A stretch of DNA of 35,177 nucleotides from Ignavibacteriota bacterium (GTDB lineage: Bacteria > Bacteroidota > Ignavibacteria > UBA10030): the NCBI GenBank assembly GCA_003819715.1, contig RPQN01000023.1:1-35177 (forward strand), read 5' to 3'. Position 1 is the first letter of the stretch; each line of letters begins with the position of its first letter. The position numbers and the translations under genes were made by a program. A model generated the notes under the pieces. It was not told where the DNA came from. It ran no database searches and was given only the letters and a program-made list of their open reading frames with translations. Below, piece by piece: positions 1 through 35,177 of this stretch.

Positions 1-93
1 ATACCGTTTTGCGGCATTCTCAGGCGAGTGTTAGGCCGATACTCCTTCACCGTAAAGCATTCCCCGAGTGGAGGAGCATTCAAGTAACGCATA

Positions 94-2619
94 TTACTTC
101 AGCAGCATCATTTTCCCGGTGTGCTTCTGCGATCCGATGGAAACGGTGTAATAATATACTCCGCTTGCTGCGTGATTTCCCCCTTGTGTGTTTCCATCCC
201 ACCGTACCAGGAATGATCCTTCAGGGAGAACCTGATGAAGCAGTACTGCTATTTCCTGTCCCGCTGTATTGTATACCTTGACCGTAACAGCGCGTTGCGA
301 GAGCGATGACGGCAGGGAGAACGGTATGATCGTTGTACTGTTGAATGGATTTGGAAAATTCTGACCAAGTTGAAATTCCACTGGAATTTTGGAAGGTGTC
401 CTCTCTTGAACTTGAGTCGTTATTAAGGAAGATGCCGAACCCGGAGAACTTCCGGTTGAATCAGCGAGATACAAATGAACATATTTCGGCCGTGTGATCG
501 GCGGATTATTCCCCATGGCCTTCCATTCTTCATCGGTCAACCGTTTGAAATTGGTGCTGACATATTCATAGTACCGGTATACCGGTCCGATATACGACAT
601 GGGGCGCCCGTCATTCGTTTCTGCGTTGAGGACCAGCATATCGACTTTTCCCGTTCCGACATGCATCACCCAGCCGACCATGTTGCCGTCCTGATCCGTG
701 GGGGACGTATGGATATCTGCAACGAGAGCGTCATACGTATCATATCCGTTACTGCCGGTATAGTAAAGTTGTGGGTACCAGCCGGTAGTGGACGTTACGG
801 GGCCGCCGCAGCCCCCTCCGGACTGAGTAATGTTGATCATATGTTCAAGAAATAAATGTTCTGTTTGCGAGATCGGCGTATGTGTGAGTGTTTTCTGCGC
901 GATGTTCCTCAGGGTGTCGGCGGTCGCTGAGAAAAATTTAAAATAACTGACCGCTTTTGTAATATTCATTTTTCCAAAATATGCTTGTGCGATATCCGAA
1001 ACGGTTTTTAATCGTGCATAAAACTCAGGGACCGGTTCTACGTAACTTTCCGGAAAAGAACAGATGACCATACCGGAATACGACTGTTTCGCATAGAGAA
1101 GGTTGTCGTGCCGCAATTCCGCCCATGAACCAAGCTGGGAATTTATTTTTTGCTGCCACCAGGCGGCAGTCTGCATAAAGGCAGGGAGTGATTCCCTCGC
1201 TTGCGGCGGATTCAGCGCCCGGATGCTGTGCAGCCAACCGTTGTAGAGTGTACTGTTCCAGAATTCATTGTCATACGAATCGACTAAATAACGGAGCGCA
1301 GCGAGATTCGGTGCATAGCCGTACGCCTGCAGTTCGGAGTCAAGCAGATGTTCCGCGGCATCGTTTCCGAGAGCATACAGCACATCCAGCGAAGATGGCA
1401 GCATCCGCCGTGCCGGGATACGGTCGTAGACGACATTCCCCGTGATATAAGAATCAATAATAAACCGTTGGCCGAGAAGCAGAAATGCCGATGCCGGACG
1501 AATTTTTTCCGGGGAGCCCGGATCGGACCAGAGCATCTGGGACATAATCCGCTGGAACGTATAGGGTTTGTTGAGCAATGAATTTTGAAACTGCCGCCAG
1601 AGAGCAGTATCCAGCATCGCAGCAGCAGATGGAAGAGAGTTTTCCAGGAGAAGGTCCTGTATATTTATTAACGTCACATTATCGGATTCACCGACAAAAA
1701 ACTGCGTGACCGCATCCAGCGTATCCAGGAGATGCTGCGCTGTTGCACCGGTGATCGCTTCTGCAGTCAACGCTGCGAGAATCGTTTGCCGCTGGACATC
1801 TGCATCCGGGACAGGCGTAGCCGATTCTTTGGGGGGAATCAGATAAATTTCCGTTCTTCCCAGCCATATCATGGCTTTGAAATATGCTGAGAGTGTTCGA
1901 TTGACCGTATAATGTCCGCGCACGGTAAACTGGCTGAAATCATATTTGCGGGTCGATCTGGAAAACAACTGAACGTCTTTTGGCGCCAACGAATGAATAT
2001 CATCCATCAGTGCGGTAATCGTTGCCTCATTTTCCGGATACACTGGTTGGACGGAAACATCAAGAAGTTTTCGCGGAATGGTGATATACACATCAAGGTC
2101 CTTCACCATGGTTGTCATTCCGGTATCCGCAGCATACCGGCCGGCGAGAAGAGGAACCTGTGCATGCATCTTCATCAACAGTGTATCGAGCCATGGGATC
2201 ATGTTATGTTCTTCCACATCCATCAGGAGAGCATCATAGGACATATGGAAGGCATGGAGTATCGCATCGCTCGATACGTAGACGGGCAGATCACGCTGAA
2301 AAATCTCCGTCAACGCAGCCATAAATGTCGGCTTCGACAACCTCGATGAAACGACGAATCCGTGGTTTTCCAACAACGATCGTTCGTAGGAGGTCAGGGA
2401 ATAATAATGATTTATGGTGTCGAAATACGGAGGGTTCGCTCCCTGCGGGATCTTCGCGCTGAATATCCCGGCATTATGCATGGAGCGTAATTCTCCAGGC
2501 GTAAGATTTTTAGAGTTTTGTAAAAAAGTAATGTATGCCTGGACGTCAAAATGGTTCTGCGCAACTGCAGCACTATTGATCGCTGCAAGTAGAGCAAAAA
2601 GGAAAATGATTTTCCTCAT
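94..2619 (-). CDS. Secreted DUF3160 protein with C-terminal type IX sorting domain
   Basis: 841 residues. A classic signal peptide (MRKIIFLFALLAAINSAAVAQ, cleavage after AVAQ) is followed by a long body recognisable as the DUF3160 family, with stretches such as YVSSDAILHAFHMSYDALL and MVGWVMHVGTGKVDMLVLNA. The last ~85 residues form a Por/T9SS type A sorting domain: it begins FQLGQNFPNPFNSTTIIPF, continues with VKVYNTAGQEIAVLL and ends ASGVYYYTVSIGSQKHTGKMMLLK-like. The protein should therefore be exported by Sec and then carried across the outer membrane by the type IX system. The biochemical role of DUF3160 is not known to me. The ATG start follows a GGGGGATG ribosome site. It is divergent from the lipoprotein gene to its right. 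Family assignment is from memory of the pattern; the sorting domain is very clear. Confidence 0.9.
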   Translation of the reverse strand: MRKIIFLFALLAAINSAAVAQNHFDVQAYITFLQNSKNLTPGELRSMHNAGIFSAKIPQGANPPYFDTINHYYSLTSYERSLLENHGFVVSSRLSKPTFMAALTEIFQRDLPVYVSSDAILHAFHMSYDALLMDVEEHNMIPWLDTLLMKMHAQVPLLAGRYAADTGMTTMVKDLDVYITIPRKLLDVSVQPVYPENEATITALMDDIHSLAPKDVQLFSRSTRKYDFSQFTVRGHYTVNRTLSAYFKAMIWLGRTEIYLIPPKESATPVPDADVQRQTILAALTAEAITGATAQHLLDTLDAVTQFFVGESDNVTLINIQDLLLENSLPSAAAMLDTALWRQFQNSLLNKPYTFQRIMSQMLWSDPGSPEKIRPASAFLLLGQRFIIDSYITGNVVYDRIPARRMLPSSLDVLYALGNDAAEHLLDSELQAYGYAPNLAALRYLVDSYDNEFWNSTLYNGWLHSIRALNPPQARESLPAFMQTAAWWQQKINSQLGSWAELRHDNLLYAKQSYSGMVICSFPESYVEPVPEFYARLKTVSDIAQAYFGKMNITKAVSYFKFFSATADTLRNIAQKTLTHTPISQTEHLFLEHMINITQSGGGCGGPVTSTTGWYPQLYYTGSNGYDTYDALVADIHTSPTDQDGNMVGWVMHVGTGKVDMLVLNAETNDGRPMSYIGPVYRYYEYVSTNFKRLTDEEWKAMGNNPPITRPKYVHLYLADSTGSSPGSASSLITTQVQERTPSKIPVEFQLGQNFPNPFNSTTIIPFSLPSSLSQRAVTVKVYNTAGQEIAVLLHQVLPEGSFLVRWDGNTQGGNHAASGVYYYTVSIGSQKHTGKMMLLK

Positions 2620-2840
2620 GATTCATCCCCCGGGAAATTCTCTTGGTGTAACGTACTCTATCCTTCGAAAATTGTCAAGTATGTTCCCGTCCGGCTACGC
2701 AGGAAAAGATGAGAGATATTACGAATTCATAATGATTGTTGCAGTAATGGAGATCACTCCGTGTCCCCATCAATATCCACACTGTCGTTTTTTCTGAACA
2801 GTCCCTCTTCATTTCTGATAGAATTCTCGCTCCGGATCGC

Positions 2841-2855
2841 GGCACGACTCTTGCA
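2841..2855 (+). promoter_or_regulatory. Sigma-54 (RpoN) promoter, near consensus
   Basis: The sequence cGGCACGACTCTTGCAA matches the sigma-54 consensus TGGCACG-N4-TTGCW. GG is at 2841-2842 and GC at 2853-2854, with exactly 10 bases between them. Transcription would start near 2865-2866, about 23 bases before the lipoprotein ATG at 2889, leaving room for the AAAGGT ribosome site. I did not identify the enhancer-binding activator site. Confidence 0.7.
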
Positions 2856-2888
2856 ATTTCTATAGTTGTCATCGGAAAGGTCACTAAA

Positions 2889-3290
2889 ATGAAAACGAAC
2901 AAAGCGTCTCTGTTACTCCCTCTGTTGACAATCGCTTTGCTGTTCGTATTAAGCGGCTGTTATACACAGATGGCAATCGTTGATGAAGATCAATATTCAG
3001 CATATGAACCAACGCCCATAATTATCGTGCATCCTCCTCCAATAATTATCATTGAACCTCCTTACCCCGTCCCGCAGCCCTCTCCAGGACCTATTTGGAA
3101 TCCGCCCATTGATGATCATCGCGATCGTTCATTACCTCCGGCGGGATCCATACAAAATGACAATGCACAGAATGTACAGAAGCCTACCCGGGATTCCGGT
3201 ATTCAGCGGGGAGAGAGGGATGAAACTCCGCCAACACCGAGCAGATCAGATGAAAGACGTACAAGCGGACCGACACGGGGAGGTCGTTAA
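2889..3290 (+). CDS. Small proline-rich lipoprotein
   Basis: 133 residues. The N-terminus is a lipoprotein signal: MKTNKA, a Leu-rich hydrophobic core, then LSGC with Cys24 as the lipidated residue. The mature part is low complexity, first rich in Pro/Ile/Val (IIIVHPPPIIIIEPPYPVP), then polar and charged, ending SGPTRGGR. No enzyme domain is visible, so it is probably a structural or adaptor envelope protein; the function is unknown. AAAGGT lies 8 bases before the ATG. A near-consensus sigma-54 promoter lies directly upstream, suggesting expression under a specific activator. A degenerate copy of its 3' end lies on the same strand at 4206-4271. Confidence 0.75.
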   Translation: MKTNKASLLLPLLTIALLFVLSGCYTQMAIVDEDQYSAYEPTPIIIVHPPPIIIIEPPYPVPQPSPGPIWNPPIDDHRDRSLPPAGSIQNDNAQNVQKPTRDSGIQRGERDETPPTPSRSDERRTSGPTRGGR

Positions 3291-3380
3291 TATTGAAGAC
3301 GAATAAGTTATCGCTCGAATAACTTGAAGAATCACCATCACGATAACCATTCGGACAGTTCTCATTTCATACAAAATAAA

Positions 3381-3403
3381 GAAGCCCGAGATCATCGGGC
3401 TTC
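3381..3403 (-). terminator. Rho-independent terminator of the DUF1579 gene
   Basis: A 9-bp perfect stem, GAAGCCCGA (3381-3389) with TCGGGCTTC (3395-3403), has a 5-base loop. Read on the minus strand it is followed by TTTATTTTGT. It lies about 35 bases past the stop of the minus-strand gene and could also stop plus-strand transcription from the lipoprotein. Confidence 0.8.
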
Positions 3404-3436
3404 CTGTAATGAGGTGATGTGTGTAGAGAATGGCGC

Positions 3437-4060
3437 TTATTTTTCGCGTGTATAGGTCAAAAGGAATGACGGTTTTTTCCCACCCTTCGCTCCCGGATCG
3501 TACATAGCGAAGGTATGCGTGTTGTCATCGACAATTTGGAGAACATATTTGAACTCCTTATTTTTTTGCCCGGTCATGGGATCATCCATTCGACCGAAAA
3601 ATGTCAGGGTTTTACCTGACGGATCCATCTTTCCTTCCATGATGGACATTGCAGTACCCATATTATCGATCCAGAAGCTTTCGTACTTCTTTTTCATATT
3701 GTCGAAGCCCGTGAAACCGACACCCGTAAACGGCCCCTGCATCATTTCACCGGTATAATCCTGCTCGACAAATCTTCCTCCGAATACCATTTTATACTCT
3801 GCGGTGCCTTTCGATACGGAAGGGGGAGTGTCCGGACCGTTCATCCACGCTTTCGATTCAACATTCCACTTCCCGCAAAAATATTCGAGCTTCTTATGGG
3901 CATCTCCCGGTGTCATTGCTGCGGTCATTCGCGCCATCATCTCTTCCTGAGATGGTCTCTTTTCGCTTTGTCCTTTTTTCTTCTGTGCGTCGGAGGGCGA
4001 ATGAACCACTCCCACAATGAGGAACATCAGCACTCCAAACAATACCATTGAACGTTTCAT
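3437..4060 (-). CDS. Secreted DUF1579 family protein
   Basis: 207 residues from the chosen start. The reading frame is open further upstream, but the ATG at 4060 has an AGGAGG ribosome site (4067-4072) at ideal spacing and starts a signal peptide (MKRSMVLFGVLMFLIVGV...SPSDAQ), so the upstream part is not coding. The mature protein begins with a Lys-rich stretch. It then matches the DUF1579 pattern: a fold around KLEYFCGKWNVESKAWM, EYKMVFGGRFVEQDYTGEM, GFDNMKKKYESFWIDN, and a C-terminal LTFFGRMDDPMTGQ. Family members are small extracytoplasmic or soluble proteins of unknown biochemical role. It is transcribed alone and ends at a good hairpin terminator. Confidence 0.85.
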   Translation of the reverse strand: MKRSMVLFGVLMFLIVGVVHSPSDAQKKKGQSEKRPSQEEMMARMTAAMTPGDAHKKLEYFCGKWNVESKAWMNGPDTPPSVSKGTAEYKMVFGGRFVEQDYTGEMMQGPFTGVGFTGFDNMKKKYESFWIDNMGTAMSIMEGKMDPSGKTLTFFGRMDDPMTGQKNKEFKYVLQIVDDNTHTFAMYDPGAKGGKKPSFLLTYTREK

Positions 4061-4205
4061 ATGAATCCTCCTGTGTAAAGATTTGGGATGAAATTTAATG
4101 ATGGGATTGGAACATCTTTTTGATGATGTTATACGAAAATGAACATCCGTCAAAATAAATTGGTTCCCAGCAGAAGATTCACCGATCAGAATGCTTATGG
4201 GATGA

Positions 4206-4271
4206 ACTCCGCAACGAACGAGGTGGACAGATGACAGATGCACAAGCGGGCCAACGCGTGGAGGACGTTAA
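4206..4271 (+). pseudogene. Decayed copy of the lipoprotein gene 3' end
   Basis: Read in the frame ending with the TAA at 4269-4271, this stretch gives TPQRTRWTDDRCTSGPTRGGR and a stop. That parallels the last residues of the lipoprotein at 2889-3290 (TPPTPSRSDERRTSGPTRGGR). DNA similarity begins near the GATGAACTCCGC at 4201 and continues weakly past the stop. An in-frame TGA at 4203 and the absence of any upstream signal peptide show that it is a remnant. It is best explained by an ancestral tandem duplication with the DUF1579 gene now between the copies. Confidence 0.7.
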
Positions 4272-4303
4272 ATATAAGAGACCTCTGAAATATTAATTGA
4301 ATA

Positions 4304-4381
4304 ACGGTAGTCAAGAACGGTAGTCGCGAACTTTAGTTCGCGAAAATAATCGAAATACGCAATCTGAAGATTGCGACTACC
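4304..4381. repeat. REP/BIME-like palindromic element
   Basis: Outer inverted repeats GGTAGTCGC (4319-4327) and GCGACTACC (4373-4381) enclose two tight hairpins: CGCGAACT-TT-AGTTCGCG (4325-4342) and CGCAATCT-GA-AGATTGCG (4358-4375). AACGGTAGTC also occurs as a direct repeat just before (4303-4312 and 4315-4324). This is the paired-palindrome layout of REP/BIME elements mobilised by RAYT transposases. No transposase gene is nearby. Confidence 0.7.
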
Positions 4382-4473
4382 ATAATAAAACCGATTATTC
4401 AGAAATCTCTATAAGGCATTCAATGTTAAAACTCTTGTGGAGGATAATTCAGACGGGATTATGAAAACGATTA

Positions 4474-6195
4474 TTATAATGCCTTGAGAACGAGCATGGT
4501 AATGTCGTCTGATTGCGGAGTTGCTTGAGTATGGAGATCCAACTCTTTTTGAATCTGGTGAATAATTTCTTTTGCAGAAAGGGTTGTCGATTTTTTAAGA
4601 ATATTTTCGAGGCGTTCTTCGGTAAATTGTTCGTTGTCTTTATTCATCGCTTCACTGACCCCATCGGTGTACATCACCAGGACGTCGCCTGACGTAAGAG
4701 TGACCGAGGACTCCGCATACGGTTCTGCGGTTTTAAATATGCCCAGAATCATTCCGCCATCCTCTAATTTTTCCATGGTTCCATTTTTCCGCAGCAAGAA
4801 AGGCGGATTATGTCCGGCATTGGTATAGAGGAATCGATGAGATTGAGCGTCAAGGATTCCCCAGAAAAATGTAATAAACCTGGAGCCTCCCCGGGTGTTG
4901 GCGCACGTAAGATCGTTGATCTGGCCTGTCGTTTCAGCAACGGACGTACACAGCGGGGCGAGCGCCCGCAATGCCGCCTGTACATTTGCCATAAGCAATG
5001 CCGCCGGCGTTCCCTTCCCCGACACATCGCCGATCGCCAGGATATACTCATCCCGTTTCCGTGTGATTACGTCGTAATAATCGCCGCCCACTTCCTTCGA
5101 TGATATCGTAAGCGCCGCGATATCGAATTGCGGTATGGCGGGAAGTTTTTCCGGAAGGAGGCCCTGCTGAATTTCCTGTGCAATTTGTAATTCATCCTCC
5201 ATCCGCTGTTTTTCGATTGCCGTTTTAAACAAACGCGCGTTTTCAATGGAGATAATCGCAAGGTTGCCGACGGAATAGAGAAATTCGAGGTCGGCCTGCG
5301 AATAGACGCCGCCGCGCAATCGTTCGCCGAGAAGAATCATGCCGTTCGTTTTCTGCTGGATATGCATGGGGACGACCGCGGTGATTCCCATTTTAATTAA
5401 TTCGGCAGCCGCGACGCGGTACGCTTTTAATTTTAACAAATCCTGGGTTTTCACAGATTTGGAAAGATCGCATAAATCGGGAAGGATATTTTTCAGCGCG
5501 GCGCTTCCCTCCAACTTGGACGCGGTGACGTTGAGTTCATCCTCATTACGGATACAGATCGCATAGCTCTTTACCCCGATTTGTCCGAGAAGCGCAAACG
5601 TCACCAGCCGGACCACTTTTTTTTCATCCAATCCGATATTGAATTCCTTGCTTAAATCGAAGAGCGTATTGAGTTCCTGGATTTTCCGGTCGAGATTTCT
5701 ATTGACCTCCTTCACCTGATCGATGATGAGCGCTTTCTCAATTGCTGAACCGGATAAATTGACCAGCGATTGAATGATTTTTTTATCGAGGGCGGAGAAC
5801 GGCGATTTCGTCAACCGTTCACCAAGGGTAATGGTTCCGACGATCCGGTTCTGTGAGAGGATCGGGATGATCAGGGATTGCTGGTGCAGGACGAGAAAAT
5901 CCATCCAGTCCTGATTTCCCCGGACATTTTTTTTGGTCTGTTGAATGGAGCGTGAAGGATGTTCGATGAGGATATTCTGCCGGATCACCGAATCCGAGAG
6001 TCCCTTGGCGGCGATGATCTGGAAGAGTTTCCCTTCCCGCTTCAGGAGAATCATTCCGCGCGTGACGAGCATCTTGCCCATCAAGGTCCGCAGAACGGTG
6101 CTGAGGATAAAATCGAGCTCCAGCGAAGAATTAATAATATTACTGAATTCGAATAACGGAAGAAGATCGGAACTGTGTTTCCGATCCGTGGACAC
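4474..6195 (-). CDS. Cytosolic GAF-GAF-SpoIIE (PP2C) phosphatase, RsbU/RsbP-like
   Basis: 573 residues, no membrane segment. Two GAF-like sensor domains (about 22-158 and 175-320) are followed by a helical linker that leads into a SpoIIE-type PP2C phosphatase (about 340-573). Phosphatase landmarks are GGDYYD (370-375), GDVSGKG (389-395), MYTDGVSEA near 510 and the C-terminal DDITMLVL; their Asp residues bind the two metal ions. Such enzymes dephosphorylate STAS anti-sigma-factor antagonists, so the STAS protein two genes upstream is the likely substrate. The start is a GTG with no strong ribosome site; there is no in-frame ATG before residue 40. It is the last gene of a four-gene minus-strand operon, 29 bases after the kinase gene. 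Confidence 0.9.
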   Translation of the reverse strand: MSTDRKHSSDLLPLFEFSNIINSSLELDFILSTVLRTLMGKMLVTRGMILLKREGKLFQIIAAKGLSDSVIRQNILIEHPSRSIQQTKKNVRGNQDWMDFLVLHQQSLIIPILSQNRIVGTITLGERLTKSPFSALDKKIIQSLVNLSGSAIEKALIIDQVKEVNRNLDRKIQELNTLFDLSKEFNIGLDEKKVVRLVTFALLGQIGVKSYAICIRNEDELNVTASKLEGSAALKNILPDLCDLSKSVKTQDLLKLKAYRVAAAELIKMGITAVVPMHIQQKTNGMILLGERLRGGVYSQADLEFLYSVGNLAIISIENARLFKTAIEKQRMEDELQIAQEIQQGLLPEKLPAIPQFDIAALTISSKEVGGDYYDVITRKRDEYILAIGDVSGKGTPAALLMANVQAALRALAPLCTSVAETTGQINDLTCANTRGGSRFITFFWGILDAQSHRFLYTNAGHNPPFLLRKNGTMEKLEDGGMILGIFKTAEPYAESSVTLTSGDVLVMYTDGVSEAMNKDNEQFTEERLENILKKSTTLSAKEIIHQIQKELDLHTQATPQSDDITMLVLKAL

Positions 6196-6224
6196 GCCCG
6201 GTTGTAGTGGCAGGCTTTTCGTTG

Positions 6225-6677
6225 CTATCTCCCTGCAACGGTGGATGCATTCGATCGGAACTTAATAAGACGGACTTCGTTTCGCTTTCCCTTATGAAAA
6301 TTGTATTCGACTTTATCCATCAGTCTTTTCATCATATACACGCCAAGTCCGCCGCGTTTGTGATGGCCGATGTGCTCTTTCAGATCCGGCTGACGGATGG
6401 TCGATGGGTCGAACGATCTCCCGCTGTCAAAAATTCGAATTTCAAACGACCGGTGTTGCGGGACGATCGATACTTCGATCTCTTTATCGGTCGCATATTG
6501 ATAGGCATGTTTAATGATGTTGGTGCACGCTTCATCGACGGCGAGAACGATGTTCGATGCGTCCTCTTCGGAAAAGCCGAACGCACGCGCTTCGTCCCCG
6601 ACAAATTCTCTCACTTCCAGGAGATGGTCTGTCCGGCTTAAAATTCTTTTCGACTTATGTCCCGTCTGCGTATTCAT
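6225..6677 (-). CDS. RsbW/SpoIIAB-type serine kinase, anti-sigma factor
   Basis: 150 residues, a single GHKL (HATPase_c_2) domain. The N box is AVDEACTNIIKHAY, the G1 box IFDSGRSFDP and the G2 region GGLGVYMMKRLMD. Proteins of this family bind a sigma factor or other target and phosphorylate a STAS antagonist on serine, which sets the partner switch. It lies between the STAS gene (39 bases upstream) and the GAF-SpoIIE phosphatase (29 bases downstream). No sigma factor gene is nearby, so the released target must be encoded elsewhere, or the output may not be a sigma factor. Confidence 0.9.
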   Translation of the reverse strand: MNTQTGHKSKRILSRTDHLLEVREFVGDEARAFGFSEEDASNIVLAVDEACTNIIKHAYQYATDKEIEVSIVPQHRSFEIRIFDSGRSFDPSTIRQPDLKEHIGHHKRGGLGVYMMKRLMDKVEYNFHKGKRNEVRLIKFRSNASTVAGR

Positions 6678-6716
6678 CTGCGAATGTTAGTTCAGAATCC
6701 GTCTCATTCCTGGCTC

Positions 6717-7073
6717 TTACTTCTTTGGTTCATGAAACCGTACGACCGCTTCCTGTTCGTCCTTGTATATTTCGTACAGGATAGGAAAACCCAGCAGGTC
6801 GAAAACGTTATACACTTTGGGGGTCATATTGGTCAGCTTGATATCCCCTTTATTCTTCCGGATATCTTCCACATACGCCATAAACACTCCTAATCCGGCG
6901 CTGCTGATATACGAGAGATCGCGGCAGTTGACCACGATATTAAATTTATTCTCGGTGATGAGTTTTTGAAATGCAGTCTCGAGATCCGGTGCCGTGTGCG
7001 CATCAAGGTAGCCCTTGAGCTCTATCACACTGACATCTTCGCTATCCCGTTGGTGGATTTTAAAATCAATCAT
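6717..7073 (-). CDS. STAS-domain anti-sigma factor antagonist (RsbV/SpoIIAA-like)
   Basis: 118 residues from the ATG at 7073, which has an AAGGAG ribosome site and begins the STAS fold (MIDFKIHQRD). The frame stays open upstream into the preceding gene, but that extension is unrelated. The phospho-acceptor region is CRDLSYISSAGLGVFMA, with the expected serine before AGLG. The unphosphorylated form should sequester the RsbW-type kinase encoded next in the operon, and the two SpoIIE phosphatases flanking the pair should reactivate it. It is 59 bases downstream of the membrane phosphatase stop. Confidence 0.9.
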   Translation of the reverse strand: MIDFKIHQRDSEDVSVIELKGYLDAHTAPDLETAFQKLITENKFNIVVNCRDLSYISSAGLGVFMAYVEDIRKNKGDIKLTNMTPKVYNVFDLLGFPILYEIYKDEQEAVVRFHEPKK

Positions 7074-7132
7074 GGTGGTCTCCTTCTTTTCCTTCTCTCC
7101 TTGCAATCTGCTCCATCTCCATCTGCGGTGCC

Positions 7133-9229
7133 TTACCTCGTTCCATTCCACTTCAATACAATAAGCGTTACATCATCATTATACGTCCCCAGGCCGATAA
7201 AGGTTCGAACACTTTGTAAAATTTTTTCCTTCATTTCATGTACCGTGCATCCTGTGCACGTTTTCGCTATTTCCACGAGCCGATCGTATCCGTATTCTTC
7301 CATGTCGGCATTACGCGATTCGGTAATACCGTCGGTATAAAAGATGCAAATATCGCCCGGCTGCAGATGGATGGTGCGCTCCTCCGTCGCCTTTTCGAAT
7401 TGATCTCTGCCGGTCAACCCCAGACCGATGCCGGTGGAGCGTATCAATTCGGCGGATTGGCGTGAAATATAGATCACGGGGCAATGCCCTGCACGTGCCA
7501 TGGTGAGCGTCGCGTTCCGAACATCGAGGACGCCGTATATTGCACTAATAAACATATTCTTTTCCAAAGTTTCCATGAGCGTGTCGTTGGCGCGCGACAG
7601 CAATTGATGCGGGGTCTTGCAGATCTTACTGAGTGTCATAACAATCCCTTTTACTTCTGCCATATAAAATGCTGCAGATACCCCCTTCCCTGAGACATCG
7701 CCGACGACAATACCGATCCGGTCATCAGGCAGGGCAATAAGATCGTAATAATCCCCGCCTACTTCCAGGGATGATTCGGATACGGCGGCAAATTCTGCCT
7801 CGGGAAGATCGGGGAGGCTCTGAGGAAGGAGACGCTTCTGCATCCTCTGGGCAACCATCATTTCCTGATGAAGGCGCTCCCGTTCAATGGATTTGGAAAT
7901 GAGGCGTGAATTTTCAATCGCGATACTCACATGATCGGCGAACGTGGTCATCACATCGATATCGTCCTGATCAAATGCATTCTGAAAATCCTTGGTCGCA
8001 TGAAGCACGCCTATAAGTTTTCCATGGGAGAGCAGCGGAACCGTCAGCAGCGAGCCGCGGGCAAAGCCGCTTTTCTTGAGGTGTTTTGTCCGGCGATCCG
8101 ACCAGAGATCTTCAATGAGCAGTGCTTTGTGCGAGTCCATCAGATACCGCTGCAGTTGTGTTCCGTCATCCGCTGCAAGGAGGTCGATATCCTCCTGAGA
8201 AATATTCCGCTTTGCAGCAACTTCCACCGTCATCTCGCCGGAGTTCTCGTCCATGGAGAATAATTCCAGCCAGACACTTCGCGCGCCGCACACTTCCGAT
8301 GTCATCTGCGTCACGGTATTCAACAGATCGTTGAAATCGAACACCTGGGTCACCAGGCGGCTCAGGTTATGGAGCGATATTAATTCAGACTGTTTCCGTT
8401 CGAACACTTCTGCCGTCGGCAGATGAAACAGCGTGCTGATAAACGTAACACCGAAATAGATGGTGCCGAAAAAAGCATTCAGCCGGATGAAGGTATGCAG
8501 CGGCCTGCTGTAGGCGATGAGGGCATTGTTGCTCGCGGAACCGCTGACGAGATAAATATCCATGAGCACCAGACCGATAAAGAGCAGGATGGAATAGATA
8601 ATGGAATATTTTTTTTCGCGCCTTGAAAGATACATGATCCAATTTTGCTTGAAGGAATTCACGACGATAAAGAGCATCGCCAGCGAAAAGAAGATCGACG
8701 CCAGGATGTTTTCTTCAGGCAACAGGGACGGGAAGTCGGCGGCGCATGCCGCAAAGAGAAGCAACAAATAGATGATATAGTACCGCCAGGTTGTTTTACG
8801 GCGCTTAAACAGGACCAGGTCATGAATAACGAAGAGCAGGTACAACGTCAGGACGCCGAGCACCAGAGTGACCAGGGTTGAAGCGAGAAGGACAAGTGCA
8901 GACTGATGAATGCGGAATGAATTACCGCCGGAGACTTGATGCGGTTGAATGACGGTCGAGACTGCAAGGATGAATAAAGAAATCAGGACCGCGAAAAACA
9001 CACGGCCGATTTCCCTCGGCGCGTTATGCTGCATGCTGCTCCGGCGCTTTTCAATGTACAAACCGATCAGGGTGAACGAACCGATGACAAAAATTTCACG
9101 GAGGATGGTGCTGCTGGCATTATCGAATTCCACCGCCGATCGTATGACATCAAACGTAAAGACCAGCGGTATCAGAATGGCCGGGATGACCAGCAATGCA
9201 AATCTTTTTATGGAGGAACTATTCATCAT
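7133..9229 (-). CDS. Membrane GAF-SpoIIE (PP2C) phosphatase
   Basis: 698 residues. The N-terminal ~280 residues hold about eight hydrophobic helices (for example FALLVIPAILIPLVF, VFFAVLISLFILAVSTVI, YSIIYSILLFIGLVLMDIYL). A GAF domain follows (about 290-440), then a linker and a SpoIIE phosphatase with EVGGDYYDL, GDVSGKGVSAAF, FYTDGITES and YNDDVTLIVLKW. It is the membrane-input counterpart of the soluble phosphatase at the other end of the operon. Both should converge on the STAS protein. Translation begins at one of two adjacent ATG codons (MMNSSS). It is the first gene of the operon, with a 326-base leader region upstream. Confidence 0.9.
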   Translation of the reverse strand: MMNSSSIKRFALLVIPAILIPLVFTFDVIRSAVEFDNASSTILREIFVIGSFTLIGLYIEKRRSSMQHNAPREIGRVFFAVLISLFILAVSTVIQPHQVSGGNSFRIHQSALVLLASTLVTLVLGVLTLYLLFVIHDLVLFKRRKTTWRYYIIYLLLLFAACAADFPSLLPEENILASIFFSLAMLFIVVNSFKQNWIMYLSRREKKYSIIYSILLFIGLVLMDIYLVSGSASNNALIAYSRPLHTFIRLNAFFGTIYFGVTFISTLFHLPTAEVFERKQSELISLHNLSRLVTQVFDFNDLLNTVTQMTSEVCGARSVWLELFSMDENSGEMTVEVAAKRNISQEDIDLLAADDGTQLQRYLMDSHKALLIEDLWSDRRTKHLKKSGFARGSLLTVPLLSHGKLIGVLHATKDFQNAFDQDDIDVMTTFADHVSIAIENSRLISKSIERERLHQEMMVAQRMQKRLLPQSLPDLPEAEFAAVSESSLEVGGDYYDLIALPDDRIGIVVGDVSGKGVSAAFYMAEVKGIVMTLSKICKTPHQLLSRANDTLMETLEKNMFISAIYGVLDVRNATLTMARAGHCPVIYISRQSAELIRSTGIGLGLTGRDQFEKATEERTIHLQPGDICIFYTDGITESRNADMEEYGYDRLVEIAKTCTGCTVHEMKEKILQSVRTFIGLGTYNDDVTLIVLKWNGTR

Positions 9230-9555
9230 GACACGTTAATCGTACTTCATTGTCCAGGAAATGAAAACATCAGAACGTTCATAGACACCCCGACACCGTT
9301 TCCGCACGAGAGGAGATTCGCGATATTATTCCTTATTCGTAATAATCCTTGAAAAGTTACGAAACCTTTGAACAATGAATTTGAGGTATTATTGGGTTCT
9401 CTATGGAAAGTTCTGTCATCTGGATCATCGCACGGGATGATATGGGGCCGTTCGTGGTCATCATGGAATAACGATCATATAAAAACAACGCCAATGATTC
9501 CTAGTGACGTGCTCTCATAGAAACGCATTGGCGGTCTGTTTGTTCTCAAGAAAAT
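9230..9555. other. Intergenic region between the signalling operon and the TPR gene
   Basis: No coding region is supported here. It should contain the promoter of the SpoIIE-STAS-RsbW operon near 9230-9400 (no clear box recognised) and, at its right end, a possible terminator of the TPR gene. Confidence 0.5.
9489..9533 (-). terminator. Possible terminator of the TPR protein gene
   Basis: CGCCAATG (9489-9496) and CATTGGCG (9526-9533) form an 8-bp stem with a long 29-base loop. On the minus strand it is followed by TTGTTTTTAT. The long loop makes this weaker than the other terminators in the window. Confidence 0.4.
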
Positions 9556-10245
9556 CTAAGCACTGTATTCAGCGATGTAACGGTCGATATCGCGGGCATA
9601 CGGTGAATTCGGAAACTCTTTTTTTAAGGTGTGGAGAAGTTCAACCGCTTTTTCCTTGTCCCCGGATGCAGCATAATTTGCTGCCGCTCTCTGCAAATTT
9701 TCCGGCGCCTGCACCTCCGTCATATTTTTTGACGCTGCTTTTTCAAAATACGATGCGGCATGACTGAAATCGTGTTTTACTTCGTAACACGACGCCATCC
9801 CTGCATACGCCGAAGCAGTGATCATCTTGTCCGAAATGCTGATATCGTCGTACGTGCTCAGCGCTTTATCGTAATTTTTCTGCGCAAAATAGGAGTCTGC
9901 GAGGTACAACTTTGCAATTTCACCTGCGTGGGTGCTGCCATGTTCATCGACCAACGCCTGCAGACCCTGCGTTCCTTCCTGCGGAACACCGTTGATGGCA
10001 AGATCATATCTTCCCTCATCGAAATACGGCGCTATTTTGGCGAGCATCGCTGTTGCCTTTTCATTTGAATCGGCCCTGCTTTTACTCCAAAGAAACGCGA
10101 TGACGATCAATGCGGCAATACCCATTCCGACATAGGAAAGTATCTTCGTGTTTGCATCGATCCATTGCCGTACTTCAAAATATTTCGTGACCAGTTTATC
10201 TTCTTTGATTTCCCGTTTTGAAATTTTCTTTTGCGGTTTAAGCAT
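9556..10245 (-). CDS. Membrane-anchored TPR protein (YfgM/BamD-like layout)
   Basis: 229 residues. A basic cytosolic N-terminus (KKISKREIKEDKLV) is followed by one membrane helix (about 39-54, YVGMGIAALIVIAFLW) and a periplasmic solenoid of tetratricopeptide repeats. Repeat-like segments are AKLYLADSYFAQKNYDKALSTYDD, a following ASAYAGMASCYEVKHDFSHAASYFEKA unit, and RAAANYAASGDKEKAVELLHTL; the end, KEFPNSPYARDIDRYI, is typical of YbgF/BamD-type TPRs. It is probably a scaffold in envelope assembly or a periplasmic chaperone adaptor. AGGG lies 6 bases before the ATG. tRNA-Arg(CCG) lies immediately upstream on the same strand. Confidence 0.75.
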   Translation of the reverse strand: MLKPQKKISKREIKEDKLVTKYFEVRQWIDANTKILSYVGMGIAALIVIAFLWSKSRADSNEKATAMLAKIAPYFDEGRYDLAINGVPQEGTQGLQALVDEHGSTHAGEIAKLYLADSYFAQKNYDKALSTYDDISISDKMITASAYAGMASCYEVKHDFSHAASYFEKAASKNMTEVQAPENLQRAAANYAASGDKEKAVELLHTLKKEFPNSPYARDIDRYIAEYSA

Positions 10246-10281
10246 GTCGATCCCTGTTTCAGTGAATAAATCAATTATCTG

Positions 10282-10355
10282 TGCGCCCGAGGCGATTCGA
10301 ACGCCTGGCCTACAGCTCCGGAGGCTGTCGCTCTATCCAGCTGAGCTACGGGCGC
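10282..10355 (-). tRNA. tRNA-Arg (anticodon CCG)
   Basis: On the minus strand the 74-base cloverleaf starts GCGCCCG and pairs with CGGGCGC before discriminator A. The D arm is GCTC...GAGC, the anticodon stem ACAGC/GCTGT encloses the loop CTCCGGA (anticodon CCG), and the T loop is TTCGAAT. CCA is not encoded. Confidence 0.95.
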
Positions 10356-10445
10356 AAGAATGCTGGTTCACAGTTGTAATGTAGGTAAGTTTTCAAAGAG
10401 ATTCAAATGTTTCTCGAAAAGAGTACAGGAGTCGATACCCGCCGT

Positions 10446-11477
10446 TCAGGGCAAATTCAATTTCTTCAACACCGCTTCAGGCGTAATCGAAAGCATACAG
10501 TCAAATGTTTTTATCGGACAGCGATTTCCGCCATGAATGGAACATGGACGGCACGGCAATCCGTTCGTTTCCAGGACGATATCGTGCGGTCCCCGCGGGG
10601 CGAATCCAAATCCGGGGATCGTCGCGCCAAAGATGGCAATGACCGGAGTTTGCATGGCCACCGCCATATGCATGGGCGCGCTGTCATTCGTAAGAACGAC
10701 GCTGCAGCGGCGAATCATTTCCGCAGATTGAAGAAGATTCAACCGCCCTGCAACGCTGAAGACATGAAATGAATGTGCCGCTGCCGTAATTTCTCTGCAC
10801 AAGGCTTCGTCTTCCTTCCCTCCGAGAAGGACAACCGCGGTGCGTTCAGATGCTGCCTGGCTGCAGACGAGGGCGAACCGCTCCGCAGGCCACCGTTTGG
10901 TATTCCAGATCGTGCCGGGAGCAAGTCCAATAATATTTTTGTACCGGATCATCCCGGTTTCGGTTATCACCGTCTGGACCACTTGTCTATCATCGCTTGA
11001 CGGATAGAGCCGTGGTAATTCCGTTGAATGAACCGGCAGATTCAGCGGGCCTAACAGCGAACAATTTCGTTCAATTTCGTGCGACGAAGCGTCGTAATGA
11101 ACCGCCTTCTTGAACAACTTCCGACCCTCGCTGTTATCGAACCCGATACTCATCGCCGGCTTCAATGACCAGGTCAGGAGCGCACTTCGCAAGGAGCGGT
11201 GAGGAACGATGATCAGATCATAGTGCTCGGCACGAAGTCGATTTCGAAGCCGCCAGAAACCCATGACGCCTTTATCGATTCCACGTTTATCATATTGAAT
11301 AATGTTGGAGAGAGCGGGATGATGGGCGAAGAGGTCCGCAGTGCGCGGGACGACAACGACATCGAGAGGCGAGTTTGGGTAATGAGATTTCAGCACCTGC
11401 ATCAACGGCAGCGTGAGTATGGCGTCGCCGATGAATGCCGTTTGAATCACGAGGATTTTTTTATATGAGTCCGTCAC
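10446..11477 (-). CDS. Glycosyltransferase family 9 (ADP-heptose:LPS heptosyltransferase-like)
   Basis: 343 residues. I chose the GTG at 11477 because its GTGA overlaps the TGA of the upstream acyltransferase gene, a common coupling arrangement; an upstream ATG at 11513 would add 12 unlikely residues. The fold is the two-Rossmann GT-B of family GT9: N-terminal KKILVIQTAFIGDAILTLPL (sugar acceptor side), later IGLAPGTIWNTKRWPAERFA, then VVLLGGKEDEALC and VVLTNDSAPMHMAVAMQTPVIAIFGAT (nucleotide sugar side), close to WaaF/WaaC. It probably adds heptose or a related sugar to lipid A core or another cell-surface glycan. It is the last gene of the five-gene operon. Confidence 0.88.
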   Translation of the reverse strand: MTDSYKKILVIQTAFIGDAILTLPLMQVLKSHYPNSPLDVVVVPRTADLFAHHPALSNIIQYDKRGIDKGVMGFWRLRNRLRAEHYDLIIVPHRSLRSALLTWSLKPAMSIGFDNSEGRKLFKKAVHYDASSHEIERNCSLLGPLNLPVHSTELPRLYPSSDDRQVVQTVITETGMIRYKNIIGLAPGTIWNTKRWPAERFALVCSQAASERTAVVLLGGKEDEALCREITAAAHSFHVFSVAGRLNLLQSAEMIRRCSVVLTNDSAPMHMAVAMQTPVIAIFGATIPGFGFAPRGPHDIVLETNGLPCRPCSIHGGNRCPIKTFDCMLSITPEAVLKKLNLP

Positions 11478-12394
11478 GCGAGGGCTTCCATCCGGTCCGG
11501 GACATGCTTCCACCGTTTATGCATCCACATCCATTGTGCGGGATACTGGCGGATGATCTCCTCCGTCAAGCGCACCTGCCGCTCCGTTAATGTAAAAATA
11601 TTTTCGTCCGAACATCCCTGCAGGTCGTCACTCGGGACATGGACGAGATGCATGTGATACTCCCCATTTTCCTGACGCACGGTGCATCCCAGGACCATCG
11701 GAGCGCCGGTCTTCAGGCTAAAAACAGAGGGGCCTTGAAATGTCGGTACCTGGCGCCCGAAAAATTCCACCGACACGCTTTCCTTCGGAGCGGTCTGATC
11801 GGCGGCCAGCGCGACGATCCCTCCCTGTTGAAGCGTCCGGAGTATTTCCCGTACACTGACCCCCATGGGAACGATCTTCAATCCAAATAACTCCCGCCAC
11901 CGCGTGAGAATGCGGTCCACGAGCGGATTGGATTGGGGTTTTGCGATCGTACACACCGTGGTTTGAGTATAGACGGCAATCGATTGTATGGAGAGTTCCC
12001 AGCTGCCGAAATGGGCGGTCAGAAAAACAATGCCCTTCTTCTTTTCCCGCAGCTGTTCCAGCAATTCATAATTATCAATGTGCACCCGTTTCCTGATTGC
12101 CTCTTTTGTCATTTTCTTCAACCAGAGCAATTCTAAAAAAGTTGCACTGATATTCTGAAATGACTGAAGGGCGATTTGCTCCCGGCGCGCGGGATCCATT
12201 TCGGGAAAGGCATTGCGAAGATTTCTCAATGCGACTTCCCGTCGCGATTTTAACACGGGAAAAGCGAGACGGGCAAGTACGAACCCCGTCCGGTGCACCA
12301 TCCTCAACGGCAGAAGCCTGATCACGAATCCCATGATCCGGAACAGCACATATTCGATAACGTGTTTTATTTTGACCGGCGGCCGGTGGTTCAC
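11474..12394 (-). CDS. Lipid A biosynthesis lauroyl/myristoyl acyltransferase family (HtrB/LpxL-like)
   Basis: 306 residues. The LPLAT family HX4E catalytic motif is visible as HFGSWE (128-133). A hydrophobic N-terminus (EYVLFRIMGFVIRLLPL) serves as membrane anchor, and later blocks GGIVALAADQTAPKE and YPAQWMWMHKRWKH are typical of LpxL/LpxM relatives. The expected reaction is transfer of an acyl chain to a lipid A precursor at the inner membrane. The start is GTG, one base after the YjbQ stop; the gene overlaps the GT9 gene by 4 bases. An alternative substrate, such as a glycolipid or phosphatidyl-sugar, cannot be excluded. Confidence 0.88.
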   Translation of the reverse strand: MNHRPPVKIKHVIEYVLFRIMGFVIRLLPLRMVHRTGFVLARLAFPVLKSRREVALRNLRNAFPEMDPARREQIALQSFQNISATFLELLWLKKMTKEAIRKRVHIDNYELLEQLREKKKGIVFLTAHFGSWELSIQSIAVYTQTTVCTIAKPQSNPLVDRILTRWRELFGLKIVPMGVSVREILRTLQQGGIVALAADQTAPKESVSVEFFGRQVPTFQGPSVFSLKTGAPMVLGCTVRQENGEYHMHLVHVPSDDLQGCSDENIFTLTERQVRLTEEIIRQYPAQWMWMHKRWKHVPDRMEALA

Positions 12395-12395
12395 A

Positions 12396-12812
12396 TTATT
12401 CGCCCATTACTTTTACGATTAATCGTTTCCGCCGCTGGCCGTCGAATTCGGCATAATAGATTTGCTGCCATGGCCCAAAATCCAGTTTTCCATTTGTCAC
12501 CGGAACAATCACTTCATGATGAATGAGGAGACTTTTGAGATGAGAATCGCCGTTCGATTCTCCGGTGCGATGATGGCGATAATCCGGATTAAACGGTGCG
12601 AGCGTTTCCAGCCATGCGTCAATATCCTGAATGAGACCCGATTCAGCGTCGTTCACATACACTCCCGCGGTGATATGCATTGCCGACACAAGAATCATTC
12701 CTTCTTTAATTCCGCTCTTTTCAAGAATTTGCTCCACCTCGGATGTGATATTAATATACTCGCGATGCTTCTTCGTGTTAAACCACAGATACTCGGTCAA
12801 CGTCTTTATCAT
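12396..12812 (-). CDS. YjbQ/UPF0047 family protein
   Basis: 138 residues, full family length. Characteristic pieces are [42 protein letters not shown], and [25 protein letters not shown], with the conserved His residues of this small metal-binding fold. E. coli YjbQ has been described as having secondary thiamin-phosphate synthase activity, but the true cellular role is not established. Its ATG overlaps the TGA of the GH13 gene (ATGA, 4 bases), and the acyltransferase follows after one base, so it is tightly embedded in the operon. Confidence 0.9.
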
Positions 12813-14155
12813 TTCCCCTTCATGGAATTTGGTGCCAGCGCCATGATCTCCATCGGTGCGAGATCGATCTTCAACACCGAATCACTGAGCTGGACCATCG
12901 CTTCTGAAAATTGCTCCTTCCAGACTTCAGATACTCCGGCAGGCATTTGAATTTTCGCCGTATTGTTCTTCCGTGCAAAGTTGAAAACCATCAGAACCGA
13001 ATCCGCTCCTGAAGTTCGAATAAAGGAAAATAATCGGGTTGAATCTGAATTCGGCATTATTCGATACGAGCCGTTTTGCAGCGACGGATGATTCCTCCTC
13101 AAGGCAATAACGTTTTCGTTCATTGTTGAAAATGGAACGGCGGCGGCAGGACGGTCAGCAATTCGGCCGGCAGAAAGGAATGGAATTCCCGGCAGCGTGA
13201 ACGCCAGCCCCGTCACCATTTTCATCATTTCCGGATCGGAGGCTGCAAACTTCTGAAGATTCTCTCTGCGCGGCTCAATATGAGTGATGCTGCGGAGGTG
13301 AAGCGATCCTTTCGGGAAACGGTGAAATTCCGCGGTTAATGAATCATTGATGACCGCTGCGGAGGACTTCCCTTCTCCGATATTGGAACAGACGCCGTTC
13401 ATATCCCAGGAGCAGGAGATATCGAATGCATGGACATGAAATTCGGGGACCATGCTCTCTGAAATCAGCATCACCGGTTTTGTGCGGTCCAGTTCGCTTC
13501 TCGCGACGTCCCAGAAATCTGTCGGGATGAGATCCGCTGCATGACATCGGAAACCGTCGGCATCAATTTCCTGGATCCAGAATTTCATCATTACAATCAT
13601 ATACTTGCGCAGTTCATGCTGATGAAAATCCAATTGCGCGACATCACTGCTTTCCAGATTGGGAGAGACAATCGCACCCTCCTCATTTTGCACGAACCAC
13701 TCAGGATGTTCCATCAGCAGCCGACTGTCCCACGCCGCCTGACTCATCGCCAGAGGAATAATGATTTTCAAGCCATGCCGATGGGCGGTGCGAATAAGAG
13801 ATTTCAAATCTCCAAGAGAACCGAAATCCGGATTGACTGAATAAAAATCCTTTACCGCATATGGATTTCCCAGCCGGCCTTTCCGGTTCAGCTCGCCGAT
13901 GGGATGAATGGAAAAGAGTGAAACAACCGTGATCCCAAGTTTTTCCAAATCCGGTACTTGTGACTCCAGCGCTTGAAACGATCTGTTTGCTGAATCCGAC
14001 CGGAAATCGATTTCATAAATGACCGACTGCTTCACCCAATCCGCGCTGGGCCGGGCGTTCATCGACCTGATATCCTTTGGAGTGCAGCCGAAATGAAAGA
14101 GAGAACAGCACGCTGAGAGGATGATCGTTGCAAAAACAAAATTCCATCTATTCAC
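12809..14155 (-). CDS. GH13 alpha-amylase-family lipoprotein lacking catalytic residues (likely pseudoenzyme)
   Basis: 448 residues, GTG start with GAAGG upstream. The N-terminal signal carries LSAC (Cys16) and a second Cys at 24, so it is probably lipidated. The (beta/alpha)8 framework of GH13 is clear: [67 protein letters not shown] and a C-terminal beta domain. The catalytic positions have changed. Region I DxVxNH reads PLAMSQ (134-139). The region II nucleophile Asp in GFRxD is His205 (GFRCH). Region IV NHD is T-H-I (291-293). Only the acid/base Glu233 (LISES) remains. It is therefore probably a glucan-binding or regulatory protein paired with the GH57 enzyme 29 bases upstream. Confidence 0.82.
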
Positions 14156-14184
14156 TTGAGGCCTTCGTCGCGTTCGTCCCGAAA

Positions 14185-16416
14185 TCAGATAATTCCAAAA
14201 ATATCTTTTACGATCATCTTGCCTGTTTCCGGCTTTTCAATTGTAATCCTTCGATTGATCGTTGAAAACTCTTCTCCGGGATTCCAGTTTCCCTCGGCAC
14301 CGCTGTTTGTATATTTATATTCCAACTCGGTGCCGGCCGGCAATTGAAGTTCCATGGTCCAGATATTGTCGTCCGCAATGAAATCTCCGTGAGTACCGTC
14401 GTTGAACAGCCTTACTTTATTCGGTACCCAGCTTCCTAATTCTTCATGATTTCCTGCGATATACATCGACGTTCGCACATACATCCCGCGGGTGTCGCAA
14501 TGGAACACCACCGGGACCAGGTCGATCCGGCTCTGCGCCATAGTCCCCTGCGCCGGTTTCTTTGGTTGTTCCGGAGACGGCATGGTGATGGGTTCAAAGT
14601 CCCTCTTGGGCATTTTTCCGCCGGCAAGTTTTGCAAATTTATAAATGTTTTTAAGATGCGTGATATAGGCACGATCGAACGGTTTATCGCCGGCGGGTGC
14701 ATTCTGGTCCGTCCCATACCACCAGAACCAATCTGAACCCTCCGCGGCATACATCGATTCCCATGCCCGGAAGGCATACCATGATTTTGAATTGAGCTTC
14801 GGTTCATGTTTGCGGGGATCGGGCTGGAGAATCCCGGAGGCTTCAAGATCTTTCCTTGCGGTGAGCAAATACTCCCACGCTTTGTTTTCTTCCGCATCGC
14901 CGATCCACGTATCATAGTTGGCATTGATCCACGAACCGGGATAAAGCCAGTCTATTTTCGGAAATGTTTCAACGGGATGTGTCGGGACTTTTCTGCGCGG
15001 GTTCCCGTTGATATACTCGGTCACCGTGGTGGTGATCACCTGCTGCGTTTCATAGAGCCGGGATAGTTTTCGATACAACGCATTTTGGAAAATTTTTCCG
15101 TCGTTGTCATACCGGTACCATTCCCAGGCATTCTCCCCATCGAGGATGACCGTCAGGAGGCGGTCCGGTTCGCCTTCCTGCGGAACAAATTGCAATACGC
15201 TGCGGACAAAATCTTCAGCCGCATCCTCGCCCCGATAGTTTTTATACACAAATCCGATTTTATCCGACAGTTCAGTCTGTCGAAATACGATCACCACGGC
15301 GTCTTTTGCCTTTGAATCATGCTCGGGGTAGACCGCATACGGATAGCAGCACGCATAAGAGGATGCGTTTGAACGTTCCAGAATCTTCTGATCGGTGGCG
15401 ATCCACTTGATTCCCTGGTGCGCAAAGACCGGAATAATATCGTGTGCGACCGACCCTTCCGCCGGCCACATGCCGGTCGGTTTCGCTCCAAAGGTTTTTT
15501 TAAACTTGGTGACCGCTTTCGCCACCTGCATTTCGGCATCCTTCGGATAATGGAATCTCGCTGGCATGGCATCCGATGGCTGGCAGAGTTTGGCAAGATC
15601 TGAGTCGTAGATCAATGGTAAAATGGGATGATAATATGGAGTGGTGAGCACTTCCATCTGTCCCTTGTGCGAATTGGGATGATACATCAATCTCTTGTGA
15701 ATCGGGATGATGGCGGCAAGCACTTTGTATGTTTCCGCAACCATGCGGTTGCAAAGATCTTCTGTGACGGTCCCTTTCAGGGTATACGACCCATCTTCGT
15801 GTTTCCGAACGATATCCGTAAGATCGATCGAAACGCCCGTGGCAAGTTTCTGCGGCGCATCAAGGAAATCCGGATCAAACGAGGAAAGGAAAAACCAAAA
15901 TTTTATTTCTCGAAATTCCTGTTCCGACAGTCCATCCGTTCCCGCCCGGGAATATTTTTCTCTCAAGGCTTTATATTCCGGACACCGCGAAATGATAATA
16001 TCACTGACGCCGAAGGCGTTCCACACATTGGTCAGCAGATATTGATAATCCTGCTCGTTGAATTGATTGGTCGGTTTAAGCGCGAGATCGATCCAGGGAT
16101 CTGTTTTACCGCCGTATTTCGCAAAATATTTCTTTGCATTGACGCGGCTCTTCCTGACATCCACAAATGGCGCTAAACGCTCGATATAATATGTCTGCAG
16201 CTGTGAAAGCAGCGATGAAGTCAAATTTACGGTAAAATGAATAGCGGGATACTTTTCCAGGATCGCCGCCATATCATAGTAATCCTTTGTACCGTGTGTT
16301 CGCACCCACGGACCTTGAAGCTGGTCAGTTTCCGGATCAAGATAGAGCGGCTGATGCTGATGCCAGATTATATTGAGATAGAGCGTTTTGCCGGTTTTTG
16401 GATATGTGTCTTCCAT
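14185..16416 (-). CDS. GH57 glycoside hydrolase (amylopullulanase/alpha-amylase type) with C-terminal CBM20-like domain
   Basis: 743 residues. The N-terminal GH57 barrel carries WHQHQPLY (18-25), the nucleophile motif GMWPAEGSV (Glu320) and the general-acid motif LDGENAWEW (Asp426), as in thermophilic amylopullulanases. The GH57 region ends near 600. The last ~110 residues (MYVRTSMYIAGNHEELGSWV, a W-N-P stretch, LQLPAGTELEYKY) resemble a CBM20 starch-binding module. No signal peptide is seen, so it is probably cytosolic and acts on storage glycogen or maltodextrins. It is the first gene of the operon. Whether it hydrolyses alpha-1,4 or alpha-1,6 links, or acts as a branching-type enzyme, cannot be told from sequence. 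Confidence 0.9.
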   Translation of the reverse strand: MEDTYPKTGKTLYLNIIWHQHQPLYLDPETDQLQGPWVRTHGTKDYYDMAAILEKYPAIHFTVNLTSSLLSQLQTYYIERLAPFVDVRKSRVNAKKYFAKYGGKTDPWIDLALKPTNQFNEQDYQYLLTNVWNAFGVSDIIISRCPEYKALREKYSRAGTDGLSEQEFREIKFWFFLSSFDPDFLDAPQKLATGVSIDLTDIVRKHEDGSYTLKGTVTEDLCNRMVAETYKVLAAIIPIHKRLMYHPNSHKGQMEVLTTPYYHPILPLIYDSDLAKLCQPSDAMPARFHYPKDAEMQVAKAVTKFKKTFGAKPTGMWPAEGSVAHDIIPVFAHQGIKWIATDQKILERSNASSYACCYPYAVYPEHDSKAKDAVVIVFRQTELSDKIGFVYKNYRGEDAAEDFVRSVLQFVPQEGEPDRLLTVILDGENAWEWYRYDNDGKIFQNALYRKLSRLYETQQVITTTVTEYINGNPRRKVPTHPVETFPKIDWLYPGSWINANYDTWIGDAEENKAWEYLLTARKDLEASGILQPDPRKHEPKLNSKSWYAFRAWESMYAAEGSDWFWWYGTDQNAPAGDKPFDRAYITHLKNIYKFAKLAGGKMPKRDFEPITMPSPEQPKKPAQGTMAQSRIDLVPVVFHCDTRGMYVRTSMYIAGNHEELGSWVPNKVRLFNDGTHGDFIADDNIWTMELQLPAGTELEYKYTNSGAEGNWNPGEEFSTINRRITIEKPETGKMIVKDIFGII

Positions 16417-16536
16417 AGCAACGACCCTGCTGAACCATCTATTATTCTATATGATAAGTCAGAACATCTGAAATTCCTATAGTGAAATAGGAATTGTGGA
16501 AAGGCACCCTCAATCAGAATAAGACTATGAATAGAA

Positions 16537-16567
16537 AAGGCGCCGAAAGCTTATTTCTCGGCGCCTT
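16537..16567 (-). terminator. Terminator of the HU gene
   Basis: AAGGCGCCGA (16537-16546) pairs perfectly with TCGGCGCCTT (16558-16567) across an 11-base loop. On the minus strand it is followed by TTCTATTC. It lies just after the HU stop codon and insulates the GH57 operon. Confidence 0.85.
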
Positions 16568-16590
16568 AAATTTTCCCCTTAAAAATAAAA

Positions 16591-16878
16591 TCAATGCTGG
16601 GCAAGGACTGCTTCTTTTGCGGCCTTTGCAACACGGAATTTTACGACTGTTTTTGCAGGGATATTAATCTGCTCTCCGGTCGCAGGATTGCGTCCGATAC
16701 GGGCTTTGCGATCAACCAGAACCAACTTACCGATGCCTGGTAACGTAAAAGAATTTTTCGCTTCCCGATACGCCAAACCGGCAATCTCTTCCAAAATCCC
16801 TACTGCATCTTTCTTCTTCAACTCAAACTTGCTTGCAAGATGAGCTGCAATCTGGCTTTTCGTCATTGCTTTTCCCAT
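16591..16878 (-). CDS. HU/IHF family DNA-binding protein
   Basis: 95 residues, normal family length. It contains MTKSQIAAHLASKFELKKKDAV, the LPGIGKLVLVDRKARIGRNPATGE arm signature in the usual place, and VKFRVAKAAKEAV at the end. It acts as a dimeric nucleoid protein that bends DNA and may also help the tyrosine recombinase of the neighbouring island. Translation may start at the first ATG (AGGG upstream) or at Met5. It stands alone, with its own terminator and a long AT-rich leader. Confidence 0.93.
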   Translation of the reverse strand: MGKAMTKSQIAAHLASKFELKKKDAVGILEEIAGLAYREAKNSFTLPGIGKLVLVDRKARIGRNPATGEQINIPAKTVVKFRVAKAAKEAVLAQH

Positions 16879-17301
16879 AGGAGTCCCTTTGTATGATTAA
16901 TTGTTTGTGAATTGTTTAGAAAACTTGCATATGAACAAGAGCGAACAATTGCCTAATCCCTTGTGATTCAATCTATCTGGAGGAAATATATGTTGTTTTT
17001 AATTCAAATGTCAACAAAAAAATCATTTTTCTTCAATGTTTTCAGCATCTTCTGATCTCTCCGAATCCCATTTTGTTAAAATTTGAACAAGAGGAATGAA
17101 TTTTTAGTTCACGTTATTTTAAAATTTCTTCGTTTGCGACGCGAAAACTTCATCTCTCTTCGTTATTTTTTTCTTCGAAACTCCGGAATTTGATTTTTTG
17201 ACGTGTATAATAACGCCTGATATCAATTATTGCTGTCCGTATAAAATATTCTTGCTTCTAATTCCGATGGGTAAGTTGATAACCGTCAAGAACCATCATT
17301 C

Positions 17302-17324
17302 ATATACAGTCGTTTATATACAGT
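17302..17324. repeat. Two direct ATATACAGT repeats
   Basis: ATATACAGT occurs at 17302-17310 and 17316-17324, a 14-base period. The ATACAGT core also occurs in inverted orientation as a pair at 26215-26236, just before the integrase. They may be arm-type binding sites for the recombinase or operator sites; this is inference. Confidence 0.4.
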
Positions 17325-17504
17325 GCGCTCAAATACTCGTTTTTTGAATCAGTTCAACTAAAAGACATCTTCAGAGAGTATAAATGAGCTTTTCTACGGT
17401 AATATGACTCACCTTCAAGTATAAACGATTATCTCATATCTACCCTAATGATTATCACTACCTGATATATGCAATTCAACCTTACCACATAGGCGCTAAG
17501 ATAT

Positions 17505-17535
17505 ACTGTATCTAATAGGTTTTATTAGATACAGT
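17505..17535. repeat. 13-bp perfect inverted repeat
   Basis: ACTGTATCTAATA (17505-17517) pairs with TATTAGATACAGT (17523-17535) around a 5-base loop. No U-tract follows on either strand, so it is not a standard terminator. It contains the same ATACAGT core seen near both island ends. Confidence 0.6.
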
Positions 17536-17584
17536 TCATTGAATGATTGACAATAGGAAGAGACTTGAAAGGATATACGGGATA

Positions 17585-17745
17585 AAGAGGGTGGTGCAGA
17601 CCTCCACCCTTCCATCGCTATTTGTAAACCACGTGGACGGAACGTTAGGAACTGGCTGCCGGTTTTTGAACAGGGAGTTTTTGTAAATACATTTATTGAA
17701 TGTATGAACCGAAAGATTTTAATTTCGGCTTTACTCCCCGGAGAT
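17585..17745. repeat. Hairpin-rich, GC-richer block downstream of the ATPase-DUF4435 gene
   Basis: Three short stems lie in a row: AGGGTGG/CCACCCT (17588-17610), ATACATT/AATGTAT (17687-17705) and CCGAAA/TTTCGG (17709-17728). A palindromic CCACGTGG lies in the gap before the second stem. The block is visibly richer in GC than its surroundings. It may be a relic of a mobile element or a structured RNA; I recognise no family. Confidence 0.35.
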
Positions 17746-17772
17746 ATTAATTCACATAGTTTGTTGCCATCA

Positions 17773-19368
17773 TCAATTGATTGTTGGTGTGAATAATTTT
17801 ATCGCACCAATAATTTCTTTCTTTTTATCACCTTTCAGCAACCGTAATATTAAGTTAATATATTCTCCTTCTTTTAACCCAAAATACGCTGCGATTCTCT
17901 TTGGAAGATTTTTTCTATTGTACAATAATAATATCTTTTCCAAACTACGTTCACTTATCGCCTGTTGATATATGGCTTTATTCGCTGAATATATTTTTGA
18001 GGTATCTAGACTAGCAATAACCTTATCAAGCCCGTCCTTAAGCCCTTTTTCTGTATCACTATCTTTGGAATAGGTTTTTAATTTATATTGTATTTCTCTT
18101 TCGGCACGATTTGCAATCTGAACATCAATTTCATCCTCAAGGCATTTAATGATAAAATCGGTTACGTCCTTAACCGTTTTGTCTGAGTCAAGATTTTGGT
18201 TAATTGCAACAAGCCTTAATAGAGGTTCAATGCAAAAAAGATTTTCAATTTCAGCGACATTGATAGTGAGTATTCCAGATTCTTTAAGTTTTTGAATTTC
18301 CTCTTCTGTTCTATAATCACTATCAATAATTCCATAAGCTTTCAAATGATGTAACATTGGTGTTTCACTAATCGCTTTTGTGGATTCAATAACTTTCTCA
18401 CAACTCCCCCTAGGAATAATATGGTATTCTGGATATACTTCTTGGTAAAGAATGTTGTCATAACTTGATTTTTCACCTTCGGAGAAAATAATATTCTTAC
18501 GATTACCAACAATTTCAATAGTTATATTTTCAGGGATTTCATTTAAACTTGGGATTTCATTCCACTCCCAACTTTTTTCTCCATTGTAACTCTTTATCCA
18601 TAATTTCAGACTTCCTTTTCTTGATGATGCAAAATCTAAATCATGGGTGATATATACTAGAAGCTTATTAGGGCATAATTCTTCAATTTTATTCCATAAC
18701 CTTGCCATCAATGACTTATGTAGATGAACTTCCGGTTCGTCAATGATTATTATTGAATTGTCATGAGCACAAAGACATTGTCCAATTAAGTACAATGTCA
18801 CTCTTTCACCATCACTCATTTCCTTTCCATGATATTTATCTTGACCTTCTTTATTTGCCATTACTTTGCCATCTTCAAAATATATTTCCCTTTGAGGCAT
18901 GATATCTTTCCAAAGTCGGATTATTATATCAGTAGGGGCATCAACAACTGGAACATATATTTCCTTCTCTTTTGCTTCTTTTGTGTATTGTCTGTCACGA
19001 TTTGCGGTTCTTGCAAATAATGTTGAAAGTAGTTTGTCATAATCAGTTAGCAAATGTGTGATAGGATTAGAACCCCATCTTGAACTTCTCTTATATTCTG
19101 GAATGGCATATTGGTCTTCTCGCCCATAAAATAAATTCCTCTCAGCTTGTTCTAAATTCATCAATGCAGCGAATTCAGGAATATTTAATGCTCTCTGAGC
19201 TGATATTCTGTGAACATCAATATTTTTTTGAAGCGTCTCTTCAATCCAGGAACCTAGACGTGTCTTACCAGAACCATTTGCTCCGATTAATACAAGGTTA
19301 TTTTCACACTGGAGTTCTTCATTATCTCCTGCTCCAGTTCTATTGGGGAGAACTACACTTGGCTTCAT
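17773..19368 (-). CDS. ABC-type ATPase fused to DUF4435 TOPRIM-like domain (single-chain AriA-AriB/PARIS candidate)
   Basis: 531 residues. The N-terminal ABC/AAA_15-21 ATPase has Walker A GANGSGKT (29-36), signature SDGER (185-189), Walker B IIIIDEPE (206-213) and switch His242 (YITHD). The C-terminal part (from about 290) matches DUF4435: FSEGE (295-299, TOPRIM acidic Glu), IIDSD (347-351, the DxD pair) and NVAEIENLF (370-378). In PARIS, the ATPase AriA holds the DUF4435 nuclease AriB until a phage protein such as Ocr triggers release and tRNA cleavage; fused single-gene versions are known. OLD and Gabija GajA are the main alternatives, but they use a different TOPRIM type. An AGGTAG site precedes the ATG. 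It is AT-rich, on the minus strand, and is the last gene of the island. Confidence 0.78.
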   Translation of the reverse strand: MKPSVVLPNRTGAGDNEELQCENNLVLIGANGSGKTRLGSWIEETLQKNIDVHRISAQRALNIPEFAALMNLEQAERNLFYGREDQYAIPEYKRSSRWGSNPITHLLTDYDKLLSTLFARTANRDRQYTKEAKEKEIYVPVVDAPTDIIIRLWKDIMPQREIYFEDGKVMANKEGQDKYHGKEMSDGERVTLYLIGQCLCAHDNSIIIIDEPEVHLHKSLMARLWNKIEELCPNKLLVYITHDLDFASSRKGSLKLWIKSYNGEKSWEWNEIPSLNEIPENITIEIVGNRKNIIFSEGEKSSYDNILYQEVYPEYHIIPRGSCEKVIESTKAISETPMLHHLKAYGIIDSDYRTEEEIQKLKESGILTINVAEIENLFCIEPLLRLVAINQNLDSDKTVKDVTDFIIKCLEDEIDVQIANRAEREIQYKLKTYSKDSDTEKGLKDGLDKVIASLDTSKIYSANKAIYQQAISERSLEKILLLYNRKNLPKRIAAYFGLKEGEYINLILRLLKGDKKKEIIGAIKLFTPTIN

Positions 19369-19614
19369 AACTACCTATCAATTATTAATTTGTCTGTTGA
19401 TGTATTTCGGTTGAGTTACTCTAATGAAATCATACATATTGCGTTACGACCACCTATGTTCGTTACGATAATATTTATAATTATTTAATCCGTTATCCAG
19501 AATATTTATTGCAACATGCGCGCGTTGTTTTAGAGATAACGGAAAATAATGAAGGTTCCATATTACCAACAGTCTTATAATCTATTTATAATGCAAATTA
19601 TTATTACCTGTAAA

Positions 19615-20553
19615 TTATTCTAACGGAATCCATTCTTTAAAGAATCTCACAATATCTCTTTTCTCCCCTTTATCCAATGGGATATTATAAGAGGGATTTC
19701 CAAAATACTTAATTATATTTTGTCTTTGAAGTTTTGATAACCCATAAGATGTTGCCCTAATGTCTTTTCCTTTTGCATTTATAGCCACTTGAAGTCTTTC
19801 GTTATTTGTGTCATGAAAACCATACCCTAAGAATCGGACTTTCTCAGATTGTTGAATTAATCGTTGTGCTTCAATAAGTTTCCCATCGGCAGGGTTGCTT
19901 TCATGAATTACCGATAAATGCATCATCCCATATAATATATTCTGTACATCATCCGTTGGTTCATATTTGCGATATATTTGATTGTTTTGCCATCCGAGAT
20001 TACCAATATGGCCATAGACATGAATGATAGGAATTTTATTCATTACCATTTTACAGTTATCAAATGAAAGATTCATGTATTCCTTTAATTGCGTAAACAG
20101 ATAATGTTCAAGCGACCTATCATAATTAAAAGTGATAAAACTTATTTGTTCCTTTTTAAGATTATCAATGTCTTTTCTTAATACTTCAAAAATCATTGAA
20201 TACCAATTCTCTTTATTATCTCTCGCAAATAATCGCGCTTCATTTTCATAAGGAATAAGAGCTTGTGCAATCACTGCCTTGCCAACATTTAGAAATTCAG
20301 GACGGGCTTGGAGGAAATCATCAATAGATTCAACCACTGCTTTTAATAGTGATTCTCGTAAACGTTGAATCTTTTCATATTCAAATTGACTAACAGAACC
20401 AATTAATTCTGTAGCCACCTTAGCGAGTACAGCCGTTTTTGAAGAGAGAGATATATTATCAATTATATCTGTTACAAGTTGGTAACCCGAAGGAAAACCA
20501 TAAGGTATGCTTGCTCCTGCACCGAGAATAAATACAGTTCTGCTTTTAAACAT
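19615..20553 (-). CDS. SIR2-like domain protein (candidate NAD-consuming defence effector)
   Basis: 312 residues. The N-terminus FILGAGASIPYGFPSG (residues 8-23) is the nucleotide-binding loop of the SIR2/SIR2-like superfamily. ITFNYDRSLE (140-149) holds the conserved Asn and Asp, HVYGHIG (178-184) the catalytic-type His, and RFLGYGFHDTN (240-250) the second nucleotide-binding segment. There is no zinc-binding Cys cluster, as in bacterial SIR2-like NADases (ThsA, DSR-type) rather than true deacetylases. Any fused sensor would have to be the C-terminal ~60 residues, so partner proteins may be separate. AAAGGA precedes the ATG. The next gene on the same strand, 246 bases downstream, is the ATPase-DUF4435 protein, so the two may be independent units. 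Confidence 0.75.
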   Translation of the reverse strand: MFKSRTVFILGAGASIPYGFPSGYQLVTDIIDNISLSSKTAVLAKVATELIGSVSQFEYEKIQRLRESLLKAVVESIDDFLQARPEFLNVGKAVIAQALIPYENEARLFARDNKENWYSMIFEVLRKDIDNLKKEQISFITFNYDRSLEHYLFTQLKEYMNLSFDNCKMVMNKIPIIHVYGHIGNLGWQNNQIYRKYEPTDDVQNILYGMMHLSVIHESNPADGKLIEAQRLIQQSEKVRFLGYGFHDTNNERLQVAINAKGKDIRATSYGLSKLQRQNIIKYFGNPSYNIPLDKGEKRDIVRFFKEWIPLE

Positions 20554-20629
20554 ATAATCCTTTCAGTCTTGAAGCATTCCATACAAATTTATTTAGAAGC
20601 TCTGGTGCACAACCTTCTTGAAACGCTGG

Positions 20630-21229
20630 TCATCCTACGCGTGGATTATCTTCTATTTTAATGGACGAAAGATATTTCTTTAGATTCTTTCTTGTTCTTT
20701 TATGAGACCTAGAATTGGCAATGGCTGTTTTTCGGTGCTTTATTATTTCTTTTTTATTCTCTTCAACAATTTCACTAAGTTTATAGGTAACAGTTGCAAT
20801 TTCATTTGCAATTATTTCTAATTGTGGAACGGTCGGCGGAGTGGTATCAACTTCAAATTTACCAATATTATATTTTGAATATCTGCGTTTTGTGACATAC
20901 GTTTTGAATGGCATCCAAAAAAAACCTAGAACTGCGTGAACATTAGTATTACGCGCTTTATTACATTTATTCATATCGGTTACGATTTCAGCAAATTTAT
21001 TCAATTGTTTTTTATCAACGATTCTATATCTAAACAAAACATCAAGTAAACGAAGGAGATTGATAAATGGTTCGTTAGCTGTTATTCGTATGTTTGCACC
21101 CTTATCTTCGCCAATTAGAAGCCCGATGGACCTACACATTTCATCTTCAAGCTTTGAAAGGTTTACAGTTATTAAACCAATAATATTTAAGTAATCTTTT
21201 TCGCGAAAGGAAGTTTCTATACCTGCCAT
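20630..21229 (-). CDS. HEPN-like protein with RNxxxH motif (candidate RNase)
   Basis: 199 residues from the ATG at 21229, chosen because GGAG lies 6 bases upstream; a TTG at 21241 would add four residues. The helical N-terminal ~110 residues follow a common bacterial HEPN pattern: a long helix with LSKLEDEMCRSIGLLIG, a second with FINLLRLLDVLF, and ARNTNVHAVLGF carrying R93-N94...H98, the Rx4H signature of HEPN ribonucleases. The C-terminal half is basic and helical (KHRKTAIANSRSHKRTRKNLKK). An RNA-cleaving toxin role is inferred. No obvious MNT antitoxin is next to it. The gene is separated from the SIR2 gene by about 76 bases. Confidence 0.6.
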   Translation of the reverse strand: MAGIETSFREKDYLNIIGLITVNLSKLEDEMCRSIGLLIGEDKGANIRITANEPFINLLRLLDVLFRYRIVDKKQLNKFAEIVTDMNKCNKARNTNVHAVLGFFWMPFKTYVTKRRYSKYNIGKFEVDTTPPTVPQLEIIANEIATVTYKLSEIVEENKKEIIKHRKTAIANSRSHKRTRKNLKKYLSSIKIEDNPRVG

Positions 21230-21404
21230 AATTGTCTCCAATATTATGGACTTTGCTGGATAACGATGGTAGCCTAGCCACCATCGTTAGTTTGTTCCAT
21301 CAATTCCTTATTACGTGTTCGTCCATTCCTTTTTTCAAATATATTATTGAAGTGATAAACATTAATTCTTCAATGCCTTCCAGTCTACCCTTCGTTCGTC
21401 TTAT

Positions 21405-21839
21405 CTACTTGAAATTCCCCAGGTCTTTTTGCCATCTAATTATTTCATTAACTAGTCGTTTTTGTAATATTTCGTTTCCACTATACAATGCTGACGAATC
21501 GGAGGGTGTTAATGGGTCCATCACTAATGATACTAACGATGTATAGATACTTTCTAATGTCCTTCGTGTGTCAGAGTCATGGAAATAGTCTCCCAATGCG
21601 ACCAACTCACTATATGGTTGAATAAATGTCGGCGTAGGAGCCACCATGCCTCCGGATGATACCTTTTCTGCCGGTTTAATAATTATCTGTGCCAGAATTA
21701 TGCATTTTCTTAAATCATCTTCTCGTTTATTTTTCTTCTCTCTACTATCAATGGCTTTTGTATATTTCGCTAAGACAATTGTGGCATATGCAAGAACAAC
21801 TGTTGCGAGAGCCATAATTATTTCTGTAAATAATTTCAT
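21405..21839 (-). CDS. Small membrane-anchored protein of unknown function
   Basis: 144 residues. One N-terminal membrane helix (EIIMALATVVLAYATIVLA, about 6-24) is followed by a charged linker (KAIDSREKKNKREDDLRK) and a soluble helical domain with LVALGDYFHDSDTRRTLESIYTS. No family recognised. AAAGGC sits 8 bases before the ATG. Its layout resembles the other single-helix proteins of this island cluster and it lies between the HEPN gene and the next anchored protein, all on the same strand. Confidence 0.7.
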   Translation of the reverse strand: MKLFTEIIMALATVVLAYATIVLAKYTKAIDSREKKNKREDDLRKCIILAQIIIKPAEKVSSGGMVAPTPTFIQPYSELVALGDYFHDSDTRRTLESIYTSLVSLVMDPLTPSDSSALYSGNEILQKRLVNEIIRWQKDLGNFK

Positions 21840-21887
21840 ACAAGTTGCCTTTCACTAATATTATTTGACTGTCTCCTATGAATGCAA

Positions 21888-22328
21888 TCAATATGTACTT
21901 ATATCCTCAAGGCGCCATTTATTAGTACTTTCAATATATCTGATTTTTACAACGAAGTTCGTTCTTATCACAGCACCAAATGAATTTTGTGAGTCAACGT
22001 ACGATGATATAGTAAATGTTACGCCATCCTTAGTACTTATATTGGATTCAGACATTGATGCAAAATCAGCCGATGCAGGGGATGTAAGTTGTTCTTTGAT
22101 AAAATGTTTAGCCATCGTGTAAGCATTTGTTCTTAAGGAATCCTTACTTTGAGTTCCGCTATCCGAAAACAGATTTGCTATTACTATGAATGCAAAGACA
22201 CCAAGTATTATATACCAATATTTTTTTCTCTTCTTTGCCTTTTCCTCTTCTTTAAACTTATTCTGAATTTGAAGCTTTGCAGATTCTTCAGCATAAATCC
22301 TATCTCGGTCTTTCTGTGATAATTCCAT
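21888..22328 (-). CDS. Coiled-coil/TM protein with conserved C-terminal domain
   Basis: 146 residues. A highly charged N-terminal coil (KLQIQNKFKEEEKAKKRKK) leads into one membrane helix (about 38-53, YWYIILGVFAFIVIANLF), placing a small domain outside the cytosol: AKHFIKEQLTSPASADFAS, then ISSYVDSQNSFGAVIRTNF and KIRYIESTNKWRLEDI. I recall this SPxxAxF...SYVDxQNSFGAxIR pattern from many short bacterial membrane proteins, often with an N-terminal zinc ribbon that is absent here; its role is unknown. A GGAGG ribosome site precedes the ATG. The 48-base gap to the next gene suggests co-transcription. Confidence 0.75.
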   Translation of the reverse strand: MELSQKDRDRIYAEESAKLQIQNKFKEEEKAKKRKKYWYIILGVFAFIVIANLFSDSGTQSKDSLRTNAYTMAKHFIKEQLTSPASADFASMSESNISTKDGVTFTISSYVDSQNSFGAVIRTNFVVKIRYIESTNKWRLEDISTY

Positions 22329-22639
22329 ATATCCTCCACTTATTAAATCTCTTTACATCTCTTTCATATATTTCACTCACCTATATTCTACCCACCAAGT
22401 TGCTAGCAATAAAGAGTGATGGTATCAAGTGTTTAATTAAAATCAGATGGACGAATACAAATAGATAAAGGTGGAGAATTGTTTTTAAGTGGAAGCCTCT
22501 CTGGTAAAGGTCGTTTAATCTTACATAAATGGAAGGTTATTGTCGTAATTAATGCGTCATATATTCGTTACCAAACTCCAGATAGTTGTTGGTATAAAAA
22601 TGAATGTCATTTAGAATGGGATAGAATACGATGCTTTTA
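22329..22639. other. 311-base intergenic gap inside the island
   Basis: AT-rich. I see no convincing gene, hairpin or repeat here. It should contain the promoter of the two small anchored proteins on the minus strand. Confidence 0.5.
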
Positions 22640-23566
22640 TTATTTATTTTCCCCTTTTATAATTGCTTTTACTTCTGTTCTAATACGTTCCATGGCAACC
22701 ATAGATTTTCCAATTAAGTATTTGTTCTTACACTTTGGGCAATAATAGTTAGAACTTGATTGCATTATCGCGCCAACGACAAATGCTGAAGGACTATCAC
22801 CAACATTTATTTTATTATATTCATAAAATAATAATGGTGTCCTATCTATTGGACAGAGAGGGTCTACATTAAGTTCGCCTGTCCGTTTTTCATATTCCCA
22901 CAAGACATCCGCATGTTCTACATATTTATTATCACGCATAACACTTACCATATCTCTTAATCGTTTCTTTTCATTGATTTTTAATATTGCAGGAATAGCT
23001 GAATTGACTTTTTCAAACGTGGCATCATCCAGTGGCAGATATGGTTTACAAGCACATTTCTCTATAGGGCAACTATAGCCACCGTTCATAGTTTTTGACG
23101 GAATTAATTTTGCTTCATGAATTGGACAGTAGTGGGCTCTTTCTATTTCGCCGTCTACTATGCGCCATTTTACATCTAAGTATTTTACAAATTCCTCAGA
23201 GTGTTTTTTCCTCTGAATCTCTTTTGGCGTTACACTTATCTCATTAATTATTTTCTTGGGCTCTGTTAAAGGAATAACCTTTTCGGTAGAGACAATGCCA
23301 GACGTTTTGTTTCTTCTTGGTATATATTTTACCGCAGTCATGATAATTACTAATTGGATAAATATTGCAATAATAAATGTTTGAAATGACCAATCAATAA
23401 TTGGTTTCTGCCACATGGTATATAAGTAAGGGACTATTAGATTCCACAATGGAGTGAACCATTTGAAAGTGAAATGGTCAAATATAAAATAGGCGAAAGT
23501 AATAATCTTTATCCAAGTTTCATACTTAATGTATATTTGTTTAATATTATGTAATACATTAATCAA
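22640..23566 (-). CDS. Two-helix membrane protein with zinc-ribbon-like Cys pairs
   Basis: 308 residues. Hydrophobic segments lie at about 19-50 and 63-80. The cytosolic part holds CPIH (147-150) with CPIEKCAC (166-173), and CPID (238-241) with CPKC (276-279): two candidate zinc knuckles. The stretch between them is helical (KVNSAIPAILKINEKKRLRDMVSV). No family recognised. The start is TTG, supported by AAAGGA 7 bases before it and by its position 18 bases after the XRE regulator stop, which makes the two an operon. The membrane anchor with paired zinc motifs could serve as a sensor or assembly platform; that is inference. Confidence 0.7.
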   Translation of the reverse strand: MINVLHNIKQIYIKYETWIKIITFAYFIFDHFTFKWFTPLWNLIVPYLYTMWQKPIIDWSFQTFIIAIFIQLVIIMTAVKYIPRRNKTSGIVSTEKVIPLTEPKKIINEISVTPKEIQRKKHSEEFVKYLDVKWRIVDGEIERAHYCPIHEAKLIPSKTMNGGYSCPIEKCACKPYLPLDDATFEKVNSAIPAILKINEKKRLRDMVSVMRDNKYVEHADVLWEYEKRTGELNVDPLCPIDRTPLLFYEYNKINVGDSPSAFVVGAIMQSSSNYYCPKCKNKYLIGKSMVAMERIRTEVKAIIKGENK

Positions 23567-23584
23567 AGGTGAGTCCTTTTATCA

Positions 23585-24079
23585 TTAATCATTATAAATA
23601 ATCTGAAGGGCTTTTAATATTTTATCTAATTTATCTTTTCTGGGAAAACATAATCCACGGACATAAAGTGAAACTAAGCTTCTATTATCACCTACCTTTC
23701 TTGCTAAATCAGATTGGTTCATTCCTGTTTCTTTCAATCTATCGCGAATGAGTTTCGCAAGTTTTTGGTTTCTTGGTCTTTGTTTATGTTCCGCCTGTAA
23801 CAGTTTGTCATATTCACCAGCTGTTTCTAATCCGATACTATGTGCTAGCATAGTTTTATACTCATATGAGGATGAAACACCTTTTTGTTTAATAAGATAT
23901 AGATTGTATTCATTCATTGATTTAAAGCCATGCTTTTTCGCAAGAAAAGTCTGATAATCTGTGTATTTTTTAAATCCTTTTTTCTTGGCTATTTCTTCAA
24001 AGTAATATTTATAGTCAGATAATTCGGTGTTATCTTTCTGGTGTTTAATATGTTTATTATCAGAGTCTCTTTTTTCCAA
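23585..24079 (-). CDS. XRE-family regulator with four tandem 16-residue repeats
   Basis: 164 residues, TTG start with AGGG 8 bases upstream. Residues 31-94 are four exact-length 16-residue repeats: AKKKGFKKYTDYQTFL, AKKHGFKSMNEYNLYL, IKQKGVSSSYEYKTML, AHSIGLETAGEYDKLL (consensus GF/GV at 5-6, EY at 11-12, L at 16). A degenerate fifth unit may precede them. Residues about 104-160 form an XRE/HTH_3 domain: LIRDRLKETGMNQSDLARKVGDNRSLVSLYV. The HTH should bind DNA; the repeat helices probably mediate oligomerisation or ligand contact. It is first in an operon with the zinc-ribbon membrane protein. Confidence 0.8.
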   Translation of the reverse strand: MEKRDSDNKHIKHQKDNTELSDYKYYFEEIAKKKGFKKYTDYQTFLAKKHGFKSMNEYNLYLIKQKGVSSSYEYKTMLAHSIGLETAGEYDKLLQAEHKQRPRNQKLAKLIRDRLKETGMNQSDLARKVGDNRSLVSLYVRGLCFPRKDKLDKILKALQIIYND

Positions 24080-24151
24080 GATAACACCCTGTTGGAAATG
24101 CGATTTGTTTTAGATAGGCTTATATATTCATATCACAATATTTACAAATAT

Positions 24152-25024
24152 TCATTCAATTTTTAAAAAAGCCCTTATCTTACTATATTCTGCGTCAAAT
24201 CCACCTAAATATTTATTTTCTTTAAAATTAAATGTAAATCCATCATTGAACGGAATCTTTATTTTACCTTCTGGGTCTCTTGAAAAAGACCCAGTAATAA
24301 AAATATCAACTTCCGGTTGGAGAAGTATGTTGGATGATATATTGGTCTGTAGGGTTCTTGTGGTTTCTACAATCAATGCACTTTCTCCACTGGCAAGTTT
24401 ATCTGCTTTCAAGAGAGTAGGACGGTAATTTTTCCCTATTAATAAGTAACAGGTAAGAATTATATTATAAGTTGTTCCATCTTTTGAAATAAAATTAATA
24501 AATAGTATATCCTTATCCTTGTTAAGATAAGCAGGTGGTTTTCCATCAATCACTGGCGAAATTGATAATTGAGAGTTAAGGGCATTCAATTTTAAAGTGC
24601 TTACCACAGAATGCAATGAATCGCTATACCTTAAATGATATTTTGCGAGCGCATCATTGGATGCCTTAATACTATTTGTATATGCATTTTTAACTTCGTA
24701 GACTATTGTATCTTTAGTTGATTTTTGGAGTTGCATTATTTTATTTTGTGCATCTTGAAAAAGTGAATCAACTTTCTTTTTTTCTTTTTCGGATGCTAAT
24801 TGTTTGATTTCAGATGCTTCTTGTTTTAAATCTGCTCTCCAATCCCTATATAAATTAAATACAATACTTAAAATGGCAAAAAGTATTAAAACCCAAGCCA
24901 TTCCCTTTATTCGGTGAAAAGGAGATTTTTTTGAGTGTTTAATATAAATCAGGTCTTTCACTGAAAGAATGGCAAAACTCATTAGAAAAACATTGACAAG
25001 AAAATTTAAAATATAATCAGGCAT
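24152..25024 (-). CDS. Two-helix membrane protein with long coiled coil, unknown function
   Basis: 290 residues. Membrane helices at about 5-22 and 42-58 (VLILFAILSIVFNLY) are followed by a charged coiled coil (about 64-135, KQLASEKEKKKVDSLFQ) and a C-terminal beta-rich domain with LFINFISKDGTTYNIILTCYLL and FITGSFSRDPEGKIKIPF. No family recognised. The start ATG has no clear ribosome site. It is first in the minus-strand run of membrane proteins and lies 73 bases before the XRE gene. Confidence 0.65.
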   Translation of the reverse strand: MPDYILNFLVNVFLMSFAILSVKDLIYIKHSKKSPFHRIKGMAWVLILFAILSIVFNLYRDWRADLKQEASEIKQLASEKEKKKVDSLFQDAQNKIMQLQKSTKDTIVYEVKNAYTNSIKASNDALAKYHLRYSDSLHSVVSTLKLNALNSQLSISPVIDGKPPAYLNKDKDILFINFISKDGTTYNIILTCYLLIGKNYRPTLLKADKLASGESALIVETTRTLQTNISSNILLQPEVDIFITGSFSRDPEGKIKIPFNDGFTFNFKENKYLGGFDAEYSKIRAFLKIE

Positions 25025-25099
25025 AATGTAGTGAGTGGTTTATAAGTAGTTATGAGAAAGTTAGATATTAGAGAACACAAACGCAAATTAATGAGACAC

Positions 25100-25123
25100 A
25101 AAAGCCCGCTTTCGCGGGCTTTT
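25100..25123. terminator. Bidirectional terminator after the integrase
   Basis: AAAAGCCCGC (25100-25109) and GCGGGCTTTT (25114-25123) form a 10-bp stem with a 4-base loop, followed on the plus strand by TTATTTTT and on the minus strand by TGTGTC. It separates the integrase from the cargo genes. Confidence 0.85.
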
Positions 25124-25164
25124 TATTTTTAAGACCGTATTACAGTGACTATATATTAACCATA

Positions 25165-26181
25165 TTAGAATTGTATCTTATTCACAGAAGAAACGAGAGT
25201 GCTTGGCAGTAAATGGCTATACGTGTTTGCTGTAAGATTCACGGAGCTATGTCCAAGTATCTTCTGAATCTCATAAATGGAAACTCCACTAACACATAGT
25301 AATGAAGCGGCGCTATGTCGTGTTGAATGAAAATGTAAATCTGGATTGAGTCCAGATACTCTTACACACCTTTTAAAGTATCTACTCACATAACTTGCTT
25401 CATATTTATAACCACCTTTATTGAAAACATATCCTCCATTTTGTCTTCGTTTCTTCAAGACAGATTTAACCAAGTCGTGCATCGGCACTACCCTATTCCT
25501 GCCTGTCTTGGTTTGAAAAGTTTCATCGTTTATAACTTGAATCAAAGAATCTTTAAAATCCACCTGACACCATCGCAAGTTTACAATTTCCGAAAGTCTC
25601 ATACCTGTTAAACATGCAACAAGATATAAATCTTTAAAAGTATCATTCTTCACGACTGCCAGCAATTTCTCAATATCTGCTTTCTGCATAAACGAAATTT
25701 TCCTTGTTACTTGTTTCACTTGTTTTGAATACTTGAATGGATTTTTCTGCAAATACTCATTATCCACGGCACTCTGAAAGACAGATTTCACAGCCCGATA
25801 ATACATATTAACAGTAGTTGCAGTTTTCTTCTTATCCAAGCAGTAGTTTTTGAATCGTTCAACATCTTCAAGCGTATATTGACTTAGCAGTTTATCGCCA
25901 ATAGCCAAAAGGAAATGTCTCTGTGCAGAATTATGAAGCTCAATCGTTTTGTGTCGTAGCAGATTAGATTTTAGAGATACGTATAACTCATAGAATGATG
26001 AAAGCGTGTGCATCACCTTCACCGGCTCTGCTGTTACTTCTGGCTTGTTTAATAGAAATGAAAGTGCATCACTTTTCTTTCTGCAATGAGTGGTTCGCCA
26101 TTGTATTTTTCCAGCAGAGTTTTTAATGCCGAGGTAGTATATCTTATTTTCAGAGCGTCTGTTCCAGTAAATCGTAGACAT
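25165..26181 (-). CDS. Tyrosine recombinase/integrase
   Basis: 338 residues from the ATG at 26181, chosen because AAAGGAG sits 6 bases upstream; a GTG at 26214 is in frame but has no such site. The N-terminal SAM-like core-binding domain (about 55-150) is followed by the catalytic domain with Arg195 (TGMRLSEIVNLRW), Lys225 (TFQTKTGRNR), HSTRH (His285, Arg288), His311 (ILGHSS) and nucleophile Tyr321 (ANTYSHL). All catalytic residues are present, so the enzyme is probably active. It lies next to tRNA-Asp, on the 5' side of the tRNA, and ends with its own terminator. It is the best evidence that 17.3-26.2 kb is an integrated element. Confidence 0.93.
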   Translation of the reverse strand: MSTIYWNRRSENKIYYLGIKNSAGKIQWRTTHCRKKSDALSFLLNKPEVTAEPVKVMHTLSSFYELYVSLKSNLLRHKTIELHNSAQRHFLLAIGDKLLSQYTLEDVERFKNYCLDKKKTATTVNMYYRAVKSVFQSAVDNEYLQKNPFKYSKQVKQVTRKISFMQKADIEKLLAVVKNDTFKDLYLVACLTGMRLSEIVNLRWCQVDFKDSLIQVINDETFQTKTGRNRVVPMHDLVKSVLKKRRQNGGYVFNKGGYKYEASYVSRYFKRCVRVSGLNPDLHFHSTRHSAASLLCVSGVSIYEIQKILGHSSVNLTANTYSHLLPSTLVSSVNKIQF

Positions 26182-26214
26182 GTTGAACTCCTTTCGTGGT
26201 TGAAAAGAGTTCAC

Positions 26215-26236
26215 ATACAGTGTATAAAAACTGTAT
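26215..26236. promoter_or_regulatory. Inverted ATACAGT pair upstream of the integrase
   Basis: ATACAGT (26215-26221) and ACTGTAT (26230-26236) form an inverted pair with 8 bases between, 34 bases before the integrase ATG. It may be an operator in the integrase promoter or a recombinase arm site; the same core occurs at the opposite end of the island (17302-17324 and 17505-17535). Confidence 0.45.
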
Positions 26237-26311
26237 ATTTTTTACGAAAGAACTAGAACTTCAGACTTGAAACAGACATTTAAAACCATTATATTAATTG
26301 TATAATGTTAT

Positions 26312-26386
26312 GGGGTCGTAGCTCAGCTTGGTTAGAGCGCCTGCCTGTCACGCAGGAGGTCGCGAGTTCGATCCTCGTCGGCCCCG
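26312..26386 (+). tRNA. tRNA-Asp (anticodon GTC)
   Basis: A 75-base cloverleaf: GGGGTCG pairs with CGGCCCC before discriminator G. The anticodon stem CCTGC/GCAGG encloses CTGTCAC (anticodon GTC) and the T arm is GCGAG-TTCGATC-CTCGT. A TATAAT box lies at 26301-26306, six bases before it. CCA is not encoded. This is the probable target neighbourhood of the island integrase, although the island lies on its 5' side. Confidence 0.95.
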
Positions 26387-26387
26387 C

Positions 26388-26419
26388 AAAAACGAGGGTT
26401 TTTTTATGCCCTCGTTTTT
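26388..26419 (+). terminator. Terminator of tRNA-Asp
   Basis: AAAAACGAGGG (26388-26398) and CCCTCGTTTTT (26409-26419) form an 11-bp stem with a 10-base loop and a T-tract, directly after the tRNA. Confidence 0.85.
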
Positions 26420-26523
26420 TATTTCCCGTCACCCCGTTCAGCCACCCTCATAACTCCCTGTTTAATTCTCGACTTTTTTAGCCGGTTTTATCGCTTTTCC
26501 GGGTATGTATCTCTAGGTTTCTT

Positions 26524-26565
26524 CCTTCTGCTTACTGCATACTGCTTACTGCCTACTGCTTCCTG
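26524..26565. repeat. Heptanucleotide tandem repeat
   Basis: Six imperfect 7-base units of the form CTTACTG/CATACTG/CTTACTG/CCTACTG/CTTCCTG run in phase, just downstream of the ABC-2 permease stop. Confidence 0.6.
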
Positions 26566-26572
26566 CTCAAGT

Positions 26573-27337
26573 TTATTCTGTCGCTTTCCTGATCATTCTT
26601 TGAGCAAGGAAAAACGAGGCCATCAGGAAAGCACAAAATGCCGCGGATTGAAGTGCAATTTCATTGAAAGAACCCGTCCCTATGGTCAAATATCTCAAAA
26701 CATTCGTAAGCCATGTGAGTGGATTAACCATGGATGGAATTTTTAACCATGCAGGCAGCTGGTCGGTCGGATAAAAAAGGCTGCTGATAAACATCAATAT
26801 AAAGTAGGAGGCGTTGATGACCATATTGAACGTATCGTTCCGGCGAATGAGGAACGTCGCACTTGCCATGCAAAAGAACCATCCGGCGGTTCCAAGCACC
26901 GCACCGGCAAGGATGAAAGGAATCATCGCAAGACGGATCTCGACACCGAGAATCACAACACCGGCAATCAGGGTGACGCTTGCCTGTACCACCGTCATCA
27001 TCCCCTGAAATAAAATTTTTCCCAGGAGCAGTTCCCCTCTCGTCAGCGGATACGTAAGATGTTCGTAGAAGATACCGTTGTCCCGGTCAATAAAAAATCC
27101 ATACGACTGGTTCACCGCATTTCCAAAACAGGTCATGGCAATCACGCCCGCTAAAAAGAATGCATTGTAGCGAATGGCATTGCCGTCGATCATAAAGCTT
27201 GCCCCCAGGGCCCGGTCAAATGCGACGCCGAACATCAGGAGATAGAGCAGGGGAACCATGACGTCAAAAAACATCCACGTGAGACTTGTCCGGCGGATAA
27301 GATATTCGCGGTACATCACAGCAAAAACGGGTTTCAT
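26573..27337 (-). CDS. ABC-2 type transporter permease
   Basis: 254 residues with six hydrophobic helices (for example LTWMFFDVMVPLLYLLMFGVAF, MTCFGNAVNQSYG region, VTLIAGVVILGVEIRLAM, MVINASYFILMFISSLFYP). The ABC-2 family pattern includes the GIFYEHLTYPLTRGELLLGK cytosolic loop. Its ATG overlaps the ATPase stop by 4 bases (ATGA), so the two form one exporter, of the type seen for drugs, nodulation factors or polysaccharides. The substrate is unknown; there is no accessory membrane fusion gene. Confidence 0.9.
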   Translation of the reverse strand: MKPVFAVMYREYLIRRTSLTWMFFDVMVPLLYLLMFGVAFDRALGASFMIDGNAIRYNAFFLAGVIAMTCFGNAVNQSYGFFIDRDNGIFYEHLTYPLTRGELLLGKILFQGMMTVVQASVTLIAGVVILGVEIRLAMIPFILAGAVLGTAGWFFCMASATFLIRRNDTFNMVINASYFILMFISSLFYPTDQLPAWLKIPSMVNPLTWLTNVLRYLTIGTGSFNEIALQSAAFCAFLMASFFLAQRMIRKATE

Positions 27338-28287
27338 GCTTTCCTCTCCGTTTTTTTATCTATCAGCTCGATAAAGGTATCCTCAAGGCTGGTCCGTGAT
27401 ATTTCAAAATACTGAAAAACACCGGCTGCACGTGCACGCTGTATCATGTCAAGCGCCTGGTCCTCTGTTGCAACGGTGACAATAAATGAATTCTCTGATT
27501 GTTCTATCGAAACAGGGGCACATTGTTCGATCCAGCGGCGCCATGCTGCGGGATCGGATTGACAAGTCATCGAGACGGTGTATAATTGAAGTCCCATCGA
27601 TTTGACCTCTTCGATGTTGCCCTGAGCTAGGATACTCCCATGATTGATGATGGTCACCGCGTCACACAATATTTCCGCTTCGTCCAGCAGATGGGTGGTG
27701 AGCAGAATGGTTCTTCCTTTATGCGATTCTTCCCGAATGGCATTGAGGGTCGTCCGCTTGTTGAACGTATCCATCCCTGTCGTTGCTTCATCAAGGAAAA
27801 CGACCGGTTTATCGATAAGAAACATTTTTGCCACCTGCACCCGGCGTTTCAACCCTCCGCTGAGATCAATACCGGATTCGTTAAGGTATTCGCGAAGCCC
27901 GAACAATTCGCAGAGCCGGTCGGTGCGTCGATCGATCTCCTTCGCTGATATCCCATGGAATTTGCCGAATGTTTTGAAATTGTTCCGGACGGAGAGATAG
28001 ATTTCGAGCGCATTATCCTGGATGACTGCGCAGATCTGTTTCCTGACGTCGGTGCTCTGCGCAACAACATCGTGACCGCACACAGCGGCTTTTCCGGAAG
28101 TCGGAACAATGAGGGTGGTGAGAATTTTTATGGTGGTTGATTTTCCTGCACCGTTCGGACCAAGCAGTCCGAAGATTTGCCCCTTCTGTACAGAAAACGA
28201 AATACCTTTCAGCGCATGCACAGGCGTATGCCCGCGCTTGTGATATGTCTTAGCAAGATTTTGGACTTCTATGATACTCTCATTCAT
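27334..28287 (-). CDS. ABC transporter ATP-binding protein (DrrA-like)
   Basis: 317 residues. Walker A GPNGAGKS (43-50), signature LSGGLKRR (142-149), Walker B VVFLDEAT (162-169) and switch His in LLTTHLLDEAE are all intact. The LSGGxKRR signature and the ~80-residue C-terminal extension (LEDTFIELI) match the DrrA subfamily of ABC-2 exporters. It pairs with the permease encoded next, by a 4-base overlap. Confidence 0.92.
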   Translation of the reverse strand: MNESIIEVQNLAKTYHKRGHTPVHALKGISFSVQKGQIFGLLGPNGAGKSTTIKILTTLIVPTSGKAAVCGHDVVAQSTDVRKQICAVIQDNALEIYLSVRNNFKTFGKFHGISAKEIDRRTDRLCELFGLREYLNESGIDLSGGLKRRVQVAKMFLIDKPVVFLDEATTGMDTFNKRTTLNAIREESHKGRTILLTTHLLDEAEILCDAVTIINHGSILAQGNIEEVKSMGLQLYTVSMTCQSDPAAWRRWIEQCAPVSIEQSENSFIVTVATEDQALDMIQRARAAGVFQYFEISRTSLEDTFIELIDKKTERKA

Positions 28288-28671
28288 ATCACGTTCGTTT
28301 CATGATCGCTGATGATGAAAAAAATACGAAACTAATATTCAGGGAACAATAAAAGGCGGTTCTTTAGTAGTGGGCTGTTTTAAGATTCCCGCTAATCCGC
28401 CAAAAAGATGGCGGGCAAACAATCCGCGGGTATGATAGCCGGAGGCCTGAGAATGATGCAAGCGTTAGCTTGCAACAATTTTTGTGTTATTCCCAGCCGG
28501 AGGCATAAAATTGAATCACGCGAAGCGTGATACATTATCAGGCTTCCAGCTATCGGGAATCTTACTTTGCCTTATAGAGCTTTCTCAAAATAGCACACTA
28601 CCTTTCAACACGGGTTCTTGCTTCCCTTTTCATCGTTTCGTATATTGTGATGGTTCGATTGAAAATATTCC
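28288..28671. other. 384-base intergenic region occupied by a MITE-like element
   Basis: No gene is supported. Most of it is the inverted-repeat structure at 28367-28601; the remaining right end leads into tRNA-Arg(ACG), and the left end should hold the promoter of the ABC exporter. Confidence 0.6.
28367..28601. mobile_element. MITE-like element with imperfect terminal inverted repeats
   Basis: The left arm GTAGTGGGCTGTTTTAAG (from 28367) continues into TAAGATTCCCG (28381-28391). On the right, CGGGAATCTTA (28554-28564) and AAAATAGCACACTAC (28587-28601) are the reverse-complement counterparts, the outer part with two mismatches. Inside are three hairpins: CCGCCA/TGGCGG (28397-28414), one around GCAAGCGTTAGCTTGC and one around TCACGCGAAGCGTGA. 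AGCCGGAGGC occurs twice. The structure fits a small non-autonomous element with no coding capacity. Confidence 0.55.
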
Positions 28672-28745
28672 GCACCCATAGCTCAATTGGATAGAGCGGC
28701 AGCCTACGGAGCTGTAGGTTGGGGGTTCGACTCCCTCTGGGTGCA
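28672..28745 (+). tRNA. tRNA-Arg (anticodon ACG)
   Basis: A 74-base cloverleaf: GCACCCA pairs with TGGGTGC before discriminator A. The anticodon stem GCAGC/GCTGT encloses CTACGGA (anticodon ACG, read as ICG after editing, for which the tadA product at 32.9 kb is the enzyme). Confidence 0.95.
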
Positions 28746-28748
28746 CAA

Positions 28749-28776
28749 AAAAAGCCCTGTATTAACGGGGCTTTTT
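28749..28776 (+). terminator. Terminator of tRNA-Arg(ACG)
   Basis: AAAAAGCCCTG (28749-28759) and CGGGGCTTTTT (28766-28776) form an 11-bp stem with one T-G wobble, a 6-base loop and a T-tract. Confidence 0.85.
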
Positions 28777-28808
28777 TATTTACATACCGAATCAGTCATC
28801 CCGCCCTG

Positions 28809-30638
28809 TCACTCCAGGATTACCTTCATCTGGCATGCCTGACAATCGAATTCAAGCCGGTATCGGTTCCTTCCATCCTGTAAAAATAACGGCTCTGCAT
28901 TTGATACGTTTTTTCCAGTACATAAGTTATACTGGAATCGCAGGCAGTGCTTCATCGTCATCGCCGTTTTTCCCCTGGTCCATTCCTGCAGTTCAAATGC
29001 TCTCTCGATGTGCTCAACCCCATGCCGGCGGTAGAAATCTTCCGCTTTCTTATTTGCAACGTTTGCAGAATAATCCAGACGTTGTACCGGATATGGTATA
29101 TTATTGGATTGAATTTGAGCAAGTGATCTCGGGTATAATTTCAACCGTTCCTCCTCCAACATTCGAATCCCCCGGCGGCGTAATTCATTGCAGAGGCTGA
29201 CAGGAAGAAAATATGGCTGAGTCCAGAGTACGATTAATTCTTCGCACACAAAAATGGTATCACCTAATTTTGTCAACTGACGGCGGATTGTTTCATCCGC
29301 TTGCTGCGCGTTTTTTGCAGGATTCTTTGGGCTATCAAGGGACACCCGGGCCTGAACACCGTCCTCATCTTCCAGATGAAGAACAAATCCATTGTCCCCT
29401 TCTTCAAATCGCATCATCACCGGTATGAATCGGTTTGTGGAATCTGTCTGAAGTTCTTTCGCGAATGCATGGTCAAAATTACGATAAAGGACGGTCCCGA
29501 TATCGAGTCCGTTCATATCCGCCGGAAATATTTTATCGCCTTCCGCCTTATTGATATTGGTCCCCTGCAATTCCTGCTGTGCATTGAAGAAACAGATGCC
29601 GTCTCCGTTGTGCAGCTTCTCCGATGCATCCAGGAGAAAGAAACTGCGTCCCACTTTGTTCACCTTCCCCACCACCGTGCCGGTGGATTTTGGCGTGTCC
29701 GGCGAAAGAATATCCCTGCTTCTCCGCCGGATAAAATGTTCGGTAAATCCGCGATTGAATGTCTTCGCCGGATCAGGCTGGAATGAGACAACGGTATTTC
29801 CGGATGATGCCTTGACGTGCGTCCCGCCCTGTCCGATGATTTCATCGATTCGCTGCCGGTAGAATGCAGTGACATTCTTGACGTAGTTTTTATCTTTTAA
29901 TCTCCCCTCTATCTTGAATGAACTCACGCCGCAATCAATCAAGTCGCGAAGAACCTCGGAGAGATTGAGATCTTTCAGGGAAAGCAAATATTTATGCTGG
30001 TCCAGGATGTGTCCTGATGCGTCCAGCAGCGTGTACGGCAGGCGGCAGGGCTGGGCGCACATCCCCCGGTTTGCGCTTCTCCCCTGGGCGGCCTGACTGA
30101 GATAACATTGTCCGCTGAAACTCACGCACAGTGCGCCGTGGATAAAAAACTCCAGATCGATCGACGTGTTTGCCCTGATCTCACGTACTTGTTTCAGCGA
30201 TAATTCACGGGCCAGAATGACGCGCTGAAATCCAACCTTCTCAAGAAATTGAATTTTCTCAAGAGAATAATTGTGCATTTGAGTACTGGCAAATAACGGA
30301 ATCGGGGGCAGATCCAACTCCAGTATTCCCGCATCCTGGATGATGAGGGCGTCTGCGCCCGCGTCAGAGATCGATTGAATAAGCGCACGTGCTTCATCTA
30401 ATTCGTCATCATACAAAATCGTATTGAGGGTTATATAGACTTTTGCCCAGTACCGGTGCGCATATTCAATAAGTTTTGCGATGTCGGAAAGCGTATTGCC
30501 TGCAGCGAGGCGGGCGCCAAATTTCGGGGCGCCGATATACACTGCATCGGCACCATGATTGATGGCGGCTCTTCCGGACTCTTCGTTCTTTGCCGGAGCA
30601 AGAAGTTCGATGCTTCGGTTATTGTCTTTGGTACGCAT
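28809..30638 (-). CDS. U32 peptidase-family protein (RlhA/TrhP-like RNA hydroxylase type)
   Basis: 609 residues. The N-terminal TIM-barrel-like U32 domain (ELLAPAKNEESGRAAINHGADAVYIGAPKFGAR) leads to the Cys cluster IHGALCVSFSGQCYLSQ...NRGMCAQPCRLPY, which in characterised members supports RNA hydroxylation rather than proteolysis. A middle DUF3656-like region follows, and the C-terminus has KHCLRFQYNLC and LEFDCQACQMKVI, further Cys pairs for an iron-sulfur site. E. coli RlhA hydroxylates 23S rRNA C2501 and TrhP tRNA U34; which reaction applies here is not decidable. It is divergent from the DUF1385 gene. The tRNA-Arg(ACG) terminator and tRNA lie downstream. Confidence 0.88.
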   Translation of the reverse strand: MRTKDNNRSIELLAPAKNEESGRAAINHGADAVYIGAPKFGARLAAGNTLSDIAKLIEYAHRYWAKVYITLNTILYDDELDEARALIQSISDAGADALIIQDAGILELDLPPIPLFASTQMHNYSLEKIQFLEKVGFQRVILARELSLKQVREIRANTSIDLEFFIHGALCVSFSGQCYLSQAAQGRSANRGMCAQPCRLPYTLLDASGHILDQHKYLLSLKDLNLSEVLRDLIDCGVSSFKIEGRLKDKNYVKNVTAFYRQRIDEIIGQGGTHVKASSGNTVVSFQPDPAKTFNRGFTEHFIRRRSRDILSPDTPKSTGTVVGKVNKVGRSFFLLDASEKLHNGDGICFFNAQQELQGTNINKAEGDKIFPADMNGLDIGTVLYRNFDHAFAKELQTDSTNRFIPVMMRFEEGDNGFVLHLEDEDGVQARVSLDSPKNPAKNAQQADETIRRQLTKLGDTIFVCEELIVLWTQPYFLPVSLCNELRRRGIRMLEEERLKLYPRSLAQIQSNNIPYPVQRLDYSANVANKKAEDFYRRHGVEHIERAFELQEWTRGKTAMTMKHCLRFQYNLCTGKNVSNAEPLFLQDGRNRYRLEFDCQACQMKVILE

Positions 30639-30741
30639 TCAGAGAGTTCTCTTCCTACAAGGTAGAGAAACTTCCCTTCCCTCTCAAATTGATAGCACGG
30701 AAAAACTTCCGTATATTTAATAAAAACAACAGGAGTGTAAA

Positions 30742-31797
30742 TTGCAGAACCAGGAAAATAAAGAGTGGATTCCGACTAATCCCGATTATGATCCCAACAA
30801 ACCCATGCAGGTTGGCGGTCAGGCGGTGATCGAAGGGGTGATGATGCGTGCACCCGGTTCGGTTGCGACAGCGGTACGGCGCGCGAACGGGCAAATTGTC
30901 GTCCAGCAGCAGAGTTATAAATCGGTCACAGAAAAATATCGTTGGCTTAATGTGCCCATTTTACGCGGTGCCGTCGGCCTTGTTGATATGATGTATCTCG
31001 GTATAAAGACGCTCAACTTTTCAGCTGAAATAGCGATGCTCGACGCGGAAACCGAAGAAGCAAAGAGCAATGGCCGCAAGGACAAAAAAGACTCAAAGGG
31101 AAAAGACAAATCACCATCGAAACTGGCTCTCGTGGCTTCGCTCATCTTTGCTCTTGCTGTCGGGATAGGAATTTTCTTTATCCTGCCGTTGTACCTGACA
31201 ACGAAAGTATTTGCCATTGAACAGACAGCGGTGGCATTCAATATTGTCGCAGGCGCTATCCGCATCTCCATCCTGCTTCTCTATATGGCCGGCATTTCGC
31301 TGATGAAGGACATTCAGCAGTTGTTTCGTTATCACGGTGCAGAACATAAATCCGTCTTCGCATACGAATTGAAAGGCGCCCTTCTCCCGAGTTCGGTCGC
31401 CCGGTACAGTCGATTTCATCCCCGGTGCGGTACAAGCTTTCTTCTTATCGTTGCGTTCGTCGCGATTCTTTCGTTCAGCCTGCTTGATGCATTATTACTG
31501 ACCTTTCTTTCCAGCATCACGCTCCCTATCCGGTTCTTGACCCACCTTCCTTTTATCCCGATCGTCGGCGGCGTGGCGTATGAAATTATAAAATTTTCCG
31601 CGAAGCACAGCACGACATGGTGGGGCAGAATCGTCATTGCTCCCGGTCTCTGGCTTCAACGCATCACGACCAAAGAGCCTACTGAACCGCAGATCGAAGT
31701 CGCTCTCGTGGCGCTCCAATGCGCTCTCGGACAGGAAAATCCGGCAAAGTATACGCTTCAATTACAACCTGCGGAACCCGTCTCCGAAAAGGTTTGA
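30742..31797 (+). CDS. DUF1385 membrane protein (YqhQ-like)
   Basis: 351 residues. The family hallmark [21 protein letters not shown] is near the N-terminus, and several hydrophobic helices follow after a Lys/Asp-rich insert ([18 protein letters not shown]). The [14 protein letters not shown] motif, with conserved His and Glu, is typical of this family. The start is TTG with AGGAG 6 bases upstream; no in-frame ATG gives a full-length protein. The prfA gene begins 7 bases after its stop, a pairing common in bacteria. The function is unknown. Confidence 0.9.
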
Positions 31798-31804
31798 GAA
31801 TCAC

Positions 31805-32875
31805 ATGATTGAGAAGTTGGAAAAAATATTTCAGCGGTACGACGAGGTCAGCAAGCTCATGAGTAATCCGGTCATTGCCGCCGACCAGCAAAAGAGCCGG
31901 GACCTGGGGAAGGAATACCGCACCCTGGAACAGGTGGTGAAATCCGGACAGCGATATAAAAAAGTGTATCACGATTTCAACGGCAGCAAAGAATTGCTCG
32001 ATTCGACCAGCGATCCGGAAATGAAATCTCTCGCTCAGGAAGAATATGACCGGCTGAAGATCGAACTTGCGCGGCTTGAAGAAGAGATGAAGATATTGCT
32101 GATTCCTCCGGATCCCAATGATACAAAAAACTTTATCATGGAAATTCGTGCCGGCACCGGCGGCGAGGAAGCGGCAATATTTGCGGCGGATTTATACAGA
32201 ATGTACACCCGCTACTCGGAACGAAAAGGCTGGAAGGTCGAACTCATGGATTGGAACGATACGGCCAAGGGCGGCTTTAAAGAAATCGTCTTTGCCGTCT
32301 CCGGTGAAGGGGCCTACGGTGTGATGAAATATGAAAGCGGCGTCCATCGGGTGCAACGGGTTCCCGAGACCGAAGCCCAGGGACGTGTTCATACCTCTGC
32401 AGCCTCCGTCGTCGTACTGCCGGAAGTCGAAGATGTGGAGATTGAAATAAATCCTGCAGACCTGCAGCTGGACACCTATCGCTCGGGCGGCAAGGGCGGT
32501 CAGAATGTCAATAAAGTGGAAACGGCCGTCCGGATTACCCATAAACCAAGCGGCATCATCGTCGCATGCCAGCAGGAACGGTCGCAATTTCAAAACCGTG
32601 AACGGGCCATGAAAATGCTGCGGGCCAAACTCTACGAATTGAAACTTGAAGAGCAGACAAAATCTACTGCCGCCCAGCGAAAATCGATGGTGAAAAGCGG
32701 CGATCGAAGCGATAAAATCCGGACCTACAATTTCCCGCAGAACCGCCTGACCGATCACCGGATCGGATTTACGATCTACAGCCTGGACCGGGTCATCAAC
32801 GGAGAATTGGATGAATTGATAGACCAGCTACGGATTGCCGAACGGGCTGAAAAACTGCAAAACGCAACGGCATAA
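31805..32875 (+). CDS. prfA: Peptide chain release factor 1
   Basis: 356 residues from the ATG at 31805. The frame is open further upstream but that part overlaps DUF1385 and is not RF1-like. The protein has the full family length and the GGQ peptidyl-hydrolysis motif ([19 protein letters not shown] at 231-233) and the PxT codon-reading element [16 protein letters not shown] (PET 187-189). It terminates translation at UAA and UAG. It is co-transcribed with DUF1385; tadA converges from the other side with a 6-base gap. Confidence 0.96.
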
Positions 32876-32881
32876 GACCGC

Positions 32882-33364
32882 TTACCGCAGAGGATTTTTC
32901 TTTCGTGTCACTTTTCTTTTCAACGAAAAAAAATCCTTCAAGAGCGCCTCGCTCTCAAGATCGCAAATTCCCCCCACCACATGAACCTGATGATTCAGCC
33001 GCCGGTCCTCGACAATATTATACAACGTCCCGCACGCGCCGGCTTTCGGATCATATGAACCAAAGACGAGTGTCGGGATACGTGCCAGCATAATCGCTCC
33101 TGCACACATGGGGCAAGGCTCAAGAGTGACATACATGATGCAATGTTCCAGCCTTCGTGATTGCAGCGCGTTGGCTGCTGCAGTCAGTGCAATCATTTCA
33201 GCATGGGCGGTGGGATCCTGGAGCTGTTCCACCTGATTCGAGCCCCGTCCAATGATTTCACCTTCGTGTACGATAATTGCTCCCACCGGAACTTCATCCG
33301 CATCGAATGCCCGCTGGGCTTCGCGCAACGCCAGCTTCATCCATCGTGTATGCTGTGTGATCAT
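32882..33364 (-). CDS. tadA: tRNA-specific adenosine deaminase
   Basis: 160 residues, normal length. The zinc-dependent deaminase signature is HAEM (54-57, His ligand and catalytic Glu56) and PCPMCAG (83-89, Cys84 and Cys87). It converts A34 to inosine in tRNA-Arg(ACG), which is itself encoded at 28672-28745 in this window. It converges on prfA, and the shared 6-base gap leaves no room for separate terminators. Confidence 0.95.
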   Translation of the reverse strand: MITQHTRWMKLALREAQRAFDADEVPVGAIIVHEGEIIGRGSNQVEQLQDPTAHAEMIALTAAANALQSRRLEHCIMYVTLEPCPMCAGAIMLARIPTLVFGSYDPKAGACGTLYNIVEDRRLNHQVHVVGGICDLESEALLKDFFSLKRKVTRKKNPLR

Positions 33365-33421
33365 AGAATATATTCGGGACCGGGGTGAACTCTTCGGTTG
33401 GATTGTCAGGCCGGCAGGATT

Positions 33422-33988
33422 TTACCGCACACTGCTTCTGAGGGGTATCTCGCCGACATTAGGATCCACCGTTTCCACATTATATTCGCTGAGTTTGGAA
33501 AAATCTGAGAGTGCAGCAATGATCCGGTTTACTTCTTCATCCAGCGTATCGAGTTGACGCGTCAATTTGATGTTTCCTGAGGCAGATTTATGCGCCGATC
33601 CCAGGGTGAGCATAATAATGGACAGCGGATTATTGATATGATGCTGGATTCCGCGCGTTACTTCATGCACCGTTTTTAATTGTGTCTCCTTCACATGCAT
33701 TTCACGCTCAGCGACAAGCCTCTGATGTTCGCTTTCATGGAGTTTGGTCCGAATATCGATCACTTTGACTAATGCGACAGAGAGAAGCCACATAAAGGGG
33801 AAGGCATCAAAACTCTCAAATATCTTTTCACCGACGCTGTAAGAATTATTACCCAGGGTCTTTATTTTAATTAAATATTCTACGATACAAATGGCGAGAT
33901 AAGAGTAAATGAAGATTCCGGATAGCACCGCAGGATATTTTATAAAATATTTCTTCGTCTTGTGAAATATTATTCTTATGCGTTTCAT
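33422..33988 (-). CDS. Membrane histidine-kinase-like protein, DHp domain only
   Basis: 188 residues from the ATG at 33988. The frame extends upstream to 34081, but that part overlaps the tRNA-Arg gene and is not coding. Two membrane helices (about 18-40 and 63-79) are followed by a coiled-coil linker and a HisKA-like dimerisation helix with EVTRGIQHHINNPLSIIML, the H-box of kinases (His116) resembling the NtrB-like GIxHEINNPL. The protein ends about 70 residues later with no GHKL ATPase domain. It may be a phosphotransfer or dimerisation partner, or a truncated kinase; the stop codon is not near a recognisable ATPase remnant. Confidence 0.75.
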   Translation of the reverse strand: MKRIRIIFHKTKKYFIKYPAVLSGIFIYSYLAICIVEYLIKIKTLGNNSYSVGEKIFESFDAFPFMWLLSVALVKVIDIRTKLHESEHQRLVAEREMHVKETQLKTVHEVTRGIQHHINNPLSIIMLTLGSAHKSASGNIKLTRQLDTLDEEVNRIIAALSDFSKLSEYNVETVDPNVGEIPLRSSVR

Positions 33989-34054
33989 GGAAGTGGCCTC
34001 AGGAATAAAGTTCGATGTCTCTCTGCGGTTTGGTGTGAGACGAATAAAATCTTG

Positions 34055-34128
34055 TGCACCTGGAGGGAGTCGAACCCCCAACCCTCAGCTCCGAAGGCTG
34101 ATGCTCTATCCAGTTGAGCTACAGGTGC
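34055..34128 (-). tRNA. tRNA-Arg (anticodon TCG)
   Basis: On the minus strand, GCACCTG pairs with CAGGTGC before discriminator A, 74 bases in total. The anticodon stem ATCAGC/GCTGAG region encloses CTTCGGA (anticodon TCG). It is the third tRNA-Arg isoacceptor in the window and lies beside the second AT-rich stretch. Confidence 0.95.
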
Positions 34129-34187
34129 GCATAAATTAAACGGAAAACGCGAGTTTGGTGATCCCTGCTACCATGAAAAATTACAAG

Positions 34188-34208
34188 TTGGTTAGCAATT
34201 GGTTAGCA
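34188..34208. repeat. 11-base tandem repeat next to tRNA-Arg(TCG)
   Basis: TTGGTTAGCA occurs at 34188-34197 and 34199-34208, in the gap between the tRNA and the TIR gene where base composition turns AT-rich. It could be a scar or attachment-site repeat. Confidence 0.4.
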
Positions 34209-34290
34209 GTTATACTGCCTACACCATACGATAATATACTGCATGATTGCTCCCTTGTCAATTCATCGAATGATAAGTGTGCAAGTATAC

Positions 34291-35177
34291 TTAAACGCTT
34301 GAAGACTCTGTTGCCTTCGTTTCATCCGCCTTAAGGTCCTGCATCAATCTGTCGAAGGTCTTTTTGTAGTTAGTATGGTTCTTCCAGTTTTTGAAATCTC
34401 CAATGTTACGTGTTCTCCTTATGTCTGCTGCCCAAGCAATACTTGTATCCATAACAGTATCATCTAATCGTACAGGAAATAATACAATCTTGTTCTCCTT
34501 CCGTTCTTTCTCAAAGGCTGTCTCAACTTCTTTCTCTACCCAGTCACTCTTCACTGAAGATTCAGACAAAACAATAAGTAGTTTATCATGAATTTTTATT
34601 GCCTCATCAATCCCATGCCTGATCTTCTGACCAATTTTTAAATCTTCTGGCGCGAACCAACAACGGACACCTTCCGTTTGAAGGTCTGCATACAAACGTT
34701 TCGCAAAATCCTCATCCTTACTTGAATAACTAATGAAACATGAATAATAATCAAACGCATTTCCTGTAAGTGAGTTCATACATTCAATGAAGCTTTCTGG
34801 CACACCAGCTCCCATAAGAAATTTGTGCGGTATTTTCCCTTTGGAATTGTAAATAGTATCAATCCCAATATATGAAGGACCTACATGTACAACTTCTTCG
34901 AGCTCTTTCACTTCGCTGATATCAACATTTATGAAAAGTGTATTATAAAGACGAGCTCCTTTAAATTTTGCTCCATCAAGAATTGCACCTCTAAGGTTTG
35001 TTGAAATAAGGGTTGCACCATTTAGGTCTACTCCACTGAGGTCTGTATATAAAAAGTTTGCATGAAAGAGATCTGCATTACTGAGATTTGCTTCACTGAG
35101 GTTTGCAAGTCCGAAGTCTGCTCTAAAAAGGTAAGCGTCACTTAAGTTTGCTCTAAGGAGGTTTGCTTCACGGAGAT
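34291..35177 (-). CDS. Pentapeptide-repeat/TIR-domain protein, 5' end beyond window
   Basis: The frame is open from the right edge to the TGA at 34291; an internal GTG at 34911 is not the true start because the upstream part, read in frame from the edge, is an uninterrupted pentapeptide array (ANLLRANLSDAYLFRADFGL, ANLSEANLSNADLFHANFL, and so on) with A(D/N)LxX steps. The C-terminal ~150 residues form a TIR domain: CFISYSSKDEDFAKRLYADL, GVRCWFAPEDLKIGQKI, IVLSESSVKSDWVEKEVETA (catalytic-type Glu). Bacterial TIR domains often cleave NAD+ in anti-phage responses; the quadrilateral pentapeptide helix is a probable sensing or interaction part. It is AT-rich relative to the neighbouring core genes. 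Confidence 0.85.
   Translation of the reverse strand, partial: LREANLLRANLSDAYLFRADFGLANLSEANLSNADLFHANFLYTDLSGVDLNGATLISTNLRGAILDGAKFKGARLYNTLFINVDISEVKELEEVVHVGPSYIGIDTIYNSKGKIPHKFLMGAGVPESFIECMNSLTGNAFDYYSCFISYSSKDEDFAKRLYADLQTEGVRCWFAPEDLKIGQKIRHGIDEAIKIHDKLLIVLSESSVKSDWVEKEVETAFEKERKENKIVLFPVRLDDTVMDTSIAWAADIRRTRNIGDFKNWKNHTNYKKTFDRLMQDLKADETKATESSSV

What the first reader, a model, noticed from the sequence alone, without database searches (positions are those of the whole stretch)
17773..19368. Single-chain ABC ATPase-DUF4435 protein: a fused PARIS-type immune gene
One 531-residue chain contains a full ABC ATPase (Walker A, SDGER signature, Walker B, switch His) and a DUF4435 TOPRIM-like part with FSEGE and DSD acids. 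This is the AriA plus AriB design of PARIS in one gene. It sits in a mobile island with SIR2-like and HEPN-type genes. The fused form is less studied than two-gene PARIS, and what phage protein triggers it here is unknown.
Basis: partly seen in the sequence, partly recalled or inferred. Interest (0 to 1): 0.75.

Follow-up and report, generated by a model that had tools for sequence, protein, structure and literature searches.

The report
Fused PARIS anti-phage gene, one chain
This is a bacterial immune gene of a known kind (PARIS, here in its already described one-gene form) that probably senses an invading virus and then shuts down protein synthesis in the cell; the copy is intact and sits on a small mobile DNA island, but its kind is not new.

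Summary
An intact 531-codon gene on the MINUS strand (19368 to 17776) joins an ABC ATPase to a DUF4435/Toprim domain. It matches PADLOC's fused AriAB profile over its full length (E 9e-153) and passes Pfam cut-offs for AAA_21 and DUF4435, the published definition of single-gene PARIS. All catalytic residues are present and conserved in 15 relatives. The gene lies on a 9.0-kb low-GC integrase island inserted 5' of tRNA-Asp; a same-genus genome has the empty site. The SIR2-like neighbour is supported, the HEPN one only by an R-x4-H motif. Annotated relatives share no partner gene. Likely mechanism: a phage protein acts on the ATPase assembly, freeing the Toprim domain to cut host tRNA; trigger, substrate and oligomer are inferred. 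Unlike two-gene PARIS, the effector cannot be released as a separate subunit, and the ATPase lacks about 180 residues of AriA. Fusions were described in 2022: a new member of a known kind.

The parts
17773..19368 (-). fused AriAB (PARIS) gene, 531 aa plus stop
   Evidence: PADLOC AriAB PDLC02982 E 9.3e-153; Pfam AAA_21 and DUF4435 above gathering
18514..19368 (-). ABC ATPase (AriA-like) half, residues 1-285
   Evidence: AAA_21; VIA-align Z 14.3 to AriA 8v46_C
19261..19284 (-). Walker A GANGSGKT (residues 29-36, K35 invariant)
18802..18816 (-). ABC signature SDGER (residues 185-189)
18730..18753 (-). Walker B IIIIDEPE (residues 206-213); E211 lines up with AriA E393
   Evidence: query 183-242 to AriA 365-424, equal lengths
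18643..18645 (-). switch histidine H242
17776..18513 (-). DUF4435/Toprim (AriB-like) half, residues 286-531
   Evidence: model pLDDT 92.7; best match AriB 8ux9_A Z 10.4
18472..18486 (-). Toprim motif FSEGE (residues 295-299; E297, probable counterpart of AriB E26)
   Evidence: E26 equivalence from range offset, inferred
18316..18324 (-). Toprim DxD motif DSD (residues 349-351)
17259..26273 (.). mobile island, about 9.0 kb, GC about 0.33 against about 0.48 in the flanks; boundaries approximate, from the empty site in a same-genus genome
25165..26214 (-). tyrosine recombinase/integrase of the island
   Evidence: PF00589 E 1.1e-30; phrog_1 E 9.5e-69
26312..26387 (+). tRNA-Asp(gtc) beside the insertion point (island lies on its 5' side; the tRNA is intact)

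Best explanation
It is a single-gene (fused) PARIS anti-phage abortive-infection system of the AAA_21+DUF4435 class, carried by a small integrase-driven island. Most likely the ABC half forms a nucleotide-dependent oligomer that holds the C-terminal Toprim domains inactive. A phage protein binds the ATPase half, the assembly rearranges, and the tethered Toprim domains pair up and cut host tRNA by two-metal catalysis, stopping translation and phage growth. Shown here: the domains, intact catalytic residues, the fold match of the C-terminal half to AriB, and island mobility by empty-site comparison. Inferred from two-gene PARIS: oligomer, sensing of a phage protein, tRNA as substrate, growth arrest. 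Own inference: since the effector is covalently tethered it cannot be released, so activation must happen within the assembly.
For: PADLOC AriAB E 9.3e-153 over residues 9-528. Pfam DUF4435 and AAA_21 above gathering and AAA_15 below it (18.1 vs 32.1), matching the published fusion rule of AAA_21/AAA_15 plus DUF4435 in one protein (PMC9122126). All 16 aligned members hit AriAB and AAA_21, and 15 of 16 hit DUF4435. Catalytic residues (near-)invariant. C-half best structural match is AriB, Z 10.4 over 199 residues, against OLD Toprim 6.5. ATPase half matches AriA Z 14.3. An equal-length profile alignment puts E211 on AriA E393, the residue mutated in 8v49. Relatives are found on plasmids, viral contigs and chromosomes, and the annotated ones share no partner gene. 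Mechanism of two-gene PARIS: PMC12409363 and PMC11455837.
Against: The solved two-gene AriB is too far away to be found by sequence (no AriB chain up to E 10), and the structural alignment to it has high rmsd (6.4 A, 8% identity). A natural two-gene AriB aligns with the fused Toprim profile over only 44 residues with low hhalign probability. So tRNA as substrate is an extrapolation. The ATPase half fits PtuA as well as AriA, with SMC-like ATPases about one Z unit behind. The ATPase lacks about 180 residues found in AriA, so trigger and assembly may differ. No HsdR of type I restriction was found in the genome and the only PglZ hit is PorX-like, so a role guarding restriction is not supported here; the assembly is about 95% complete.
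Confidence: 0.8

Rival explanations
1. A class 1 OLD-family nuclease (stand-alone ATPase-Toprim) that degrades DNA rather than tRNA.
For: Same order of domains (N-terminal ABC ATPase, C-terminal Toprim) in one solo gene. OLD Toprim domains are the next-best structural matches (Z 6.5), and T. scotoductus OLD appears among ATPase profile hits. A review notes it is unclear whether fused AriAB works differently from class 1 OLD (PMC10568477).
Against: The AriAB profile wins by more than 400 bits over GajA and DUF4435 is above its cut-off. The C-half fold is nearer AriB by about 4 Z units and aligns over 199 rather than about 150 residues.
Confidence: 0.1
2. The gene is one component of a larger defence module with the adjacent SIR2-like gene (19615-20553) and the HEPN-like gene (20630-21241), not a solo system.
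For: The three genes are consecutive on one strand of the island.
Against: None of the annotated relatives on plasmids of several phyla has a SIR2 or HEPN gene next to it (one has a nucleotidyltransferase-HEPN protein about 2.3 kb away). The gap of 246 bp to the SIR2 gene leaves room for a separate promoter.
Confidence: 0.05
3. Effector ATPase-Toprim of a retron (type I-B), or a MADS/Septu-like ATPase that only resembles PARIS.
For: Weaker PADLOC hits: ATPase-Toprim_I-B 2.6e-11, mad3 2e-12, PtuA 9e-11; PtuA ties with AriA for the ATPase fold.
Against: These hits cover only parts of the protein and are about 460 bits below AriAB. No reverse transcriptase, HNH nuclease or MADS partner was found among the neighbouring proteins scanned.
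Confidence: 0.02

Closest known systems
Single-gene (fused) PARIS, AriAB, AAA_21+DUF4435 class (Rousset et al. 2022, PMC9122126; PADLOC PDLC02982)
   Same: Same two domains in the same order in one chain, full-length profile match, catalytic residues intact
   Different: At most 38% identity to the relatives found here; it is on a 9-kb integrase island of a non-model genome. No respect in which it departs from the class was found.
Two-gene PARIS (AriA + AriB, E. coli B185; PDB 8ux9, 8v45-8v49)
   Same: ABC ATPase plus DUF4435/Toprim; C-half fold closest to AriB; Walker B E211 aligns with AriA E393
   Different: One chain (1:1, tethered) instead of an AriA hexamer with three releasable AriB; ATPase core about 180 residues shorter between Walker A and signature; trigger and target tRNA unknown
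OLD-family nucleases (class 1 OLD, GajA)
   Same: ATPase-Toprim architecture; related Toprim fold (Z 6.5)
   Different: Profile and fold scores well below AriAB/AriB; no GajB-type helicase neighbour among the proteins scanned
PtuA (Septu and retron Eco7/Ec83 ATPase)
   Same: ATPase half folds alike (Z 14.9)
   Different: PtuA pairs with an HNH nuclease (PtuB); the protein here carries its own DUF4435/Toprim effector in the same chain

Membership tests
Fused PARIS (AriAB) | AAA_21 or AAA_15 ATPase above cut-off | tested here: met
   AAA_21 41.3 bits against cut-off 27
Fused PARIS (AriAB) | DUF4435 above cut-off in the same uninterrupted ORF | tested here: met
   61.6 bits against 27, residues 291-516; no internal stop
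Fused PARIS (AriAB) | Full-length match to a dedicated AriAB profile, better than to other ATPase-Toprim families | tested here: met
   PDLC02982 507.9 bits; next 53.7 (AriB); GajA 29.9
Fused PARIS (AriAB) | Intact ATPase (Walker A/B, signature, switch His) and Toprim (E, DxD) residues | tested here: met
   K35, S185-E188, E211, H242, E297, D349, D351, E375
Fused PARIS (AriAB) | Toprim half folds like AriB | tested here: met
   AriB 8ux9_A Z 10.4, rmsd 6.4, 199 residues; OLD 6.5
Fused PARIS (AriAB) | ATPase half folds like AriA more than like other ABC defence ATPases | tested here: inconclusive
   AriA Z 14.3 tied with PtuA 14.9
Fused PARIS (AriAB) | ATPase oligomer that holds the Toprim effector inactive; activation by a phage protein | not testable with these tools
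   needs protein or phage experiments
Fused PARIS (AriAB) | tRNA cleavage and growth arrest | not testable with these tools
   needs experiments
OLD / Gabija GajA | Best profile and best Toprim fold match is OLD/GajA | tested here: not met
Gabija | Adjacent UvrD-like helicase GajB | tested here: not met
   no such protein among the nine island proteins scanned
Retron type I-B effector | Adjacent reverse transcriptase | tested here: not met
   no RT family among the island proteins scanned

The most novel reading that the evidence does not exclude
The compact fused form works by a distinct activation mode: no effector release, but activation of tethered Toprim domains within the ATPase assembly, with a different trigger class because the roughly 180-residue insertion of AriA is missing. 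That would separate the AAA_21 fusions mechanistically from two-gene PARIS.
Probability: 0.4. Interest if true: 0.45.

Novelty: new member of a known kind. Interest (0 to 1): 0.2.

Why it matters
In the two-gene model AriB is released and dimerises. A fused chain cannot do that, so fused PARIS asks directly whether release is needed or whether AriA activates AriB, a point the PARIS authors leave open (PMC12409363). This copy is intact, but any of many fused homologues would serve as well.

Tried and rejected
The search for related loci on genome contigs found no relative, once with the single protein and once with the alignment, probably because its short patterns did not reach such divergent homologues; the genome search and plasmid tblastn did. 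Single-sequence phmmer against the PDB found nothing. Foldseek alone did not rank AriB highly for the C-half (best E 0.05, unrelated folds); the structural realignment of its candidates did. A profile of the Toprim half found no AriB chain by sequence. An att direct repeat at the island ends was looked for and only chance-length repeats (10 bp or less) were found. A role guarding type I restriction or BREX was considered: no HsdR_N, and the only PglZ protein carries a receiver-like domain, so it looks like PorX and not BREX. The two Nature 2024 structure papers were not held, so details of AriA's trigger surface could not be checked.

Full report
CHECKING THE OBSERVATION. In an alignment with 15 homologues from plasmids and whole genomes and a second with 10 viral-contig homologues, the catalytic positions K35, S185, D186, E188, H242, E297, G298, D304, D349, D351 and E375 are invariant in both (E211 and K486 are invariant in the first and at least 90% in the second). 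The Walker A to Walker B spacing (159-191) and the E297 to D351 spacing (53-57) are also held.

WHAT IT IS. PADLOC's fused AriAB model matches residues 9-528 at E 9.3e-153, 508 bits; the next families (AriB, a second AriAB model, AriA) score about 50 bits and GajA 30. Pfam gives DUF4435 at 61.6 bits (cut-off 27) and AAA_21 at 41.3 (cut-off 27), while AAA_15 stays below its cut-off. This is the rule by which single-gene PARIS was defined in 2022: AAA_15 or AAA_21 plus DUF4435 in one protein (PMC9122126). That paper reports ariAB in 5.2% of genomes, as a two-gene cassette or a single-gene fusion. A later paper repeats that the two proteins are sometimes fused (PMC12409363). A PHROG also covers residues 18-518 (phrog_25246, E 1e-133), so the form is known in phages too.

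AlphaFold2 gave a confident model of the whole chain (pLDDT 86) and of the C-half alone (pLDDT 93, pTM 0.87). Realigned against solved chains, the C-half matches AriB of the PARIS complex best (8ux9_A Z 10.4, rmsd 6.4; 8v46_D Z 10.3, rmsd 6.1; 199 residues, whole length), with OLD Toprim domains next (Z 6.5 or lower, about 150 residues) and unrelated folds below 5. Because the aligned ranges start at model residue 1 and AriB residue 13, E297 (model residue 14) would fall on AriB E26, the known catalytic glutamate; this equivalence is inferred from the offset, not from a printed alignment. The ATPase half matches AriA at Z 14.3 but ties with PtuA at 14.9, so it does not discriminate. By profile, residues 183-242 align to AriA 365-424 with equal lengths, putting E211 on AriA E393; the E393Q mutant of AriA is PDB 8v49.

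ANATOMICAL DIFFERENCE FROM TWO-GENE PARIS. The signature starts at residue 185 here and near 367 in AriA, so the fused ATPase lacks about 180 residues that AriA has ahead of its signature. All relatives in this class are compact in the same way. Together with the covalent tether, this means that the published sequence of events (an AriA hexamer releases AriB, which dimerises) cannot apply unchanged. Activation within the assembly is the simplest alternative. The PARIS authors themselves say that AriB appears to be activated by AriA, not simply released, by a mechanism still unknown.

SURROUNDINGS. The gene is on a low-GC stretch (about 0.33 against about 0.48) with a tyrosine integrase at the far end, next to an intact tRNA-Asp. 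In a same-genus genome (G004) the two flanks are adjacent: homology stops at window 17053 and resumes at 26274, and an 18-base identity at window 17241-17258 matches the sibling at 10361-10378, directly beside the tRNA-Asp-side homology. So the island spans roughly 17259-26273, and the insertion lies on the 5' side of the tRNA gene. No direct repeat longer than chance was found at the ends. Within the island, the genes upstream of the fused gene encode a SIR2-like protein (PADLOC SIR2 E 2e-10) and then a small protein with an R-x4-H motif, whose HEPN identity is weak.

DISTRIBUTION. The protein is absent from the five other genomes of the genus and from all sampled relatives apart from one partial ATPase match. 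It is found in 8 of 395 genomes of the phylum, 3 of 391 of the class (both counts include this genome), in 53 plasmid records, mostly Campylobacter and Escherichia, then Rhizobium and Salmonella, and in viral contigs. The nearest relatives are a Pseudoalteromonas plasmid gene (38%) and viral-contig genes; the tree leaves the exact place open. This patchiness fits horizontal transfer. Neighbourhoods of the annotated relatives share no partner gene, so the gene most likely works alone.

VERDICT. A well-supported, intact new member of a known kind, the fused PARIS system. Its mechanism is inferred from two-gene PARIS. The one point that would interest a specialist, how a tethered effector is switched on, applies to the whole class and not to this copy in particular.

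Noticed in passing
L014:5363-9638 (Paraburkholderia sabiae plasmid pPs24235_1): A two-gene PARIS (AAA ATPase 476 aa + DUF4435 324 aa) lies directly upstream of a fused AriAB gene: both forms side by side in one island.
   Followed up: partly
L009, L012, L025, L028 (N-terminal 115-150 residues of the fused protein): A well-supported clade (100/100) of fused AriAB carries an extra N-terminal region ahead of Walker A, without a Pfam match in the three scanned; it could be an added sensor.
   Followed up: partly
L020:9520-10157 (Rhizobium sp. BT04 plasmid): The fused AriAB reading frame has about 210 extra residues at its C-terminus, annotated as one 2.2-kb gene; no Pfam match there.
   Followed up: partly
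window 20630-21241, minus strand: 203-aa protein with an RNTNVH (R-x4-H) motif, next to the SIR2-like gene; no relative in plasmids by tblastn and HEPN profile only at E 0.64.
   Followed up: partly
window 19615-20553, minus strand: SIR2-like 312-aa protein with distant relatives (24-26%) on Agrobacterium and Rhizobium plasmids.
   Followed up: partly
window 34291-34911, minus strand: Stand-alone TIR-domain protein (TIR_2 E 6e-26, ThsB-like 6.6e-5) near tRNA-Arg at the right end of the window, in lower-GC DNA; perhaps the start of a second defence island.
   Followed up: partly
window 21888-22328, minus strand: Small protein with a likely transmembrane helix, matching phage family phrog_13160 (E 9.5e-21, unknown function) and weakly a superinfection-exclusion family (E 0.008).
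   Followed up: no
window 17505-17537: Perfect 13-bp inverted repeat (ACTGTATCTAATA / TATTAGATACAGT) between the AriAB stop and the left island end, seen by eye; possibly a terminator or recombination site.
   Followed up: no
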